From Nocardioides sp. zg-1228 (GTDB taxonomy: Bacteria; Actinomycetota; Actinomycetes; Propionibacteriales; Nocardioidaceae), in the NCBI RefSeq assembly GCF_017086465.1, contig NZ_CP070961.1:3224001-3288000 (forward strand): a DNA stretch of 64,000 nucleotides, read 5' to 3'. This document shows positions 1-64,000 of this stretch, piece by piece. The notes under the pieces were generated by a model. The model searched no databases. It was not told where the DNA came from and saw only the letters and a list, made by a program, of their open reading frames with translations. The position numbers were made by a program, and so were the translations under genes. The first letter of the stretch is position 1. Every line of letters starts with the position of its first letter.

Positions 1-1
1 G

Positions 2-1990
2 GCCGTCAAGGACGCCAAGGTCGCTTCCGTGATGTGCGCCTACGGCTACGTCAACTTCAGCTACAACTGCGAGAGCGCGCCCCTGCTGCGCCAGACCCTG
101 CGGGACGACTGGGGCTTCGACGGCTACGTGTTCTCCGACCGGCGCGCCCAGCAGAGCACGGTGCCCTCGATCCTCGCCGGCACCGACGTCGAGGTCGACG
201 AGGCACCCGAGTGGTACGCGCCCGACCTGGTGAAGGCAGCGATCGCCGCCGGCCAGGTCACCGAGGCCGACATCGACGACATGCTCCGAGACCGCTACAT
301 CAAGATGTTCCAGTTCGGCGACTTCGACGACCCGGCCACGTCCTTCGGCTGGGACCAGCTCCAGGACGAGCTGGCCAAGGGTGGTCCGCACGCGCAGGTC
401 GCCAAGGACGCTGCCGCGGAGAGCCTGGTGCTCCTGCGCAACGAGCGCAAGCAGCTGCCGCTCGACGCCAGGGCGATCGACTCCGTGGCGCTGATCGGCC
501 CCAAGTGGTTCGCCGGCGAGGCGACCCTGCCGCCGCGCAGCGGTGACCGGACGCGCAACATCTCCGTCAACGCGCCGTACGAGGTCACGCCCCAGGAGGG
601 CCTGCAGAACACGCTGCGCAGCCTCGGCGCCGGAGACGCCACGGTCACCTACAACAACGCCACCAACATCGGCAACGCCATCGCCCTGGCCCAGAGGTCC
701 GACGTGACCATCCTGATGGTCGGCGACGTCGCCCGCGAGACGTGGGACAAGAACAGCAACTACCAGGACGAGAACCCGGGCGGCAACGTCTCGGGTGCCG
801 GCAACGAGATCCCCGACCTGGACCTGCCCACGGTGCAGGGCACCGACCAGCAGGAGCTGATCCCCCGCATGCTCGACGCGGTCCCCGACACGGTGATGGT
901 GCTGAAGACCCAGGGGCAGGTGAACATGCCCTGGATCAACAAGGTCGACACCCTGGTGGAGGCGTGGTACCCGGGCCAGGAGGACGGCAACGTCGTGGCC
1001 GACGCGCTCTTCGGGGTCACCAACTTCTCCGGCAAGCTCCCGGTGACCTTCGGGCGGACCGACCGCGAGGCGGCCTACCAGACCAAGGAGCAGTACCCGG
1101 GCTACCAGGAGGACACGGGAGTCGACGGCGGCATCGGTCGCGACCCGATCCCCGGGGCGCCGCAGCGGGTGGTCCGCTACACCGAAGGGCTCAAGATGGG
1201 CTACCGGTGGTACCAGGCGACCGGCACCCAGCCGCTGTTCCCCTTCGGCTACGGGCTGTCCTACACGACCTTCGGCTACAGCAACCTCGACGTGGCCAAG
1301 ATCCGCCAGGACCGGCGTACGACCGGCCTGAGGGTCAGCTACACCGTGACCAACACCGGCGACGTCGCCGGCAAGGAGGCCTCGCAGGTCTATCTGAGGC
1401 TGCCACGTGAGGCCCGGGAGAACTTCAACCGCCTCGTCGAGTTCCAGAAGGTCAGCCTCGCCCCCGGTGAGAGCAACCGCGTCACGGTGGTCCTGGACGC
1501 CAAGGCGTCCAATCACCCGTTCTCCTACTACGTGCCCGACGATCCCGACGACCTCAAGCTGTGGGCGGAAGGCGAGTGGAGGACGCCGGACGGCGACTTC
1601 ACGATCTTCGTCGGCGGCTCGTCCGAGGATCTCCCGCTGCGACGGACGGTGGATCTCCGCGACCTGGCCACCACCCCCTCGAGCACCAAGGCGCCGTCGC
1701 GGATCAAGAAGCCGACCGTGCGCCCGAAGCGGGTGACGACGAAGACCCGGGCGCGCATCAAGTTCGCCGTCGTCTCGGGCGGACAGCCCGCCGCAGGCAA
1801 GGTCCGCGTCCGGCAGGGCGGGGGCGTGATCGGGCGCGCCACCCTCGACCGACGCGGAATCGCGAAGGTCAGGATCTCGCGGCTCAAGGCGGGCAAGCGC
1901 AAGGTCAAGCTCGTCTACCTCGGGTCCGAGGTCTCGCAGCGAGCCACCCGGACGCTCGTGATCCGGGTCAAGAAGGCCAGGAGGAGGTAG
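2..1990 (+). CDS. Glycoside hydrolase family 3 (beta-glucosidase/xylosidase type), 5' end outside window
   Basis: Hydrolyses terminal beta-linked sugars from oligosaccharides or glycosides. The frame is open from the first bases, so the N-terminal part of the (alpha/beta)8 barrel lies outside the window. The visible part begins near the nucleophile region: GYVFSD, with the Asp at about nt 137, matches the GH3 nucleophile motif, although the following RRA replaces the usual WGA. The (alpha/beta)6 domain follows (AAESLVLLRN, VVADALFG, GKLPVTF), then FPFGYGLSYTTF and a fibronectin-III-like domain (EFQKVSLAPGES). The last ~100 residues are an Arg/Lys-rich Ig-like repeat, typical of actinomycete exoproteins. 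That suggests secretion, but the signal peptide cannot be seen. The beta-helix lipoprotein starts 47 bp downstream on the same strand. The family is clear; the exact sugar specificity is not. Confidence 0.9.
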   Translation, partial: AVKDAKVASVMCAYGYVNFSYNCESAPLLRQTLRDDWGFDGYVFSDRRAQQSTVPSILAGTDVEVDEAPEWYAPDLVKAAIAAGQVTEADIDDMLRDRYIKMFQFGDFDDPATSFGWDQLQDELAKGGPHAQVAKDAAAESLVLLRNERKQLPLDARAIDSVALIGPKWFAGEATLPPRSGDRTRNISVNAPYEVTPQEGLQNTLRSLGAGDATVTYNNATNIGNAIALAQRSDVTILMVGDVARETWDKNSNYQDENPGGNVSGAGNEIPDLDLPTVQGTDQQELIPRMLDAVPDTVMVLKTQGQVNMPWINKVDTLVEAWYPGQEDGNVVADALFGVTNFSGKLPVTFGRTDREAAYQTKEQYPGYQEDTGVDGGIGRDPIPGAPQRVVRYTEGLKMGYRWYQATGTQPLFPFGYGLSYTTFGYSNLDVAKIRQDRRTTGLRVSYTVTNTGDVAGKEASQVYLRLPREARENFNRLVEFQKVSLAPGESNRVTVVLDAKASNHPFSYYVPDDPDDLKLWAEGEWRTPDGDFTIFVGGSSEDLPLRRTVDLRDLATTPSSTKAPSRIKKPTVRPKRVTTKTRARIKFAVVSGGQPAAGKVRVRQGGGVIGRATLDRRGIAKVRISRLKAGKRKVKLVYLGSEVSQRATRTLVIRVKKARRR

Positions 1991-2037
1991 TCGCAGAGGC
2001 CGGCGACGAGCGGGAACGAGCTGGGCCGGCTGTGCCG

Positions 2038-3492
2038 ATGCGTCGCCGGTGCGGGATCGCCCTGGGGCTGCTCGTGCTCACCCTGAGCGCCTGCACCGGG
2101 GACGCTCCCGCACCCGCGCGCCCGACGCCCGAGGCGACCACCGGCTCCCCGACGGGTCCGCGGGCCGGGCTGGTCGCCACCGACGGGACGCCCGTCGACG
2201 TCCCGGTGCCGGACCCGCCGACCGGATCGTCGTACGACGTCACGGAGCTGGACGCCGACCCGGAGCCGGGCACCGGTGACGACGCCCCGGCCATCCGGGA
2301 GGCGCTGGCCACCGCAGGGGCGGGCGACGAGGTCGTCCTCCCCGCCGGGGTCTACGACCTGCGGTCGACCGACCCCGACGACGCGGAGGCCAACCTGCTG
2401 CTCCCCGACGGCGTGCGGCTGCGCGGGGCCGGGCAGGGCGCCACCGTGCTGCGCACGTCGCTCGACGGCGAGGACGACAGCGCCGTCGTCCGTGCGATGG
2501 GCGTGCACGACGCCGCCGTCGCGGGTCTCACCATCAGCTCCGAGCACACCGGGGCGCTCGGCACCGACCCCGACGACGAGGGCCCGGGAGGTGGGCCCAT
2601 GTATGGCGTGCAGATCGGCGACGGCAGCCGACGGATCCTGGTCGAGGACGTCTCCGTGGAGCTGTTCCAGCGCCACGGCATCACCCTCAAGGGCACCCGC
2701 GAGGTGACGGTGACCGGCTGCCGGGTCGCCGACGCCACCAGCGTCGGCCCGGGCGGGTCGGGCTACGGCATCGCCGTGGAGGGCATGGCCGACCAGCGCG
2801 ACCCCGACGCCGGCGACGACTCACGGCACAACGTGGTGGTGGACAACCACCTGGACGGCACGCACCTGCGGCACGGCATCCTGCTGCAGTTCCCCACGCA
2901 CAACAACCTGATCGCGGGCAACACCATCGACGGGGGTGTGCTGGACGCGATCGACCTGCACGGCGAGGGCGAGTACCTCAACGAGATCCGCGACAACACG
3001 GTCACCGACGTCCCCGCCGCCGCGGTGGCACTGGGCAACTCCGGAGGCGAGAAGCACCGGCACGACGCGAGCGGTGAGGGCAACTGGGTCCACGACAACA
3101 GGCTGGTGGGCAACCTCCAGGGGGTGCTCGTCATCCTCGGCACCCCGGACACCCTCGTCGAGGACAATGACATCGTCGGCAGCCGCGGCTCCGCGGTGGG
3201 CATCGAGCTGCGCAACGCACCCGGGACGGTCGTGCGCGACAACTCCGTCGCCGGGGGCGACGCCGACTTCTGGGCGATCGTGGTGACCGAGGACGAGGGC
3301 ACCGACGGCCGGGGCGCCGGCGTCGCCACCGACGTGCTGATCGCCGGCAACCGGGTCACCGGCCCTGCGAACGGCATCGACGTCGAGGCCGGACGCGCGA
3401 TCGAGGTCACCGGCAACTCGGTCGACGTCGACGGCACCCCGGTGCGGGTCTCCCCCGACGCCGAGGTCCGCGGCGTCTCAGGGACGCGATGA
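2038..3492 (+). CDS. Lipoprotein with right-handed parallel beta-helix repeats
   Basis: Starts MRRRCGIALGLL, with lipobox LSAC at residues 16-19, so Cys19 is the likely lipidated residue. A Pro/Thr-rich linker (about 22-60) leads into many short repeats of the NNLIAGNTIDG, VEDNDIVGSRG and VIAGNRVTGP kind. These are the NosD/pectate-lyase-like parallel beta-helix signature. The start of the fold (DDAPAIREAL, AGDEVVLPAGVY) matches the pectate-lyase-3 entry. Such proteins bind or cleave polysaccharides, so this one probably sits on the outer membrane face and works with the GH3 enzyme just upstream. The ATG at 2038 was chosen because it gives a perfect lipoprotein signal; the open frame extends further upstream without a better start. 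No catalytic residues can be assigned. It overlaps the convergent GNAT gene by 15 bp. Confidence 0.8.
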   Translation: MRRRCGIALGLLVLTLSACTGDAPAPARPTPEATTGSPTGPRAGLVATDGTPVDVPVPDPPTGSSYDVTELDADPEPGTGDDAPAIREALATAGAGDEVVLPAGVYDLRSTDPDDAEANLLLPDGVRLRGAGQGATVLRTSLDGEDDSAVVRAMGVHDAAVAGLTISSEHTGALGTDPDDEGPGGGPMYGVQIGDGSRRILVEDVSVELFQRHGITLKGTREVTVTGCRVADATSVGPGGSGYGIAVEGMADQRDPDAGDDSRHNVVVDNHLDGTHLRHGILLQFPTHNNLIAGNTIDGGVLDAIDLHGEGEYLNEIRDNTVTDVPAAAVALGNSGGEKHRHDASGEGNWVHDNRLVGNLQGVLVILGTPDTLVEDNDIVGSRGSAVGIELRNAPGTVVRDNSVAGGDADFWAIVVTEDEGTDGRGAGVATDVLIAGNRVTGPANGIDVEAGRAIEVTGNSVDVDGTPVRVSPDAEVRGVSGTR

Positions 3493-3996
3493 CACGTGGG
3501 GCCGGGCCAGGTCGAGGTACATCACGTGGAGGCCGACCCTGCCGTGGCTGGCACTGTCGAAGGCACGCGGCACCGTGCCCACGACCTCGAAGCCGAGCTG
3601 CTGCCACAGGCGGACGGCGGCCACGTTGGTCTCGACGACCGCGTTGAACTGGATGCCGGCGAAGCCCTGCCCGCGGTGCCAGGCCACCATGTCGTCGGCG
3701 AGCCGCCGCCCGATGCCGCGGCCGCGGGCCGCCGCGTCCACCATGAAGGACGCGGTGCCGACGTGCGCGCCACGCCCCGGGCGGTTCGGGCCCATCTTGG
3801 CGGATCCGAGCACGCGATCGCCCTCCTCGAGGACGGTCACCCGGCTGCCGTCGAACCACCAGCCCCGCGCCTGCTCGGAGGTGGCGCCGAGCGGGTAGGC
3901 ATAGGTCTCGCCGGCCTCGACGACCTCACGCCAGATCGGCCAGATCGCGGCCCAGTCTGCGTCGGTGGCCTCGCGGACGCCGGTGGGCACGCTCAT
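3478..3996 (-). CDS. GNAT family N-acetyltransferase
   Basis: A 172-residue single-domain GNAT protein. The acetyl-CoA pyrophosphate loop is AARGRGIGRRL (about 91-101), matching the Q/RxxGxG/A motif. The beta4 strand (GTASFMVDAA) and the C-terminal NVAAVRLWQQLGFEVVG motif are also present. The length and the start ATDADWAAIWPIWREVV resemble the phosphinothricin/L-amino-acid N-acetyltransferase subgroup. It probably acetylates a small amine. Its start overlaps the stop of the upstream DinB gene by 4 bp (ATGA), so the two are likely translationally coupled. The substrate is unknown. Confidence 0.85.
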   Translation of the reverse strand: MSVPTGVREATDADWAAIWPIWREVVEAGETYAYPLGATSEQARGWWFDGSRVTVLEEGDRVLGSAKMGPNRPGRGAHVGTASFMVDAAARGRGIGRRLADDMVAWHRGQGFAGIQFNAVVETNVAAVRLWQQLGFEVVGTVPRAFDSASHGRVGLHVMYLDLARPHVSSRP

Positions 3997-4529
3997 ACGT
4001 CGGTCGCGCCGTCGATCGACTGGCGGATGAGGTCGGCGTGGCCGGCGTGGCGGGCGTACTCCTCGACCATGTGCACGAGGACCCAGCGGATCGTGACGGT
4101 CTCGCCCTTCTCGGGCGGGCGCCGGCGGGCGACGGGGCGGCCCGGGTCGGGGTCAGCCGTGAGCGCGGCGTCGAGACAGGCGTCGGAGCGCCGGATGGCC
4201 GCGGCGAGCAGTCCGTCGAGCTCGGCGTGGGTCTGGCCGGCTGCGCTGTGCCAGTCCCAGTCGGGGTCGTCGCCCCACGGGGCGGTGTCCCACGGCGGAG
4301 CCGGCTCGTTGGCCGCGAGGTGGTAGGAGAGCCACCAGTCCTCGACGTAGGCCAGGTGCTTGAGCATCCCACCCAGGGTCAGGTCGCTCGGCGCCAGCGC
4401 CTGGTCGAGCTGCGCGTCGGTGAGCCCGCTGGCCTGCAGCCGGACCGTGGCGCGGAAGTGGTCGAGGAAGGACCGCAGCATCGTGGTCTCGTCGGCGCTG
4501 AAGGGCGGGTCGGGCCGCTCGATCGTCAT
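3993..4529 (-). CDS. DinB family protein (DUF664 type)
   Basis: A 178-residue four-helix-bundle protein of the DinB/DUF664 superfamily, which in actinomycetes includes mycothiol-dependent metalloenzymes. Visible hallmarks are the N-terminal LRSFLDHFRATV helix, the metal-ligand helix GMLKHLAYVEDWW (His near residue 58) and the C-terminal HMVEEYARHAGHADLIR segment, which carries the remaining two histidines of a typical three-His metal site. It may use mycothiol as cofactor in detoxification or isomerisation, but that is known only for some family members. It is the first gene of a two-gene operon with the downstream GNAT acetyltransferase. Confidence 0.85.
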   Translation of the reverse strand: MTIERPDPPFSADETTMLRSFLDHFRATVRLQASGLTDAQLDQALAPSDLTLGGMLKHLAYVEDWWLSYHLAANEPAPPWDTAPWGDDPDWDWHSAAGQTHAELDGLLAAAIRRSDACLDAALTADPDPGRPVARRRPPEKGETVTIRWVLVHMVEEYARHAGHADLIRQSIDGATDV

Positions 4530-4551
4530 GGCACGCGACCCTAGCGGCCGC

Positions 4552-5094
4552 TCAGAGCACCGGTCCCTCGCCGCGCAGCTTGTCGACCTCGGCCATCGCG
4601 TCGCGCAGCTGCTCGAGCCACTCCTCGGCGTGCTCGCCGACGAGCCGCACCGACCACGCGAGCGCGTCGGAGCGGGACCGGGCGACGCCGGCGTCGACGA
4701 GCGTGTCGAGCACGCGCCGCTCCGGCTGGCGCAGCCGGGTCATCACCGGCGCGGCGACGTGGGTGAAGAGCGCCTCGGTGTCGCCGATCCGCACCCCCCA
4801 CGACACCTTGCGCTGGTAGCGGGCCTGGGCCTCGCGCGCGATCTCGATGCGCTCTTCCTTCGTCTCGGCGCGGAAGCGGCCGATGCGGCCCTCCGCCTCG
4901 GCACCGCTGAGGTCGTCGGCACCGGACAGGGTGCCGACGACGAGGACCTCCTCGCGGTCGACGGTGACGTCGACCGCGCTGAACCATGCCTCGGGCAGCC
5001 GCCCGTGGAACCACTCGGACGCGTCGGAGGCGTCCGGCAGGTCCGCGACCTGCCACCCGCCGCGGCGACCGCGACGGCTCTCATCGTTCTTCAT
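4552..5094 (-). CDS. Hypothetical protein of unknown function, actinomycete type
   Basis: A 180-residue soluble protein with no recognised domain. The first 15 residues are basic (RRGRRGG). They precede a compact part with GRLPEAWFSAVDVTVDREE and VLVVGTLSG, then a helical Arg/Glu-rich stretch around residues 70-95 (FRAETKEERIEIAREAQAR). The C-terminal LDTLVDAGVARSRSDALAW is reminiscent of a ribbon-helix-helix or antitoxin-like helical segment. There is no signal peptide or membrane segment. It is divergent from ychJ across a short AT-rich gap with two TGTAAT copies immediately upstream of its start. The coding call rests on strong GC3 bias and clean flanking stops; no function is proposed. 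Confidence 0.7.
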   Translation of the reverse strand: MKNDESRRGRRGGWQVADLPDASDASEWFHGRLPEAWFSAVDVTVDREEVLVVGTLSGADDLSGAEAEGRIGRFRAETKEERIEIAREAQARYQRKVSWGVRIGDTEALFTHVAAPVMTRLRQPERRVLDTLVDAGVARSRSDALAWSVRLVGEHAEEWLEQLRDAMAEVDKLRGEGPVL

Positions 5095-5096
5095 GC

Positions 5097-5110
5097 ATTA
5101 CATGATTACA
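5097..5110. promoter_or_regulatory. Two ATTACA direct repeats, 8-bp period, in a divergent promoter gap
   Basis: ATTACA occurs at 5097-5102 and 5105-5110 (TGTAAT on the minus strand), ending 3 bp from the start codon of the leftward hypothetical gene and about 34 bp from the ychJ start. In DNA this GC-rich, an AT island between divergent genes is the best promoter candidate. TGTAAT is close to a -10 hexamer, which would make the leftward transcript nearly leaderless. No properly spaced -35 was found. A direct-repeat operator is the alternative. Confidence 0.35.
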
Positions 5111-5143
5111 CCGCAAGTCAAACGATGTCGATATCCTCGCGGC

Positions 5144-5509
5144 GTGCTGCCCACCCCCTGCCCCTGCGGGTCCGGAGCGACCTACGACGCCTGCTGCGGT
5201 CCGCTGCTCGCCAACGTCGCCCAGGCGGCGACGCCGGAGCAGCTCATGCGCTCGCGCTACACCGCCTTCGTCACCGGCGACGCCGACCACCTCTTCCGCA
5301 CCTGGCACCCGCGCACCCGCCCCGACGACGTCCGTCCCGACCCCGGCACGCGGTGGACCGGCCTGCGGGTCGTGGCCGCCGAGGGCGACACCGTCGAGTT
5401 CGTCGCGACCTACGAGGGCGGGCAGGTGCACGAGGTGAGCCGGTTCGAGCGCCGGGCCGGCCGGTGGTGCTACGTCGACGGCGAGGTCGACCGGGACGTC
5501 ACGCGCTGA
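5144..5509 (+). CDS. ychJ: YchJ family protein with N-terminal SEC-C zinc motif
   Basis: A 121-residue protein beginning MLPTPCPCGSGATYDACC, the Cys-rich SEC-C type zinc motif (CxC...CC) that opens YchJ/UPF0225 proteins. The NTF2-like YchJ domain follows (EQLMRSRYTAFVTGDADHLFRTWHP; GLRVVAAEGDTVEFVATY). The GTG at 5144 was preferred over the in-frame ATG at 5102 because family members start a few residues before the first Cys. The molecular role is unknown. The last codons (DRDVTR and stop) contain the left copy of a 25-bp repeat that recurs at the 3' end of yigZ, 18.8 kb away. Confidence 0.8.
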   Translation: MLPTPCPCGSGATYDACCGPLLANVAQAATPEQLMRSRYTAFVTGDADHLFRTWHPRTRPDDVRPDPGTRWTGLRVVAAEGDTVEFVATYEGGQVHEVSRFERRAGRWCYVDGEVDRDVTR

Positions 5510-5511
5510 CG
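5487..5511. repeat. Left copy of 25-bp direct repeat bounding the catabolic island
   Basis: This 25-bp stretch, beginning TCGACCGGGACGTCACG, is identical to 24287-24311, exactly 18,800 bp away. It covers the last seven codons and the stop of ychJ. Allowing two mismatches (at 5486 and 5512), the similarity extends over 5485-5517. Inside it GACGTCA and TGACGCC form imperfect arms around CGCGC. Confidence 0.85.
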
Positions 5512-5559
5512 CCGACCACGGCGGGGGCGGCGAGCTGCGGAGGCGACGCCGCGTCGGCC

Positions 5560-7932
5560 CTACCTGCCGACGATGCCGAGGGCCGCGTCCACGATGTCGG
5601 ACGTGTCGATCTGGTGCAGGGCGTACGCCTCGGCCAGGCTGCTCGACTGGCCGAAGTCCGTCACACCCAGGCAACGGATGCGGTCGCCACGCACCCCGGC
5701 GAGGAACGACAGGGTGTGGGGGTGGCCGTCCTGGACCGTGACCAGCGGTGCCGGGGCGTGCGCCGGGAAGATCTCCCCGACGATGTCGCCGTCGCCCGCC
5801 TCGCGGACACCGTGCTGCTGGAAGGACCTGAAGACCAGGTCCGGACTGGTCAGGCACACGAGGCCGGCGGTGACCCCACTGTCGGCCAGCACCTCGGCTG
5901 CCGCGATGACCTCGGGCATCATCGCACCCACGCCCACCAGGGTGACGTCGTCGCGACCGGCGGGGTGGGCGCTGAGGCGGTAGCCGCCCGCGATGGCCTG
6001 GCGTCGGCGGCGCTCGAGGAGCGACGGCTCCTCGGGCAGCCGGGCGAGCGCCGGGTCGAGCGGCCTGGTGGAGAGGCGGAAGTAGGACGAGGTCCCGCCG
6101 GGGATGCCGACCCGGCTGGCGGCGTGGAGGAACGTCCACTCCAGGTCGGAGGCGAACGCCGGCTCCCAGGCGATGCAGCCGGGCTGCTCCAGGCCGATGG
6201 AAGGCGTGGTGATGGACTGGTGCGCCCCGCCCTCCGGCGCGAGCGTGACTCCCGAGGGAGTGCCCACGAGGATGGACTGCCCGCCGGCATAGATCCCGTA
6301 GGACCACGGCTCGAGCGCGCGGCTGACGAAGGGGTCGTAGATCGTGGCGATCGGGATGAGTCGCTCGCCCCAGCGCGACCACGTGGTGCCCAGCTCGCCG
6401 AGGAGTCCGACGAGGTTCACTTCCGCGATGCCGAGCTCGATGTGCTGTCCGGCCTCGCTCTCGGACCACCGCAGCACGCGCTCGCGGTCGTCGGCGAACC
6501 AGTCATGGCGCTCCCGCACGGACCACACGCCGGTCTTGTTGATCCACCCGCCCAGGTTGGTGGACGAGGCGACGTCCGGGCTGCAGGTCACCATCCGGGC
6601 GGCGACGTCGGGGGCGTCGCGGACGAGGTCGGCGAGCAGGCGTCCCAGCGCCGCCTGGGTGGAGACCGGCTTGCGGTGCGGGTGCCCCAGCGAGGTCGGC
6701 ACAGCGATCGCGGGGGTGCTGGCCAGCGCGGGGCGGCGCAGCTCGTCGGCACGCCGGGCGCACAGGCGGCCGGCGTCGGAGGTGCTGGGGAAGGTCGCCC
6801 AGGGGTCGGCGAGGTCGGTGCCGCAGGCCTCGGCGAGCTGCCGCATCTGCGGCTCGGTCAGCAGGGCGGAGTGGTTGTTGGGGTGGCCCTCGGTCGCCAG
6901 CCCGCGGCCCTTGATCGTGTAGGCGAAGACCACCGTGGGGCGGTGGTCGTCGGCACCGTCGAACGTGTCGACGAGCAGCGACAGGTCGTGCCCGCCGAGA
7001 TCTCGGACGGCGTGAGCGAGGTCCTCGGGGCTCAGGCTCTCGACGAGGTCGCGCAGTGCCGGCGACTCCTGCGCGGCGAGGATGCGCTCGGCGACGCCGG
7101 TGTCCGGGACGCGCAGCATCCGCTGGTACTCCTCGTTCGGCATCGCCTCGAGTCGCTGTCGCAGCTCCTGTCCCCCGGGACGCTCGAAGAGCTCGGAGAT
7201 GAACCGACCCCACTTCAGGGTGACGACCTGCCACCCGGCGGCGGCGAACATGCCGTGCAACCGCTCGATCTGGATGTCGGGCACGATCCGGTCGAGCGAC
7301 TGGCGGTTGAGGTCGACGACCCACAGCAGCTCTCCGAGCGAGGCGACCTGGGGGTCGGCGACGGCCTCCCAGATGGCGCCCTCATCGAGCTCCGCGTCCC
7401 CGAGGAGGCTGACGAAGCGGCCTGCCTCGGGCGTGTCCGGGAAGTGTGAGCGCGCGTAGCGATGGGACACGGCCGCCCACAACGCGGCGGTGGCGCCGAT
7501 GCCGACCGATCCGGTCGAGAAGTCGACGGTGTCGGGGTCCTTGAGCCGGCTCGGGTAGCTCTGCAGGCCGCCCTTCGACCGCAGCGTCGTCAGGTAGGCC
7601 GGGTCGAGGTCGCCGAGCAGGTAGTTGATGGCGTGCAGGACCGGGGAGGCGTGGGGCTTCACCGAGACCCGGTCGGTGGGACCGAGGGTGTGGAACCACA
7701 GTGCGACCATGATGTCGACGATGGACGCCGAGGATGACTGGTGCCCGCCGACCTTCACGCCGCTGCTGTTGGGCCGGCCGCGGTTGGCCGCGTCGACGAT
7801 GGCGGCGGAGAGCCACAGCACGCGCTGCGAGATCGAGCGCAGCACGGCTGCCTGCGCGGCGTCCTCCCCCGGGGCCAGGGGCGCCTGCGCCGAGGCAGCG
7901 CCGGTCGTGCCGAAAGGCGGGGCCATGGTCAT
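5560..7932 (-). CDS. Thiamine-diphosphate enzyme, AceE (homodimeric pyruvate dehydrogenase E1)/transketolase-like
   Basis: A 790-residue enzyme with the full thiamine-diphosphate layout. The N-terminal domain has GGHQSSSAS and VKPHASPVLHAINY, then the ThDP/Mg motif GDAELDEG (about residue 185), ending in an Asn-containing strand (WVVDLNRQS). The Pyr domain has QHIELGIAEVNLVG, and a transketolase-C domain follows. Order and motifs match homodimeric 2-oxoacid dehydrogenase E1 (AceE) better than true transketolase, but it is about 100 residues shorter than classical AceE. The ATG at 7932 was chosen because GAGGAG lies 6 nt upstream; an ATG at 7950 lacks such a site. It is the last gene of the leftward operon and no E2 or E3 gene is nearby. 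It could feed host E2/E3 or act as a 2-oxoacid decarboxylase/ligase. Confidence 0.75.
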   Translation of the reverse strand: MTMAPPFGTTGAASAQAPLAPGEDAAQAAVLRSISQRVLWLSAAIVDAANRGRPNSSGVKVGGHQSSSASIVDIMVALWFHTLGPTDRVSVKPHASPVLHAINYLLGDLDPAYLTTLRSKGGLQSYPSRLKDPDTVDFSTGSVGIGATAALWAAVSHRYARSHFPDTPEAGRFVSLLGDAELDEGAIWEAVADPQVASLGELLWVVDLNRQSLDRIVPDIQIERLHGMFAAAGWQVVTLKWGRFISELFERPGGQELRQRLEAMPNEEYQRMLRVPDTGVAERILAAQESPALRDLVESLSPEDLAHAVRDLGGHDLSLLVDTFDGADDHRPTVVFAYTIKGRGLATEGHPNNHSALLTEPQMRQLAEACGTDLADPWATFPSTSDAGRLCARRADELRRPALASTPAIAVPTSLGHPHRKPVSTQAALGRLLADLVRDAPDVAARMVTCSPDVASSTNLGGWINKTGVWSVRERHDWFADDRERVLRWSESEAGQHIELGIAEVNLVGLLGELGTTWSRWGERLIPIATIYDPFVSRALEPWSYGIYAGGQSILVGTPSGVTLAPEGGAHQSITTPSIGLEQPGCIAWEPAFASDLEWTFLHAASRVGIPGGTSSYFRLSTRPLDPALARLPEEPSLLERRRRQAIAGGYRLSAHPAGRDDVTLVGVGAMMPEVIAAAEVLADSGVTAGLVCLTSPDLVFRSFQQHGVREAGDGDIVGEIFPAHAPAPLVTVQDGHPHTLSFLAGVRGDRIRCLGVTDFGQSSSLAEAYALHQIDTSDIVDAALGIVGR

Positions 7933-7974
7933 GCTGGTCTCCTCGGTCATCGTGCGTCGCGTGTCGTCAAGCGT

Positions 7975-8928
7975 TCAGTGCATCCGAGAAGCGTCGTCGC
8001 CACCACGTCCGGTGCGGCTCAGCGCCTCCCTGCGTGAGGGGTCGTCGGCGGCCGACGAGAGCCACTGGATCGTGGAGGACGGGGCCGTCGGGTTGCTGAG
8101 GGTGCCGATCTCGTCGATCGTGATCTCGACGAGGTCCCCGGGACGGAGCGTGAAGTCGAGGTCCGGGACGATGCCGGTGCCGGTCGCGAGCACCGCCCCG
8201 TCCGGGAGCGCGAGGGCCCGGCCCAGGTGGAGGACGAGGTCGTCGAGCCGACGGTGCATGCGCGCGGTGCTCGTGCGTTCGTCCAGCAGCGTGCGGCCGT
8301 CTCGCCGGACGACGAGGCGGATCCCCAGCGCGTGGGCATCGGGCACCTCCCAGGCCGGCCGGACGAGCGCCCCGATCGCGCACGAGCCGTCATACATCTT
8401 CGCCTGCGGCAGGTAGAGCGGGTTGTCGCCCTCGATGTCGCGCGACGAGACGTCGTCACAGATCGTGTAGCCCAGGATCTCGCCGCCGGCCGTGACGAGC
8501 ATCGCGAGCTCGGGCTCGGGCACGGTGAGAGCGGCGTCGGGCCGGACGCCGATCGGCTCACCGTCGGTGACCGTGCGCCAGCCGGGGGCCTTGAAGAACA
8601 GCTCCGGCCGCTCGGCGTCGTAGACCCGCGCGTAGACGTCCTGGGACGCGGTGGTCTCCTCGATCCGGGCATCCATCGATCGCTCGTAGGTCACCCCCGC
8701 GGCCCACACCTCCATGCGGCCGTCGACCGGCGGGAGCAGCAGGACGTCGTCACGCGAGCAGGCCTCGCCGGCCGGCGGTCGGGTGACCAGGCTCTGGATC
8801 TCGGCCACCGGGCGCCGGAGCAGCTCGGCGAAGCCCGAGACGTCGGGCAGCGGCAGCACGTCGTCGTCGACGAGGACGCCGACGCGCTCGCGCCACGTGG
8901 CGCGCTCGGCGTAGCGGATCAGGTGCAT
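7975..8928 (-). CDS. Fumarylacetoacetate hydrolase (FAH) family enzyme
   Basis: A 317-residue protein with the FAH C-terminal catalytic domain. Metal ligands are visible as the PEPELA glutamate pair (about residue 135) and the Asp/Glu cluster DVSSRDIEGDN (about 158-168). The substrate loop AKMYDGSCAIG and the closing GTGIVPDLDFTLRPGDLVEI are typical. YDAERPELFFKAPGWRTV resembles the sugar-acid dehydratase branch (2-keto-3-deoxy-arabinonate dehydratase-like) as much as acylpyruvases. The reaction is therefore either C-C hydrolysis of a 2,4-dioxoacid or dehydration of a 2-keto-3-deoxy acid. It sits 16 bp after the CoA-transferase gene and 42 bp before the ThDP enzyme, clearly in one operon. The last ~25 residues are low-complexity and probably disordered. 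Confidence 0.8.
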   Translation of the reverse strand: MHLIRYAERATWRERVGVLVDDDVLPLPDVSGFAELLRRPVAEIQSLVTRPPAGEACSRDDVLLLPPVDGRMEVWAAGVTYERSMDARIEETTASQDVYARVYDAERPELFFKAPGWRTVTDGEPIGVRPDAALTVPEPELAMLVTAGGEILGYTICDDVSSRDIEGDNPLYLPQAKMYDGSCAIGALVRPAWEVPDAHALGIRLVVRRDGRTLLDERTSTARMHRRLDDLVLHLGRALALPDGAVLATGTGIVPDLDFTLRPGDLVEITIDEIGTLSNPTAPSSTIQWLSSAADDPSRREALSRTGRGGDDASRMH

Positions 8929-8944
8929 GGGAGAGGTCCGTCCG

Positions 8945-10138
8945 TCACTGGCCGACCGAGGGGCTCTCGGCGGCCCAGGCGCGGATCGCGTCGTCGTGCT
9001 CGCCGAGCAGCGGGGGCGGGCTGTGGCTGGTCCGGCCCGCCGGCTCCCCCTCCGGGCTCTCGAAGCGGAGCGGGGGCCCGGGCAGCCGGACGGGTCCGAG
9101 CGTGGGGTGGTCCACCTCGACCACCAGGCCCTGGCTGATCGTCTGGTCCCATTCGTAGACCTGGTCGATCGTGCGGATCCGGCCCGCCGGGACGCCCGCC
9201 TCGTCGAGGCGGGCCAGCCAGGTGTCCGCCGGCGCTGTGGCGAGCCGTTCCTCGATCGCCTCGATCAGCTCCGGGCGGTGGTCGACGCGGAGCCGCGAGG
9301 TGGTGAAGCGCGGGTCGTCCGGGTCCAGGCCGAGGCAGCCCGCGAACACGCGCCACTGCTGGTCGTTGCCGACAGCGGCCTGGATCATGCCGTCGGCCGC
9401 CCGGAACGACCCGTACGGCGCGATCGCCGGGTGGTGGTTGCCACTGGCCTGCGGCACCTCACCCGCCACGGTCCACCGGGTCCCCTGGAAGGCATGGACG
9501 CTCACGATGGCCGCCAGCAGCGAGGTCCGGACCACGGTGCCGCGTCCGGTCCGCTCCCGCGCGGCGAGGGCGGTCGCGACGCCGAACGCGCCGTTCATCC
9601 CGGCCAGCAGGTCCGCGATGGGTACGCCGACCTTGGTGGGGTGCTGCGGGTCCGGCCCGGTGAGGGACATGAGCCCGCCCTCACCCTGGGCGATCTGGTC
9701 GTAGCCCGCGCGGCCACCCTCCGGACCGTCGTGCCCGAACCCGCTGATGGACAGCACGACGAGTCGTGGGTTGATCTCGGCCAGGCGGGTGACCGGGAAC
9801 CCGAGCCGGTCGAGCACGCCGGGACGGAAGTTCTCGATGAGCACGTCGGCCTTGGCCACCAACGCCGCCAGCGTCGCGCTGTCGGTCGGGGTCTTGAGGT
9901 CGAGGCGGACGGACTCCTTGTTGCGGTTGGCCGAGAGGTAGTAGGTCGACACCGGGTCGTCCTCCGGCCCGACGAACGGCGGCCCCCAGCCTCGGGAGTC
10001 GTCACCGGTCGCCGTCTCCACCTTGATCACCCGGGCCCCCATGTCGGCGAGCATCATCGCCGCATGTGGACCGGCGAGCGCCCGGGACAGGTCGAGCACC
10101 ACGGTGCCGGCCAGCGGGCCGGCGACCTCGGTCGTCAT
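8945..10138 (-). CDS. Class III (CaiB/BaiF) acyl-CoA transferase 1
   Basis: Moves CoA between carboxylic acids to activate the imported substrate. The 397-residue protein has the family start PLAGTVVLDLSRALAGPHAAMMLADMGA without an early gap, then YYLSANRNKESVRLDLK, the ENFRPGVLDRLG motif and the catalytic Asp in GYDQIAQGEGG (about residue 165). ATG 10138 overlaps the stop of the enoyl-CoA hydratase gene by 4 bp (ATGA), so the two are coupled; the open frame extends upstream but only into that gene. It is similar to, but clearly distinct from, the second CoA-transferase of the same operon, so two different acids or steps are probably served. Donor and acceptor are unknown. Confidence 0.9.
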   Translation of the reverse strand: MTTEVAGPLAGTVVLDLSRALAGPHAAMMLADMGARVIKVETATGDDSRGWGPPFVGPEDDPVSTYYLSANRNKESVRLDLKTPTDSATLAALVAKADVLIENFRPGVLDRLGFPVTRLAEINPRLVVLSISGFGHDGPEGGRAGYDQIAQGEGGLMSLTGPDPQHPTKVGVPIADLLAGMNGAFGVATALAARERTGRGTVVRTSLLAAIVSVHAFQGTRWTVAGEVPQASGNHHPAIAPYGSFRAADGMIQAAVGNDQQWRVFAGCLGLDPDDPRFTTSRLRVDHRPELIEAIEERLATAPADTWLARLDEAGVPAGRIRTIDQVYEWDQTISQGLVVEVDHPTLGPVRLPGPPLRFESPEGEPAGRTSHSPPPLLGEHDDAIRAWAAESPSVGQ

Positions 10139-10938
10139 CGGCCCTGCCACTCGACCTGCTCCTTGGCGGCGAAGGCCGCGACGGCACGGTGGAAGTCCTC
10201 GCTGGCGAAGGCGCGCGCGACGATGTCGTCGCCCTCCGGGATGGTCATCCGGCGGAACCGGCGGACCGCCTCCTTGGCCGCCCACATCGAGATCGGGGCG
10301 TGACCGAGCAGGGTCTGCACCACGCCGTCGGTCGCAGAGGACAGCTCGTCCTCGCCGCACAGCTCGGCCACGAATCCCGAGGCGTGCGCCTCCTCGCCCG
10401 TGAGCAGCCGCGCCCGCAGCAACAGGTCGAGGGCCACCGACGGACCCACCTGCTGGATCAGGATCGAGTAGTTGTTCATCGACAGGCAGTTGCCGAGCGT
10501 CCGGGCGATGGGCAGCCCGAACCGCGCCGAGGGGGTGGCGATCCGGAGGTCGCAGACGCTCGCCAGGCCGAGGCCACCACCGACGCAGAAGCCCTGGATG
10601 GCCGCCACGGTCGGGACGTCCACGTCCTCCAGCCGGTTGGTGATGCGAGCGATCTTCTCCTCGTAGGCGACGCCCTGCTCACCCTCGGTGAAGTCGGCGA
10701 ACTGGCTGATGTCGGTGCCGGCGATGAAGGCCTTGTCGCTGCTGCTGCGCAGCACCATGACCCTGATCTCGGCGTCGGCGTCGGCGCGCTCGCACGCGTC
10801 GAACAGTCCTTCGTACATCTCCCACGTCATCGCGTTGCGCTGGCGCGGGCGGTTGAACGTGACGGTGAGGACGGGGCCGTCCTGCTCGACGAGCAGCTGC
10901 GGGGCGTCGTTCATGTCGGGGGGTACCTCCGGGGTCAC
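10135..10938 (-). CDS. Enoyl-CoA hydratase/isomerase superfamily protein lacking both hydratase glutamates
   Basis: A 267-residue crotonase-fold protein. Both oxyanion-hole segments are present: AFIAGTDISQF (about 70-80) and GFCVGGGLGLA (about 116-126). The two catalytic Glu of true hydratases are missing. The GGGCELA position reads GGGLGLA, and the PExxxG position reads LPIARTLG. Crotonases without these acids can be decarboxylases, hydrolases, dehalogenases or isomerases, so simple hydratase activity is doubtful. ATG 10938 overlaps the TctA stop by 4 bp; MNDAPQ at 10914 is an alternative start. It is translated between the transporter permease and CoA-transferase 1, so it probably acts on the CoA thioester made by that transferase. 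Confidence 0.85.
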   Translation of the reverse strand: MTPEVPPDMNDAPQLLVEQDGPVLTVTFNRPRQRNAMTWEMYEGLFDACERADADAEIRVMVLRSSSDKAFIAGTDISQFADFTEGEQGVAYEEKIARITNRLEDVDVPTVAAIQGFCVGGGLGLASVCDLRIATPSARFGLPIARTLGNCLSMNNYSILIQQVGPSVALDLLLRARLLTGEEAHASGFVAELCGEDELSSATDGVVQTLLGHAPISMWAAKEAVRRFRRMTIPEGDDIVARAFASEDFHRAVAAFAAKEQVEWQGR

Positions 10939-12437
10939 TGGACGGATTCGGTGGCCGCCGCGCGGCGGCCACGGAGCAGACGGGAGAAGATGGCCGGCGC
11001 GACCACCTGGAGCAGTGCCAGGCCGAGGACGACCATGACGATCGGCCGCTCGAAGATGATGGCGAGGCTGCCGTCACCCATGGCGGAGGTCTGCACCAGC
11101 GCCTTCTCGAACAGCGGGCCGAGCACCAGGCCGAGCACCAGCGGCGCCATCGGCAGGTCCAGCCGCTTCATGAAGTAGCCGACGATCCCGAAGATCAGCA
11201 CGACCCAGACGCTGAACATGCTGTTGGTGACGGAGTACGCGCCGATGAAGCTGGTGAGCAGGATCAGCGGGTACATGTACCCGTAGGGCACGCGCAGGAT
11301 CTGCGCGAAGACCGGCGCCAGGGGCAGGTTGAGCAGCAGCAGGATCACGTTGCCGATGAAGAACGAGGCGATCAGGCCCCACACCAGCTCGGGCTGCTCG
11401 TCGAAGAGCAGCGGCCCGGGCCGGATGCCGTTCATCAGGAACGCACCGAGCAGCACGGCAGTCGTGGCACCGCCGGGGATGCCGAGGGTCAGCGTCGGCA
11501 CGAAGTTGGCGTTCGCCGCGGCGTTGTTGGCGGCCTCAGGGGCGGCGACGCCCTCGATCGCGCCCTTGCCGAACTCGGCCTTGTTCTTCGACACGTTCTT
11601 CTCGATGCCGTAGGCCATGAACGAGGCGAGCGTCGAGCCGGCACCCGGCAGGACGCCGAACGCGAAGCCGAGGAAGCTGCCGCGGAGGATGGCGCCACGG
11701 GACCGCAGCAGGTCGGCCTTCGTGATCATCAGCTCCCTGAAGCCCGCCCGGATGGGCCGCGCGGCTCCTTCATGGATCTGGTTCAACACCTCGCCGACCG
11801 CGAAGAGACCGATCATCACCTCCACGAACGGGATGCCCGAGAGCAGGTAGATGGAGTCGAACGTGTAGCGGGCGGTGCCGCTGCCGGTGTCGACGCCGAC
11901 GCAGGCGATGAGGAGTCCCACGAGCGCCATGAGCAGGCCGAGCAGGCGGTTGTCGCCGGCGAAGCTGATGATCGTCGCGAGGCCGAGGACCATCACGGCC
12001 ATCATCTCCGGCGGGCCGAACTTCAACGCCCACTGGGCGAACGGCGGAGCCAGCAGGATGAGCAGCACGAGCGAGATGATCGCCGCGACGAACGAGCCGA
12101 TGGCCGCGATGGCCAGCGCTGCTCCGGCGCGTCCCTGTTTCGCCATCTGGTAGCCGTCGAGCGTGGTCACCACGCTCGCCGCCTCGCCCGGTGTGGAGAT
12201 GAGGACGGACGTGATGGTGCCGCCGTACTGCGAGCCGTAGTAGATGCCGGCGAGCATGATCACCGCCGTGACTGGCTCGAAGGCGAGAGTCAGGGGCAGC
12301 AGCACGGCGACGCCGGTGGTGGATCCCAGTCCGGGGAGGACGCCGATCACGGTGCCCATGAAGACCCCGACGAAGCACCAGAGCAGGTTCTCGGGGGTCA
12401 GCGCCGTCTGGAAGCCCAGCATGAGGTTGTCGAGCAT
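10935..12437 (-). CDS. tctA: Tripartite tricarboxylate transporter, large permease subunit TctA
   Basis: A 500-residue polytopic protein of about 11-12 membrane segments, the normal size for TctA. It carries the family signature near the N-terminus (GTVIGVLPGLGSTTGVAVLL), repeated near mid-protein (GSFLGFAFGVLPGAGSTLAS), and GGTITSVLISTPGEAASVVT. Together with TctB and the periplasmic-type binding protein TctC it forms a secondary, ion-driven importer for carboxylates. The three genes run C-B-A with overlaps of a few bases, so the importer is complete. Known substrates of the family include citrate, other di/tricarboxylates and aromatic acids; specificity cannot be read from this subunit. Confidence 0.95.
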   Translation of the reverse strand: MLDNLMLGFQTALTPENLLWCFVGVFMGTVIGVLPGLGSTTGVAVLLPLTLAFEPVTAVIMLAGIYYGSQYGGTITSVLISTPGEAASVVTTLDGYQMAKQGRAGAALAIAAIGSFVAAIISLVLLILLAPPFAQWALKFGPPEMMAVMVLGLATIISFAGDNRLLGLLMALVGLLIACVGVDTGSGTARYTFDSIYLLSGIPFVEVMIGLFAVGEVLNQIHEGAARPIRAGFRELMITKADLLRSRGAILRGSFLGFAFGVLPGAGSTLASFMAYGIEKNVSKNKAEFGKGAIEGVAAPEAANNAAANANFVPTLTLGIPGGATTAVLLGAFLMNGIRPGPLLFDEQPELVWGLIASFFIGNVILLLLNLPLAPVFAQILRVPYGYMYPLILLTSFIGAYSVTNSMFSVWVVLIFGIVGYFMKRLDLPMAPLVLGLVLGPLFEKALVQTSAMGDGSLAIIFERPIVMVVLGLALLQVVAPAIFSRLLRGRRAAATESVQ

Positions 12438-12440
12438 CTG

Positions 12441-13037
12441 CTAACCACCTATCCCGATAGCGCCGGCTGGGAGGGGAACGTTGAGGACGACCGAGAACAC
12501 GAGGTAGATCACCAGCACGGACACCGCCGAGATGATGACCGACGAGAGCCAGGGACGGCGCTCGACCACGATCGAGGCGAAGAGGCTGAACAGCCCCAGG
12601 GCGCCCAGGAGGCCGACCACGGGGACGAGCAGGAGTGCGACCACCAACGCCACGGTCACGATCTGCAGCTGTCGCATCCGTTGCGCCGCCGTCCGACCGA
12701 AGATGTCGACGCCACTGTCGGCACTCTCGACGTCGGACCCGGTGTCGGCTGCCGGCCCGGACGCGGGAAGGCTGTCCGGAGCCACCGACTGGGCGACCTC
12801 GGCCAGGCCGTGGTCGTGCCGAGTCCGGTGTCCGGTCAACGTCGAGACGAGCAGCCCGGCCGAGATCAGCGTGATGAGACCGCCGAAGACGGCCGGCAGG
12901 AGGCCCGGTCCGATCCGGTTGCCCTCGGTGAAGGCGGGGTAGTCGAACGCGGTCAACGTGGCGTAGCCGCCGATCGCGGTGAGGAAGCCGTACGCGACGG
13001 CCTCCTCGACCGCGATCCGGCGTGCTGGAGCGCTCAC
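12441..13037 (-). CDS. tctB: Tripartite tricarboxylate transporter, small permease subunit TctB
   Basis: A 198-residue membrane protein with four predicted helices: about 14-35, 50-70, 120-150 (split by the short GLLGALGLF turn) and 165-190. This is the TctB arrangement. A hydrophilic insert (about 70-115, TGHRTRHDHG... ) lies in the long cytoplasmic loop. The start GTG/ATG overlaps the tctC stop by 4 bp, and the stop lies 3 bp from the tctA start, so the three importer genes are tightly coupled. Primary sequence is weakly conserved in this family, and the assignment leans partly on position. Confidence 0.88.
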   Translation of the reverse strand: MSAPARRIAVEEAVAYGFLTAIGGYATLTAFDYPAFTEGNRIGPGLLPAVFGGLITLISAGLLVSTLTGHRTRHDHGLAEVAQSVAPDSLPASGPAADTGSDVESADSGVDIFGRTAAQRMRQLQIVTVALVVALLLVPVVGLLGALGLFSLFASIVVERRPWLSSVIISAVSVLVIYLVFSVVLNVPLPAGAIGIGG

Positions 13038-14002
13038 TCGCCCATGACCTCTGCCAGCTGGGAGCTGTTCTCCTCGAGGTAGGTGGAGAACTCGTCGCCA
13101 CCGGCGGCGTTGGCCTGGAGGAAGTTGTCCTCGATGTAGGTGGTGTACTCGTCGGTCTCGATGGCCGCCTCCATCTGCTCGACCCAGTAGTCCTTGGCCG
13201 CGTCACTGATGTCCCCCGGGGCGAGCACGCCGCGGAACTGCGCGAACGACACGTCGATGCCCTGCTCGCTCGCGGTCGGGATGTCCTTCAGCTCGTCGTA
13301 CTCGTAGCGCTCGTCGGCGTAGGCGCACAGGGCCTTGATGTCGCCGGACTCGAGCTGCCCGATCACCTCGCCCGGGTTGAGGGAGGCGATGTCGATCTGC
13401 TTGCCCAGCAGCGCGGCGGTGAGCTCTCCGCCGGACTCGAACGAGACCCGGTCGAACTCGACGTCGGTCTGCTGCTCGGTCAGGGTGAACACGACGTTGT
13501 CGAGGCCGGTGGCCCCGCTGATCCCGGCCACGATCCGGTCGCTCTTGGCCGCGTCGACGACATCGGCGCAGGTCTCGTAGGGAGCGTCTGCACGGGTCAC
13601 CATCAGGGTGAAGTCGTCGGCGATCTTCATGATCGGCGTGAAGTCCTCGTAGGTCCACTTGACGACGCCGCTCAGCGGCAGCGCGAGCAACGCGGTCTCC
13701 GAGGCGAGGAGGTACTGCTCGTTGCCGGACTGACCCTGGAGCTGGGCGTACCCGACGGCGCCCGAGCCTCCGTCGCGGTTCTCGACGTTGATGTTGAGGT
13801 CGTCGTTGGCCGCCTCCATGGCGGCGGCCGTGGCCCGGCCGGCGAGGTCGCTGCCGCCGCCGGCGGCGAACGGGATGAGCATGGTGACGTCGCCGTCGAG
13901 GGTGAACTCCCCGTCGGCGTCACTGCCGCCGCCTCCGCCACAGGCGGTGAGCAGGCTGAGCACGGCGGCGGCCGCAAAGGTCGTACGGATGGTGGGCTTC
14001 AC
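13034..14002 (-). CDS. tctC: Tripartite tricarboxylate transporter solute-binding lipoprotein TctC (Bug family)
   Basis: An extracytoplasmic binding protein of 322 residues, lipidated at the Cys of LLTACGGG. The start of the mature fold, MLIPFAAGGGSDLAGRA, is the Bug/TctC signature that encloses the ligand carboxylate. The middle motif GATGLDNVVFTL and the C-terminal GVLAPGDISDAAKDYW are also typical. The GTG at 14002 was chosen over the ATG at 14017: a near-perfect Shine-Dalgarno AAGGAG lies 6 nt upstream of the GTG and would fall inside the longer version. It captures the substrate outside the cell for TctAB. Ligand identity is unknown. Confidence 0.92.
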   Translation of the reverse strand: MKPTIRTTFAAAAVLSLLTACGGGGGSDADGEFTLDGDVTMLIPFAAGGGSDLAGRATAAAMEAANDDLNINVENRDGGSGAVGYAQLQGQSGNEQYLLASETALLALPLSGVVKWTYEDFTPIMKIADDFTLMVTRADAPYETCADVVDAAKSDRIVAGISGATGLDNVVFTLTEQQTDVEFDRVSFESGGELTAALLGKQIDIASLNPGEVIGQLESGDIKALCAYADERYEYDELKDIPTASEQGIDVSFAQFRGVLAPGDISDAAKDYWVEQMEAAIETDEYTTYIEDNFLQANAAGGDEFSTYLEENSSQLAEVMGE

Positions 14003-14046
14003 GTGGAGCTCCTTCAATGGGTGACGCTGAGAGGGGTGGGTGGTGT

Positions 14047-14439
14047 TCAGCCGAGACGGGAGGACTTCTGGGCGAGGCGGTCTTCGAAACCGGGCACGTC
14101 GATGATGAAACGCTCGTGCGTCCCCGAGCCGATCTCCTCGACGTCGTCGACGACCTTGATCGAGAAGACGACGCGACGGCGGTCGACCTCGGTGACGGTG
14201 GCTGTCGCCGTCACGGTCTGCCCGAGCAGCGTGGCCGCGGTGTGTGCGAGCTCGACCTTGGTGCCGACGCTGGCCTGGTCGTCGCGCAGGTACGGCGCGA
14301 GCGCCTCGATCGCGGCCTCCTCGAGGAGGAGCACCAGGTTGGGGGTGGAGAAGATGTCGAAGCGGCCGCGCCGGGTGGTGTGCTGCGTCTCGACGGTGCG
14401 CACCAGGACGCCTTCGGTGCCGGGGGCAAGCTCTGTCAT
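14047..14439 (-). CDS. Hotdog-fold thioesterase of the fluoroacetyl-CoA thioesterase (FlK) type
   Basis: A 130-residue single hotdog-domain protein. It resembles Streptomyces cattleya FlK along most of its length: FSTPNLVLLLEEAAIEALAP, SVGTKVELAHTAAT and EEIGSGTHERFIID align with the corresponding FlK segments. The FlK catalytic set Thr-Glu-His appears conserved as Thr32, Glu40 and His66, with the FlK spacing of 8 and 26 residues. FlK discriminates fluoroacetyl-CoA from acetyl-CoA. Relatives without that selectivity hydrolyse other short acyl-CoAs. Lying between CoA-transferase 2 and TctC, it probably releases a dead-end or toxic acyl-CoA of this pathway or recycles CoA. The FlK comparison is from memory of the family. 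Confidence 0.82.
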   Translation of the reverse strand: MTELAPGTEGVLVRTVETQHTTRRGRFDIFSTPNLVLLLEEAAIEALAPYLRDDQASVGTKVELAHTAATLLGQTVTATATVTEVDRRRVVFSIKVVDDVEEIGSGTHERFIIDVPGFEDRLAQKSSRLG

Positions 14440-14500
14440 CGGGTCGTTCTCCTCGTGTGGGTCGGGGCGTGGGTGCGGGAAGGTCGGCGGGGGCAGGGCA

Positions 14501-15790
14501 TCAGTCGGTCGGCGGCTGCGGCGAGCCGGCCGGGCGGTGCGGCGGGGGGCCGGGGCGCATGGGGTCGACGACCACGCCCGCCTCGGCCAGTGCGGTGACC
14601 TCGCTGGCCGAGAACCCCCCCACCTCCTCGAGCGCGGCGCGGGTGTCCTGGCCGAGGAGGGGCCCGGCGTTGCCGCGCCGTGCCGGTGTCCGAGACATCC
14701 GCATCGGTGACCCGAGCTGCCGGACCGATCCCATGACCGGGTGCTCGGCGTCCCAGAAGTAGCCACGCTGGTTGAGGTGGTCGTCGTTGAAGACCTGCTC
14801 GTAGTTCGCGATCGGCGCGCAGGGCACACCGGCCGCGTCGAGCCGCTCGATGACCTCGTCGGTGGTGAGGGTGGCGGTGACGGCCTCGATGGACGGGATG
14901 AGGGTGGGTCGGTGCGCGTGCCGGTCGGACGCGCTCGCGTAGCGCTCGTCCTCGAGCAGCGCGCCGAGGTCGAGTGCGCGACAGAAGGCCTCCCAGGTCT
15001 TGGGAGTGACCGCGCCGACCGTGACGTGGCCGTCGGACGTGCGTACGGCCTGGTAGGGGGCGGTGCTCTGGTGGGCGGACCCCAGCGGGGCACCGACCTC
15101 GCCGGTCGCGAAGTACTTGCCCGCCTCCCAGATCGCGAACGAGACCCCGGCCTCGAGGAGCGAGACGTCGAGGTGCTGGCCCTCGCCGTCGATGTCGCGC
15201 TGCCGGAGGGCGGCGAGCACGGCCATCGAGACGTACATCGCGCAGACGAGGTCGCAGATCGGGACCCCGATCTTCACCGGGTCACCGTCGGCGGTCCCGG
15301 TGATGCTCATCAGCCCGCCGCGGGCCTGCGCCATGATGTCGAGCCCCGGCAGCATGGCCAGGGGTCCGTCCTGCCCCCAGCCCGAGGCGGAGGCATAGAT
15401 GAGGCGCGGGTTGAGCTGTCGCAGCTCGTCGTAGCCGAGACCGAGCCGCTGCATCGTGCCCGGCCGCAGGTTCTCCACCAGGACGTCCGCGCCCTCGACC
15501 AGCCGGCGGAACGCCGCCAGCCCGTCGGGATGCTTCAGGTCGAGGCCGACCGACTCCTTGTTGCGGTTGAGCCGGGCGAACGGGGAGCTCTCACCGGCGA
15601 CGAAGGGGCCGGTGGCACGCACCGGGTCGCCGCCCGTGGCCGGGTTCTCCACCTTCAGCACCCGGGCACCGAGGTCGGCGAGGTGCATCGTGGCGAACGG
15701 GGCAGCCATGAATGCCCCCACCTCGAGGACAACGATGCCGTCGAGCGGCCCGGATCCCTTCGTGGTGGGTGGTGATGCGGGGGTGGTCAT
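14501..15790 (-). CDS. Class III (CaiB/BaiF) acyl-CoA transferase 2
   Basis: A 429-residue CoA-transferase and the first gene of the leftward operon. Family motifs are PLDGIVVLEVGAFMAAPFAT, LNRNKESVGLDLKHPDG, VENLRPGTMQRLG and the catalytic Asp in GLDIMAQARGG (about residue 180). IGVPICDLVCAMY and DEVIERLDAAGVPCAPI follow as expected. The ATG at 15790 was selected because the family starts shortly before PLDGI; the open frame runs upstream through the promoter. The C-terminus has a Pro/Arg-rich tail. Its promoter, 98-126 bp upstream, overlaps a GntR-type palindrome, so the whole leftward arm is likely controlled by the adjacent regulator. Being first, it is the best candidate for activating the imported acid. 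Confidence 0.9.
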   Translation of the reverse strand: MTTPASPPTTKGSGPLDGIVVLEVGAFMAAPFATMHLADLGARVLKVENPATGGDPVRATGPFVAGESSPFARLNRNKESVGLDLKHPDGLAAFRRLVEGADVLVENLRPGTMQRLGLGYDELRQLNPRLIYASASGWGQDGPLAMLPGLDIMAQARGGLMSITGTADGDPVKIGVPICDLVCAMYVSMAVLAALRQRDIDGEGQHLDVSLLEAGVSFAIWEAGKYFATGEVGAPLGSAHQSTAPYQAVRTSDGHVTVGAVTPKTWEAFCRALDLGALLEDERYASASDRHAHRPTLIPSIEAVTATLTTDEVIERLDAAGVPCAPIANYEQVFNDDHLNQRGYFWDAEHPVMGSVRQLGSPMRMSRTPARRGNAGPLLGQDTRAALEEVGGFSASEVTALAEAGVVVDPMRPGPPPHRPAGSPQPPTD

Positions 15791-15860
15791 CGGCTGTCCG
15801 ATCTCTTCTGGAAGCGGCGGAATCCTGGCGTCCGGGTGTCCGACCGGCCCGCGAGAGGCC

Positions 15861-15890
15861 TTGCCTTGTCGACCCGCGACGGAATACTGT
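15861..15890 (+). promoter_or_regulatory. Candidate rightward promoter of the GntR-led operon
   Basis: TTGCCT (15861-15866) and TACTGT (15885-15890), separated by 18 bp, resemble sigma70-type -35 and -10 boxes upstream of the regulator gene at 16026. The -10 box overlaps the CTGTCTACAG palindrome, so binding there would block this promoter. Confidence 0.45.
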
Positions 15891-15896
15891 CTACAG
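15887..15896. promoter_or_regulatory. Candidate GntR/FadR-type operator between divergent operons
   Basis: CTGTCTACAG is a palindrome with 4-bp arms around CT, in the context ATACTGTCTACAGAAC. It fits the TNGTNNACNA style of sites bound by FCD-type GntR regulators, whose gene begins 130 bp away. It overlaps the candidate -10 boxes of both divergent promoters, the position expected for a repressor that controls both arms and itself. Confidence 0.5.
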
Positions 15897-15916
15897 AACA
15901 TCAGCCGCTGTGGCAA
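15888..15916 (-). promoter_or_regulatory. Candidate leftward promoter of the CoA-transferase/TctCBA operon
   Basis: On the minus strand TTGCCA (15911-15916) and TAGACA (15888-15893) are separated by exactly 17 bp, a good sigma70-type promoter. The -10 overlaps the GntR-type palindrome at 15887-15896. The leader to the first start codon (15790) would be about 90 nt. Confidence 0.5.
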
Positions 15917-16025
15917 GCATCACAAGGGAATTCATGTGAAATGCCGCACTGCCGCGACCGTCGCGGCCGGGCTGCGGCACACGGTCGGACCGCCGTGCCG
16001 ACCGGATCGTGCGAGAGGGTGAGTC

Positions 16026-16823
16026 ATGAGTCCACACCAGGAACCTGCGGGCGCCGAACGGCGCATCGCCGCGCCACCCACGATGTCCGTGCTCGCCGCC
16101 GAGGCGCTCCGCTCCATGATCCTCAGCGGTGAGCTGCTGCCCGGCGACCGACTCCCGGAGAACACCCTGACCGCCCAGCTGGGCGTCAGTCGCTCGCCCC
16201 TGCGGGAGGCGATGGCCGTGCTCGAGCAGGAGGGTCTGATCGTGCAGGCGCCCCGGCGCGGTGCGATCGTCAGGCCGCTCACGGCCCACGACATCTACGA
16301 GATCTACACCCTGCGCGCCGAGCTCGAGACGCTCGCCGTCCAGCTCGGCGTCCCCGTGGTGGAGCAGAGCCGTCTGGACCGGCTGCGCGCCGCCTACGCC
16401 GACCTCGAGGCCACCACCGGCGTCGACCAGGAGGAGCACACCAGGCACGCGTTCGCGTTCCACCTCGCCCTCGTGGGGCTGGCGGGCCACAGTCGGATCG
16501 AGGAGACCTACCGGTCCCTGTCGTTGCAGATGCAGCTCTGCATGGCGATGAACCGGCGCGCGCGGGCCGGCCTGGAGTCCATCGCGGAGGATGCCGTCCG
16601 ACACCGACCCCTGCTCGACCTCGCGGTGGCCGGGGACCGCGACGGGTTGCTCGAGGTGCTCCGCGACCACGGCCAGCGCACCTTCCTCCTCGATGCCGAG
16701 GAGCTCCTCGGCGGGAACTCGCCCCAGTCGGAGGCCTGGTTCGCAGAGGTCCGCGCGCAGCTGGAGTCGTCCGCTCAGGACGCTCCGGACACGCCGGACG
16801 ACGCTCCCGGGCAGGGCGCGTGA
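16026..16823 (+). CDS. GntR family transcriptional regulator, FCD (FadR/VanR) subfamily
   Basis: A 265-residue regulator. The winged helix-turn-helix occupies about residues 20-85 (EALRSMILSGELLPGDRLPE, LGVSRSPLREAMAVLEQEGL). The all-helical FCD ligand domain follows (about 95-225), with the metal-site histidines in FAFHLALVGLAGH and DHGQRTF. The ligand is likely a carboxylate or its CoA derivative bound through the metal, as in FadR-type relatives. RBS GAGAGG precedes the start. The gene opens the rightward operon: its stop overlaps the next start (TGATG), and a FadR-like palindrome sits in the divergent promoter region. It probably represses both arms until the inducer appears. The C-terminal tail (about 245-265) is acidic and low-complexity. 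Confidence 0.92.
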   Translation: MSPHQEPAGAERRIAAPPTMSVLAAEALRSMILSGELLPGDRLPENTLTAQLGVSRSPLREAMAVLEQEGLIVQAPRRGAIVRPLTAHDIYEIYTLRAELETLAVQLGVPVVEQSRLDRLRAAYADLEATTGVDQEEHTRHAFAFHLALVGLAGHSRIEETYRSLSLQMQLCMAMNRRARAGLESIAEDAVRHRPLLDLAVAGDRDGLLEVLRDHGQRTFLLDAEELLGGNSPQSEAWFAEVRAQLESSAQDAPDTPDDAPGQGA

Positions 16824-17263
16824 TGGCGGCCGGCAGGCCCGCGGAGGCGGGCACGGACAGTCCCGCGCTGACCCGGCTCCGCGAGGCCGTGGGCTGGCAG
16901 GGCCCCCAGCGCGTCGACGTGATCGAACGACGACACCTCGCCGACTACCGCCGCACCCTCGGCCTGGACCCACAAGGCACCGACGTCCCGTTGACGATCT
17001 GCGCCTGCTTCCTGTCCGAGCCCCCGCCGATGCCGGCGGCCGAGGCCTACGGGCTCGGCTGGATCAACGGCGGTGACCGCTTCGAGTACGCCGGGCCGCG
17101 GCTCACCCTCGGGGACGAGCTGCGCTCTCGCCTGACCTTCACGGCCGTGAGCGAGAAGCACGGCCGCAGCGGGACGTTGGCCGTGCTCACCTTCGAGACC
17201 GAGTTCGTCCGCCCGGACGACACGGTCGCCGTCCGCCACATCGGGACGAGGATCCGCCGATGA
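16823..17263 (+). CDS. FAS1-like/HTD2-type MaoC dehydratase, N-terminal hotdog subunit
   Basis: A 146-residue protein resembling the N-terminal hotdog half of MaoC/HTD2-type (R)-hydratases (FAS1-like dehydratase domain). Typical segments are RRHLADYRRTLGLDPQ, GWINGGDRFEYAGPRLTLGD and VLTFETEFVRPDDTVAVRH. The half itself lacks the catalytic Asp/His; these are supplied by the C-terminal half encoded by the next gene, which overlaps by 4 bp. Together they would form a heterodimeric enoyl-CoA hydratase/hydroxyacyl-CoA dehydratase. Start ATG 16823 overlaps the regulator stop; a GTG one codon upstream is possible. Confidence 0.75.
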   Translation: MAAGRPAEAGTDSPALTRLREAVGWQGPQRVDVIERRHLADYRRTLGLDPQGTDVPLTICACFLSEPPPMPAAEAYGLGWINGGDRFEYAGPRLTLGDELRSRLTFTAVSEKHGRSGTLAVLTFETEFVRPDDTVAVRHIGTRIRR

Positions 17264-17667
17264 CCGACGCCACGCCCGAGCGCTTCGAACGCGCCCACAC
17301 CGCCTCGCTGCGCACCCTCGTCCAGTACGCCGGGTCCAGCGGTGACTTCTACGAGATGCACTACGACCTGCCCTTCGCGCACGAGCGCGGCCACCCCGAG
17401 CTGTCCGTCCACGGGCTGCTGAAGGCGGCATGGCTCGGACAGCTCGTCGACGACTGGTTCGCAGGCCGGGGCCGGGTCACCTCGTTCGAGGTCTCCTACC
17501 GCGGGATGGACTTCCGCGACCAGGCGGTGGCCTGCGGCGGCGAAGTGACTCGGCGGGAGGGCTCCACGGTCGAGCTCTCGCTCTGGACACGCAACGGCGA
17601 CGGCGACATCACGACGACCGGCGCCGCCACGATCGAGCTCGACGACCCCTCAGGGAGCAACGCATGA
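17260..17667 (+). CDS. MaoC-like dehydratase, catalytic hotdog subunit
   Basis: A 135-residue hotdog protein with the MaoC/R-hydratase signature: YAGSSGDFYEMHYD supplies the catalytic Asp and His (about residues 30-36), followed by the conserved HG of LSVHGLL. It probably adds or removes water on a CoA thioester, pairing with the preceding FAS1-like subunit as in other split MaoC enzymes (ATGA overlap between the genes). The substrate is unknown. Mesaconyl-, crotonyl- or itaconyl-type CoA esters are plausible given the CoA-transferases in the same locus, but this is inference. Confidence 0.82.
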   Translation: MTDATPERFERAHTASLRTLVQYAGSSGDFYEMHYDLPFAHERGHPELSVHGLLKAAWLGQLVDDWFAGRGRVTSFEVSYRGMDFRDQAVACGGEVTRREGSTVELSLWTRNGDGDITTTGAATIELDDPSGSNA

Positions 17668-18584
17668 CCTTGGACCAGATCAGGACGCTGGTGGCCGGCC
17701 TCGGGCACCCGGTGGTGACCGGCGAGCCGGAGTCGGCGGGCCGGTTCCCCGACGGGCGCCGGTACCGCATCGAGATCCCGAGCTGTGAAGGGCCGGCCGT
17801 GATGGCGGCGGTGCTGGAGGAGGCCACCACCCGCGGGGTCCCCATCGACCGCATCTCCCAGGGCAGCGGCATCATGATGCTCACCGACGACGAGATCACC
17901 GCGATGGTGGAGCTCGCCCGCGACCACGACGTCGAGGTCTGCCTCTTCCTCGGTCCGCGCGGCGCCTGGGACACCGGCGCGCAGGCCAAGGTCTCGGCCG
18001 CCGTCGGTGGCGCCGCCCGCGGCAACGCGGCGGTCGGCGCCTCGCTGGCCGACGCCGTCCGCGCCTGCGACCTGGGCGTGCGCAGCCTGCTCGTCGGTGA
18101 CCTCGGCGTCCTCGAGCTGCTCGGCCGGATGAAGGCCGCCGGCGACCTCCCGGCCGACCTGGTCCTCAAGACCTCGGTGCTGATGCCGCTGGGCAACGGA
18201 CCCACGGCGGCGCTCTACGAGCGGGCGGGCGCCACGAGCCTCAACGTGTCCACCGACCTCACCATCGCGCAGCTCGCCGAGATCCGGGCGGCGACGACCG
18301 CACCCATCGACATGTACCTCGAGGTCCCCGACGACCAGGGCGGCAGCGTCCGGATGTACGAGGTGGCCGAGGTCGTGCGGGTGGCCGCGCCGGTCTACCT
18401 CAAGCTGGGGGTGCGCAACGCCCCCCACATCTACCCCGTCGGGGCACACCTCGCCCGCGTGGCGGTGGACCTGGGCCGGGAGCGGGTCCGCCGGGCCGAG
18501 CTCGTCCTGCGGCTGCTGGCCGAGCTGGCCCCCGACCTCGTCGAGCACCCCACCGCCCCCGCCGTCACCGGGACCCGCGCATGA
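17664..18584 (+). CDS. TIM-barrel protein resembling the peptidase U32 family, function unassigned
   Basis: A 306-residue soluble protein with an alternating beta/alpha pattern of a TIM barrel: YRIEIPSCEGPAVMAAVLEE, VPIDRISQGSGIMML, VEVCLFLGPRGAW, LLVGDLGVLELL, TSLNVSTDLTIAQL and APIDMYLEVPDD. Its overall look recalls U32-type barrels that carry out hydroxylation or modification, but the Cys-rich and HGAMC motifs of genuine U32 enzymes are absent, so a peptidase role is unlikely. The ATG at 17664 overlaps the previous stop. Conserved placement between a MaoC pair and a gamma-carbonic anhydrase suggests a lyase or isomerase step. Low certainty on function, high on being a gene. Confidence 0.6.
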   Translation: MTLDQIRTLVAGLGHPVVTGEPESAGRFPDGRRYRIEIPSCEGPAVMAAVLEEATTRGVPIDRISQGSGIMMLTDDEITAMVELARDHDVEVCLFLGPRGAWDTGAQAKVSAAVGGAARGNAAVGASLADAVRACDLGVRSLLVGDLGVLELLGRMKAAGDLPADLVLKTSVLMPLGNGPTAALYERAGATSLNVSTDLTIAQLAEIRAATTAPIDMYLEVPDDQGGSVRMYEVAEVVRVAAPVYLKLGVRNAPHIYPVGAHLARVAVDLGRERVRRAELVLRLLAELAPDLVEHPTAPAVTGTRA

Positions 18585-19123
18585 GGGGCGGTCCGCTGCT
18601 GGTGACGCTGCGCGGCGTGGCGCCCGTGGTCGAGCCGGGCGCCTGGGTCGCGCCCACCGCGGTGCTCGTGGGCCGCGTGACGGTGCGCGCCGGAGCCAGC
18701 ATCTGGTTCGGCTCCGTCCTCCGCGCGGAGGAGGGCACGATCGAGGTCGGACCGGACGCCAACATCCAGGACAACTCCGTCCTCCACACCGACGACGGGT
18801 TGCACCTCTCCGTGGGCCGCAACACCTCGGTCGGCCACGGCGTCGTGCTGCACGGATGCTCGATCGGCGAGGACGTCGTGGTCGGCATGGGCTCGCGGGT
18901 GCTCAACGGGGCGCGGGTCGGCTCCGAGTCGCTCCTCGCCGCGGGAGCAGTCGTGCTCGAGGGCCGGGAGACACCTCCGCGGTCCCTCCTCGCGGGTGTC
19001 CCGGCCAAGGTGCGCGGCGAGCTCGACGAGGAGAAGGTCGAGGGCCTGCGCGAGAACGGCCGGATCTACCAGCGGCTGCGAGACGAGTACCTCCTCGCCC
19101 TTCCGTGGGACGACGCCCGATGA
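18581..19123 (+). CDS. Gamma-carbonic anhydrase-like hexapeptide-repeat protein
   Basis: A 180-residue left-handed beta-helix protein of the gamma-carbonic anhydrase/YrdA/PaaY group. Hexapeptide turns run from about residue 12 to 145 (VAPTAVLVGRVTVRAGASIW; IEVGPDANIQDNSVLH). The three metal histidines are in place: NSVLHTDD (about 69) and SVGHGVVLHGC (about 87 and 92). The C-terminal helix (EEKVEGLRENGRIYQRLRDEYL) is typical. PaaY of phenylacetate degradation is a thioesterase of this family, so the role could be CoA-ester housekeeping rather than CO2 hydration. Overlaps both neighbours by 4 bp. Confidence 0.85.
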   Translation: MRGGPLLVTLRGVAPVVEPGAWVAPTAVLVGRVTVRAGASIWFGSVLRAEEGTIEVGPDANIQDNSVLHTDDGLHLSVGRNTSVGHGVVLHGCSIGEDVVVGMGSRVLNGARVGSESLLAAGAVVLEGRETPPRSLLAGVPAKVRGELDEEKVEGLRENGRIYQRLRDEYLLALPWDDAR

Positions 19124-20490
19124 GCGGCGCGGCGCTCGACGAGCTGATGGCGGCGCTGCCCGCCGACGTGGTGGTCGTCGAACCGGTGACCGTCGAGAAC
19201 CATCGCCGCGACCGCGCGGACCTGTGCCCGGCCGGGACGCCGCTGGCCCTGGTGCGGCCACGGACGACCGAGCAGGTGCAGGTCGTCATGCGGTGGGCGA
19301 CCCGACACCGCGTGCCCGTCGTCCCGCAGGGAGCGCGCACCGGCCTCTCCGGTGGCGCGAACGCCGTGGACGGCTGCCTGTTGCTCTCGCTGGCCCGGAT
19401 GGACGCGATCGTCGAGATCGACCCGCTCGACCAGGTCGCCGTCGTCGAGCCCGGTGTCGTCAACGCGGTCCTGTCGCGTGCTGCCCTCGACGCCGGGCTC
19501 TACTACCCGCCCGACCCGTCGTCGTGGGAGGAGTCGACGATCGGCGGCAACATCGCCACGAACGCCGGCGGCCTGTGCTGCGTGAAGTACGGCGTCACCG
19601 GCGACTTCGTGCGCGGCCTCGAGGTCGTGCTCGCCGACGGTGAGGTCATCCGCACGGGCCGGCGCACGGTGAAGGGTGTGGCCGGCTACGAGCTGACCAA
19701 GCTGCTGGTGGGCTCGGAGGGGACGCTCGGCGTGATCACCCAGGCCACCGTGTCGCTGCGACCGGCTCCCGAGGACGCGCTGACGATGGTCGCGCTCTTC
19801 GACGCGGTGCCACCTGCGCTCGAGGCCGCCATGCAGATCATGTCGTCGGGCATCCGGCCCTCCCTGCTCGAGTTCCTCGACGGCCCCTCCATCGCCGCCA
19901 TCCAGGCCTACCGGGACATGGGCCTGTCGGAGTCGGCGCAGGCCATGCTGCTGCTGCAGTCCGACCGCGGGCCGCTGGCCGCCGACGACGTCACGGCCAT
20001 GGGCGAGCTGTGCGAGCGGCTCGGCGCCACCGACGTCGCCGTCGCGAGCGACGCGGAGGAGTCGGAGATGCTGCTCGCCGCGCGCCGGATGATCAACCCC
20101 GCGGTCGAGCACGTCGGGGCGAGCTTCGTCGACGACGTCGCCGTGCCGCGGGCCAGGCTCGTCGACCTGCTCGACGGCATCGCCGGGATCGCCGCCGAGC
20201 ACGACGTCCGGATCCTGTGCCCCGGACACATCGGTGACGTCAACATGCACCCCCACGTGGTCTTCGACCGCGGCGATGCCGCGTCCGCAGCCCGGGCCGA
20301 GGCCGCGTTCGGCGCGATCATGCAGCTCGCGCTCGAGCTCGGGGGGACCATCACCGGCGAGCACGGCGTCGGGACCTTGAAGAGGCCGTGGCTCGAGCAG
20401 GAGATCGGCAGCGTCGGGCTGCGCCTGCAGCGGCGGGTCAAGGAAGCGTTCGACCCGCTCGGCCTCCTCAACCCCGGCAAGGTCGTGTGA
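19120..20490 (+). CDS. FAD-linked 2-hydroxyacid dehydrogenase (GlcD/D-lactate/D-2-hydroxyglutarate dehydrogenase family)
   Basis: A 456-residue flavoprotein of the VAO/PCMH fold. The FAD-binding domain contains VPVVPQGARTGLSGGAN (about 65-82) and STIGGNIATNAGGLCCVKYG. The C-terminal substrate domain carries CPGHIGDVNMHPH and GEHGVGTLKRPWL, whose histidines and Asn bind the metal/substrate carboxylate in GlcD, Dld and D2HGDH. It oxidises a D-2-hydroxy acid to the 2-oxo acid, passing electrons to the respiratory chain or a flavoprotein. ATG 19120 overlaps the previous stop. Its pairing with an iron ADH and a semialdehyde dehydrogenase makes D-2-hydroxyglutarate an attractive but unproven substrate. 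Confidence 0.88.
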   Translation: MSGAALDELMAALPADVVVVEPVTVENHRRDRADLCPAGTPLALVRPRTTEQVQVVMRWATRHRVPVVPQGARTGLSGGANAVDGCLLLSLARMDAIVEIDPLDQVAVVEPGVVNAVLSRAALDAGLYYPPDPSSWEESTIGGNIATNAGGLCCVKYGVTGDFVRGLEVVLADGEVIRTGRRTVKGVAGYELTKLLVGSEGTLGVITQATVSLRPAPEDALTMVALFDAVPPALEAAMQIMSSGIRPSLLEFLDGPSIAAIQAYRDMGLSESAQAMLLLQSDRGPLAADDVTAMGELCERLGATDVAVASDAEESEMLLAARRMINPAVEHVGASFVDDVAVPRARLVDLLDGIAGIAAEHDVRILCPGHIGDVNMHPHVVFDRGDAASAARAEAAFGAIMQLALELGGTITGEHGVGTLKRPWLEQEIGSVGLRLQRRVKEAFDPLGLLNPGKVV

Positions 20491-20514
20491 CCCGCATCCC
20501 CAGTCCTGCCCTGC

Positions 20515-20534
20515 CCCGGGTGACACCACCCGGG
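20515..20534 (+). other. Intra-operon hairpin, perfect 8-bp stem
   Basis: CCCGGGTG (20515-20522) and CACCCGGG (20527-20534) flank ACAC in the only sizeable gap (82 bp) of the rightward operon. No T-tract follows. It could be a processing or mRNA-stability element, or a partial terminator separating upstream CoA genes from the dehydrogenase genes. Confidence 0.5.
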
Positions 20535-20572
20535 CACCCACGCACACCACCAGCACCTCACAGGAGACGGCA

Positions 20573-22033
20573 ATGAGTGACCCCATGAACGTCCTGGCCG
20601 CCGAGCACCGGCGGCTCCGGATCGGCGACACCTGGCGCGCCGCCGCCGACGGGGCGACGTTCGACGTCGAGGACCCGGCCACGGGCGCGATCATCGCCGA
20701 GGTCCCGGACGCCGGCCCCGAGGACGGCCTCGCCGCCCTCGATGCCGCGACGGAGGCGATGGCGGCCTGGGCAGCGACACCGCCGCGCAAGCGCTCGGAG
20801 CTGCTGACCGCGACCTACCAGGCCCTGACCGACCGGACCGAGGAGATCGCCCGGCTCATCACGCTCGAGATGGGCAAGCCGCTCGCCGAGGCCCGTGGCG
20901 AGGTGGCCTACGGCGCGGAGTTCTTCCGCTGGTTCGCCGAGGAGGCGGTGCGCGTGGAGGGCCGCTACAGCACCGCTCCCGCCGGGGGCTACCGCATCCT
21001 CACCGTGCCGAAGCCGGTCGGCCCGTGTGTCTTCGTGACACCCTGGAACTTCCCCCTGGCCATGGGGGCGCGCAAGATCGCTCCGGCGTTGGCCGCTGGC
21101 TGCACGACGATCACCAAGCCTGCCGGGCAGACGCCCCTCACGATGCTGCTCCTCGCCCGCATCATGGAGGAGGTCGGCGTCCCTCCGGGCGTCGTCAACG
21201 TGGTGACGACCGAGCGTTCCGGCGAGGTCGTCTCGGCGCTCCTCGCCGATCGGCGGACCCGCAAGGTCTCGTTCACCGGCTCGACCGAGGTCGGCCGCCT
21301 GCTGCTGCGTCAGGCGGCCGACAACGTGCTGCGGACCTCCATGGAGCTCGGCGGCAACGCGGCCCTGATCGTGTGCGCCGACGCCGATCTCGACGTGGCG
21401 GTGGACGGCGCGATGGTGGCCAAGATGCGCAACATCGGCGAGTCGTGCATCGCGGCCAACCGCATCTACGTCGAGGAGCCGGTGCGCGAGGAGTTCACGG
21501 CGCGCTTCACCGAGCGGATGGGCGCGCTGTCGATGGGCCACGGGCTCGAGGACGGCACGGACGTCGGGGCGCTGATCGACGAGGCCTCGGTCACCAAGAT
21601 CGACGGCCTCGTCACCGACGCCGTCGAGCGCGGCGCCAAGGTCCTGGTGGGCGGCGAGCGCCCGGACGGCCCGGGGTACTTCTACCCGCCGACGGTCCTG
21701 GTCGACGTCCCCGAGGACGCCCGGCTGCTGGAGGAGGAGATCTTCGGCCCGGTGGCGCCGATCATCTCCTTCACCTCCGACGACGAGGTGATGGCGAAGG
21801 CCAACGACACCGAGCACGGCCTGGTCGGCTACGTCTTCACCCGGGACCTCCAGCGCGCGCTCCGCTTCACCGAGGGCCTGGAGACCGGGATGCTCGGCAT
21901 CAACCGGGGCCTGATCTCGGACCCGTCGGCCCCCTTCGGCGGCGTGAAGCAGTCCGGGATCGGCAAGGAGGGGTCGCACGAGGGCATCCTCGAGTACCTC
22001 GAGGTCACCTACGCGGCGGTCGACCTGCCGTGA
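20573..22033 (+). CDS. NAD(P)-dependent aldehyde dehydrogenase, succinate-semialdehyde dehydrogenase type
   Basis: A 486-residue ALDH close to GabD-type succinate-semialdehyde dehydrogenases. Visible are VTPWNFPLAMGARKIAPALA (about 155-175, cofactor/active-site Asn), KPAGQTP, FTGSTEVGRLL (NAD-binding turn), the general base Glu of MELGGNAALI (about 260) and the catalytic Cys in NIGESCIAANR (about 294). The FGGVKQSGIGKEGS C-terminal motif is the GabD form. It oxidises a short dicarboxylate semialdehyde to the acid. RBS AGGAGA precedes the start at 7-8 nt. The GTG of the next gene overlaps its stop (GTGA). Exact chain length of the aldehyde is inferred. Confidence 0.9.
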   Translation: MSDPMNVLAAEHRRLRIGDTWRAAADGATFDVEDPATGAIIAEVPDAGPEDGLAALDAATEAMAAWAATPPRKRSELLTATYQALTDRTEEIARLITLEMGKPLAEARGEVAYGAEFFRWFAEEAVRVEGRYSTAPAGGYRILTVPKPVGPCVFVTPWNFPLAMGARKIAPALAAGCTTITKPAGQTPLTMLLLARIMEEVGVPPGVVNVVTTERSGEVVSALLADRRTRKVSFTGSTEVGRLLLRQAADNVLRTSMELGGNAALIVCADADLDVAVDGAMVAKMRNIGESCIAANRIYVEEPVREEFTARFTERMGALSMGHGLEDGTDVGALIDEASVTKIDGLVTDAVERGAKVLVGGERPDGPGYFYPPTVLVDVPEDARLLEEEIFGPVAPIISFTSDDEVMAKANDTEHGLVGYVFTRDLQRALRFTEGLETGMLGINRGLISDPSAPFGGVKQSGIGKEGSHEGILEYLEVTYAAVDLP

Positions 22034-23064
22034 CCGACCTGCTCCGGGTGCCCGTCAGCGAGCACCGCGACGTGTCCACGCGCGTCCTCACCGCCCTCGG
22101 GGTGCCGGAGGCGGCGGCGCGCGAGCAGGCGGAGCTGCTGCTGGAGGGCGACCTCCGCGGCCACGCCTCCCACGGCCTCCGCCGCCTCGACATGCTCGCC
22201 CAACGGCTGCGCAGCGGTGCCGCACGGGCGGACGCCCGGCCCACGAGCACCTGGGTCACGGAGTCGGTCCTCGTCGTCGACGGTGACGGCGGGCTCGGTC
22301 CCCCGATCGCCCGGCGCGCCACCGAGGAGCTGCTCGGCAGGGTCGCCGAGAGCGGGGTGGCGGTCGCCGCCGTCCGCAACGCCAACCACCTGGGCATGCT
22401 TGCGCCCTACGTCGAGGCGATGGCCGCGGCAGGAGTCGTCGGCATCGCGCTGACCACCAGCGAGGCCCTGGTCCACCCGTGGGGCGGGACCCAGGCACTG
22501 GTCGGCACCAACCCGCTCGCCGTCGCGGTGCCGGTGCCGGGCGAGGACCCGCTCGTCCTCGACATGGCGACCGGCCAGGTGTCGCGCGGCAAGGTCCTCG
22601 ACCACGCCGCCCGCGGCCTGCCGCTGGCGCCCGGGGACGCTGTCGACGCCGACGGCGTGCCGACCACGGACGCCGCCGCCGCGGTCGACGGGGCGATCAG
22701 TCCGTTCGGGGGCCCGAAGGGCTACGCCCTCGGCGTCATGCTCGAGGTGCTGGTCGCGACCCTGACCCGCACGGCGCTCGGCCAGGACGTGCGCGGGACC
22801 CTCGACCCGACCGATCCGTCCACCAAGGGCGACCTCTTCATCGCCATGGACCCGGCGGTCTTCGGGTCCGGCACCGCTCCGGTCGCCGACTACCTCGCCA
22901 CGCTCCGGCAGACCACGCCGGCGCCGGGGCACGACCGGGTCCTCGTCCCCGGCGACCGAGCCCGGGCCACCCGCGCCGCCAACCTCGCTGCCGGCGTCCC
23001 GGTCGCCCAGGGGACCTGGGCGACCGCCCAACAGATCGCAGCCGACCTCTCCGAAAGGCACTGA
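22030..23064 (+). CDS. Ldh2 family NAD-dependent malate/L-lactate/sulfolactate-type dehydrogenase
   Basis: A 344-residue oxidoreductase of the Ldh2 (MDH/ureidoglycolate/sulfolactate dehydrogenase) family, unrelated to Rossmann dehydrogenases. The catalytic His is in GDLRGHASHGLRRLDML (about 42-58). VRNANHLGMLAPYVEAMA, LVGTNPLAVAVP and PFGGPKGYALGVMLEVL are family signatures. It interconverts a 2-hydroxy acid, or an imine acid in some branches, with its oxo form. GTG 22030 overlaps the aldehyde dehydrogenase stop; the long open frame upstream belongs to another frame of that gene. With the FAD-linked enzyme it gives the cluster two dehydrogenases of probably opposite stereochemistry or cofactor. 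Confidence 0.9.
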   Translation: MTDLLRVPVSEHRDVSTRVLTALGVPEAAAREQAELLLEGDLRGHASHGLRRLDMLAQRLRSGAARADARPTSTWVTESVLVVDGDGGLGPPIARRATEELLGRVAESGVAVAAVRNANHLGMLAPYVEAMAAAGVVGIALTTSEALVHPWGGTQALVGTNPLAVAVPVPGEDPLVLDMATGQVSRGKVLDHAARGLPLAPGDAVDADGVPTTDAAAAVDGAISPFGGPKGYALGVMLEVLVATLTRTALGQDVRGTLDPTDPSTKGDLFIAMDPAVFGSGTAPVADYLATLRQTTPAPGHDRVLVPGDRARATRAANLAAGVPVAQGTWATAQQIAADLSERH

Positions 23065-23065
23065 C

Positions 23066-24286
23066 ATGCTCGAGACCGTTCGTGGACCACGCCAGCTGAT
23101 GGTGGGCGAGGGAGTCGCGGAGAACGTCCCGCGGGTGGTGGCCGAGTGCGGCTCGCGCGTCCTCATCGTGACCGACCGCGTCCTCCTCGCCCAGCCGCGG
23201 GTGGCCGAGCTGATCGCCGCCGTGCAGGCCAGGGTCGCCACGGTGGCGGTCTTCGCCGACGCGACGCCCGACGTGCCCCTCACGGACGTCGACCTCGCGG
23301 TGGCCGCCGCTGCCCAGGTCGACGCGGATGTGCTGCTCGCCATCGGTGGCGGCACGGTCATCGACCTCGCCAAGATCGTCGGGGTCATCCACCGCTACGG
23401 CGGAGCGCCGCGCGACTACTACGGCGAGTCCCGGGTGCCCGGACCGACGATGCCCCTCGTGGCCGTGCCCACGACATCCGGCACAGGCTCCGAGCTCACC
23501 CCCGTGTCCGTGCTGACCGACCCCGAGCGCGAGCTGAAGGTCGGTGTCTCGAGCGTCCACATCGTGCCCGACTTCGCCGTCGTCGACCCCGAGCTCACCT
23601 ACTCGTGCCCCGCGACCGCCACGGCGTACTCCGGCATCGACGCGTTCTGCCACGCGGTCGAGAGCTACATCGCCGCCCCCCGTGCCCACGAACCGCGCGA
23701 CCTGGTGGAGCAGGTCTTCCTCGGCCGCAACCCGATCACCGACCACTACGCGCTCCAGGGCGCCGAGCGCATCGCCCGCAGCCTGCGCCGCGCCGTCCGC
23801 GACGGCAACGACGTGGTGGCCCGGGCGGACATGTCCTACGGGTCCGTGCTCGCCGGGCTGGCGTTCTCGCACGCAGGCAACGGCGCCCCGCACGCCCTGC
23901 AGTACCCGATCGGCGCAGCCACCCACACGCCGCACGGCCTCGGAGTGGGACTGCTGCTGCCCTACGCCCTGGTCGCGGCGCGCGAGGTGATCGGCGACCG
24001 GCTGGCCACCTTGTCGAGGGTGTGCGGACTGGAGGTGGACGGCTCCTCGGAGAGCGAGGCCGCGGACGCGTTCGTGCCCTGGCTCGTCCAGCTGCTGGCA
24101 GACATCGGCATCCCCGCCAGCCTGGCCGACATCGGCGTCGAGCGCGCCGACCTGCCGCGGTTCGCCGACATGGCCAGCGGGGTCACCCGGCTGATCCAGA
24201 ACCACCCGGGTCCGACCGACACCGCCAGCCTGACGGCGTTGCTCGAGGCCGCGTGGCTCGGCGACCCCACCGCAGCGACTCGCTGA
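23066..24286 (+). CDS. Iron-containing alcohol dehydrogenase (hydroxyacid-oxoacid transhydrogenase/4-hydroxybutyrate dehydrogenase-like)
   Basis: A 406-residue group III ADH. The nucleotide-binding loop is LLAIGGGTVIDLAK (about 90-104) and the second signature is VPTTSGTGSEL. The metal site is complete: Asp and His in SGIDAFCHAVES (about 190-201), His in HAGNGAPHAL and His in THTPHGLGVG. The length and the run GIDAFCHAVESY...NPITDHYALQGAERI fit the ADHFE1/4-hydroxybutyrate dehydrogenase side of the family. If it is a transhydrogenase, 4-hydroxybutyrate plus 2-oxoglutarate would give succinate semialdehyde and D-2-hydroxyglutarate, exactly the substrates of its two neighbours. Last gene of the rightward operon; its TGA directly abuts the right 25-bp repeat. 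Confidence 0.88.
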   Translation: MLETVRGPRQLMVGEGVAENVPRVVAECGSRVLIVTDRVLLAQPRVAELIAAVQARVATVAVFADATPDVPLTDVDLAVAAAAQVDADVLLAIGGGTVIDLAKIVGVIHRYGGAPRDYYGESRVPGPTMPLVAVPTTSGTGSELTPVSVLTDPERELKVGVSSVHIVPDFAVVDPELTYSCPATATAYSGIDAFCHAVESYIAAPRAHEPRDLVEQVFLGRNPITDHYALQGAERIARSLRRAVRDGNDVVARADMSYGSVLAGLAFSHAGNGAPHALQYPIGAATHTPHGLGVGLLLPYALVAAREVIGDRLATLSRVCGLEVDGSSESEAADAFVPWLVQLLADIGIPASLADIGVERADLPRFADMASGVTRLIQNHPGPTDTASLTALLEAAWLGDPTAATR

Positions 24287-24311
24287 TCGACCGGGACGTC
24301 ACGCGCTGACG
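24287..24311. repeat. Right copy of 25-bp direct repeat bounding the catabolic island
   Basis: Identical to 5487-5511. It contains the stop codon and last codons of yigZ (read leftward). Within it and 2 bp beyond, GACGTCA (24295-24301) and TGACGTC (24307-24313) form a perfect inverted repeat around CGCGC, a geometry also seen in recombinase core sites. Confidence 0.85.
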
Positions 24312-24928
24312 TCGACCCACCGCTCCCCCACCGCGACCGGGCGCACCCGGCCGCCCGTGGCCGCGGCGACGAGCTCGTCGAGGCGCTCGACCTCACCGGG
24401 CGGGGCGGCCAGCAGCAGCCGCACCTGCGCGTCGTACGTCGCGTCGAGGACCGCGACGCCCCGTGCGCGCAGCTCCCCCTCCACGCGGCCCGCGTCGGCG
24501 TGGTCGAGGTCGACCGCCAGCTCGGTCAGCAGCGAGCGGCGCAGCACCCCGGCCTCGGCCACCGCACCCCGCACGGCGTCGCCATACGCCCGGACCAGGC
24601 CGCCCGCGCCCAGCAGCGTGCCGCCGAACCACCGGGTCACCACCGCCGCGACGTCGCTCAGCCCGGCCCCGCGGAGCACCTCCAGCATCGGGGCGCCCGC
24701 CGTGCCCGCCGGCTCGCCGTCGTCGGAGGAGCGCTGGACGGCGGCGTCCGGACCGAGCACGAACGCCGAGCAGTGGTGGCGCGCGTCCCAGTGCTCGCGG
24801 CGCAGGGCGGCCACGAGCGCGCGGGCCTCGTCCTCGGTGGACACCCGGCGCAGCGTGCACAGGAAGCGCGAGCCGCGGTCCTCCACCATCGCGCTCGCGT
24901 CGCGCGCGATCGTGAGGTAGGACGTCAC
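24299..24928 (-). CDS. yigZ: YigZ/IMPACT family protein
   Basis: A 209-residue protein with the N-terminal IMPACT/UPF0029 domain: FLCTLRRVSTEDEARALV, the conserved HHCSAFVLG, SDDGEPAGTAGAPMLEVL and VVTRWFGGTLLGAGGLVRAY. A C-terminal DUF1949-like ferredoxin-fold part follows (LTELAVDLDHADAGRVEGEL). The family is thought to be linked to translation control or protein fate, with little biochemistry. GTG 24928 was chosen because it forms a GTGA overlap with the stop of the upstream membrane-protein gene, gives the family start TSYLTI and fits the frame. Its 3' end carries the right copy of the island repeat. Confidence 0.9.
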   Translation of the reverse strand: MTSYLTIARDASAMVEDRGSRFLCTLRRVSTEDEARALVAALRREHWDARHHCSAFVLGPDAAVQRSSDDGEPAGTAGAPMLEVLRGAGLSDVAAVVTRWFGGTLLGAGGLVRAYGDAVRGAVAEAGVLRRSLLTELAVDLDHADAGRVEGELRARGVAVLDATYDAQVRLLLAAPPGEVERLDELVAAATGGRVRPVAVGERWVDVSA

Positions 24929-26034
24929 GCCGGGCGTTGCGACGGCTCGTCGGTCGTGTCGGGCTCGGCGGCGGGACTCTCGGTGGGACCCTCGGTGGGA
25001 TTCTGGGCAGGACTCTCGGTGGGGCCGGGCTTCCAGCGCACCACCACCTCCTCGAACCCCTTGTGCCGCTGCATGCCCGCGTAGAGGGCGTAGGCCGTGC
25101 GGTCGGCATCGGTGAGCTCGACGTTGTCGGTGAACGGCGTGAGCAGGGCCCGCGGCCACAGCCGGCGCGAGAGCACCACGTTGATCTCGGTGGCCAGCAC
25201 GGCCATCACCGCGCCGATCCACAGGAAGCCGATCAGGCCGAGGACGAGGCCGAACGTCTTGGTCATCGAGGTGGTGTTGACCAGCGTGCGGTCGACGTAG
25301 GCCGCGCCGCCGATCTGGAGCAGCTGCCACATCACCGCGAGGGTGAACCCTCCCGGCGCCGCCCGCCAGAACGAGTGCTGGCCGGTGGCGGCGAAGCGGA
25401 AGAGGTAGGTCAACCCGGTGCCGACCAGCAGCACGGTGAGCAGCGGGAGCAGCCCCTTCACCGCGCCGCCGATGACCTCGGTGAACAGGTCGGTGGTGCT
25501 GGCGATGGTCGACACGATCGTCACCGCGAGCAGCGAGAGGCCGGCGGTCAGGAGCAGCAGCAGCGTCTTGACCCGGGCGTAGAACGGGTTGGGACGGCTG
25601 TTGCGCGGCACCGACCAGGCGACGTGCTGGGTGTTCTGCAGCGCCTGGCCGAGCCCCATCGCGCCGTAGAGCGCGGCGAGCCCACCGACGACGACACCGG
25701 TGACCGAGCCCTGCAGCCCCTCGGGCCGGCCGAGCTCGTCGCCGATGATCGGGAACTGCGAGAGCGCGGAGTTGAGGATCGCCTCCTGCCACTGCGGCTC
25801 GTTGCGCAGGACCAGGCCGAGGATCGAGGTGCCGAGCAGCATCAGCGGGAAGATCGCGATGAAGGCGTAGTAGGTCAGCGCGGCCGCCAGGTAGGGACCC
25901 TGGTCGTCGAAGAACTTGTAGACGACGGCGATCGGGAAGCCCAGCACGGGATGCCGACGCTGGAACCCGTCGACTGCCGAGACCGCTCCCACCTGATGGA
26001 GGCTACCGGGCGCATCCGCCGATCCCGTCACCAC
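24925..26034 (-). CDS. YihY/UPF0761 family inner-membrane protein
   Basis: A 369-residue protein with six membrane segments, in the arrangement of the YihY/BrkB (formerly RNase BN) family. The first helix pair starts at the family motif ALTYYAFIAIFPLMLL (about 52-68). Later segments include VKTLLLLLTAGLSLLAVTIV, LLPLLTVLLVGTGLTYLF and the C-terminal GFLWIGAVMAVLATEINVVL. The last ~40 residues form a soluble Pro/Glu/Ser/Thr tail with the repeating pattern PTESPAQNPTEGPTESPA. The function of the family is uncertain; it is not an RNase. It overlaps the upstream TSUP gene by 7 bp. Confidence 0.9.
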   Translation of the reverse strand: MVTGSADAPGSLHQVGAVSAVDGFQRRHPVLGFPIAVVYKFFDDQGPYLAAALTYYAFIAIFPLMLLGTSILGLVLRNEPQWQEAILNSALSQFPIIGDELGRPEGLQGSVTGVVVGGLAALYGAMGLGQALQNTQHVAWSVPRNSRPNPFYARVKTLLLLLTAGLSLLAVTIVSTIASTTDLFTEVIGGAVKGLLPLLTVLLVGTGLTYLFRFAATGQHSFWRAAPGGFTLAVMWQLLQIGGAAYVDRTLVNTTSMTKTFGLVLGLIGFLWIGAVMAVLATEINVVLSRRLWPRALLTPFTDNVELTDADRTAYALYAGMQRHKGFEEVVVRWKPGPTESPAQNPTEGPTESPAAEPDTTDEPSQRPA

Positions 26035-26807
26035 CAGCCGAGCAGCTGTCCGCCGAGTCGCACGACGAACCCCGACACCACGACGAGGAAGAACGCCCGG
26101 ACGAAGCGCGCGCCGCGCGCCATCGCCAGCCGGGCGCCGCAGTAGCCGCCGGTCACGTTGGCAGCCGCCATGACCAGCGCGAGGTCCCAGATGACCGCGC
26201 CCTGGGGGATGAAGACGGCCAACGCGGCCAGGTTGGTCGCCCAGTTGGCGAGCTTGGCCTTGGCGGACGCCTCGAGGAAGTTGTAGCCCAGCAGCCCGAC
26301 CAGCGCGAACACCAGGAACGAGCCGGTGCCGGGGCCGATGGCGCCGTCGTAGAACCCGATGGTCAGGCCGGTCAGGGCCACGACGGCGAGGTGTCGGCCC
26401 TGCTGGAAGCGCAGCCGGGTCAGCTCGCCGACGCTGGGGCGCATCAGGACGTAGCCGCCGACGACCACCAGCACCACGAGGATGATCGGGTCGAAGGCGC
26501 TGCGCGGCAGCATCGAGGCCACCAGCGCTCCCCCCGCCGACCCGAGGCCGGCGGCCAGCATCAGCGGCAGGAACGTGCGCGGGTCGGGCCGGATGCGCCG
26601 CACGTACGTCGCTGCGCTGATCGACGTGCCGCAGAAGGAGGCCAGCTTGTTGGTGGCCGCGATCTGGACCACCGAGGCGCCCGGCAGGCCGATCAGCAGG
26701 GCGGGCAGCTGCACCAGGCCACCGCCGCCGACGACGGCGTCGACGAACCCGGCGACCAGCGCCGCCAGCACCAGGAAGAGGACGACCTCGGCGGAGAGGT
26801 CACCCAT
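26028..26807 (-). CDS. TSUP (TauE/SafE) family sulfite/sulfonate exporter-like permease
   Basis: A 259-residue membrane protein with about eight helices and an internal two-fold repeat, typical of the TauE/SafE family. The first half has GFVDAVVGGGGLVQLPALL (about 20-38) and the second half GFYDGAIGPGTGSFLVFAL (about 150-170), the paired signatures of the family. Members move small sulfur or organic anions (sulfite, sulfoacetate, taurine products). Its location next to cystathionine beta-synthase is compatible with a sulfur-related export role, but no substrate can be assigned. Confidence 0.9.
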   Translation of the reverse strand: MGDLSAEVVLFLVLAALVAGFVDAVVGGGGLVQLPALLIGLPGASVVQIAATNKLASFCGTSISAATYVRRIRPDPRTFLPLMLAAGLGSAGGALVASMLPRSAFDPIILVVLVVVGGYVLMRPSVGELTRLRFQQGRHLAVVALTGLTIGFYDGAIGPGTGSFLVFALVGLLGYNFLEASAKAKLANWATNLAALAVFIPQGAVIWDLALVMAAANVTGGYCGARLAMARGARFVRAFFLVVVSGFVVRLGGQLLGWW

Positions 26808-26821
26808 GTCGAGCCCCCACG

Positions 26822-27250
26822 TCAGCTGGAGGTGGTGTCTCGGCTGAACTCCTGCACGACGACGGCGTCGTAGTCCTCGGGCATGGTGGCGCTCAGGCCG
26901 GGGCAGACGAACTCCTGCGACTGGTCGGGCTCCATGGTGGCGGCCGAGCAGTTGAGGGTCGCGACCGGCGCCCCGTCGGCGGAGAACACCATCTCGAAGA
27001 GCGCTGCCCGCTCCTCGTCCGAGGCGTTGGTGATCGTGCCCCTCACCTCGGGGGTGGTCACCTCCTCAGCGCCCGTCGACCGCTTGACGCCGGTGAGCTT
27101 CCAGCCCTCCTCGACGCTGAAGCCGTTCCAGGTGAAGGCCTCGCCGACCTCGACCTCGACCGGGTCGGTGCCGGTGTTGACGTCGTCGCCGCACGCGCCC
27201 AGCGCGCCGAGGCACGCGAGGGACAGCACGGTGGCAGCGAGCCGCCTCAC
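26822..27250 (-). CDS. Small secreted lipoprotein, unknown function
   Basis: A 142-residue lipoprotein with signal sequence MRRLAATVLSLACLGALGAC; the lipidated residue is the Cys at 20. The mature part has an Ig-like beta-sandwich pattern (EVGEAFTWNGFSVEEGW; EVRGTITNASDEERAALFEM) of the FxLYD/DUF4352 kind, ending with a short C-terminal strand (YDAVVVQEFSRD). The start overlaps the cystathionine beta-synthase stop by 4 bp. It could be a surface ligand-binding or envelope protein. No catalytic motif is seen. Confidence 0.75.
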   Translation of the reverse strand: MRRLAATVLSLACLGALGACGDDVNTGTDPVEVEVGEAFTWNGFSVEEGWKLTGVKRSTGAEEVTTPEVRGTITNASDEERAALFEMVFSADGAPVATLNCSAATMEPDQSQEFVCPGLSATMPEDYDAVVVQEFSRDTTSS

Positions 27251-28638
27251 GAGGAGGCCACGAACGTGAGCAGGTCCTGGCGGGTCAGCACGCCGATGGG
27301 CTTGCCGTCCTCCTGCACCAGCACCGCGTCGGCGTGCTCGAGGAGCTTGACGGCGTCGGCGGCGGCCTCGGTCGAGCCGATGGTCGGCAGCGCCTCCGAC
27401 ATGTGGTCCTCGACCTGGTCGGTCAGCTTGGCGTTGCCGGTGAAGAGCGCGTCGAGGAGGGTGCGCTCGGAGACCGATCCGGCGACCTCGGCCGCCACGA
27501 TCGGCGGCTCGGCCCGGACGACGGGCATCTGGCTGACGCCGTACTCCTGCAGGATGTGGACGGCCTCGGCGATCGTCTCGCCGGGGTGGGTGTGCACCAG
27601 GTCGGGCAGCCGGCCGGCCTTGCCGTGCAGCACCTCGCCGACGGTGCGGTGGTCGGCCTGCGCGCCGGTGGCGAAGCCGTACTGGCCGAGCCAGTCGTCG
27701 TTGAAGACCTTGGTGAGGTAGCCGCGGCCCGAGTCGGGCAGCAGCACCACGACCACGGCGTCGGTGCGCCCCTCGGCGGCCAGCTCGTGGGCGACCTGGC
27801 GGGCGGCGAAGGCGGCCATGCCGGCGGACCCGCCGACGAGCATGGCCTCCTCACGGGCCAGGCGCCGGGTGAAGGCGAACGAGTCGGCGTCGGAGACCTC
27901 GATGACGCGGTCGGCCACGCCCCGGTCGTAGGTGTCGGGCCAGAAGTCCTCGCCCACGCCCTCGACGAGGTAGGGACGGCCGGTGCCGCCGGAGTAGACC
28001 GACCCGGCCGGGTCGGCGCCGACGACCTGGATGTCGGGGTTCTGCTCCTTGAGGTAGCGCCCCACCCCGCTGATCGTGCCGCCGGTGCCCATGCCGGTCA
28101 CGAAGTGGGTGATCCGGCCGTCGGTCTGCTCCCAGATCTCCGGGCCGGTGGTCTCGTAGTGCGAGCGCGGGTTGTGGGGGTTGGAGTACTGGTCGGGCTT
28201 CCACGCCCCGGGCTGGGAGGCGAGGCGGTCGCTGACGTTGTAGTAGGAGTCGGGGTGCTCGGGCGCGACGGCGGTCGGGCACACCACGACCTCGGCGCCG
28301 TAGGCCTTGAGCACGTTGCGCTTGTCCTCGCTGACCTTGTCGGGGCACACGAAGATGCAGTGGTAGCCCTTCTGCTGGGCCACCATCGCCAGCCCGACGC
28401 CGGTGTTGCCCGAGGTCGGCTCGACGATCGTGCCGCCCGGCTGAAGCTCCCCCGACGCCTCGGCGGCCTCGATCATCCGGGACGCGATGCGGTCCTTCAC
28501 CGAGCCGCCCGGGTTGAGGTACTCCACCTTCGCCAGCACCAGGGGGGCGGCCGCGCCCTCGGGGAGGTCGAGGGTCCGGCCGAGCCGGACGAGCGGAGTG
28601 TTGCCGATGAGGTCGAGGAGCGAGTTCACGTACTGCAC
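27247..28638 (-). CDS. cbs: Cystathionine beta-synthase (PLP enzyme with C-terminal CBS domain pair)
   Basis: Condenses serine and homocysteine to cystathionine in transsulfuration. The 463-residue protein has the fold-type II PLP domain, with the Schiff-base Lys in NPGGSVKDRIA (about residue 45) and substrate loop EPTSGNTGVGLAMVA. The phosphate-binding loop is GMGTGGTISGVGRYL, and GVGEDFWPDTYD and DSGRGYLTKVFNDDW follow. A CBS-domain pair occupies about 335-463 (VHTHPGETIAEAVHILQEY; VLVQEDGKPIGVLTRQDLL), which separates it from plain cysteine synthase. There is no N-terminal haem domain, as usual in bacteria. The start MQYVNSLLDLIGNTPLV matches the family exactly. Confidence 0.95.
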   Translation of the reverse strand: MQYVNSLLDLIGNTPLVRLGRTLDLPEGAAAPLVLAKVEYLNPGGSVKDRIASRMIEAAEASGELQPGGTIVEPTSGNTGVGLAMVAQQKGYHCIFVCPDKVSEDKRNVLKAYGAEVVVCPTAVAPEHPDSYYNVSDRLASQPGAWKPDQYSNPHNPRSHYETTGPEIWEQTDGRITHFVTGMGTGGTISGVGRYLKEQNPDIQVVGADPAGSVYSGGTGRPYLVEGVGEDFWPDTYDRGVADRVIEVSDADSFAFTRRLAREEAMLVGGSAGMAAFAARQVAHELAAEGRTDAVVVVLLPDSGRGYLTKVFNDDWLGQYGFATGAQADHRTVGEVLHGKAGRLPDLVHTHPGETIAEAVHILQEYGVSQMPVVRAEPPIVAAEVAGSVSERTLLDALFTGNAKLTDQVEDHMSEALPTIGSTEAAADAVKLLEHADAVLVQEDGKPIGVLTRQDLLTFVASS

Positions 28639-28698
28639 CCGGCCAATCTAGCCCGCCGTTCGCCCGAGACCGTCACTGCCGTTGCGTAGCATCAGGGT

Positions 28699-29751
28699 GT
28701 GGGGGCAACAGGAGCAGCACGCAAGCTGGCATCGGCCGCCGCCCTGGGCGGTGGCGGGCTGTCCGTGCTCGGCGCCGGGCTCTACGGGGTCCTGGTCGCC
28801 GAGGCGAGGTTCGCGCGGCGGATCATCGGCAACGCGACCGACATCCCGCCCGACGCCACCGGCTGGTACGGCCGCGGCCGTCCCGGGCCGGCGATCCGCA
28901 TCGCCCTGCTGGGCGACTCGGCCGCTGCCGGCTACGGCGTCGAGCGGGTCGAGGACACGACCGGCGCCCACCTGGCCACCGGCGTCGCCGCCCAGGCCGA
29001 CCGCCGGGTCCACCTGCGCTCGTTCGCCGTGGTGGGCGCCCAGTCGAGCGCGCTGGGCGAGCAGGTCGACGCCGCGATCGGCACCCACCCCGACCTCGCC
29101 GTCGTGCTCATCGGCGCCAACGACGTCACCAACACCGTGCTGCCGTCCGCGTCGGTGCGCCACCTCGCGGAGGGCGTACGCCGCCTGCGCGAGGCGGGCA
29201 TCGTGGTCGTCGTCGGCACCTGTCCCGACCTCGGCACCATCCGCCCCATCCCGCCGCCGCTCAAGCAGATCGCCCGCGAGTGGTCGCGGCGCCTCGCGGC
29301 CGCGCAGACCATCACGGTCGTGGAGAACGGCGGCCGGTCCGTCTCGCTCGGCGACATCCTCGGCCCGGAGTTCGACGCGGCTCCCGCGGTGCTCTTCGGT
29401 CCCGACCGGTTCCACCCCTCGGCCGACGGCTACAAGCAGCTCGCGTCGGTGCTGGTCCCCTCGTGCCTGGCCGCCCTCGACCTGCTGCCCGAGGACGAGG
29501 CGATGCCCGAGCCGCGGCGTCGCGAGGGCATCCTCCCGGTCGCGGCCGCGGCCGTGCGTGCCGCGCGCACGCCCGGCACGGAGGTCGACGGCACCGAGGT
29601 CGGCGGCACCCAGCGCGGCCTGCGCGGTCGCTGGGTCGAGCTGCGGCACCGCCGGCGCCGCCCCACCCCCGACGCGGAGTCGCCGGGCGAGCACGAGGAG
29701 GAGGACACCGCCGGGGTCTCCCCCGCCGGCACCTCCCCCGCCAGCGGCTGA
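28699..29751 (+). CDS. SGNH/GDSL-type esterase with N-terminal membrane anchor
   Basis: A 350-residue protein with an uncleaved hydrophobic N-terminus (about 10-33) and an extracytoplasmic SGNH hydrolase domain. Block I with the nucleophile Ser is IALLGDSAAAGYGV (about 70-80), block III is LIGANDVTN, and block V with the catalytic Asp-x-x-His is PDRFHPSADGYKQL (about 235-248). The last ~90 residues are Arg/Glu/Pro-rich and likely disordered. Esterase or lipase activity on surface lipids or acylated glycans is expected. It starts at GTG; the gene is divergent from cbs across 60 bp. A perfect hairpin follows the stop. Confidence 0.9.
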   Translation: MGATGAARKLASAAALGGGGLSVLGAGLYGVLVAEARFARRIIGNATDIPPDATGWYGRGRPGPAIRIALLGDSAAAGYGVERVEDTTGAHLATGVAAQADRRVHLRSFAVVGAQSSALGEQVDAAIGTHPDLAVVLIGANDVTNTVLPSASVRHLAEGVRRLREAGIVVVVGTCPDLGTIRPIPPPLKQIAREWSRRLAAAQTITVVENGGRSVSLGDILGPEFDAAPAVLFGPDRFHPSADGYKQLASVLVPSCLAALDLLPEDEAMPEPRRREGILPVAAAAVRAARTPGTEVDGTEVGGTQRGLRGRWVELRHRRRRPTPDAESPGEHEEEDTAGVSPAGTSPASG

Positions 29752-29798
29752 GCCGGCAGCAGCTCCGCCGGCCAGGACTGAGCCTCCGGACGCACCGC

Positions 29799-29827
29799 GG
29801 CCCGCCCGAGCTGTGCTCGGGCGGGCC
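29799..29827. terminator. Bidirectional hairpin terminator, 13-bp stem
   Basis: GGCCCGCCCGAGC, loop TGT, GCTCGGGCGGGCC forms a perfect 13-bp stem between the convergent GDSL esterase and Bax-inhibitor genes. No strong T-tract follows on either side, as is common in GC-rich actinomycetes. Confidence 0.75.
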
Positions 29828-29861
29828 GTGGTGTGTGGTTCAGGTGGTGCGGCTCAGCGGA

Positions 29862-30746
29862 TCAGTCGCCACGCAGGATCGCGAGGATCCGGAGCAGGTT
29901 GGTGTAGATCCAGACCAGGCTGACGGTCAGGCCGAAGGCCGCGCGCCACGACTCGCGCTCGGGGAGGCCGGCGGCGACGCCGTTCTCCACGAAGTCGAAG
30001 TCGAGGATCAGCATGAAGACACCGAGCGTCAGGCCGACGATCGACATGACCAGGCCCAGGGTGCCGAAGCCGAACAGGCCGGTCTGGACGCCGAAGAGGC
30101 TGAGCACCAGGGACAGCAGGCCGAGGCCGACCATGCCGAGCATGCCCGCGACCACGAAGGTGCGGAACTTGGCGCCGACCTTGATGTCGAAGAACTTGTA
30201 GGCGGCCAGCGTGCCGATGAAGGCGGCGAAGGTGCCGAGCACGGCCTGGGTGACGATGCCGTCACCGAACTGGGCGTCGAACACCTTGCTGATCGCACCG
30301 AGGGCGACACCCTCGGCGGCAGCGAAGGCCAGGACCAGGGCGGGGCTGATCACGCGCTTGAAGCTGTTGACCAGCGACAGCAGGAACGCGCCGCCCGCGC
30401 CGAGCATGGCCAGCAGGCTGGCCTGACCCAGTGCGTCGCTGTCGGCCACGGTGCGGCCGAACGAGTCGGTCGTGACCATGTCGCCGATCCACCACCAGGT
30501 GAGGAACGCCGTCACGAAGACGAGGCCCACCGACATGGCGGTCTTCTGCACCACCGAGTCAACGGTCATCCGGCCCTGGTCGACCTGACCGGGCGCGCCG
30601 GTGCCCCACGTCGACGGGTCGGTGCCGGCGTCGCCGTAGCCGGGGTAGGCGGAGCCGCCGCCGGCGTAGGTCTGGTTGCCGTAGGCGTTCGACGAGGCGC
30701 GGTTGAACTCCTCGGAACGGGCGAAAACAGGGTTGTTGCTCTTCAT
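29862..30746 (-). CDS. Bax inhibitor-1/YccA family membrane protein
   Basis: A 294-residue protein with a soluble Gly/Tyr/Asn-rich N-terminus (about 1-60; YGNQTYAGGGSAYPGYGDAG) and seven membrane helices (about 65-290). The family pattern is visible in LVFVTAFLTWWWIGDM, ISPALVLAFAAAEGVALG and the C-terminal LPERESWRAAFGLTVSLVWIYTNLLRIL. These proteins are pH-sensitive calcium-leak channels or stress-related membrane proteins. The ATG at 30746 is supported by RBS AAGGAGA 4 nt upstream, excluding the longer open frame. A candidate promoter lies about 80 nt upstream. Single-gene transcription unit. Confidence 0.9.
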   Translation of the reverse strand: MKSNNPVFARSEEFNRASSNAYGNQTYAGGGSAYPGYGDAGTDPSTWGTGAPGQVDQGRMTVDSVVQKTAMSVGLVFVTAFLTWWWIGDMVTTDSFGRTVADSDALGQASLLAMLGAGGAFLLSLVNSFKRVISPALVLAFAAAEGVALGAISKVFDAQFGDGIVTQAVLGTFAAFIGTLAAYKFFDIKVGAKFRTFVVAGMLGMVGLGLLSLVLSLFGVQTGLFGFGTLGLVMSIVGLTLGVFMLILDFDFVENGVAAGLPERESWRAAFGLTVSLVWIYTNLLRILAILRGD

Positions 30747-30824
30747 GGTCTCTCCTTGGAGGCCGCCCCCGGAGCTTCCGGAGGGTGGGCGCCGTCGCGG
30801 TGACGACGCCTGTGGTGTCACGCC

Positions 30825-30852
30825 ACTCTAGCCGGGGTGACATCGGTTGAAA
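30825..30852 (-). promoter_or_regulatory. Candidate promoter of the Bax-inhibitor-1 gene
   Basis: On the minus strand TTTCAA (30847-30852) and TAGAGT (30825-30830) are 16 bp apart in an intergenic region, giving a leader of about 75 nt to the start at 30746. The match is moderate and the call rests on position and spacing. Confidence 0.35.
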
Positions 30853-30909
30853 CGCGGGCACGGACCGCAGTGTTCCCCTCACAGCAACTTCTCAGGTTGG
30901 CGCGCGATG

Positions 30910-30942
30910 TCAAGCGACCTTGACAACTCTGGTCATGTCAAG
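30910..30942. promoter_or_regulatory. Three TGTCAAG half-sites: candidate operator of the XRE regulator
   Basis: TGTCAAG, spacer CGAC, CTTGACA (within 30909-30926) is a perfect 7-bp inverted repeat. A third TGTCAAG copy overlaps the regulator's ATG (30935). Such an arrangement at the start of a small XRE gene suggests autorepression. TTGACA inside the palindrome could also serve as a -35 box. Confidence 0.5.
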
Positions 30943-31150
30943 CACCCTTTACGTCGTGCGCAACACCGTCCGCGAGGTACGGCTCGAGCGCGGCCTGTCG
31001 CAGGCCCAGCTCGGGGAGGCGATGGGCGTCTCGCGTCAGACCATCATCTCGATCGAGACGGGGCGCTACCTCCCGTCCCTCCCGTTGGCCGTCAGCCTCG
31101 CCCGATTCTTCGACACCGCAGTAGAGGAGCTCTTCCATGACGACGACTGA
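30935..31150 (+). CDS. Small XRE-family HTH regulator
   Basis: A 71-residue protein that is essentially one helix-turn-helix domain: VRLERGLSQAQLGEAMGVSRQTIISIETGRYLPSLPLAVSLARFF, with the classic SRQTI recognition helix. It belongs to the YozG-type small XRE regulators often paired with a membrane protein. The ATG at 30935 lies inside a TGTCAAG operator-like half-site; a GTG at 30956 would give a shorter protein starting VRNTVREV. It overlaps the downstream membrane-protein gene by 14 bp, so both are co-expressed and probably autoregulated. Confidence 0.88.
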   Translation: MSSTLYVVRNTVREVRLERGLSQAQLGEAMGVSRQTIISIETGRYLPSLPLAVSLARFFDTAVEELFHDDD

Positions 31151-31532
31151 CGTCACGCAGCGCAGGCGCTGGACGATCCCGACCGTCGCAGTCGCGATCG
31201 GTGTGGCCTACCTCGTCGCAGGCCTCATGGGCGGCGACACGGCCTTCGCGTGGGGCGGCCTGGCCCTGATGACGGCGGTGGCCGTCGGGGCCTGGTTGCT
31301 CAGCATGCGCAGCGAGACCGTCGAGGGACTGCTCGATCGCCGGGACGAACGCATCAACAGCATCGACCGCGACGCGTCCCTCGTCAGCGGGATGGTCGTC
31401 CTCGTCGCGGTCCTGGTGGGATTCGTCGTGGAGGTCGCCCTCGGGCGGGACGGACAGCCCTACGTCACCCTCGGCGCCATCGGCGGACTGGCGTACGTCG
31501 CCGCGCTGGTCTGGCTCCGCTTCCGCCGGTGA
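31137..31532 (+). CDS. Four-helix membrane protein (DUF2178-like), partner of XRE regulator
   Basis: A 131-residue protein with four membrane segments (about 14-30, 38-53, 82-100, 108-127). Between helices 2 and 3 it has the charged loop RRDERINSIDRDASLVSG; DERI-x-x-I-D-x-xAS is the recurring motif of DUF2178-type proteins found beside XRE regulators in archaea and bacteria. A regulator/membrane-sensor pair is likely, with the membrane protein modulating the HTH partner, but this is inferred from repeated pairing in other genomes. Confidence 0.78.
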   Translation: MTTTDVTQRRRWTIPTVAVAIGVAYLVAGLMGGDTAFAWGGLALMTAVAVGAWLLSMRSETVEGLLDRRDERINSIDRDASLVSGMVVLVAVLVGFVVEVALGRDGQPYVTLGAIGGLAYVAALVWLRFRR

Positions 31533-31571
31533 TCCGCCGCAGGCACGACCTGGAGCCCGATCGCGACCTGG

Positions 31572-31648
31572 TGGTGCCCCGGCTGGGGTTCGAACCCAGA
31601 CTGTGCGGTTTTTAAGACCGCTTCCTCTACCGGTTGGGATACCGGGGC
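31572..31648 (-). tRNA. tRNA with anticodon UAA (Leu codon UUA), short variable loop
   Basis: Reading leftward, the acceptor GCCCCGG pairs with CCGGGGC, followed by discriminator A and an encoded CCA. The anticodon stem GCGGT/ACCGC encloses loop CTTAAAA, giving anticodon UAA. The T arm is CTGGG-TTCGAAC-CCCAG, all pairs perfect. The D arm has TCC/GGA (3 bp) with GG in the loop. The variable loop is only 5 nt (ACAGT), whereas tRNA-Leu normally has a long variable arm. Length is 77 nt including CCA. Structure is intact, so it is not a pseudogene by sequence; decoding identity remains uncertain. Confidence 0.85.
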
Positions 31649-31665
31649 GGCGACCTGGAGCCAGG

Positions 31666-32223
31666 TCAGAGGTAGGTCTTGCGAGCGTAGACGGCGTGCG
31701 CGCCGGCCGCGCGGTCGAGGAAGAGCAGCCCGTCGCAGTGGTCGATCTCGTGCTGCAGCGCCCGCGCCTCGAACGCCTCGGCCTCGATCTCGACCTCCTC
31801 GCCGGTGCCCGGCAGCTGCCCGCGTACGACGACCCGGCTGGCGCGCTTGACGTCGCCGGTGAGGTCCGGCACCGACATGCACCCCTCGCGGGCCTTCTCG
31901 TTGCGGCTGCCCGAGACGACCTCGGCGTTGCAGAGCACGAAGGTGCCGTGGTGCGCCCGGGTCTTGGGGTGCGCGGACACGTCGACGCAGAACACCTTGG
32001 CGCCCACCCCCACCTGCGGCGCGGCCAGGCCGACGCAGCCGGGCGAGACCCGCATGGTGGCGACCAGGTCGGCGGCGAGCCGGACGACGTCGGGCGAGGT
32101 CGGGTCGACGCTCTCGCCGACCGTCGACAGCACGGCGGCGGGCGCGCGGACGACCTCGCGGAGCTCCCCGGCCACGCCGAGGTCGGTCTCGGTCCACTCC
32201 AGGACCCGGGTGTTGACGACCAT
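31666..32223 (-). CDS. def: Peptide deformylase
   Basis: Removes the formyl group from nascent N-terminal methionine. The 185-residue protein carries all three motifs: GCVGLAAPQVGVG (motif I), EGCMSVP (motif II, metal Cys) and QHEIDHCDG (motif III, two His and catalytic Glu). N-terminal VVRAPAAVLSTVGESVD and C-terminal FLDRAAGAHAV are typical of actinomycete enzymes. The start ATG 32223 was chosen by family length; the longer open frame runs into the ACT gene, whose stop lies 11 bp upstream. The tRNA gene lies 17 bp beyond its stop on the same strand. Confidence 0.95.
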   Translation of the reverse strand: MVVNTRVLEWTETDLGVAGELREVVRAPAAVLSTVGESVDPTSPDVVRLAADLVATMRVSPGCVGLAAPQVGVGAKVFCVDVSAHPKTRAHHGTFVLCNAEVVSGSRNEKAREGCMSVPDLTGDVKRASRVVVRGQLPGTGEEVEIEAEAFEARALQHEIDHCDGLLFLDRAAGAHAVYARKTYL

Positions 32224-32234
32224 CGCTCGCGTGC

Positions 32235-32762
32235 TCAGAGCTCGTCGGTGTCGGCGGCGCGGAGGGTGACCCCCACACCGAGGTCGGCCGCGACCCGGGA
32301 GAGCTCGCGCTCCACGGCGCTGGCGTCGGCGCCGGACGGGAGGTCGACCTCGGCGACGAGCAGGTAGAGGTCGCCGGCCAGCCGGGTGGTGAGGTCGGTG
32401 ATGTTGCCCCCGACGCCCGCGATGACCGCGACGACGGCAGACACGATGCCGGGCCGGTCGCCGCCGTGGACCGACAGCACCCACGACGTGCCGTCGCCGG
32501 CCGCCCGGTGCTCGGTGGGGACCTCGCGGACCGTCACGGTCAGGCTGCCGTCGGCGGTGAGCGGCGCGAGCGCCTGCTCGATCTCGGCGTCGGGCGCCGA
32601 GCCCTCGCAGACCAGCATCATCGCGAAGTGGCCGCGCAGCAGGGTCATCGTCGAGTCCTCGAGGTTGAGGCCCAGCCCGGCGAGCCTGCCGGTGGTCTCG
32701 GCGATGATGCCGGGGCGGTCGTGGCCGAGGACGGTGATGGCGTGGAGGGTCACGCCGCGCAT
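32235..32762 (-). CDS. Tandem ACT-domain protein (GcvR-like)
   Basis: A 175-residue protein made of two ACT domains: residues about 5-80 (HAITVLGHDRPGIIAETTGRL, LNLEDSTMTLLRGHFAMMLV) and 93-170 (WVLSVHGGDRPGIVSAVVAVI, NITDLTTRLAGDLYLLVAEV). The DRPGI motif at both ligand sites is intact. GcvR-type proteins bind amino acids (glycine, serine) and act as regulatory partners; there is no DNA-binding domain. It is the first of the leftward pair with def, 4 bp from the upstream uracil-DNA glycosylase stop. Confidence 0.88.
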   Translation of the reverse strand: MRGVTLHAITVLGHDRPGIIAETTGRLAGLGLNLEDSTMTLLRGHFAMMLVCEGSAPDAEIEQALAPLTADGSLTVTVREVPTEHRAAGDGTSWVLSVHGGDRPGIVSAVVAVIAGVGGNITDLTTRLAGDLYLLVAEVDLPSGADASAVERELSRVAADLGVGVTLRAADTDEL

Positions 32763-32766
32763 CCTC

Positions 32767-33600
32767 TCAGCCGGCGGCGTCGGTCAGCTCGCGGGCACGC
32801 TCGAAGACCTCGTCGGTCATCTCGCGGGTGAGCCGGCGGGTGTAGGTGTTGTGGGGCGAGGGGTGGTAGCAGCCGAGGAGGGTCACGCCGCCCAGCACCA
32901 CCTCGGCACCGTGGCCGAACCGCGGGCGCTGCGCCGGCGCCGGCGCACCGGCCGCGACGAGCGAGCGCACCGCGCCGTCCCACCCGAAGCCACCGAGCGC
33001 CACCACCACCCGCACCGTCGGCAGCAGCGCCAGCTCGGCGGCGATCCACGGCGCGCAGGTGTCGCGCTCGACCGCGGTGGGCTTGTTGTCCGGCGGTGCG
33101 CAGCGCACGGTCGCGACCATCCGGGCGCCCAGCAGCCGCTGCCCGTCGCCGGCGTGCTCGCTCGTCGGCTGCGCGGCCCACCCGGTGCGGTGCAGGCTGG
33201 CGAAGAGCCAGTCGGCGCTGGGGTCGCCGGTGAAGATCCGTCCGGTGCGGTTGCCGCCGTTGGCCGCGGGGGCCAGGCCGACGACCAGGAGCGCGGGCTC
33301 CGGGTCGCCCCAGCCGGGGATGGGCCGCCCCCAGTAGGGCTGGTCGGCGAACGAGGCCCGCTTCGCCACCGCGACGTCCTCGCGCCAGGCGACCAGGCGC
33401 GGGCACGCGGAGCAGACGCTCACCCGGGCGTCGAGCTCGGCCAGCGGCACGTCGCTCGCGAGACGGCGTACGTCGTCGGCGTCGCGCGCGACCGGGGTGT
33501 CGGGGGCGGCGGGGTCGTCGGGCCATCCGGTGCCGGGCGCGACCGGGCTGGAGAACGCGCCGCCCACGACGGGGTGCGGCAGGAGCACCGGCTCGCTCAT
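32767..33600 (-). CDS. Uracil-DNA glycosylase family 5 (UdgB-like, Fe-S)
   Basis: Removes uracil and other deaminated bases from DNA. The 277-residue protein has the Fe-S cysteines of family 4/5 enzymes (VCSACPRLVAWRED; RCAPPDNKP; later Cys in DTCAPW). The active-site motif GLAPAANGGNRTGRIFTGD (about 108-126) replaces the Asp-containing motif of family 1, as known for UdgB, and the C-terminal motif is CYHPSPHNT. ATG 33600 overlaps the ppx stop by 4 bp. Several further Pro-rich residues (about 20-45) precede the catalytic core. Confidence 0.92.
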   Translation of the reverse strand: MSEPVLLPHPVVGGAFSSPVAPGTGWPDDPAAPDTPVARDADDVRRLASDVPLAELDARVSVCSACPRLVAWREDVAVAKRASFADQPYWGRPIPGWGDPEPALLVVGLAPAANGGNRTGRIFTGDPSADWLFASLHRTGWAAQPTSEHAGDGQRLLGARMVATVRCAPPDNKPTAVERDTCAPWIAAELALLPTVRVVVALGGFGWDGAVRSLVAAGAPAPAQRPRFGHGAEVVLGGVTLLGCYHPSPHNTYTRRLTREMTDEVFERARELTDAAG

Positions 33601-34526
33601 CGCCCGATCGCCGCCGCCATGCCGTGGAGGATGTCGGCCTCGGACACGACGTGCTCGGTCACCGGCACCCGGTCGAGGATCCGGCTCCAGATCAGCGCAC
33701 CGGCGCCGATCACGTCGGCACGACCGGGATGCATGTAGGGCAGCGTGCGCCGCTCGGCCACCGTCATCGCCACCAGGTCGTCGACGAACGAGGTCGTCGT
33801 GGCGTTGGGCAGCACCGCCCCGTCGAAGCCGTCGCGGTCGTAGCCCGCCAGGCCGAGCACGCCGCACGCGATCGTCTTGATGGTGCCCGAGGTGCCGATG
33901 ACCGTGCGCGCCCGCTGGAGCGGGACGCCGCAGTCGTCGAGGTGCCGGTCGATGTCGGCGACGCAGGCGGCGACCTCGGCCGCGGTCGGGGGGTCGCTGT
34001 GGAGGTGGCGCTCGTGCAGGCGCACCGAGCCGATGTCCATCGACACCGCCTGCCGCTCCTCGCCCCCGCCCAGCACGAGCTCGCTGGACCCGCCGCCGAT
34101 GTCGACGACGAGCACGGGCGCCGGCGGCACCGGGTCCTGGGCGGCGATCGCGCCGGCGTAGACCAGCGCGGCCTCCTCGTCGCCCGACAGCACCTCCGGC
34201 TCGACACCCAGCCGCGCGCGCACGCCGTCGGCGAACACGCCCGCGTTGGCGGCGTCGCGGGTGGCCGACGTGGCGCAGAAGCGCACCCGCTCCGGGGCCA
34301 CGCCCTGGCCGCGGACCATCGCGGCCAGGTCGTCGATGGCGGCGAGCGTGCGAGCCAGGGCCTCGTCGGCCAGCACGCCTGTGCGGTCCACGTCCTGCCC
34401 GAGGCGTACGACGCGCGACTCGCGCAGCACCACGTCGAGCCGGCCGCCGTCGAGCACGCGTCCGACGAGCAGCTTGATCGAGTTGGTGCCGCAGTCGACG
34501 GCGGCGACGAGCCCGGGATCGGTCAT
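33597..34526 (-). CDS. ppx: Exopolyphosphatase/guanosine pentaphosphatase (Ppx/GppA family)
   Basis: A 309-residue sugar-kinase/HSP70-fold phosphatase of the Ppx/GppA family, the short form found in actinomycetes. Signatures are VAAVDCGTNSIKLLVGRV (phosphate-1), CATSATRDAANAGVF, LSGDEEAALVYAGA, VVDIGGGSSELVLG (phosphate-2) and GTSGTIKTIA. It hydrolyses polyphosphate or pppGpp and thus links phosphate storage with the stringent response. Located next to DUF501 and ftsB, the standard actinomycete order. Start ATG 34526 places the first beta strand correctly. Confidence 0.95.
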   Translation of the reverse strand: MTDPGLVAAVDCGTNSIKLLVGRVLDGGRLDVVLRESRVVRLGQDVDRTGVLADEALARTLAAIDDLAAMVRGQGVAPERVRFCATSATRDAANAGVFADGVRARLGVEPEVLSGDEEAALVYAGAIAAQDPVPPAPVLVVDIGGGSSELVLGGGEERQAVSMDIGSVRLHERHLHSDPPTAAEVAACVADIDRHLDDCGVPLQRARTVIGTSGTIKTIACGVLGLAGYDRDGFDGAVLPNATTTSFVDDLVAMTVAERRTLPYMHPGRADVIGAGALIWSRILDRVPVTEHVVSEADILHGMAAAIGR

Positions 34527-34570
34527 GGCGTCATTGTGCCGCCCCGGATCGGGGCGTCCGGCGGCTCGCG

Positions 34571-35110
34571 TCAGTCGGCGCTCACGCAGGGCCCGGCCGA
34601 CCACCAGTCGCCGAGGAGGTCGAGGACCTCGTCGCCGAGGGGGTTGACCCCGCGACCCATCGCCAGCGACTGCGCGGCGAGCACGTGCAGGCACTTGACC
34701 CGGTCGGGCATGCCGCCCGCGGTGATCCCCTCGATCTCGGGCACGTCGAGCCCGGCCCGCTCGGCGACCTCGGCGCGGGCCTCGAGGTAGCGCTCGTGCG
34801 CCCGGCGGTAGGCAGCGGCCAGCTCCTCGTCGGTGCCGAGGCGGGCCTGCATCTCCTTCATCAGGCCCGAGCCCTCGAGGGTGCCGATGCGCGAGGCAGC
34901 CCGCGGGCAGGTGAGGTAGAAGGTCGTGGGGAAGGGCGTGCCGTTGGGCAGCCGCGGCTCGGTGGTCACCACGTCGGGGTTGCCGCAGGGGCACCGGTGG
35001 CCCACGGAGTCGATGCCGCGCGGGCGGCGCTTGAGCTGGGCGCGGATGGCGGCCTCGTCGGCCGGGTCGATGCGCTGCTCGGGCGAGGGGGTCGGCGCGT
35101 CGTCGCTCAC
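34571..35110 (-). CDS. DUF501 domain protein
   Basis: A 179-residue conserved actinobacterial protein of DUF501: RRPRGIDSVGHRCPCGNPDVVTTEPRLP carries a Cys-x-Cys element, followed by GTPFPTTFYLTCPRAASRIGTLE, and the C-terminal ITAGGMPDRVKCLHVLAAQSLA. The Cys and His residues suggest a metal-binding fold. The role is unknown, but its fixed position between ftsB and ppx in actinomycetes is strong support for orthology. GTG 35110 overlaps the ftsB stop (GTGA), so translation is coupled. Confidence 0.92.
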   Translation of the reverse strand: MSDDAPTPSPEQRIDPADEAAIRAQLKRRPRGIDSVGHRCPCGNPDVVTTEPRLPNGTPFPTTFYLTCPRAASRIGTLEGSGLMKEMQARLGTDEELAAAYRRAHERYLEARAEVAERAGLDVPEIEGITAGGMPDRVKCLHVLAAQSLAMGRGVNPLGDEVLDLLGDWWSAGPCVSAD

Positions 35111-35751
35111 TGCTTCGTTCCGTCGGTGGTGCCGTCGACCAGGTCGGCCGGGCGCTGCTCGGGCGGGGGCGGGTTGCCGGCGAGCTCCATGGACTCCCAG
35201 GCGGTCGTCCACCAGGCCGTGGGCACCGTCTTGATCACGTCGTCGGGGTCGTTGAGGGAGGCCTGCGCCTCGAGCGGCCTGCCGTCGGGCCCGGTCACCT
35301 CGAAGCCGGCCTCGCCGGGCATCAGGTAGCCGAACCGGGCGCGGGCCTGGGCCTTGACGTAGGCCGGGTCGTCCCAGCGCTTCTTCTCGCGCTCGAGGTC
35401 GTCGATGCTGGCCTCCCGCTCGGCGATCTGCGCCTTGAGGTCGCCGATGTGGGAGCGCTGCTGCAGGTAGGCCCGCAGCGAGGACGCGTAGGACACGGTC
35501 AGCACCGCCAGCACGAGCACCAGCACCGCCGCGCGGCCGGTGAAGCGGGGACGCCGCGCGGCCGGCCGCGCCGGGCCCGGGCGCGCCGCGGCACCGCCCG
35601 GCTCGCCCGGGCGGGCGGACGTCGTCCGCGCCGCCGCGCCGCGCGGGCGCGAGCCGCGGGACCCGGGGCGCGTGCTGTTGCCCTGCCTCGGTCCGCGCGA
35701 CCCGTTGCGGCCGCCGGGCCCGCCCCGAGGCGTACGGCGCTGGGAAGGCAT
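35107..35751 (-). CDS. ftsB: FtsB/DivIC-like septum formation initiator
   Basis: Divisome protein that bridges FtsQ and FtsL. The 214-residue protein has an unusually long basic, Arg/Gly/Pro-rich cytoplasmic tail (1-68), one membrane helix (about 70-92, RAAVLVLVLAVLTVSYASSL) and an extracellular coiled coil (about 95-130: RSHIGDLKAQIAEREASIDDLEREKKRWDD). The DivIC signature follows (PAYVKAQARARFGYLMPGE) and then a Pro-rich tail. Gene order eno-ftsB-DUF501-ppx is conserved. It starts 19 bp after eno, with which it is likely co-transcribed. Confidence 0.93.
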   Translation of the reverse strand: MPSQRRTPRGGPGGRNGSRGPRQGNSTRPGSRGSRPRGAAARTTSARPGEPGGAAARPGPARPAARRPRFTGRAAVLVLVLAVLTVSYASSLRAYLQQRSHIGDLKAQIAEREASIDDLEREKKRWDDPAYVKAQARARFGYLMPGEAGFEVTGPDGRPLEAQASLNDPDDVIKTVPTAWWTTAWESMELAGNPPPPEQRPADLVDGTTDGTKQ

Positions 35752-35770
35752 GGCGCCCAGTGTGCCTGCT

Positions 35771-37683
<1,913 letters not shown>

Positions 37684-37688
37684 CTGGC

Positions 37689-38105
37689 CTACTCGGCCTT
37701 CTCGGCCCTCTCAGCCGCCTTCGCGGCGTTGTAGAGGCGCATCACCTCGGCGGTGTCGGTCGCGACGGCGTCGCCGAAGACGTGCGGGTTGCGGCGCTCC
37801 ATCTTGGCGATCACCCCGCGAGCCACGTCGTCGAGGGTGAACTCGCCGGCCTCCTCGGCCATCACCGCGTGGATCACCACCTGCAGCAGCAGGTCGCCGA
37901 GCTCGTCGCACAGCGCGGCCGGGTCGCCCGACTCGATCGCCTCGACGACCTCCTCGGCCTCCTCGCGCACGTAGGGGATCAGCGAGGCGTGGGTCTGCTC
38001 GCGCTTCCAGGGGCACTCGCGCTGGAGCACCCGCATCTGGTCGGCGAAGGCCTCCAGCGCGGAGCCCTCGGCGCCGTCGGTGCCCTGGGGAGCGCCGCCC
38101 GTCAT
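37689..38105 (-). CDS. mazG: MazG nucleotide pyrophosphohydrolase (single-domain)
   Basis: Hydrolyses aberrant or (d)NTPs to monophosphates; linked with ppGpp metabolism. The 138-residue protein has the MazG motif: LQRECPWKREQTHASLIPYV, EEAEEVVEAIESGD (EExxE metal motif, about 47-60) and ELGDLLLQVVIHAVMAEE (ExxD motif, about 68-85). It continues with GVIAKMERRNPHVFGD. Only one domain is present, as in actinomycete orthologues near mfd. Its C-terminal tail is Ala/Glu-rich. The gene is four bases from the SurA-like lipoprotein stop, suggesting co-transcription. Confidence 0.95.
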   Translation of the reverse strand: MTGGAPQGTDGAEGSALEAFADQMRVLQRECPWKREQTHASLIPYVREEAEEVVEAIESGDPAALCDELGDLLLQVVIHAVMAEEAGEFTLDDVARGVIAKMERRNPHVFGDAVATDTAEVMRLYNAAKAAERAEKAE

Positions 38106-38109
38106 GGCC

Positions 38110-38778
38110 TCAGCCGCAGCGCTGGTTGACCGGCAGCGACGAGGCGAAGGCCGGGTCGGGCTCGGTCGCGAGCCCCGACTTCGCGAAGTCGCCCACCGCC
38201 ACGGAGGTGTTGGTGTCGACCGGCGAGAGCACCCCCTCGACGCTGCGCAGGCCGTAGCGCGGGTCGATCTCGAGGTCGTGGGTCTCGGGCCACGCGTTGA
38301 AGACCTCGATGCCGGCGTCCGTCGCCTGCTCGACGGACGGGTCCTCGGTGCCCTCGTCCTCGAGGACCTCGCGCCCGACCTGCTCGAGGACGTCCTGGGC
38401 GTACGCCGAGGCGGACGCCAGCTCGACGAAGTCGTCGCGGACCTCCTCGGGCTTGGTGGCGGCCGTGCCCTGGCGCTGCGCGACGTCGTTGTAGTAGCCC
38501 GAGCCCGGCTCGACGCCGTACTCGTCCGCGATCTGCGACACCTGCGCGCGCAGTGTCAGCAGCTGCACGACGTACTGGCGCACGAAGCCCATCGGCACCT
38601 CGGTGTCGAGGTCGCCCACCGCGGTGCAGTAGTTGGCCGTCACCCGGTCGACCTCGCGGGTCGTGATCTCCTCGTCGCCGACCTGCACGGCCACGCCGGG
38701 GCTGATCCCGCCGCAGCCGGTCAGCAGCAGTCCTGCGAGGGCCGTCGTCGCGGCCGTCATCAGGCGGGTCTTGCTCAC
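38110..38778 (-). CDS. SurA N-terminal domain-like lipoprotein
   Basis: A 222-residue lipoprotein: signal LAGLLLTGC with Cys near residue 22, then GVAVQVGDEEITTREVDRV, the start of a SurA/PrsA-type chaperone helical domain. Helical segments follow (FVRQYVVQLLTLRAQVSQIADEYG; EEVRDDFVELASASAYAQDV). There is no parvulin PPIase domain. The protein probably aids folding of exported proteins or just binds peptides at the membrane surface. It lies between mazG and mfd, the standard actinomycete order, 4 bp from each neighbour. Confidence 0.85.
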   Translation of the reverse strand: MSKTRLMTAATTALAGLLLTGCGGISPGVAVQVGDEEITTREVDRVTANYCTAVGDLDTEVPMGFVRQYVVQLLTLRAQVSQIADEYGVEPGSGYYNDVAQRQGTAATKPEEVRDDFVELASASAYAQDVLEQVGREVLEDEGTEDPSVEQATDAGIEVFNAWPETHDLEIDPRYGLRSVEGVLSPVDTNTSVAVGDFAKSGLATEPDPAFASSLPVNQRCG

Positions 38779-38782
38779 GGGG

Positions 38783-41700
38783 TCACTCCTTGGTCGATGC
38801 TGCGGGGGCGGCGCCGCTGGCCGCGGGCGCGGGCGGGGCGACGACCTCGTCGATCACGCCTCGGGCCCATTCAAGCAGGGCCACGCCCGCCACCGGACGC
38901 ACGGGGAACCCGGTGCCCTGCGGGCGCGGCACGAGGATCGTGCTGACGGGGGCCTTGACGACGCTGCGGGGGTAGAGCCGCTGGAGTCGTACGACGCGCG
39001 ACTCGGGCAGGTCGACCGGCGCGAACCGGACGTACTTGCCGGCCACCGTGACCTCGCGGACGCCGGCCTGGCGGCAGCGCGCCCGGAACCGGGCCACGAC
39101 GAGCAGCGACTCGACCACCTCCGGCGGGGTGCCGTAGCGGTCGACCAGCTCGGCGCGCACCTCGTCGACGTCGGCGTCGGTGCGCACCTCGGCCAGCCGC
39201 TTGTAGATCTCGAGCCGCAGGCGCTCGCTGGGGATGTAGTCGTGGGGCAGGTGGGCGTCGACCGGCAGCTCGATGCGCACCTCGGCGAGCTCCTCCTCGC
39301 CCCCGCCCTTGAAGTCGGCGACCGCCTCGCCGACCAGCCGGACGTAGAGGTCGAAGCCGACGTCGGCGATGTGGCCCGACTGCTCACCGCCGAGCAGGTT
39401 GCCCGCGCCGCGGATCTCGAGGTCCTTCATCGCGATGGCCATGCCGCCGCCGAGGTCGGAGTGCTGGGCCAGGGTGGCGAGCCGCTCGTGGGCGGTCTCG
39501 GTCATCGGCTTCTCGGCGGGATAGAGGAAGTAGGCGTAGGCGCGCTCGCGCGAGCGGCCGACCCGGCCGCGCAGCTGGTGCAGCTGGGACAGGCCGAGGG
39601 TGTCGGCACGCTCGATGATCATCGTGTTGGCGTTGGACACGTCGAGGCCCGACTCCACCAGCGTGGTGCAGACGAGCACGTCGAAGCGCTTCTCCCAGAA
39701 GTCGAGCATGACCTGCTCGAGCTGGCGCTCGTTCATCTGGCCGTGCGCGGTCGCGACCCGCGCCTCCGGCACCAGCTCGCGGATGCGGGCCGCCGCCTTC
39801 TCGATCGACTGCACCCGGTTGTGGATGTAGAAGACCTGCCCCTCGCGCAGCAGCTCGCGCCGCACGGCCGCGACGACCTGGCGGTCCTCGTAGGCGCCGA
39901 CGTAGGTGAGCACCGGGTGCCGCTCCTCCGGCGGGGTGGTGATCGTGGACATCTCGCGGATGCCGGTCACCGCCATCTCCAGCGTGCGCGGGATCGGCGT
40001 CGCGCTCATCGACAGCACGTCGACCGACGTGCGCATCCGCTTCATCTGCTCCTTGTGCTCGACGCCGAAGCGCTGCTCCTCGTCGACGATGATGAGCCCG
40101 AGGTCCTTGACCACGATGTCGGGGTTGAGCAGGCGGTGGGTGCCCACGACGATGTCGATCGAGCCGTCGGCGAGGCCCGCGGCGACCTCCTTGGCCTCCT
40201 TGTCGGTCTGGAAGCGCGAGAGGGCGCGGATCTCGACCGGGAAGCCGCTCATCCGCTCCGAGAACGTCGACAGGTGCTGGGTGACGAGCAGGGTCGTGGG
40301 CACCAGGACCGCGACCTGCTTGCCGTCCTGCACCGCCTTGAACGCCGCGCGGACCGCGATCTCGGTCTTGCCGTATCCCACGTCGCCGCAGACCAGGCGG
40401 TCCATCGGCACGACACGGCGCATGTCGGCCTTCACCTCCTCGACCGTCGTCAGCTGGTCGGCGGTCTCGGTGAACGGGAAGGCGTCCTCGAGCTCGCGCT
40501 GCCACGGGGTGTCGGGCCCGAAGGCGTAGCCCTTGGTGGCCTGGCGGGCGGCATAGAGCTTGATCAGCTCGGCGGCGATCTCCCGGACCGCACGGCGCGC
40601 CTTGTTCTTGCGCTTGGTCCAGTCGCCCCCGCCGAGGCGGTCGAGGCTGGGGTTCTCCCCGCCGACGTAGCGGGTGACCTGGTCGAGGGTGTCGGCCGGG
40701 ACGTAGAGCATGTCGTTGGGGCCGCCGCGCTTGCTGGGGCCGTACTCCAGGACGAGGTACTCGCGCACCGCGCCGCTGATCTCGCGCTGCCTCATCTCCA
40801 CGAAGCGGCCCACGCCGTGCTGCTCGTGGACGACGTAGTCGCCGGCCTTGAGCTCGAGCGGGTCGATCTGCTTCTTGCGCCGCGCCGGCATCTTGCGCAT
40901 GTCGCGCGTCGAGGCCTTCTGCCCGGACAGGTCGTCGCCGGTGAGGACCGCGACGCGCGCCTCGTCGTCGACGATGCCGTGCACGAGGTGGCCGCACGTC
41001 ACGGTGACCACGTGGGGCCCCGCCGTCTCCTCCTCCTCGACGAGGCGGGCCGCGATGTCGTTCTCGCCGAGCAGCTCGACGAACCGCTGCGCCGGGCCGT
41101 GGCCGGCGTGCACCACGACGACGTCGACGTCGTCGCTCACCCAGCCGCGGATGTCGTCGACCGCCTGCTGGAGGTCGCCGCGGTAGGCCTCGGCGGGATG
41201 CACCGGCAGGGTGCGGCTCGGCACCCCGGCGGTCGCGGCGTCGGGCACCACGTCGTCGGTGTCGATCCCGAAGGGGCTCACCGTCCACCACGCGTGGCCC
41301 AGCCCGAGCGCGTGCAGCCGGACGTCGGCGACCTCGCGGTAGGAGGCCGCGCCGAGGTCGATCGGCGCCGTGCCACCGCCGGCGGCCGCGGCCCACGAGG
41401 CGCCGAGGAACTCCTCGCTGGTCGCCACCAGGTCGTGGGCGCGGGTGCGGGCGCGCTCGGGGTCGAGCACGAGGACCGTGGTGTCGGCCGGCATCAGGTC
41501 GACGAGCAGCTCCATCGAGTCGACCAGCGCGGGCGCCAGCGACTCCATGCCCTCCACCGCGATGCCGGCGGCCATCTTGTCGGTGAGCTCGACCAGCTGG
41601 GGGTGCGCCTGGCCGAGCTCGGCGGCGCGCCGGCGTACGTCGTCGGTCAGCAGCAGCTCGCGGCACGGCGGCGCCCACAGCCGCTCGACGGTCTCGAGGG

Positions 41701-42364
41701 TGCGCTGGTCGGCGACGGAGAAGGCGCGGATGTCCTCGACGTCGTCGCCCCAGAACTCCACGCGCAGCGGGTGCTCCTCGGTGGGCGGGAAGACGTCGAC
41801 GATGCCGCCGCGCACCGCGAACTCCCCGCGCCGCTCGACCATGTCGACGCGGGAGTAGGCCGCGTCGGCCAGGCCGCGCACGACCTCCTCCAGCGGACGG
41901 TTGTCGCCCGGCGCCAGCTCGACCGGCTCGATGTCGGCGAGGCCGGCGACCTGCGGCTGGAGCAGGCTGCGGATGGGGGCCACGACGACCTTGAGCGGGC
42001 CGTTGGCGACGTCGGAGCCCGGGTGGCGCAGGCGCCGCAGCACGGCGAGGCGGCGTCCGACGGTGTCGCTGCGGGGGCTCAGCCGCTCGTGGGGCAGCGT
42101 CTCCCAGCTCGGGTAGTAGGCCACGGAGGCGGGGTCGACGAGGTCGGCCAGCTCCTCGACGAGGTCCTCGGCCTCGCGCGAGGTCGCCGTGACGGCGAGC
42201 ACCGTGCGCCCGCGCTCCACCAGCCCGTGCACCACGAACGGCCGCACCGCCGCGGGGCCGGTCAGGTCGAGCGCGGACTGCACCCCGGCGTCGGCCAGTG
42301 CTCCGCCCAGCGTGGGAGCGGCGACGACGCGCCGGGCGACGGCGGCGAGGGGCGTGGACGACAC
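38783..42364 (-). CDS. mfd: Transcription-repair coupling factor Mfd
   Basis: Displaces stalled RNA polymerase and recruits the UvrABC system. About 1190 residues with the full domain order: UvrB-homology region (about 1-300, RLAVLRRLRHPG, FFPP-like FPPTEEHPLRVEFWGDD), RNAP-interacting domain (KAGDYVVHEQHGVGRFVEM, about 480-500), helicase motif I GDVGYGKTEIAVRAAF (about 635), DEEQ box VDEEQRFG, motif VI QLRGRVGRSRERAYAY, and the C-terminal TRCF domain. GTG 42364 was favoured: AAGGGA lies 6 nt upstream, within the longer GTG-42385 version, and SSTPLAAV is the expected N-terminus. The antisense 1252-residue frame is a GC-bias shadow. Confidence 0.97.
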   Translation of the reverse strand: MSSTPLAAVARRVVAAPTLGGALADAGVQSALDLTGPAAVRPFVVHGLVERGRTVLAVTATSREAEDLVEELADLVDPASVAYYPSWETLPHERLSPRSDTVGRRLAVLRRLRHPGSDVANGPLKVVVAPIRSLLQPQVAGLADIEPVELAPGDNRPLEEVVRGLADAAYSRVDMVERRGEFAVRGGIVDVFPPTEEHPLRVEFWGDDVEDIRAFSVADQRTLETVERLWAPPCRELLLTDDVRRRAAELGQAHPQLVELTDKMAAGIAVEGMESLAPALVDSMELLVDLMPADTTVLVLDPERARTRAHDLVATSEEFLGASWAAAAGGGTAPIDLGAASYREVADVRLHALGLGHAWWTVSPFGIDTDDVVPDAATAGVPSRTLPVHPAEAYRGDLQQAVDDIRGWVSDDVDVVVVHAGHGPAQRFVELLGENDIAARLVEEEETAGPHVVTVTCGHLVHGIVDDEARVAVLTGDDLSGQKASTRDMRKMPARRKKQIDPLELKAGDYVVHEQHGVGRFVEMRQREISGAVREYLVLEYGPSKRGGPNDMLYVPADTLDQVTRYVGGENPSLDRLGGGDWTKRKNKARRAVREIAAELIKLYAARQATKGYAFGPDTPWQRELEDAFPFTETADQLTTVEEVKADMRRVVPMDRLVCGDVGYGKTEIAVRAAFKAVQDGKQVAVLVPTTLLVTQHLSTFSERMSGFPVEIRALSRFQTDKEAKEVAAGLADGSIDIVVGTHRLLNPDIVVKDLGLIIVDEEQRFGVEHKEQMKRMRTSVDVLSMSATPIPRTLEMAVTGIREMSTITTPPEERHPVLTYVGAYEDRQVVAAVRRELLREGQVFYIHNRVQSIEKAAARIRELVPEARVATAHGQMNERQLEQVMLDFWEKRFDVLVCTTLVESGLDVSNANTMIIERADTLGLSQLHQLRGRVGRSRERAYAYFLYPAEKPMTETAHERLATLAQHSDLGGGMAIAMKDLEIRGAGNLLGGEQSGHIADVGFDLYVRLVGEAVADFKGGGEEELAEVRIELPVDAHLPHDYIPSERLRLEIYKRLAEVRTDADVDEVRAELVDRYGTPPEVVESLLVVARFRARCRQAGVREVTVAGKYVRFAPVDLPESRVVRLQRLYPRSVVKAPVSTILVPRPQGTGFPVRPVAGVALLEWARGVIDEVVAPPAPAASGAAPAASTKE

Positions 42365-42505
42365 CGGAGATCCCTTCGAGAGCACGCGTAAGAGCCCCCC
42401 TGTGGTCCGAGAGGGGGGGGGAGGATGAAAGTCTACGGGGGCTGCCGGACACGCGGACGGGGAGAGGGGTTTGTCCCGTACGCCCCACGGGTAGCAAGCA
42501 CGTCA

Positions 42506-42526
42506 ACGCCCGGCGTTGCCGGGCGT
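42506..42526 (+). other. Hairpin in the 5' leader of the first secreted-protein gene
   Basis: ACGCCCGGC, loop GTT, GCCGGGCGT forms a perfect 9-bp stem about 34 bp upstream of the start at 42561. No T-tract follows. The 196-bp gap to mfd also contains a run of nine G (42413-42421). It may be a leader stability element. Confidence 0.5.
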
Positions 42527-42560
42527 GTCAGCACTTCACCTGAGAGGAACACACGGGGAC

Positions 42561-43274
42561 ATGCGCATCACTCGTCTCATCGCAGGCACGGTCACGGCCG
42601 GCCTTCTCGGCCTCGCGCCCATCGCCGTCGCCGCACCCAGCAGCGCGACCGAGAACCTGACCGCCACGGTCACCGCCACGCCCAGCACCAACGCCGTTAA
42701 GTACGGCGACGACCTGTCCGTCAGCGTGACCGTCACCGGCTCCGACGGCCGCAGCGTCAGCTACGGCAACTCGACCCTCTACGCCCTCGAGGCCGGCGCG
42801 GCCGCGTGGGTGCCCGTCGCCACCGGCACCTACGCGTCGAGCTCCTTCTACGACGTCAAGCCGGCCGCCAACACCCAGTACAAGGTCGTCTACAACGGCT
42901 ACGCCGCCACCTCGACCTCCCAGAACAACTACGCGGCCGCCGAGTCCGCGCCCTTCACCATCGGCGTCGCGCGCAACGTGACCATCGGCAAGGCCAAGGC
43001 CCGCCTGACGATCAAGGGCAAGGTCAAGCCGGACTACAAGAAGAGCAAGGTCAAGATCCAGATCAAGAAGGGCAAGAAGTACAAGAAGTTCAAGACGGTC
43101 AAGACCGACAAGAAGAGCAAGTTCCAGGTCCGCCTGCCTGCTGCCAAGCGCGGCAAGCGGCTCTACTTCAAGATCACCGTGCCGGGGAACTCGAAGTTCC
43201 TCGCCTACAGTGAGGTCTGGTACACCTACAGCTACAAGGCTCCTCTCGCGCGCACCGTCGCCGAGCGGGCCTGA
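42561..43274 (+). CDS. Secreted Ig-like protein with Lys-rich C-terminus (paralogue 1)
   Basis: A 237-residue secreted protein: Sec signal MRITRLIAGTVTAGLLGLAPIAVAA (cleavage near 26). An Ig-like beta domain follows (ATVTATPSTNAVKYGDDLSVSVTVTG, with SVSYGNSTLYALEAGAAAW). The C-terminal half is extremely Lys-rich (KVKPDYKKSKVKIQIKKGKK), the type found as a cell-wall or polymer-binding module in actinomycete exoproteins. ATG 42561 was chosen; the frame opens upstream without a signal peptide. The next gene encodes a paralogue with the same architecture (about 35% similarity by eye in TSYKVAYDG/TQYKVVYNG). The biological role is unknown. Confidence 0.82.
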   Translation: MRITRLIAGTVTAGLLGLAPIAVAAPSSATENLTATVTATPSTNAVKYGDDLSVSVTVTGSDGRSVSYGNSTLYALEAGAAAWVPVATGTYASSSFYDVKPAANTQYKVVYNGYAATSTSQNNYAAAESAPFTIGVARNVTIGKAKARLTIKGKVKPDYKKSKVKIQIKKGKKYKKFKTVKTDKKSKFQVRLPAAKRGKRLYFKITVPGNSKFLAYSEVWYTYSYKAPLARTVAERA

Positions 43275-43295
43275 CCGCCCAGCTTCACCACGTGA

Positions 43296-43326
43296 GCCAG
43301 CGTCGCCCGTCGAGGGCGGCGCTGGC
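43296..43326 (+). terminator. Hairpin between paralogous secreted-protein genes, 13-bp stem
   Basis: GCCAGCGTCGCCC (43296-43308), loop GTCGA, GGGCGGCGCTGGC (43314-43326) pairs along 13 positions with one T-G wobble. It sits 20 bp after the stop of the first gene and 35 bp before the next start, consistent with termination or attenuation. Confidence 0.7.
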
Positions 43327-43361
43327 TCGCGGCCCATCCCGAACCACCGAGGGGCGCGAGA

Positions 43362-44039
43362 ATGTCCTCCCACCGCGGCACCGCCCGACTCCTCGTCACA
43401 GGAGCGCTGGTCGGCACGATGACCGCCGTCGCCGCCCCCGCCACCGCCGCTGACCCGGAGTCGACGACGACCGTCGCCGTGCCGAGCGAGACGGTGATCG
43501 ATTTCGGGGACGTCATCGACATCGACGTCGACGTCGACGTCGACAGCGAGTCGGGCTCCGCGCCGACCGACGGCACGACGACGCTCCTCGCCAAGCGGGC
43601 CACGTCCGACGAGTGGCGCGAGATCGCGACGAACTCCTCGCCCCTGCTCGACTTCACCGGCGTCAGGCCGCGGATGAACACCTCGTACAAGGTCGCCTAC
43701 GACGGCGACAAGGCAGGTTCCTCCCAGGACGACGGCTACACCTCCAGCGAGTCGGACGAGTTCACCGTCCAGGTCGCCCGGTCCATCACCCGCCCCTCCG
43801 GCGGGTTCGCGATCACGGGCAAGGTCCGGCCCCGCTACGTGCAGAAGAAGATCGTCGTCAAGGTCTCGCGCAAGCAGTACTCCGGCTACACGCGCTACCG
43901 GGTCATCCGGACCGACGACCGCGGCAGGTACCGCCTGGACCTCCCCCGTCGCAAGGGGACGTGGTTCTGGTCGTTCCAGACCAAGGGCGACGCCGCCTAC
44001 CTCCCGGCGAGCTTCCGCTGGCGCACCTGGGTCTCCTGA
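43362..44039 (+). CDS. Secreted Ig-like protein (paralogue 2)
   Basis: A 225-residue protein with signal sequence MSSHRGTARLLVTGALVGTM and a signal-peptidase site near AAPATAAD. The Ig-like part contains a run of alternating Asp and Val (DVIDIDVDVDVDSES), an acidic stretch absent from paralogue 1. MNTSYKVAYDGDKAG and ARSITRPSGGFAITGKVRPRY then repeat the layout of its neighbour (ARNVTIGKAKARLTIKGKVKP). Arg instead of Lys dominates its basic C-terminal domain. The tandem arrangement points to gene duplication followed by divergence. Function unknown; likely cell-surface. Confidence 0.8.
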   Translation: MSSHRGTARLLVTGALVGTMTAVAAPATAADPESTTTVAVPSETVIDFGDVIDIDVDVDVDSESGSAPTDGTTTLLAKRATSDEWREIATNSSPLLDFTGVRPRMNTSYKVAYDGDKAGSSQDDGYTSSESDEFTVQVARSITRPSGGFAITGKVRPRYVQKKIVVKVSRKQYSGYTRYRVIRTDDRGRYRLDLPRRKGTWFWSFQTKGDAAYLPASFRWRTWVS

Positions 44040-44118
44040 CCCCCGTGCCGCGCCGTCGGGCGCGGATCGTGGATCGTGCCTTTACCGTTCGACTGTCGGA
44101 CACATAGGTTCGCCTTCC

Positions 44119-45642
44119 ATGAACCACTTCTCGGGATCAGACCAGTCCAGCCTGCCCACCCAGCCCACCCAGCCCACCCCGTCCGGCCAGCCCGCCGCGG
44201 CGCTGACACGGCGCAAGCTCCTCGCCGGCGCCGCCGGAGGCGTCGCGATCGTCGCCGCGGGTCAGCCCGCCTGGGCCGCCGACGCCACCCGCCCCGGAGC
44301 GGTGCGCGGCCCCTCCCTCGCCGTCCGTGACCGCCTCGTCGTCAAGGGCATCCGCCCCTCCCGCGCGCTGTCCGACCTGCGGGTGCTCTCCGAGCGCATC
44401 GGCCCGCGGATCGGCGGCACCGCCTCGGAGCGGGCCGCCGCCGAGTTCGCCCTCACCTCGCTGCGCAGCGCCGGCTGCCGCGACGTACGCCTCGAGCCGT
44501 TCGCCGTCGCCGACAAGTTCCTCGCCGACATCGGCGACCCCGACCGCCAGCTGGCCGACGACATCAGCTGGCAGGCCGGCGCGTCCCCCGACGCCGGCCT
44601 CGACCGCGCCCCGGTCACCGGCCGCGTGGTCGACGTGAAGGCGGCGACCGCACCCGCGTGGCCCGCCGACCCGGCGGCGATCACCGGCGCGGTCGTGCTG
44701 GCCGACGACGCCCAGGACGCCACCCCCGCCACTCGCGTCGAGCTGCGCGCGGCCTTCGTGCTCGAGGCCCAGCGACGCGGCGCGGCGGCCGTGATCCTCC
44801 TGCCCGCCGACCTGGAGTATCCCCGCCGCGCCTCCGCCTCCTCGCCGCGGCTGGTGCCCACGACGGGGTCGAGCGCCCCGCCGTGGACGCCCGTCGCGAC
44901 GATCCCCGTGCTGGGCGTCGCGCAGGTGCAGAAGCGGCTGCTGCGCGAGGAGCTCGCGGTGCGCCCGCTGCGCCTGACGATCCGCACGACCTCGCACCGC
45001 GGCCTGACCAGCAACAACGTCCTCGCCGACATCCCCGGTCGCGCCCGCGCCGGCGGCCCGCTCGTCTACATCTCCGCTCACTACGACTCGGTGATCGGCG
45101 CCCCCGGAGCCAACGACGACGGCTCGGGCACCGTGCTCACGCTCGAGCTCGCCCGGGTGCTGCGCAAGCTGCCCAAGGTCGACGCCACGATCCGCCTCGC
45201 GCTGTGGGGCTCGGAGGAGCAGGGCCTCATCGGCTCGCGCCACCACGTCGCCCAGCTCTCGACGACCGACCGCGGACGCATCCGCGGCGTGTTCCAGAAC
45301 GACATGGTCGGCACCAGCTGGAGCCCCGCCACCCGCTACTGGCAGCTGTCGTTCTCGGGCGCCGGCAACGCGACCACCGACCAGATCACCGCCGCCTCGC
45401 GACGGCTGGGCTACGAGCCGCAGATCTCGCCGGTGACCCAGCGCGGGGCCAGCGACCACCAGTCGTTCCAGGAGGTCGGCATCGCCTCGGCCAACTTCTC
45501 CTGGCGTGGCGAGGCGACGCCGGCCCTGCTCGAGCCGCCCTACCACTCGCCCGAGGACACCATCGACAAGAACATCAGCATGGACCGGCTGACGGTGAGC
45601 ATGGAGATGATCGGCTGCGCGGCCTACGCGCTGGCCACCTGA
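44119..45642 (+). CDS. Tat-exported M28 family aminopeptidase
   Basis: A 507-residue zinc peptidase. The N-terminus has a Tat-type signal: TRRKLLAGAAGG (about 30-41), then a hydrophobic stretch ending PAWAA. A PA domain is inserted (about 170-265, ITGAVVLADDAQDATPATRV). The M28 catalytic domain has metal ligands His in ISAHYDSV (about 317), Asp in GANDDGSGT, Glu pair in GSEEQGLIG, Asp in NDMVG and His in PYHSPEDT. It removes amino acids from the N-terminus of peptides outside the cell. The N-terminal sequence contains short Pro-Thr-Gln repeats (PTQPTQPTPS), encoded by a CCCACCCAG repeat. Confidence 0.92.
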   Translation: MNHFSGSDQSSLPTQPTQPTPSGQPAAALTRRKLLAGAAGGVAIVAAGQPAWAADATRPGAVRGPSLAVRDRLVVKGIRPSRALSDLRVLSERIGPRIGGTASERAAAEFALTSLRSAGCRDVRLEPFAVADKFLADIGDPDRQLADDISWQAGASPDAGLDRAPVTGRVVDVKAATAPAWPADPAAITGAVVLADDAQDATPATRVELRAAFVLEAQRRGAAAVILLPADLEYPRRASASSPRLVPTTGSSAPPWTPVATIPVLGVAQVQKRLLREELAVRPLRLTIRTTSHRGLTSNNVLADIPGRARAGGPLVYISAHYDSVIGAPGANDDGSGTVLTLELARVLRKLPKVDATIRLALWGSEEQGLIGSRHHVAQLSTTDRGRIRGVFQNDMVGTSWSPATRYWQLSFSGAGNATTDQITAASRRLGYEPQISPVTQRGASDHQSFQEVGIASANFSWRGEATPALLEPPYHSPEDTIDKNISMDRLTVSMEMIGCAAYALAT

Positions 45643-45652
45643 GCCTGGTCGC

Positions 45653-46063
45653 TCACGCAGGCGGGGGTGGCGCGGCGTCCGCCTCCGCCTGCGAGCGCAG
45701 GATGCAGAACTCGTTGCCCTCCGGGTCGGCGAACACCACCCATCCGGTGCCCGGCCCCCACTCGCCGCGGTGGTCGGCGACCTCGGTGGCGCCGAGGCCA
45801 CGGACCCGCTCGATCTCGTCGTCGCGGGTGCCGGTGCGCGGGCGCAGGTCGAAGTGGGTCCGCTTGGGGGGCAGGTCGGCGTCGGGCACCTCGAGGAACA
45901 GGATGCTGTGGCCGGTGTCGGGGTCGAGGATCATGCACTCCTCGTGGCCCGGCTCGTTGGGGTCGTCGGCCACGTCGACGTAGCCGAGCAGCGCCTTCCA
46001 CCAGGTGGAGAGCTCGTAGGCGTCGTGACAGTCGACGGTCGTGTGCGAGACGAAGGAGGTCAT
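45653..46063 (-). CDS. VOC (glyoxalase/bleomycin resistance) family protein
   Basis: A 136-residue single-chain VOC protein, two beta-alpha-beta-beta-beta modules. Features: SHTTVDCHDAYELSTWWKALLG, FDLRPRTGTRDDEIERV and WVVFADPEGNEFCILR, the last being the usual metal/fold motif. It could bind an antibiotic or act as dioxygenase/isomerase-like enzyme; no function is assigned. The ATG at 46063 gives a normal length and the open frame upstream continues into the riboswitch region. Convergent with the peptidase gene, with only 10 bp between stops. Confidence 0.85.
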   Translation of the reverse strand: MTSFVSHTTVDCHDAYELSTWWKALLGYVDVADDPNEPGHEECMILDPDTGHSILFLEVPDADLPPKRTHFDLRPRTGTRDDEIERVRGLGATEVADHRGEWGPGTGWVVFADPEGNEFCILRSQAEADAAPPPPA

Positions 46064-46170
46064 GGGCGCCCACACTGGCAATGGGCGCGACCTCCCGCAA
46101 CCGGCTTTCGGGGTGAGTTGCCCGCCTCGCCCCGGCATGACACCGTGGGCCGTGCCCCGACCGCGGGCGA

Positions 46171-46210
46171 CCGGACGAGGGAGCCGTACCCGGACAGCGA
46201 CAAGACGGCC
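46171..46210 (+). ncRNA. Guanidine-III (ykkC-III) riboswitch
   Basis: CCGGACGAGGGAGCCGTACC, then CGGACAGCGACAAGACGGCC, matches the guanidine-III aptamer almost base for base. P1 pairs CCGG with CCGG, the conserved ACGAGG and GACAAGACGGC parts form the pseudoknot that holds the guanidinium ion, and the 3' strand ends 3-8 nt before the ribosome-binding site GAGGAG. This is the known regulatory RNA of guanidinium exporters and related genes; the ligand opens translation of the downstream SMR gene. Confidence 0.88.
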
Positions 46211-46225
46211 GTCGAGGAGATGGCC

Positions 46226-46540
46226 ATGGCCTGGTTGGTGCTCGTCCTGTCCGGCGTCCTGGAGGCGGTGTGGGCCACCGCGCTCGGCCGCTCCGAGGGG
46301 CTCACCCGTCCGCTGCCCACCGCGACCTTCCTCGTCGCGCTCGCGATGAGCATGGCCGGCCTGGGCTACGCCATGCGCACCCTGCCGGTCGGCACGTCGT
46401 ACGCCGTGTGGGTGGGCATCGGCGCCGTGCTGACCGTGGTCGTGGCGATGCTCACCGGCACCGAGTCGTTCTCGGTGGTCAAGGCCCTGCTGCTGGCCGG
46501 GCTGGTCGGGTGCATCGTCGGGCTCAAGCTGGCGCACTGA
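46226..46540 (+). CDS. gdx: SMR family guanidinium exporter (Gdx/SugE type)
   Basis: Exports guanidinium in exchange for protons. The 104-residue protein has the four helices of the small multidrug resistance family, with the essential Glu in helix 1 (LSGVLEAVWATAL, Glu13 by usual numbering) and helix-3 sequence GTSYAVWVGIGAVLTVVVAML. The Trp in GIGA-preceding YAVWVGI fits the Gdx subgroup. Assignment to Gdx rather than generic drug export rests on the guanidine-III riboswitch 15 bp upstream. ATG 46226 was selected over 46220 because GAGGAG is then at the right distance (6 nt). Confidence 0.92.
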   Translation: MAWLVLVLSGVLEAVWATALGRSEGLTRPLPTATFLVALAMSMAGLGYAMRTLPVGTSYAVWVGIGAVLTVVVAMLTGTESFSVVKALLLAGLVGCIVGLKLAH

Positions 46541-46581
46541 CGCCCTCGATCCGATCGACCCCCTCGACCCGAGGCAGCGGG

Positions 46582-47352
46582 TCAGTCGGTGCCGTGGCGG
46601 CGGACGAAGTCGACGATCTCGTCGGCCAGCTCGGGGCGGCACACGATCAGGTCGGGCAGCGAGGTGTCGTCGGCGTTGTAGACCAGCGGCGAGCCGTCGA
46701 CGCGGCTGCAGTGCAGGCCGGCCGCCCGCGCGACGGCGACCGGGGCGGCGTTGTCCCACTGGTACTGCCCACCGGCGTGGACGTAGGCGTCGGCGATGTC
46801 ACGCACCACGCTCATCACCTTCACGCCGGCGCTGCCCATCGGCACCAGCTCGGCGTCGAGCTCGGCGGCCAGCGCCTCGACGAAGGCGGGCGGGCGGCTG
46901 CGGGAGACCGCGATGCGGGGACGCTGCGACGTGCGCGGGGGCACCACGCTGGGCCTGCCGGTGCTGAACGTCTCCCCCAGCGCGGGCTGGGCGACCGCGC
47001 CCGCGACGAGGTCGCCGTCCTCCCACAGCGCCACGTGGACCGCCCAGTCGTCGCGGGGCGGCTCGGAGAACTCCCGGGTGCCGTCGAGCGGGTCGATGAT
47101 CCAGACGCGACGCGCGGTGAGGCGCGACTTGTCGTCGGCCGCCTCCTCCGACAGCACCGCGTCGTCCGGTCGGTGCAGGGTGAGGACGCGGTCGAGCTCG
47201 GCCTGGGCCGCGGCGTCGCCGGCGTCCTTGAGCGCCTTGCCCTCCAGCCCTTCGGCCGCCGCGCCGGCGCGCACGTCGAGCAGCACCGAGCCGGCGCGCT
47301 CGGCCGCCCAGGCGGCGAAGGCGTGGTCGTCGAGCGTGGCGGGGTCGATCAT
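46582..47352 (-). CDS. cysQ: 3'(2'),5'-bisphosphate nucleotidase / inositol-monophosphatase-like phosphatase (CysQ)
   Basis: A 256-residue metal-dependent phosphatase. The Mg-binding motif is WIIDPLDGTREFSE (about 84-97), preceded by the Glu pair SEEAADD (about 69), and ending with the distal Asp of QYQWDNAAPVAVAR (about 195-209). The REF after DGT identifies the CysQ branch (PAP phosphatase), which recycles the by-product of sulfate assimilation. Inositol phosphatase activity is an alternative. It is preceded by an independent regulator gene with 66 bp between, so it may be transcribed separately. Confidence 0.9.
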   Translation of the reverse strand: MIDPATLDDHAFAAWAAERAGSVLLDVRAGAAAEGLEGKALKDAGDAAAQAELDRVLTLHRPDDAVLSEEAADDKSRLTARRVWIIDPLDGTREFSEPPRDDWAVHVALWEDGDLVAGAVAQPALGETFSTGRPSVVPPRTSQRPRIAVSRSRPPAFVEALAAELDAELVPMGSAGVKVMSVVRDIADAYVHAGGQYQWDNAAPVAVARAAGLHCSRVDGSPLVYNADDTSLPDLIVCRPELADEIVDFVRRHGTD

Positions 47353-47418
47353 GCTGCGGCCCCCGCGGCGAGGGGGGCGGAGCGGTGCTCGACGTGGGGT
47401 GAGGTCATGGACCGAAGC

Positions 47419-48285
47419 CTAGCGACGGAGGAGCACCAGGGCCGGGGGCGCCCGGTCCGCAGTCCCCCGCCGAGGGTCCGGCACCGCCTCGACCGTGACG
47501 CGCACCTCCCCCGCCGCTCGGGGCTCGGCGGCCGGCTCGGCTCGCGGCACCTCCCCCGAGTCCGAGCCGGAGTCCGAGTCCGAGCCCGACTCCGGCTCGC
47601 GCTCCGAGCCCGCGTTCGAGCCCGGGTACGACTGGTAGGCCTGGTGGAACGTCGCCACGGCCTTGAGCTGCGTCGACACGCCCAGCTTGGCGCGCAGCGC
47701 CTTGACGTGGCTGCGGACGGTGCCCTCCGCGACCCCCATCTCGACGCCCACCTCGGCCACCCGCCGCCCGGACGCGAGGAGCTCGAGGACGCGCCGCTGC
47801 TGGGGCGAGAGCGTCTCGAGCTGGGCGCGTGCCTGCCGGCGCCGGTCGAGGTCGTGGGCGTAGGCGGCGCGGAGCACCGCCCGCCTGTCCGGGTCCATCG
47901 CCGAGTCGCCGGCCACGAGTCGCCGTACGACGTCGGCGAGCTGGGTCACCGAGGTCGACACGGTCACCACGTCGACGGTGTCATCGGCCAGGAGTCCACC
48001 CCATCGCACGGAGGCCTCGGCGGAGGTCACCACCACGACCCGACCGGCTCGTCGGCGCGCCAGCGCCTCGACATGGGCGACGACCTCCGGATTGTCAAGA
48101 CCGTCCACCACGGCGACGAACACCGCTGGACCGAGCTCCTCGGAGTCGTCGGAGGTCGCCTCTCCGTCCACGGACTCCCACCGGCGGGTGCGTGCAGGCA
48201 CACCGACGGAGCCGAGCGCGGCGGTGATCGCCTGCGCCACCAAGAGGTGCGGGGACAGCACCCACACCGGACCCGCCACGCTCAT
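47419..48285 (-). CDS. LuxR-type regulator with degenerate receiver domain
   Basis: A 288-residue protein: N-terminal receiver-like domain (about 5-125) and C-terminal LuxR HTH (about 155-215, LSPQQRRVLELLASGRRVAEVG; GVAEGTVRSHVKALRAKLGV). The receiver starts VWVLSPHLLVAQA, lacking the Asp pair, and the expected Lys site reads VSTSV; the central Asp (VVDGL) remains. It is therefore probably phosphorylation-independent or ligand-controlled. Residues after 225 are an acidic Ser/Asp/Glu tail (SESDSD type). ATG 48285 was chosen over the longer frame (family start). Divergent from the kinase/regulator pair across about 395 bp. Confidence 0.85.
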   Translation of the reverse strand: MSVAGPVWVLSPHLLVAQAITAALGSVGVPARTRRWESVDGEATSDDSEELGPAVFVAVVDGLDNPEVVAHVEALARRRAGRVVVVTSAEASVRWGGLLADDTVDVVTVSTSVTQLADVVRRLVAGDSAMDPDRRAVLRAAYAHDLDRRRQARAQLETLSPQQRRVLELLASGRRVAEVGVEMGVAEGTVRSHVKALRAKLGVSTQLKAVATFHQAYQSYPGSNAGSEREPESGSDSDSGSDSGEVPRAEPAAEPRAAGEVRVTVEAVPDPRRGTADRAPPALVLLRR

Positions 48286-48680
48286 GTACGCCTCCCTCGC
48301 GCTGGTCGCGCCTCCCAGCCTGTCCGGGCCGGGGCGAGGAAAGGTCCCTCGCCACCCAACGTGCACCGAATTGGGGAGGCGGGAAGCAGCGTGGGTGACG
48401 CCTACCCGCTTGAAGGGAAATCCATGCCCGCTGGATCCGCTCTGACGGCGACCTGAACGGCTCCTTGACGAAGCCTGCAGGACTCCTGCGAACGGCGGAC
48501 CAGACCGGCGTTGCCCGATATGGGGGAGGGCTCACACAATCGTCGGACCCCCTCGCGCCACAGTCGCACTCTCGTGGAGGGAGTGCACTCACACACCAAC
48601 CACGTCGATCTCGCAGGGCGCCGGGAACGCCCACCGTGATCGATCGGCGTGGACCGAAGTCGTATCGCAGGGGGAGCACG
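48286..48680. other. 395-bp divergent intergenic region without a gene
   Basis: Lies between the LuxR gene (left) and histidine kinase gene (right). It contains a 13-bp palindrome GCAGGACTCCTGC (48477-48489) just downstream of TTGACG (48465-48470), and GCACTC/GAGTGC arms near 48564-48585. The open frames in it lack RBS and coding bias. No good -10 partner for TTGACG was found, so no promoter is called. Confidence 0.4.
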
Positions 48681-50213
48681 ATGTTGGGGTTCTGCAGGGG
48701 GGATCTGCGTCACTGGGTCCGCATGGGGATCACGGGGCTCGCCTCGTTCCTGGTGCTGGTCTGGATCGGATCGGGGTCGGACCACCCGTGGTGGGCACCG
48801 CCGTCGGCGACGACGGTGCCGACGCTCGGGGAAGGCGTCGTCAGCGGCGTCTTCGTCGCCGCAGCCGGGTGCGCAGCCATGGTCACCTGGCGCAGGCACG
48901 CCGGGGCGGTGGCCGGGTGGATCGTGGCGACCGGGGCGCTCGTCGCCGGCCAGGCGCTCGCCGTCACGCTGATCGCGCTCCACGACCCGCCGCCGCACGG
49001 GTCGAGCATGCACCTCGCCCTGCTCGTCGCCGCGCTCGTCGGCATGCTCGGCGTCGTGGTGCCGCTCCTGGCACCCGAGCGGGTGCGGCGGGTGGTCGAC
49101 GAGACGTTCGTCATCGGGCTGGGCCTCGGGCTCGTCGCCGCGGGTCACCTGCTGCTGCAGTTCCCGCGGATGCAGCCGTCGTCGCCGGCGATGCAGCTGC
49201 TCATCGGCGTGCTGATCGCCACGCACCTGCTCGCCGCCGTCCTGGTGCTCCAGCAGCGGGTCGCGTCCACTGCACTGCGCCTGCTGCTGCTGGCCACGGT
49301 CGGCGTGGTCGTCGCAGGCCAGCTGGTCCCGCCGGCCGGGCTCGCCGGCGGTGCCCTCGACGCCGCCCTGTGGGCGGCGCGCACCGCCATCGGCGCCGCC
49401 TGGCTCGGGATCGCCTGGGCGCGGCTGCGCCGCAGCCTGGAGGACGAGCGGCGCCGCCTCGACTCCTTCGAGCACGTGCTCGTCGACTCCACCCGCGAGC
49501 AGCGCGAGCGGCTCCACGAGCTGCGGAGCACGGTCGCGGGCCTGGTCTCCGGGTCGGCCCTGCTCGACCGGGCGGACATCTCTCCGCAGACCCGCGAGCG
49601 CCTGTGGGCCTCGGTGCGCCGCGAGCTCGACCGGATGGAGCGGATGCTGACCGGCGCCGGCGACTCGACCGCCGACCTGCGCCTCGACGACGCGCTGGCC
49701 CAGATCCTCGACCTCCAGCGGCTCAAGGGCCGCCGCGTCGAGCTGCACGCGACGTCCGAGGTCGTCCGAGCGCGCTTCGACGCCCTCGCCGAGGTGCTCA
49801 ACATCCTCGTCGACAACGCCGTCAAGCACGGCGGCACCGACGCCAGCGTCGTGGAGGTCACGCGCCGCGACGAGGACACCGTCGACATCACCGTGACCGA
49901 CTTCGGCCGCGGGATCCCCCTCGAGCAGCGTCCACAGATCTTCGACTGGGGTCGCCGCGGCAAAGACTCGCGTGGCGAGGGCATCGGCCTCAACGTCGCG
50001 CAGCGGCTGATGACCGAGGCCGGCGGGTCGCTGCGGCTCGCCGAGCGCGAGGGCGCCGGGTCGTCGTTCGTGATCTCGCTGCCCGCGGCTCGCGGCTCGG
50101 CCGAGAACGGGCTGGCGAACGAACTGGCCAAGGACCTGACCAAGGACCTGACCGAGGGCCTGACCACGGACCTGAGGATGGAGGACGACCGTGCCGGGCG
50201 CATCTCGCGGTGA
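48681..50213 (+). CDS. Membrane sensor histidine kinase
   Basis: A 510-residue kinase. The N-terminal half has about eight membrane helices (about 15-260) without large loops, so sensing is probably within or at the membrane. The dimerisation/phospho-acceptor helix is REQRERLHELRSTVAG (His near 280). The ATPase domain shows LNILVDNAVKHGG (N box), VTDFGRGIPLEQRP (G1) and GEGIGLNVAQRLM (G2). After the kinase core comes a repeat tail LAKDLTKDLTEGLTTDL. ATG 48681 is supported by GGGGGAG 5 nt upstream. The response regulator gene overlaps its last 23 nt. Confidence 0.92.
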   Translation: MLGFCRGDLRHWVRMGITGLASFLVLVWIGSGSDHPWWAPPSATTVPTLGEGVVSGVFVAAAGCAAMVTWRRHAGAVAGWIVATGALVAGQALAVTLIALHDPPPHGSSMHLALLVAALVGMLGVVVPLLAPERVRRVVDETFVIGLGLGLVAAGHLLLQFPRMQPSSPAMQLLIGVLIATHLLAAVLVLQQRVASTALRLLLLATVGVVVAGQLVPPAGLAGGALDAALWAARTAIGAAWLGIAWARLRRSLEDERRRLDSFEHVLVDSTREQRERLHELRSTVAGLVSGSALLDRADISPQTRERLWASVRRELDRMERMLTGAGDSTADLRLDDALAQILDLQRLKGRRVELHATSEVVRARFDALAEVLNILVDNAVKHGGTDASVVEVTRRDEDTVDITVTDFGRGIPLEQRPQIFDWGRRGKDSRGEGIGLNVAQRLMTEAGGSLRLAEREGAGSSFVISLPAARGSAENGLANELAKDLTKDLTEGLTTDLRMEDDRAGRISR

Positions 50214-50874
50214 GCACCGCGTGCTGATCATCGACGACCACGTGCTGTTCGCGGAGTCGCTCGAGCTCGCCCTGTCGCTGGAGGGCTACGACGTACGCCG
50301 CCTCGAGCCCCCCGAGGAGGGCGGCTCGATGGCGACGCTGAGATCGCTGGCCCTGCGGGCCAACCCCCGCACGGTCCTGCTCGACCTCGACCTGGGGCGG
50401 TTCGGCGACGGGATGAACCTCGTGGCGCCGCTCGCCCGGGCCAACGCCAACGTGGTCGTGCTGACCGCGTCGGACGACATCGGCCGGTGGGGTGCGTGCA
50501 TGCGGCTGGGGGCGCGCAAGGTGCTCTCCAAGAGCGGCGCGCTGCAGCAGGCGCTCGCGACCGTGCGACGACTGCACCAGGGGTTGCCGGTCGTCACCCG
50601 CGAGGAGCTCGAGTCGCTCCTCGAGGCCTGGGCGCGCGACCGCCAGGTGCACGACGACGTACGCCGCCGCCTCGACCTGCTCACCCCGCGCGAGCGGCAG
50701 GTGCTGGGGGCCCTCATCGAGGGCCGTACGGTGCGCTCGATCGCCCAGGACAGCGTGGTGTCGGAGGCCACGGTCCGTACGCAGGTCAAGTCGATCCTCG
50801 GCAAGCTCGAGGTCTCCTCGCAGCTGGCGGCCGTGGGCATGGCCAACCAGGTCGGCTGGAAGCTCGGCGCCTGA
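50191..50874 (+). CDS. NarL/LuxR-family response regulator
   Basis: A 227-residue two-domain regulator and cognate partner of the preceding kinase. The receiver (about 10-125) shows IIDDHVLF acidic pair, phospho-acceptor Asp in VLLDLDLGRFG (about 65), Thr in VLTASDD and Lys in LSKSGAL. The NarL-type HTH (about 160-222) is LTPRERQVLGALIEGRTVRSI with recognition helix SEATVRTQVKSILGKL. The GTG at 50191 follows GGAGG by about 6 nt and overlaps the kinase stop, so expression is coupled. Targets are probably the surface-polysaccharide genes starting 345 bp downstream (inferred from position). Confidence 0.93.
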   Translation: MPGASRGEHRVLIIDDHVLFAESLELALSLEGYDVRRLEPPEEGGSMATLRSLALRANPRTVLLDLDLGRFGDGMNLVAPLARANANVVVLTASDDIGRWGACMRLGARKVLSKSGALQQALATVRRLHQGLPVVTREELESLLEAWARDRQVHDDVRRRLDLLTPRERQVLGALIEGRTVRSIAQDSVVSEATVRTQVKSILGKLEVSSQLAAVGMANQVGWKLGA

Positions 50875-51218
50875 CCCAGCAGACCCCCCCGTGCGCGCGG
50901 TTGCGGCGGCCGAGGAGGGGGACCTCGGCCGCCGCCACTGGTTCGCTCGGTTCCAGGTGACGAAGCGTGGGGTTCCGCGTCACGCCAGCGGCCACCGGAG
51001 TGGCCAGTGCGGGGCTGGCCCGAGAGATGCGAACCAGTGCTGGTGCACCTCCTCGAGAGTAGGGCCGGCCCCGGCGCGGTGCCCATCCCTCCGAATGGGT
51101 ATCTCCCGGGCGCGCACCGCTTTCGCTCATTTGCGGCATGCCCCCGGCGGCGGTCCTTCCTAGGCTCACGGGAAGGTCAGCAAACGGGGTGCCTTGGGCG
51201 GTGTCCCGGAGGGGGATG
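50875..51218 (+). other. 344-bp leader/intergenic region upstream of the polysaccharide genes
   Basis: No convincing ORF or RNA fold was recognised. It contains GC-rich repeats of GGCCGA/GGCCGC near 50910-50940. CCTAGGCTC lies near 51167; TAGGCT could be a -10 but no matching -35 was found. Probably holds the promoter of the sugar-transferase operon. Confidence 0.35.
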
Positions 51219-52691
51219 GTGAGCATGACGCAGGTCGTGTCCGACGTGGTCACACCGGACGGAGGCGTGCTGGCGAGCCCGGTCCCCCGCCCGCGCAGCA
51301 TCGCCATGGTGCCGCCCCTGGCGGCCCCGGTCGCGGAGCCAGTCGCCGAGACGGTCCTCCGTCGGGCGTCGAGGCGTCGCTCGTGGCCGGCGCCGGCCCT
51401 GGACCTGGCACTCGGTGTGGCCCTCGCGGTCGGCTGGTCGGCCCTGGGCAGGGTCGGGCTGGGCGCCGCCCTGGGCATCGCGGTCGTGTGGCCGGCCGCG
51501 CTCGCGATGTCGGGCCGCTACCGCCACCAGGCCCTGGGCCACGCGCGGTCCGAGCGGCTCGCCGTGGTGCTCGGCGCCGGCGGTCGCACCGCCGTCCTCG
51601 CGCTGGCGGCGTCGCCGTGGCTCGGCGACGCCCACCCCGCGTCCCTGGGCGTGCTCGTCGCGGGACTCACCGTCGCCAGTGCCGTCCCGTTCGTCGGCCC
51701 CGGACGCTCCCGGCCCCGCGTCGTGCTCGCGGGCAAGCCGCGCGCGGTCCGTGAGGCCGCGGCGCAGCTGCGGGCGAGCGGCACCCACGAGGTGGTCGCC
51801 GCCTGCCTGACCCGGGCCTCGGCGACACCGATCGAGGGCGACGTGCCCGTCTACGTCGGCCTCGAGTCGTCCTCGGCGGCCGCGGACGACCACCGCGCCG
51901 ACGCGCTCGTGGTGCTGCCCGGAGCGCGCCTGTCACCCGTCGAGGTGCGACGACTGCACTGGTCACTGGGCAAGGTCGGCACCGAGCTCTTCCTGGGCAC
52001 GGGCCTCCTCGACGTCGAGCCGCAGCGCACCCGCGTCATGTCGACAGCGGGCCTCGACGTGCTCCACGTCGGCAAGCCGGCGCTGCACGGCCCGCGCCGG
52101 GTGCTCAAGGACCTCGTCGAGCGCACGCTCGCCCTCGTCGCCCTCGTCCTCGCCCTGCCGCTGATCGCGGTCCTGGCCGTGGCGATCCGCCGCGAGACGC
52201 CGGGACCGGCGTTCTTCCGCCAGGAGCGCATCGGGCGCGACGGCGTGCCGTTCACGATGCTCAAGCTGCGCTCGATGGGGGTCGACGCCGAGTCGGTGCG
52301 GACCGGGCTGGCCGACGACAACGAGAAGGACGGCGTCCTGTTCAAGATCGCCCACGACCCGCGGATCACCCGGCTGGGCAGCCGGCTGCGCCGCTACTCC
52401 CTCGACGAGCTGCCCCAGCTGTGGAACGTCGTGCGGGGTGACATGTCGCTGGTCGGTCCCCGTCCGGCGCTGCCGTGCGAGGTCGCCCAGTACGACGTCG
52501 ACCCCCGGCGCCGGCTCGTGGTCAAGCCGGGAGTGACGGGCCTGTGGCAGGTGTCGGGTCGCTCCGACCTCACCTGGGCGGAGTCGGTGCGCCTCGACCT
52601 GAAGTACGTCGAGAACTGGTCGCTGCGCCTCGACCTCTCGATCCTCGTCCGCACCGTGAGCGCCGTGCTCGGGCACCGCGGCGCCTACTGA
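51219..52691 (+). CDS. Undecaprenyl-phosphate sugar phosphotransferase (exopolysaccharide initiation, WbaP/ExoY type)
   Basis: Starts polysaccharide repeat synthesis by moving a sugar phosphate to undecaprenyl phosphate at the membrane. About 490 residues: four N-terminal helices (about 60-160), a central soluble region and the C-terminal transferase (about 290-490). Motifs: VERTLALVALVLALPLIAVL, ETPGPAFFRQERIGRDG, FTMLKLRSMGVDAE, RRYSLDELPQLWNVVRGDM, LVGPRPALP and KPGVTGLWQVSGRSDLTW, all of the bacterial sugar transferase family. The start codon lies after GGAGGGGG: GTG 51219 is best placed; ATG 51216 and 51225 are alternatives. Confidence 0.93.
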   Translation: MSMTQVVSDVVTPDGGVLASPVPRPRSIAMVPPLAAPVAEPVAETVLRRASRRRSWPAPALDLALGVALAVGWSALGRVGLGAALGIAVVWPAALAMSGRYRHQALGHARSERLAVVLGAGGRTAVLALAASPWLGDAHPASLGVLVAGLTVASAVPFVGPGRSRPRVVLAGKPRAVREAAAQLRASGTHEVVAACLTRASATPIEGDVPVYVGLESSSAAADDHRADALVVLPGARLSPVEVRRLHWSLGKVGTELFLGTGLLDVEPQRTRVMSTAGLDVLHVGKPALHGPRRVLKDLVERTLALVALVLALPLIAVLAVAIRRETPGPAFFRQERIGRDGVPFTMLKLRSMGVDAESVRTGLADDNEKDGVLFKIAHDPRITRLGSRLRRYSLDELPQLWNVVRGDMSLVGPRPALPCEVAQYDVDPRRRLVVKPGVTGLWQVSGRSDLTWAESVRLDLKYVENWSLRLDLSILVRTVSAVLGHRGAY

Positions 52692-52737
52692 TCACGCGAC
52701 CTTTCGTTCCACCAACGACCGTGGGGGTCGCCAGTCC

Positions 52738-53502
52738 ATGAACACCAGACGATCGCGCAACGCCGGGCTCGGCGTCGCAGCCTGCCTCGTCCTCGTCCTC
52801 GGCGGCTGCGGCGCCGATGCGACGTCTCCCGACGACGCGCCCGGCTCGTCCCCGGCCGCGACGGGCTCGGCCGGCTCGCCTTCGCCGTCCGCTGGCACGG
52901 CGGACGGGGAGGCAGACAGGAACGCAGACGGGGAGTCGGGCGGAGGGCCGGGCGGCTCGGGGGCTGCCACGACCGGCGACAGCGACAGCAGCGTCGCCGG
53001 CGACGCCGGCGACGAGGCACCCGACCCGCCCGGAGACGGCGACGGCGACGGCGCGAGCCCCGGGACCGAGGGGCCGCCGGCGCCCGAGGCTCCGGTCACC
53101 GGCCTCGCCGAGCTCCTCCCGCCGGCCGACCCCGCGCCGCTCGTGACGTCGCCCCTCCCGCGGGCGGCGAGCGCGCGGGGACGCCTGGTGCGACGGTTCC
53201 CGGCCGCCCTGCGCCCCACCCGCTCCGCGGCGGTGCAGAGCAGCAGCGTCTCGCCCTCGGGCGACCGCCTCCAGGTCGGGCTGGTCGCGTCGACCGCGCT
53301 GTCCGCGTCCCAGGTGCTCCTCGCCTACCGCACCCGCCTCGCTCGCCGGGGTCTGGTCGAGACGGCCGCGCCGCCGGCCGTCGCCGGCTCGCAGGCGGCC
53401 GCCTTCCGGCGCGGCGGCAGCATCGTGACCGTGACGGTGACCCCGCGCGGGTCGGGGGCGACGTACTCGCTCCACGCCTCGCTGCGCGCCGGGCGCGGAT
53501 GA
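52738..53502 (+). CDS. Lipoprotein with Gly/Ser/Asp-rich linker, unknown function
   Basis: A 254-residue lipoprotein: signal LGVAACLVLVLGGC, Cys near residue 24. A long low-complexity linker (about 25-130) of Gly, Ser, Asp, Pro and Thr (DADGEADRNADGESGGGPGG style) ends in a small folded domain (about 155-250: SVSPSGDRLQVGLVASTALSASQ; YRTRLARRGLVETAAPP). The linker resembles cell-wall-spanning spacers. It follows the sugar transferase by 46 bp and precedes the MFS gene by 4 bp. Folded-domain function not recognised. Confidence 0.8.
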   Translation: MNTRRSRNAGLGVAACLVLVLGGCGADATSPDDAPGSSPAATGSAGSPSPSAGTADGEADRNADGESGGGPGGSGAATTGDSDSSVAGDAGDEAPDPPGDGDGDGASPGTEGPPAPEAPVTGLAELLPPADPAPLVTSPLPRAASARGRLVRRFPAALRPTRSAAVQSSSVSPSGDRLQVGLVASTALSASQVLLAYRTRLARRGLVETAAPPAVAGSQAAAFRRGGSIVTVTVTPRGSGATYSLHASLRAGRG

Positions 53503-53506
53503 GCCG

Positions 53507-54814
53507 GTGTACATCTCGCTCCGCGACCGGCCGGCGGCCGGCGCGACCACGACCGGCACCACGACCGGCACCACGACCGGCACCACGACCGGCACCACGA
53601 CCGGCACCGCCACCACCCGGCCGCCGGTCGGCCGGGTCGTCGTCACGCTGGGGATCGTCTCGCTGCTGACCGACGTGTCGTCGGAGTCGGTCTCGGCGAT
53701 CCTCCCGCTCTACCTCACGGTCGTCGTCGGCCTCACGCCCGTGGCGTACGGGCTCATCGACGGCCTCTACCAGGGCGTCAGCGCGCTCGTGCGCCTCGGG
53801 GGCGGGTGGCTGGCCGATGCCTCCGACCGTCCCAAGTGGGTGGCGTTCCTGGGCTACGGCCTCTCGGCGGTGGCTCGCGTGTTCCTGCTCTTCGCCAGCG
53901 GGGCGGCCGGGATCGCGGCCGTCGTGACCGCCGACCGGATCGGCAAGGGGATCCGCACCGCTCCGCGCGACGCGATGATCAGCACCGCGGCCCCGACCGA
54001 GCACCTCGCGCGGGCCTTCGGCGTGCACCGGATGCTCGACACGATCGGCGCGGCCCTCGGCCCGCTGATCGCGTTCGGCCTGCTGGTGCTCGTGCCCGAC
54101 GGCTACTCGGTGGTGCTCGTGGTCTCCCTCGCGTTCGCCCTGGCCGGCGTGGCGCTGCTGGGGCTGCTCGGCCCCGACGTGCGCGCCCGGCGCGACGCGG
54201 CCCCGACCGGGCCCACGCCGCCGCCCTTCCGATGGCGCGACCTGACCGACCCGCGGCTGCGTCCGCTGCTCGCGGTCGCCGCGGTGCTGGGCCTGCTGAC
54301 GGTGGGCGACGGGTTCATCTACCTCGCCCTGCTCGACCACGGCGGCATCAACGTCACCTGGTTCCCCCTGTTCTACGTCGGCACCAACGTGGCCTACCTG
54401 CTGCTCGCCGTGCCGATCGGGCGCCTGGCCGACCGGGTCGGGCGGGCCCGCACCCTGGTCGTGGGACACCTGGCCCTCGTCGGGGCCTACCTGTGCGCCG
54501 TGCTCCCGACCTCGACCGCCGCCGCCACCGTCGGCACGCTGGTCCTGCTGGGCACGTTCTACGCCGCGACCGACGGCGTCATCGCCGCGATCGCCGGGCG
54601 GCTCGTGCCCGTGCAGGCCCGCACCAGCGGCATCGCCGCGGCCCAGACCGTGGTGGCCCTGGCCCGGATGCTCGCCTCGGCCGGCTTCGGCGTGCTGTGG
54701 CTGCTGCTCGGCCCCGCAGGCGCCATGGCGACCGTCGCGGCGCTGCTCACCGTGGCCGTCCTCGCCGCCGCCACCCGCGTCGCGCGACTGGACGGCGCGG
54801 CGGTCACCTCGTGA
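53507..54814 (+). CDS. MFS transporter with N-terminal TTTG repeats
   Basis: A 435-residue major facilitator with 12 helices (about 45-430). The helix 2-3 loop motif GGGWLADASDRPKWVAF and the 8-9 counterpart GRLADRVGRART are present. Helix content such as LGIVSLLTDVSSESVSAILP is of the YfcJ/multidrug-sugar type. The first ~40 residues carry five Thr-Thr-Thr-Gly repeats encoded by a 12-bp VNTR (53546-53605), which is unusual for an MFS protein and probably a flexible cytoplasmic extension. The start is GTG 53507. The next gene overlaps by 4 bp (GTGA). The exported or imported substrate is unknown. Confidence 0.88.
   Translation: MYISLRDRPAAGATTTGTTTGTTTGTTTGTTTGTATTRPPVGRVVVTLGIVSLLTDVSSESVSAILPLYLTVVVGLTPVAYGLIDGLYQGVSALVRLGGGWLADASDRPKWVAFLGYGLSAVARVFLLFASGAAGIAAVVTADRIGKGIRTAPRDAMISTAAPTEHLARAFGVHRMLDTIGAALGPLIAFGLLVLVPDGYSVVLVVSLAFALAGVALLGLLGPDVRARRDAAPTGPTPPPFRWRDLTDPRLRPLLAVAAVLGLLTVGDGFIYLALLDHGGINVTWFPLFYVGTNVAYLLLAVPIGRLADRVGRARTLVVGHLALVGAYLCAVLPTSTAAATVGTLVLLGTFYAATDGVIAAIAGRLVPVQARTSGIAAAQTVVALARMLASAGFGVLWLLLGPAGAMATVAALLTVAVLAAATRVARLDGAAVTS
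53546..53605 (+). repeat. 12-bp VNTR, five perfect copies, in the MFS gene
   Basis: ACCACGACCGGC is repeated five times without change and in frame, encoding TTTG five times near the MFS N-terminus. Being a multiple of 3, copy-number change would keep the frame. Confidence 0.9.
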
Positions 54815-55827
54815 GCGTCCGCGCGCGCGTGCTGGCGTTCGTCGCCCTGACGGTGCTCCTCGCGGTCGCCGCGACCGGCTATGTCGTGGTCGAGCGGCGA
54901 GAGGTGCGCGCCGAGCGCGCGGCCGAGCCCGACGCCGAGCAGGCGCCGATCACGTCGGTGACCACGGGACCGCGGATCGTCTTCCGCCACACCGGCACCG
55001 ACAGCGAGTACGGCGTCGTGGCGGTCGTGCCGCTCGACGACCCCGACGGACCCCGGGCGTTCACCGACGTCTCGTGCGACCGCGTCGCGGCGCGCAGCAC
55101 CGGCGCGTCCTGCCTGGTCACCGACCCCGGCGTCACGACGTCCTTCGAGGCGCGCACGTTCGACGCGGACTGGCGGGAGGTCGGGCGCGAGGACCTGCCC
55201 GGCATCCCGAGCCGCACGCGGCTCAGTCCCGACGGGACCCTCGTGGCCTCCACCGTCTTCGTGGCCGGGCACTCCTACATGTCGACCGGCTTCTCCACCG
55301 CCACCGAGGTCCACGCGGTCGACGGCGACGAGCGGTGGGGCAACCTGGAGGACTTCCAGCTCGTGGTCGACGGCCGCCGGGTCAACCCGGTCGACCGCAA
55401 CGTGTGGGGGGTGACCTTCGCCGACGACGAGACGTTCTACGCGACCGTCGCGACGGGTGGGCGCACGTGGCTGGTCGAGGGCGACCTCGCCGAGCGCACG
55501 CTGACCTCGATCTCGTCCGACGCCGAGTGCCCCTCGATCTCCCCCGACGGCACCCGGGTGGCGTTCAAGGTCGACGTCGACCCGGGCAGCCGGGTCGTGT
55601 GGCAGGTCGCGGTCCAGGACCTCGCCACGGGCGAGCGGACGCTGCTCGTCGAGGGGCCGCGCGGGCTCGACGACCAGGTCGAGTGGCTCGACGACGACAC
55701 GATCCTCTACGGGATGCCGCGCACCGACGAGCCCGGCGTGACCGACACCTGGGCGGTCGACACGACCCCGGACGCGACTCCGCGCCTGCTCATCGAGCAG
55801 GCGTGGTCGGCCACCGTCGTGCGTTAG
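54811..55827 (+). CDS. Membrane-anchored TolB/WD40-like beta-propeller protein
   Basis: A 338-residue protein: single N-terminal membrane helix (about 7-27, VLAFVALTVLLAVAATGYV), then repeated beta-propeller blades with the TolB-type SPDGT motif (RTRLSPDGTLVAS; CPSISPDGTRVAF) and WDL-like ends (TWLVEGDLAE, VTDTWAVDT). It is extracytoplasmic and has no catalytic motif. It is coupled to the MFS gene by GTGA and meets the convergent asparagine-synthase-like gene with a 4-bp overlap of stops. Perhaps a scaffold for the polysaccharide complex; role inferred from location only. Confidence 0.8.
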   Translation: MSVRARVLAFVALTVLLAVAATGYVVVERREVRAERAAEPDAEQAPITSVTTGPRIVFRHTGTDSEYGVVAVVPLDDPDGPRAFTDVSCDRVAARSTGASCLVTDPGVTTSFEARTFDADWREVGREDLPGIPSRTRLSPDGTLVASTVFVAGHSYMSTGFSTATEVHAVDGDERWGNLEDFQLVVDGRRVNPVDRNVWGVTFADDETFYATVATGGRTWLVEGDLAERTLTSISSDAECPSISPDGTRVAFKVDVDPGSRVVWQVAVQDLATGERTLLVEGPRGLDDQVEWLDDDTILYGMPRTDEPGVTDTWAVDTTPDATPRLLIEQAWSATVVR

Positions 55828-57566
55828 CAGCCGGATGCAGGCGGCAGCGTGGAGAGGTTGAGGACGTACGCCACGGTGCTGGGCGCCGGGTCCATCTCGC
55901 CGCCGACCAGCCGGTCGAGCCAGGCGTCGTCGAGCACCTGGTGCTCGCGGGCGGTGTCGAGCAGATCGGGATGTCGGCGCCAGTGCTCCACCACGCGCCT
56001 GGCCAGCACCACGCCGCCGGCGGGCGGCCGGGTGGTGCTCGACAGGCGCTGTCGCGCCTTGGCGACAGCCCTGCGGGACACCGTCCGCGCGGCTCGCGCC
56101 GTGGTGGCGAGCCCGGGTCTGGCGAACGCCTCCGGCGGTGGCCGGCCGTCGAGAGGCACCCTGCCGAGCTCGGGGTCGAGGGACATCTGGAGACGGGCGA
56201 GGAACACCGACCGCCGCTTGCTCGCCGGCGACATGGCCTGGGCGATGGCGATGAATCGGTCGTCCAGCATCGGGTTGGCCACGGACCGGTCCGTGCACAC
56301 CGCGGTGTCGGTGACCCCAGCCCAGCGCTGCATGCGCTGCTCGAGGTAGAAGTCGTCGGTGGCGGCGAGCCATTCCTTGCCGGTGGCGGACATCAGTCGG
56401 TGGATCCGGTCGACGGCCACGTCCTCGGCGGCCTCGCGCAGCGGTGACACCAGGGCCTCGGGATCGATGCCCTCGTTGGCGAACATCCGCCACCCGGCCA
56501 GGCGGGCCACCCGCGCACGCGTCACTGCCGTGCTCCGCGAGGGCCCCAGGTAGTAGAAGCCGCGGGCCACCTCTCCCCCCAGCCCTGCGATGCGGTGCCC
56601 CTGGTCGAAGCCTTGCTCGACCACGGTCAGGGCCGCCAGCGCGAGCGGATCGGCCATCTCCTCGAGTCTCAGGCTCGCCTCGACCGCCAACGCGTGGGCC
56701 TCCTCGGCGCTCAGGCCGTCGAGGCTCTCCAGCTTCTCGACCTGGTGCCGGAGCCCGGTGCGGGCGGCGATCTCCCCAGCGATCGCGGCGTCGGGCGAGC
56801 CCGGCACGCCCAGCGTCATGGCGCGCAGCCCGCGGCGCAGCTCCGGCGGGACCGCGCTGAGGAGGATCCGGGAGTCCTGGCCACCCGTGAGCTGCAGCGT
56901 CGCGTCGGGATGATCGGTGACATAGGCCGTGAGGTGGGTGCGCAGCATGTCGGTGGCAGCGGCCACCCCATCGTCGAGGTCCAGGGGCGCGATCGGGGCC
57001 GGCCGGCCGTCCTCGAGCTCGACTCGCCCGGAACGGAGGCGTACGAGGTGGCCGGGGGCGAGCTTGGTGACCCCGGCGTACAAGGTGCTCTGACCGACCT
57101 GCCAACCGAGCAGGCTCTGGACGGCGAGCGCTTCCCGGTCCACGCCGTGCCCCCCCAGCGACCCCAGGACGCGAGCCGACGTGCTCAGCGCTGCGCAGCC
57201 GTCCCACTGCGCGTGGTAGAGGTGGCGGAACCCGAGCGCGTCGGTGACGGCCACCGCCTCGTCGTCCGAGATCCGGCGGAAGGCACCGAAGGGGGGCAGG
57301 ATCTCGGCGAGACCCGCGAGGTCCTCGGCCTCGAGCAGGCGGACGACGTCGGCGTCGGTGAGCTGGCGCTCGCGCCGTCGTGCCACGCGGGCGAGCGCGG
57401 CGTAGCCGGTGCCGTCGAGGCGGAGGCCGCCCCACGTCGCGACGAGCAGGCCACCCGTCTCCTGGAGGTCCGCCTCGCCGATGCGCGCCACCGCGAGCGC
57501 CTCGCGCACCTCGCCGGCAGTGGGGGCGGCAACACCGCGCGACACGCAGAGGACCCCGGGCTGCAT
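55824..57566 (-). CDS. Asparagine synthase-like protein without glutaminase Cys
   Basis: A 580-residue protein with an AsnB-like layout. The N-terminal part (about 1-190) is glutaminase-like but starts MQPGVLCVSRG, so the essential Cys2 nucleophile is absent. The C-terminal synthetase domain has an ATP-pyrophosphatase loop LTGGQDSRILLS (about 225-237), a variant of SGGxDS. Later motifs include SVANPMLDDRFIAIAQAM. It probably activates a carboxylate with ATP and attaches an amine other than glutamine-derived ammonia, as in amidotransferase homologues of EPS clusters and lasso cyclases. A hairpin terminator precedes it. Substrate unknown. Confidence 0.82.
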   Translation of the reverse strand: MQPGVLCVSRGVAAPTAGEVREALAVARIGEADLQETGGLLVATWGGLRLDGTGYAALARVARRRERQLTDADVVRLLEAEDLAGLAEILPPFGAFRRISDDEAVAVTDALGFRHLYHAQWDGCAALSTSARVLGSLGGHGVDREALAVQSLLGWQVGQSTLYAGVTKLAPGHLVRLRSGRVELEDGRPAPIAPLDLDDGVAAATDMLRTHLTAYVTDHPDATLQLTGGQDSRILLSAVPPELRRGLRAMTLGVPGSPDAAIAGEIAARTGLRHQVEKLESLDGLSAEEAHALAVEASLRLEEMADPLALAALTVVEQGFDQGHRIAGLGGEVARGFYYLGPSRSTAVTRARVARLAGWRMFANEGIDPEALVSPLREAAEDVAVDRIHRLMSATGKEWLAATDDFYLEQRMQRWAGVTDTAVCTDRSVANPMLDDRFIAIAQAMSPASKRRSVFLARLQMSLDPELGRVPLDGRPPPEAFARPGLATTARAARTVSRRAVAKARQRLSSTTRPPAGGVVLARRVVEHWRRHPDLLDTAREHQVLDDAWLDRLVGGEMDPAPSTVAYVLNLSTLPPASGC

Positions 57567-57591
57567 GCCGCCAGCCTAGGGCCGGATCGCC

Positions 57592-57625
57592 GCGTGCTCC
57601 TGCCCAATCCTGGGCAGGAGCACGC
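57592..57625 (-). terminator. Hairpin terminator with perfect 15-bp stem
   Basis: GCGTGCTCCTGCCCA, loop ATCC, TGGGCAGGAGCACGC. It lies 24 bp after the end of the leftward beta-helix gene and before the asparagine-synthase-like gene. No T-tract. Confidence 0.8.
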
Positions 57626-57649
57626 AGAGGTGGAGGCGGTCGGACGGGC

Positions 57650-59089
57650 TCAGGGTCGGGCTACCGCCCCGTCGTCGTAGGTGTTGCCCGTCCACTCGTT
57701 GCCGGGTGCGTTGCGGTCGAAGTCGGTGATTGGACCACCGCGTCCACACTTGCCGGTCGTGCCGCGCTCGAACACGTTGTCGATGAACCGGATGTTGCGG
57801 GCCTGGCCGGAGTAGGGCTTGCCGGCCGAGGAGCCGCCGTAGGCGCAGAACCACGCCGGGGTCGCCTTGAACAGGTTGTTCTGGATGAGGTTGTTCTGGA
57901 CCGGACCGAAGTCGCCGTAGCCCGTCAGCGGGGCCGAGCAACCCGCCTCCGGCGGGACGTCGGGGGCGTCGCAGGCGATCGTGTTGTGGAGGATCTGGGA
58001 GTTCATCCCCATGCGGATCCCGGACTCGTGGTAGTAGCCCGAGAGGTCCTTGAACTGGCCGTGGACGTAGGAGTCCTTGACCGTGCAGTCCTCAGCGCAG
58101 TTGATCGATCGGTTGCCACCGACGATGTGCACGCGTTCGGCGACGAAGTCGGTCTCGCCGAGACCGGTGCCCTCCTTGTTGCCGGCGTCGATCATCGTGT
58201 CCTTGATGGTGAGGCTGCCCCCGGAGGCGACGCCCACGGTGCCCACGATGGAGGAGCGCGAGACGGTGACGTTGGGCGCGGCGACGGTGAGGCTGCCGGC
58301 GATGGTCTTGGCGTCGATCACCGCGCCGGCCTGGGTGATGGTCATCGGCCCGGTGTAGGTGGTCAGCGCCGTGCCCGCCGGCACGCCCGTGTTGGTGGCG
58401 TCGGGCCAGCCCGTGCTGGTGGGAGTCGGCGTCGGCGAAGGCGTGGGCGTGGGCGTCGTCTCCCCGATGGTCGTCGGGCTGAACAGGACGTCGACCCAGT
58501 AGTTGGAGTGACGGTGGCTGCGCGTCGGGAACGTGGACTTCGCGCCGTAGCGATAGACGCTGCTTGCCTTGCGCACCGTGCGGAGGTAGTCGTTGGACCG
58601 CTGCTTCTTGAGTCCGCCCTTGGTCACGGCGTAGCGACCCTTCGGCGCGAAGACCGAGACCGTGTAGATGGTGCCGGGCTTGACGACGACCTTGCGCGGG
58701 AACTCCACGTCCACCCAGCCGGGGCCGCGACGGGGAGCGATGCGGGCCGTGGCGAGTCGCTCGCCGTCGGCGTTCCAGAGCGAGGCCCGCCTCGGGGTCG
58801 TCCCGGCGCCCTGGGCGATCTTGTAGACACGCGAGCCGGCGATCTTTCCCTTGCGGAGGACCTTGAACCGCAGTCCCAGCTCCACCGACCTGGCGTCCGG
58901 GTCCTTCGCGACCTTGGTCGGCGCCTTGGCACCGAACAGAGTGACGGGTGCCACGGCCCGGGGCTCCGTGCCGGGGACCGCCGGCGACGGCGTCGCCTCG
59001 ACGGTCACCGCCGCAACGAGTGCAGCGACAGCTGCGAGCGCCAAGGCCTCAGATCGGGTGCGGGCGTGCTGACGTTCGTGTCGGAACAT
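57650..59089 (-). CDS. Secreted DUF4082 and parallel beta-helix protein
   Basis: A 479-residue exoprotein. Signal region about 1-45 (LALAAVAALVAAVTVEATPS). The DUF4082-like domain (about 50-190) has SVELGLRFKVLRKGKIAGSR, LWNADGERLATA and GTIYTVSVFAPKGRYAV. A Pro-Thr linker (about 210-230) follows, then a right-handed beta-helix of pectate-lyase type (about 245-470: ITQAGAVIDAKTIAGSLTVA, NVTVSRSSIVG, ILHNTIACDAPD, NNLIQNNLF). Such proteins bind or cleave polysaccharides. ATG 59089 (MFRHERQ) was chosen; the longer frame adds a non-signal N-terminus. It ends in a strong hairpin. Confidence 0.83.
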   Translation of the reverse strand: MFRHERQHARTRSEALALAAVAALVAAVTVEATPSPAVPGTEPRAVAPVTLFGAKAPTKVAKDPDARSVELGLRFKVLRKGKIAGSRVYKIAQGAGTTPRRASLWNADGERLATARIAPRRGPGWVDVEFPRKVVVKPGTIYTVSVFAPKGRYAVTKGGLKKQRSNDYLRTVRKASSVYRYGAKSTFPTRSHRHSNYWVDVLFSPTTIGETTPTPTPSPTPTPTSTGWPDATNTGVPAGTALTTYTGPMTITQAGAVIDAKTIAGSLTVAAPNVTVSRSSIVGTVGVASGGSLTIKDTMIDAGNKEGTGLGETDFVAERVHIVGGNRSINCAEDCTVKDSYVHGQFKDLSGYYHESGIRMGMNSQILHNTIACDAPDVPPEAGCSAPLTGYGDFGPVQNNLIQNNLFKATPAWFCAYGGSSAGKPYSGQARNIRFIDNVFERGTTGKCGRGGPITDFDRNAPGNEWTGNTYDDGAVARP

Positions 59090-59265
59090 GAAGCAACTTT
59101 CCGTGCGACAACGTGGACCATCCCCGTCCGGCCAGTAAGGCACACCCCGTGACCGCGACAAAGCCGCACACCATCAAACGGAACACATACGTCACACCAG
59201 ACCCAGGAGTGTGGCGGAATCAGTGATTTAGCCAGAATTTGGTATCAGATCGTTCCGCGAGTTCA

Positions 59266-60693
59266 TCAAGAACCCGCGGCCGCGACCTCAGCCAGCCGCA
59301 GCGCGCCGGCGTGGTCGGTCTTGCCGTTGGCCAGCCGCGGTATCCCGTCGACGCGCACCAGCACGTCGGGGCGGGAGTCGGGAGACATGTGGGCGGCGAG
59401 CAGGTCGCCGACCCGTTCCTCGTCCACGTCACCGTCTCCTGCCGGCACCGCCAGGGTCACCAGCTCGCCGGTGCGGATCGCGACGGTGATGGCGTCCATC
59501 CCGGTGGTCTCGCGCAGCACCCGGTCGACGTCGTCGAGGTTGACGAACACCCCGCTGCGCTTGACCAGCCGTCCGGACCGCCCCAGGCAGACCAGGTCGT
59601 CGCCCGCCGTGCAGCCCAGGTCGCCCGTCACCACCCGGTCCGTCTCCCACCGCGGATAGACGGGATCACCACCGAGGTCGTTCGAGGGACCGCCCAGCAG
59701 ATACCCCTCACCCAGGTGCGGCGACCGGACGGCGAGCATCTCCGTCACGTCGTCGCCGTCGCCCTCCTGGACCATGGCGGTCCGCCACGGTCCGACCCTC
59801 CCTCGACCGATGGACACCGAGCCATGTCGCGACGTCAGGTGATCCGACCGGTCGAACGCCGCGGCGCTGGCGAAACCGGCCGTCTCGCTGGTCCCGTAGG
59901 TGTTGACCAGCGTGGGCACACCGAAGCCGAAGACGTGCTCGGCCTGGCCGTGCGAGAGACGGTCGCCACCCGACCCCCACACCCGGAGCGAGACGGGGTT
60001 CGCCGAGCCGACCCGCTCCGCTCGGGCCAGGTCGATGAAGCGCGGCGCCACGCGGACGTGGGTGGCACGTGCCCGGGTGAGGAACGCCAGCGGACGCATC
60101 CGGTCACCCAGCGCGCTCGACACGACGAGAGAGGCACCGCTGGCCAGGGCCAGGAGCCAGTTGGTCATCGACAGGTCATAGGCGGGATGCGACGGCTCGG
60201 CGAGCCGGTCGCCCGGCCCGAGCCGGAGTGCGGCCGCGCCGTGGGGCGCGAACTCGGCAAGACACGACCACGTGGAGAGCACGCCCTTGGGAGCTCCGCC
60301 AGTGGAGCCGGAGGAGGTCGCGACGTAGCCTCCCGAAGCGGGGCCGTCGCTGGTCGGAGTGCGACCGGTGAGCCCCTCCGAGTCGACCACCACGTCCGGG
60401 TCGAGAGCCGCCTCGATGGCCGAGACCCGCTCCGGGGCCGCGGAGGGGTCGACGAAGCAGAAGGTGAGGTCGCCGGCAACGGCGGCGAGGAGCACCTCCA
60501 CCGCGTCGACCGATGCCGGCAGCCGCGCGACCACGACCGGGCGTTCGCGGACCGACAGGGACCGGATGCGCGCCGCCAGGTGCTCGGCGCCCTCGAGGAC
60601 CTCGGACAGCGGGCGCACCTTCCTGCGGTCCGACACCGTCGGCGGTGCGGCGCCCGCCGCGGCGGCTCGCACGAGGCCGTGCAGCTCGACCAT
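59266..60693 (-). CDS. AMP-forming acyl/aminoacyl ligase (ANL superfamily)
   Basis: Activates a carboxylate as an adenylate and loads it on a carrier protein. The 475-residue enzyme has A3 YVATSSGSTGGAPKGV (about 125-140), A5 NTYGTSETAG (about 268), A7 TGDLG, A8-like GRSGRLVKRSG and A10 Lys in ANGKTDH. It lacks condensation or thioester domains. It is adjacent to a carrier-protein gene (3 bp apart) and a PLP decarboxylase, an order seen with exosortase-linked EPS ligases. The acid it activates may be the amino acid handled by the decarboxylase. Exact substrate unknown. Confidence 0.88.
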   Translation of the reverse strand: MVELHGLVRAAAAGAAPPTVSDRRKVRPLSEVLEGAEHLAARIRSLSVRERPVVVARLPASVDAVEVLLAAVAGDLTFCFVDPSAAPERVSAIEAALDPDVVVDSEGLTGRTPTSDGPASGGYVATSSGSTGGAPKGVLSTWSCLAEFAPHGAAALRLGPGDRLAEPSHPAYDLSMTNWLLALASGASLVVSSALGDRMRPLAFLTRARATHVRVAPRFIDLARAERVGSANPVSLRVWGSGGDRLSHGQAEHVFGFGVPTLVNTYGTSETAGFASAAAFDRSDHLTSRHGSVSIGRGRVGPWRTAMVQEGDGDDVTEMLAVRSPHLGEGYLLGGPSNDLGGDPVYPRWETDRVVTGDLGCTAGDDLVCLGRSGRLVKRSGVFVNLDDVDRVLRETTGMDAITVAIRTGELVTLAVPAGDGDVDEERVGDLLAAHMSPDSRPDVLVRVDGIPRLANGKTDHAGALRLAEVAAAGS

Positions 60694-60696
60694 GCC

Positions 60697-60957
60697 TCAG
60701 GAGGTGCAGGTGTCGATGTGCCGCGCGAGCGAGTCGACCGTGCCGAACACCTCGGCGGTGATGTCCTCCTCGTCGAGCTCGAACTCGAATCGGTCCTCGA
60801 TCGCGGTGATCAGCTCGACCAGGGCGAGCGAGTCGAGCTGCGGCAACGAGCCGAACAGCTCGGTGTCGGGCGGGTAGTCGGAGGGGCTGCCGCCGAGCAG
60901 CTCGGCGAGCATGCTGGCCAGCACGTCGGCCGTCCGGGTGAGCATCATGTCGGTCAT
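60697..60957 (-). CDS. Acyl carrier protein
   Basis: An 86-residue carrier protein with helical ACP pattern and phosphopantetheine-accepting Ser in LPQLDSLALVELITAIED (about residue 42). An acidic second half (FELDEEDITAEVFGTV) is typical. AAAGG-type RBS is close to the start (AAAGGTGacgag). Co-transcribed with the AMP ligase (3 bp apart) and downstream of the decarboxylase. It holds the activated substrate as a thioester. Confidence 0.92.
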   Translation of the reverse strand: MTDMMLTRTADVLASMLAELLGGSPSDYPPDTELFGSLPQLDSLALVELITAIEDRFEFELDEEDITAEVFGTVDSLARHIDTCTS

Positions 60958-60976
60958 CTCGTCACCTTTCGAGGGT

Positions 60977-62266
60977 TCACACCAGCACCTCCAGCGGTGC
61001 GGCGTGGCTGAGGAACTGGGTAGGGCTTGCGGTGAGCCCGTAGGCCCCGGCCTGGAAGAGGACGACCAGGTCGCCGACCTCGCTCACCGGCAGGTCGACC
61101 TTGTCGCCGAGCAGGTCCAGCGGCGTGCAGAGGCACCCGACCACCTGGACGGTCTCCGAAGCGGCCTGGTCCATCCGCGTCCCCACTGCGATCGGGTAGT
61201 TGCGCCGGATCACCTGGCCGAAGTTGCCGGACGCCGCCAGCTGGTGGTGCATGCCGCCGTCCACCACCACGAACGTGGTGCCGCGGGAGACCTTCCGGTC
61301 GACGACGCGGGTCACGTAGACCCCGGCCTCGCCGACGATGTATCGGCCGAGCTCGAGCAGGACGCGGGCGTCCGGGAAGGCCGGTCGCAGCCGGTCGCGC
61401 ATCAGCTGATGGAGGTTGTCGCCCATCGCACCGAGGTCGAGCGGCTGCTCCTTGCCGTAGTACGGGATGCCGAAGCCGCCGCCCAGGTTGAAGTAGGTCG
61501 GCGTCGCCGACATGGCCTCGGCCATCCGCATGACCAGGTCGACCGTCTCGCGCTGCGCCTTCATGAGGATGTCCGCATGGAGGTTCTGCGACCCGGCGAA
61601 GACGTGGAAGCCGCGCAGGTCGAGGTCCCGGACCTCGAGCTCGCGGACCAGGCTCGGTACGTCCTCGGCGTCCACCCCGAACTGCTGGGGGCCGCCACCC
61701 ATCCGCATCCCGGAGCCCTTCACCTCGAAGTCGGGGTTGACCCGGATGGCCACGACCGGCCGGATCCCCATCCGGGCGGCGACGGCGGTGATCCGCTCGG
61801 CTTCGAGCCGCGACTCGATCTCGATGACGACCCCTGCGGCAACCGCCTGGGACAGCTCCTCGACGGACTTGCCCGGCCCGGCGAAGCTGACCGTCTCCGG
61901 CGCGGCCGGCGTATCGAGGGCGAGCCGCATCTCGGCACCTGAGGCGACGTCGAGGGAGTCGACGATTCGGCTGAGGTGCTGCACCAGGGCAGGCATGGGG
62001 TTCGCCTTGACGGCGTAGCTGATCTCGAGGTCGGCGGGGAGAGCGGCCCGGAGTGCGGCGATGCGGTCCGTCAGCATGGCCCGGTCGTAGGCGAAGAACG
62101 GTGTGCTGCCGATGCGGTCGGCGAGGCGGCGTACGGGCACTCCTCCCACCAGCAGGTCCGGTCCTTGCGAGACCCGGGCGCTCGGCCGCACGGCGGGAGC
62201 CGGCTCCTTCGAGGGTGCCGCGGCCGCCGCCGGGGCGGGGAGAGCGGTGGCGGGCTGGGCAGTCAC
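60977..62266 (-). CDS. PLP-dependent decarboxylase, fold type III (Orn/DAP/Lys decarboxylase family)
   Basis: A 429-residue enzyme with alanine-racemase-like barrel and C-terminal beta domain. The PLP Lys is in SYAVKANPMPALV (about 82). GFHVFAGSQN (His stacking PLP), FNLGGGFGIPYYG (phosphate loop) and ELGRYIVGEAGVYVT follow, and the second-chain Cys/Asp site is GCLCTPLDLLGDKV. It decarboxylates a diamino acid or related substrate. Family resemblance is to those in exosortase-linked EPS clusters. An N-terminal Ala/Pro extension (about 1-35) is disordered. GTG 62266 was used; ATG 62299 is an alternative overlapping the upstream gene. Confidence 0.85.
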   Translation of the reverse strand: MTAQPATALPAPAAAAAPSKEPAPAVRPSARVSQGPDLLVGGVPVRRLADRIGSTPFFAYDRAMLTDRIAALRAALPADLEISYAVKANPMPALVQHLSRIVDSLDVASGAEMRLALDTPAAPETVSFAGPGKSVEELSQAVAAGVVIEIESRLEAERITAVAARMGIRPVVAIRVNPDFEVKGSGMRMGGGPQQFGVDAEDVPSLVRELEVRDLDLRGFHVFAGSQNLHADILMKAQRETVDLVMRMAEAMSATPTYFNLGGGFGIPYYGKEQPLDLGAMGDNLHQLMRDRLRPAFPDARVLLELGRYIVGEAGVYVTRVVDRKVSRGTTFVVVDGGMHHQLAASGNFGQVIRRNYPIAVGTRMDQAASETVQVVGCLCTPLDLLGDKVDLPVSEVGDLVVLFQAGAYGLTASPTQFLSHAAPLEVLV

Positions 62267-62283
62267 TGCACCGATCCCGTCCC

Positions 62284-63138
62284 TCACCACGCGAGGCATG
62301 TCAGCTCGCTGTAGAGGTAGTCGATGTGCTCCGGCGCCAGGGTCGGGCTGCGGAACATCTTGGGACGGGGCCGGGCCAGCTGCCGCCCGTGGCGCACGCT
62401 GCCGCCGGCGACTCGATGCTCCACCAGGGTCATCGGGATCCGGTGCCTGGTGAGCAGGTGGCCGGCGACCTGGCCGGCGGCCGTGCGGAACAGGTCCGGG
62501 TTGCTGACATGGAGGATCGTCCCGAACGCGCGCACGTTCTTGCGCCGGTCGTGGCGGAAGACCACGTGACAGTGCTCGCGGGGCGTGCTGACGAGGAGGT
62601 GCTTGGCAGCGGCTGCGCGCACGTGGTCGCGGTAGCGGTCGAGCTCCGCGGGCGTCAGCGTCTCGAGGAGATCCTGGGCGTCGCTCGAGACGCGGACCCC
62701 GTTCCGGGGCGTGGCCGGCAGGTTGGGGACCAGGTCGGTCGTGGTGTCGAGGTCGGCGAAGTGCAGCTTGCGGTTGAGCGGCACGACGTTGCCACTCGGC
62801 GAGAAGTCGGTGAAGTGGTAGCCCTCCTGCGCGAGCAGCCGGGTCAGGAGGCGCGTGCCGCGGTGCCGGTGACCCTCGAGGACACACCATGCTCCGAGGT
62901 TGCAGAACCGTTCGACCGAGCCGCCGACGACCCGGTCGGAGTAGTAGGCGAGGTAGGCGCCGACGACCTGTCCGTCCTGGCGGAGGTGGTAGCCATGGTT
63001 GGGCTGGTCCACCAGCCACGGCACCGCGAGCGCCTCGACCCACTGCTGGGGCGCGACGCGGGCGTTGAGGTGCTGGTGCAGGAACCGGCCGACCTCGGGA
63101 AGGTCACGAGACGTGATTGGCTCGACGTGCACCCCCAC
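62284..63138 (-). CDS. GNAT-like acetyltransferase of the polysaccharide cluster
   Basis: A 284-residue protein with GNAT-like features in two halves: VEPITSRDLPEVGRFLHQHL and GQVVGAYLAYYS; NLGAWCVLEGHRHRGTRLLTRLL is the acetyl-CoA loop with RxxG-type motif (about 90-110). The C-terminal half contains HCHVVFRHDRRKNVRAFG. It may acylate a glycan or the amine made by the neighbouring decarboxylase. GTG 63138 is supported by GAGGAGG at 6 nt. It is transcribed together with the decarboxylase gene (17-18 bp gap) and leads the leftward arm of this part. Confidence 0.7.
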   Translation of the reverse strand: MGVHVEPITSRDLPEVGRFLHQHLNARVAPQQWVEALAVPWLVDQPNHGYHLRQDGQVVGAYLAYYSDRVVGGSVERFCNLGAWCVLEGHRHRGTRLLTRLLAQEGYHFTDFSPSGNVVPLNRKLHFADLDTTTDLVPNLPATPRNGVRVSSDAQDLLETLTPAELDRYRDHVRAAAAKHLLVSTPREHCHVVFRHDRRKNVRAFGTILHVSNPDLFRTAAGQVAGHLLTRHRIPMTLVEHRVAGGSVRHGRQLARPRPKMFRSPTLAPEHIDYLYSELTCLAW

Positions 63139-63380
63139 GCTGGCCCTCCTCGAGCTCGAGCGCCCGCGTGCTGATCCCACCCGCGGCGCTTCCCCACACC
63201 GAGCCCCGATCGGGACCGATGGCGATCACGCTAGATCCGTCCGGACCGCGGATGCGCCGTGGCGGACGCGCATACCCAACTCATGGGATGTAGGACCGGG
63301 AAGTCCCTCCGCGATCCCGGCGCCACGCTCGACTGGAGGTGCGCGGGCACCTGCTCGCGGTGGGTGAGGGGGGAAGCGTC

Positions 63381-64000
63381 ATGCGCCGAGGATCGGCTGC
63401 CCGGGTCGTCCACCTCTGCTTCCACGGGATCGGTCGCCCGGCGCGCGACCTCGAGGACGGCGAGGAGCCCTACTGGATCACCGCCGACACCTACCAGCGC
63501 GTGCTCGACGAGGTCGCCGGCGACCCTCGGGTGCGGCTCAGCTTCGACGACGGCAACGCGTCGGACCTGGAGATCGGCCTGCCCGCGCTCGTGGAGCGCG
63601 GCCTCACCGCCACCTTCTACGTCCTGGCCGCCCGCCTCGACCGGCCGGGCAGCCTGGCGCGCGGCGACGTCCGCGAGCTGTCGCGCGCCGGCATGACCAT
63701 CGGCTCGCACGGCATGGACCACCGCCCGTGGCGCGGCCTCCTGCCGGCCGGGGTGCGCCGTGAGCTCGTCGAGGCACGGGCGATCCTCGCCGAGGCCGCC
63801 GGGCAGCAGGTCGACCGGGCCGCGCTCCCGCTCGGACGCTACGACCGCCGCACGCTCGGTCACCTGCGGAGGCTCGGCTACGCGTCCGTCGCGTCGAGCG
63901 ACCGCCGGTGGTCCACGGACAGCGCCTGGCTCCAGCCCCGGTTCAGCGTCCGCTCGCACGACACACCCCACTCGGTCCGCCGGGAGATGCTCACGCCCCA
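63381..64000 (+). CDS. Polysaccharide deacetylase (NodB homology), 3' end outside window
   Basis: Removes N- or O-acetyl groups from a polymer. The first 206 residues are visible with no stop before the window edge. NodB motif 1, RLSFDDGNAS, carries the Asp pair and motif 2, IGSHGMDHRPW, carries the metal His pair; YVLAARLDRPGSL and LPLGRYDRRTLGHL continue the fold. ATG 63381 has GAGGGGGGAAG 4 nt upstream. The gene is divergent from the acetyltransferase across about 240 bp. Together with the sugar transferase it supports a surface-glycan role for the region. Confidence 0.85.
   Translation, partial: MRRGSAARVVHLCFHGIGRPARDLEDGEEPYWITADTYQRVLDEVAGDPRVRLSFDDGNASDLEIGLPALVERGLTATFYVLAARLDRPGSLARGDVRELSRAGMTIGSHGMDHRPWRGLLPAGVRRELVEARAILAEAAGQQVDRAALPLGRYDRRTLGHLRRLGYASVASSDRRWSTDSAWLQPRFSVRSHDTPHSVRREMLTP

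Follow-up and report, generated by a model that had tools for sequence, protein, structure and literature searches.

A UAA-anticodon, leucine-type tRNA without the class II variable arm in Nocardioides, at a locus resembling that of bldA

The initial annotation of a 64,000-nucleotide stretch of Nocardioides sp. zg-1228 DNA (hereafter the window) pointed to a tRNA gene whose UAA anticodon is that expected for the leucine codon UUA and whose variable loop is only 5 nt, and set this against the premise that bacterial tRNA-Leu has a long variable arm. What does such a tRNA carry, and what is it for? We consider it very probable that the gene is the cell's sole, housekeeping tRNA-Leu for UUA, that its product dispenses with the class II variable arm and is charged by leucyl-tRNA synthetase (LeuRS), and that the gene is a positional orthologue of the bldA-type gene that changed class in place.

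The tRNA gene and its bldA-type locus

A complete UAA-anticodon tRNA of class I shape is confirmed at 31572–31648. ARAGORN calls tRNA-Leu(taa) over this interval on the minus strand, a strand that the initial annotation had left unstated, and Rfam RF00005 matches 31575–31648 (E 1.2e-9). The mature tRNA reads GCCCCGG-UA-UCC-CAACCGGUAGA-GGA-A-GCGGU-CUUAAAA-ACCGC-ACAGU-CUGGG-UUCGAAC-CCCAG-CCGGGGC-A-CCA, with all stems paired and CCA in the gene. The features of the locus are listed below, together with two related genes elsewhere in the genome.

31572..31648, minus strand: class I (5-nt variable loop) tRNA-Leu, anticodon UAA, CCA encoded (ARAGORN; Rfam RF00005, 57 bits; homologues and covariation)
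31575..31575, minus strand: discriminator A73 (sequence)
31600..31604, minus strand: variable loop ACAGU, 5 nt, its final U being U48 of the A15-U48 Levitt pair (sequence, alignment of determinants)
31612..31614, minus strand: anticodon UAA (TAA on the minus strand) within the 7-nt loop CUUAAAA (ARAGORN, anticodon at position 35 of the 77-nt gene; sequence)
31623..31639, minus strand: leucine-type D arm, a 3-bp stem (U10-A25, C11-G24, C12-G23) around CAACCGGUAGA, with A14, A15, G18G19, A20a and the class I core signature C12-G23, C13
29862..30821, minus strand: Bax1-I family membrane protein gene, downstream on the same strand (Pfam PF12811, E 7e-72)
31666..32223, minus strand: peptide deformylase gene, def (Pfam PF01327, E 7e-41; def-tRNA order conserved in the genus)
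32235..32762, minus strand: ACT-domain protein gene, upstream of def, a genus-conserved neighbour (Pfam PF13740; tblastn in 25 loci)
G000:C1:1776555-1776627 (L034): tRNA-Leu(CAA), without the long arm
G000:C1:2854797-2854870 (L038): tRNA-Leu(UAG), without the long arm

The variable loop falls within the 4–5 nt of the class I shape and short of the ~10 nt or more of a class II arm. The D stem of 3 bp, with 11 nt from position 13 to 22, follows the standard tRNA-Leu layout, so the tRNA body is leucine-like apart from its variable loop. The anticodon, class I shape and functional appearance first read from the letters are thus borne out by ARAGORN, Rfam, the paired stems, the encoded CCA and the covariation described below.

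On the strand of the tRNA, the def reading frame (start codon provisional) stops 17 nt upstream of it. We saw no sigma-70-like promoter and no intrinsic terminator around the tRNA, which is therefore probably cotranscribed with def; the lack of a promoter consensus upstream counts against our main explanation. The proposed survey of related genomes beside def found the ACT-def-tRNA order kept across the genus (tblastn, 25 loci). ARAGORN also calls a tRNA-Pro(ggg) at 33184–33261 (+), which is probably false: it lies within a coding region, a uracil-DNA-glycosylase-like ORF on the other strand, is not matched by Rfam, and the genome has a proper tRNA-Pro(GGG) at another place. Farther along the window, a Guanidine-III riboswitch at 46149–46213 (+; RF01763, 52.8 bits) stands just upstream of an ORF for a small SMR-type transporter, which ends at 46540; a guanidinium exporter would be expected to have this arrangement.

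The genome is a single contig of 4.05 Mb at 99.99% completeness, and 45 tRNAs were found and read in it. The leucine tRNAs with UAA, CAA and UAG anticodons have 5-nt variable loops, and those with GAG and CAG are normal long-armed class II molecules. A search for a second UAA tRNA, including the normal class II form that might have existed elsewhere, returned none among the 45. A Nocardioides pini record holds the identical UAA tRNA, letter for letter (L240). Codon use was sampled in 20 stretches of 20 kb (283 ORF-derived genes, crude gene calls), where UUA is the rarest codon at 6 of 104,693, in few ORFs, some of which may be false gene calls or have over-long starts; CUA occurs 58 times, CUU 154, UUG 225, CUG 4750 and CUC 5173. 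By these counts the short-armed UAA, CAA and UAG tRNAs serve rarely used leucine codons and the long-armed GAG and CAG tRNAs the common ones. The window has no UUA in 17,044 codons. The bldA-type situation suspected from the anticodon, with UUA rarest of all, is thereby upheld.

The tRNA sits in a block of genes (eno, DUF501, Ppx, Bax1-I, SGNH, CBS) that surrounds a class II bldA-type tRNA in Streptomyces-like genomes, the Bax1-I gene being the synteny anchor common to those class II loci. In four genomes of one Streptomyces-like genus (g19; 8–9.7 Mb), the class II UAA tRNA, which we take to be bldA, has Bax1-I, SGNH and CBS homologues on one side; on the other, Ppx is present in three of the four stretches and DUF501 also in one, arranged as in the window. 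These genomes are presumably Streptomyces. In two other genomes (G200 and G025), class I tRNAs are accompanied by the greater part of this block, running from mazG and eno through CBS. The block is not universal: none of it was found within 8 kb of the gene in two Mycobacterium-like genomes (G211, G283). Because the block is shared, the window gene looks like a positional orthologue of the bldA-type gene in another shape. With Streptomyces bldA it has in common the UAA anticodon, the standing of sole UUA-decoding tRNA, high GC and UUA as the rarest codon, and with the four g19 genomes the same locus, Ppx, Bax1-I, SGNH and CBS neighbours included. The shape differs: bldA-type tRNAs have a variable arm of about 15–17 nt, G9, G12-C23 and G13, where the window tRNA has 5 nt, A9, C12-G23 and C13.

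The scarcity of UUA and the chromosomal slot shared with bldA-type genes would also fit a translational switch like that of bldA, in which UUA is kept for a few genes that depend on the level of the UAA tRNA. We regard this as unlikely, though it could hold alongside the main explanation and need not compete with it. A GC content of 72.6% already leads one to expect few UUA codons, the UUA-bearing ORFs sampled are as few and uncertain as noted above, and the developmental role of bldA, it has been argued, may be confined to Streptomycineae (PMC4255298).

Distribution and exchange of the two classes

The 150 distinct class I UAA sequences compared, all equally long, have 99.4% of their stem cells paired, with many compensatory types, and nearly every stem position shows at least two Watson-Crick types. 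Near-identical copies and covarying homologues in so many genomes exclude a chance origin of the UAA tRNA. Within the order, 106 of 118 genomes have a class I tRNA-Leu; across the phylum, 89 of 296 do. A GTDB-wide pattern scan gave, among the matches listed, 80 loci that were read, and all 80 are short-arm tRNA-Leu(UAA); the names include Mycobacterium, Nocardia, Rhodococcus, Gordonia, Corynebacterium, Cellulomonas, Brachybacterium, Blastococcus, Nocardioides and others. Some of the matches listed come from genomes not named as Actinomycetota; in three of eight such genomes a class II UAA tRNA is present as well, and several are metagenome bins. Extra copies, tRNA arrays or errors of binning may account for these matches, and we claim no wide spread beyond the phylum. 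The short-armed UAA tRNA is the normal form across much of the actinobacteria, a real variant of a housekeeping gene. Short arms also occur in CUN isoacceptors of some genomes or tRNA arrays: one locus (L342, genome G037) has a class I tRNA-Leu(GAG), and another (L269) has class I tRNAs with GAG and CAG anticodons.

The two forms of the UAA tRNA exclude one another. Within the same 296 Actinomycetota genomes, the short-arm UAA pattern occurs in 69, the long-arm pattern in 134 and both in none (Fisher 3e-22, ignoring kinship), the patterns being strict enough that 93 genomes match neither. Arm length is coupled to the D-stem core. The class I core, in 220 distinct tRNA-Leu sequences, is C12-G23 (218), C13 (219) and A9 (207); the class II core, in 33 sequences, is G12-C23 (32) and G9 (32), with G or A at position 13. 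The original class patterns fixed residue 23, which may confound it with arm length, and swapped combinations were searched as a control, again with strict patterns: a short arm with C23 was found in 0 of 296 genomes and a long arm with G23 in 0 of 100.

Family f21 shows such an exchange: depending on the genome, one and the same site carries a class I or a class II UAA gene, the genes upstream are shared, and the acceptor and T arms are identical. A single genus can even contain both, G324 having the class I gene and G339 the class II gene. Exchange of the anticodon from another class I tRNA was considered and set aside: no class I CAA tRNA was scored in f21, and the CAA tRNA of G151 is class II. 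On these grounds a change of class in place, in one direction or the other, is favoured in f21, subject to a weak extra match in G324 (L392). In another family (f4), the tRNA-Leu(UAA) of four relatives (L340, L343, L344, L345) has variable loops of 7–9 nt, possibly intermediates between the classes. The Streptomyces-like genomes of g19 combine a class I CAA tRNA-Leu with a class II UAA tRNA (L318–L324); class is therefore set isoacceptor by isoacceptor.

Our comparison suggests that, somewhere in the phylum, the UAA gene switched class in place, its arm passing between about 15 and 5 nt, while the D-stem core would have been exchanged in concert (G9 with A9, G12-C23 with C12-G23, G13 with C13), presumably allowing a class I-type core to stand without the arm. 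The direction and mechanism of this switch are inferred. It is reasonably likely, with less assurance than we attach to the housekeeping role, that the tRNA at the bldA locus changed between classes II and I more than once, through this fixed concerted exchange at 9, 12-23 and 13 with gain or loss of the arm, its amino acid kept.

A further suggestion had been that the gene is an additional or phage-derived UUA decoder, acquired by horizontal transfer. Class I tRNA-Leu does occur in actinophages, and some genomes with non-actinobacterial names carry a class I UAA tRNA beside a class II one. The present genome, however, has no other UAA tRNA that this one could supplement; the ACT-def-tRNA order is conserved in the genus, and the wider gene block is common across orders. 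Phage homologues are mostly about 79–81% identical, none exceeds 90%, and the two that were read have GAG and CAA anticodons. Neither part of the suggestion was borne out, and we judge a mobile origin highly improbable. The two phage genes, a class I tRNA-Leu(GAG) in Mycobacterium phage Bigswole (L431 401-473) and a class I tRNA-Leu(CAA) in Corynebacterium phage StAB (L432 395-471), are short-armed like those of the hosts.

Leucine identity and charging

The UAA tRNA keeps the determinants of E. coli LeuRS: A73, A14 (in U8-A14), A15-U48, G18G19 and A20a. The 220 distinct class I tRNA-Leu sequences have A35 throughout (220/220), A73 and A15-U48 in 218 each, and a D loop ending in AGA in 211. 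A model built from 23 class I sequences scores the three short-armed genes of this genome at 87–100 bits and the remaining tRNAs of the test set at no more than 61. A single LeuRS of the genome passes the family cut-off; it has editing and anticodon-binding domains, and no second one reaches that score. E. coli LeuRS requires A73, A15-U48, G18G19 and A20a, and variants of its tRNA without the long arm remain active (PMC9976931). Since the determinants are conserved, E. coli tRNA-Leu stays active when the long arm is missing and a single LeuRS is present, leucine charging is the expected outcome. The UAA tRNA is most likely charged with leucine by this one ordinary enzyme and would decode UUA; in bacteria, LeuRS reads A73 and the elbow and core (U8-A14, A15-U48, G18G19, A20a) rather than the arm.

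Charging by another synthetase, such as PheRS or LysRS, with a different amino acid inserted at UUA, would suit the class I shape, typical of non-leucine tRNAs, and the nearest non-leucine tRNAs by blastn, which are tRNA-Lys; it is nonetheless very improbable, given the leucine-type D arm and near-invariant A73 and A15-U48, the missing lysine and phenylalanine anticodon determinants, the sole-decoder status, and the one-for-one replacement of class II tRNA-Leu(UAA) among genomes and at the f21 locus.

Relation to known systems and significance

The housekeeping tRNA-Leu(UAA) proposed here shares A73, A14, A15-U48, G18G19, A20a, the 3-bp D stem and the loop layout with canonical class II tRNA-Leu, for example that of E. 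coli, and differs in lacking the long arm and in its switched D-stem core bases. Databases list individual genes of this type under tRNA-Leu. Animal mitochondrial tRNA-Leu likewise lacks the class II arm and takes its identity from A73 and A14 (PMC9976931); the window tRNA, in contrast, is bacterial and chromosomal, has a fully regular core and coexists with class II tRNA-Leu in the same cell. The tRNA-Leu(UAG) in a tRNA gene cluster of the Mycobacterium mucogenicum clade is also actinobacterial with a short variable loop, but is an extra gene beside a normal long-armed isoacceptor, whereas the window UAA gene is the only one for its codon (PMC6582537).

A 2023 review places the long arm in tRNA-Leu everywhere but animal mitochondria (PMC9976931). 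The premise of a universal long arm in bacterial tRNA-Leu, from which the initial annotation started, fails: the UAA, CAA and UAG tRNAs of this genome are short-armed, as is the UAA tRNA in 69 of 296 genomes. We found no paper describing short-armed housekeeping tRNA-Leu of actinobacteria, in a search made largely among openly available papers, so this absence is not proof.

In bacteria that count mycobacteria, nocardias and corynebacteria among them, UUA, and frequently UUG and CUA as well, would be read by short-armed leucine tRNAs, which bears on isotype prediction, on models of tRNA identity and on LeuRS recognition. It bears equally on the view of bldA, whose positional orthologue appears to be short-armed in many actinobacteria. 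Where a locus holds one class in one genome and the other class in a relative, as with G324 and G339, direct tests could show what a class switch costs structurally and in which order its steps occur. If the class did change more than once at the bldA locus, Actinomycetota offer in their leucine tRNAs a natural experiment in class switching, one that contradicts the long-arm rule outside animal mitochondria.
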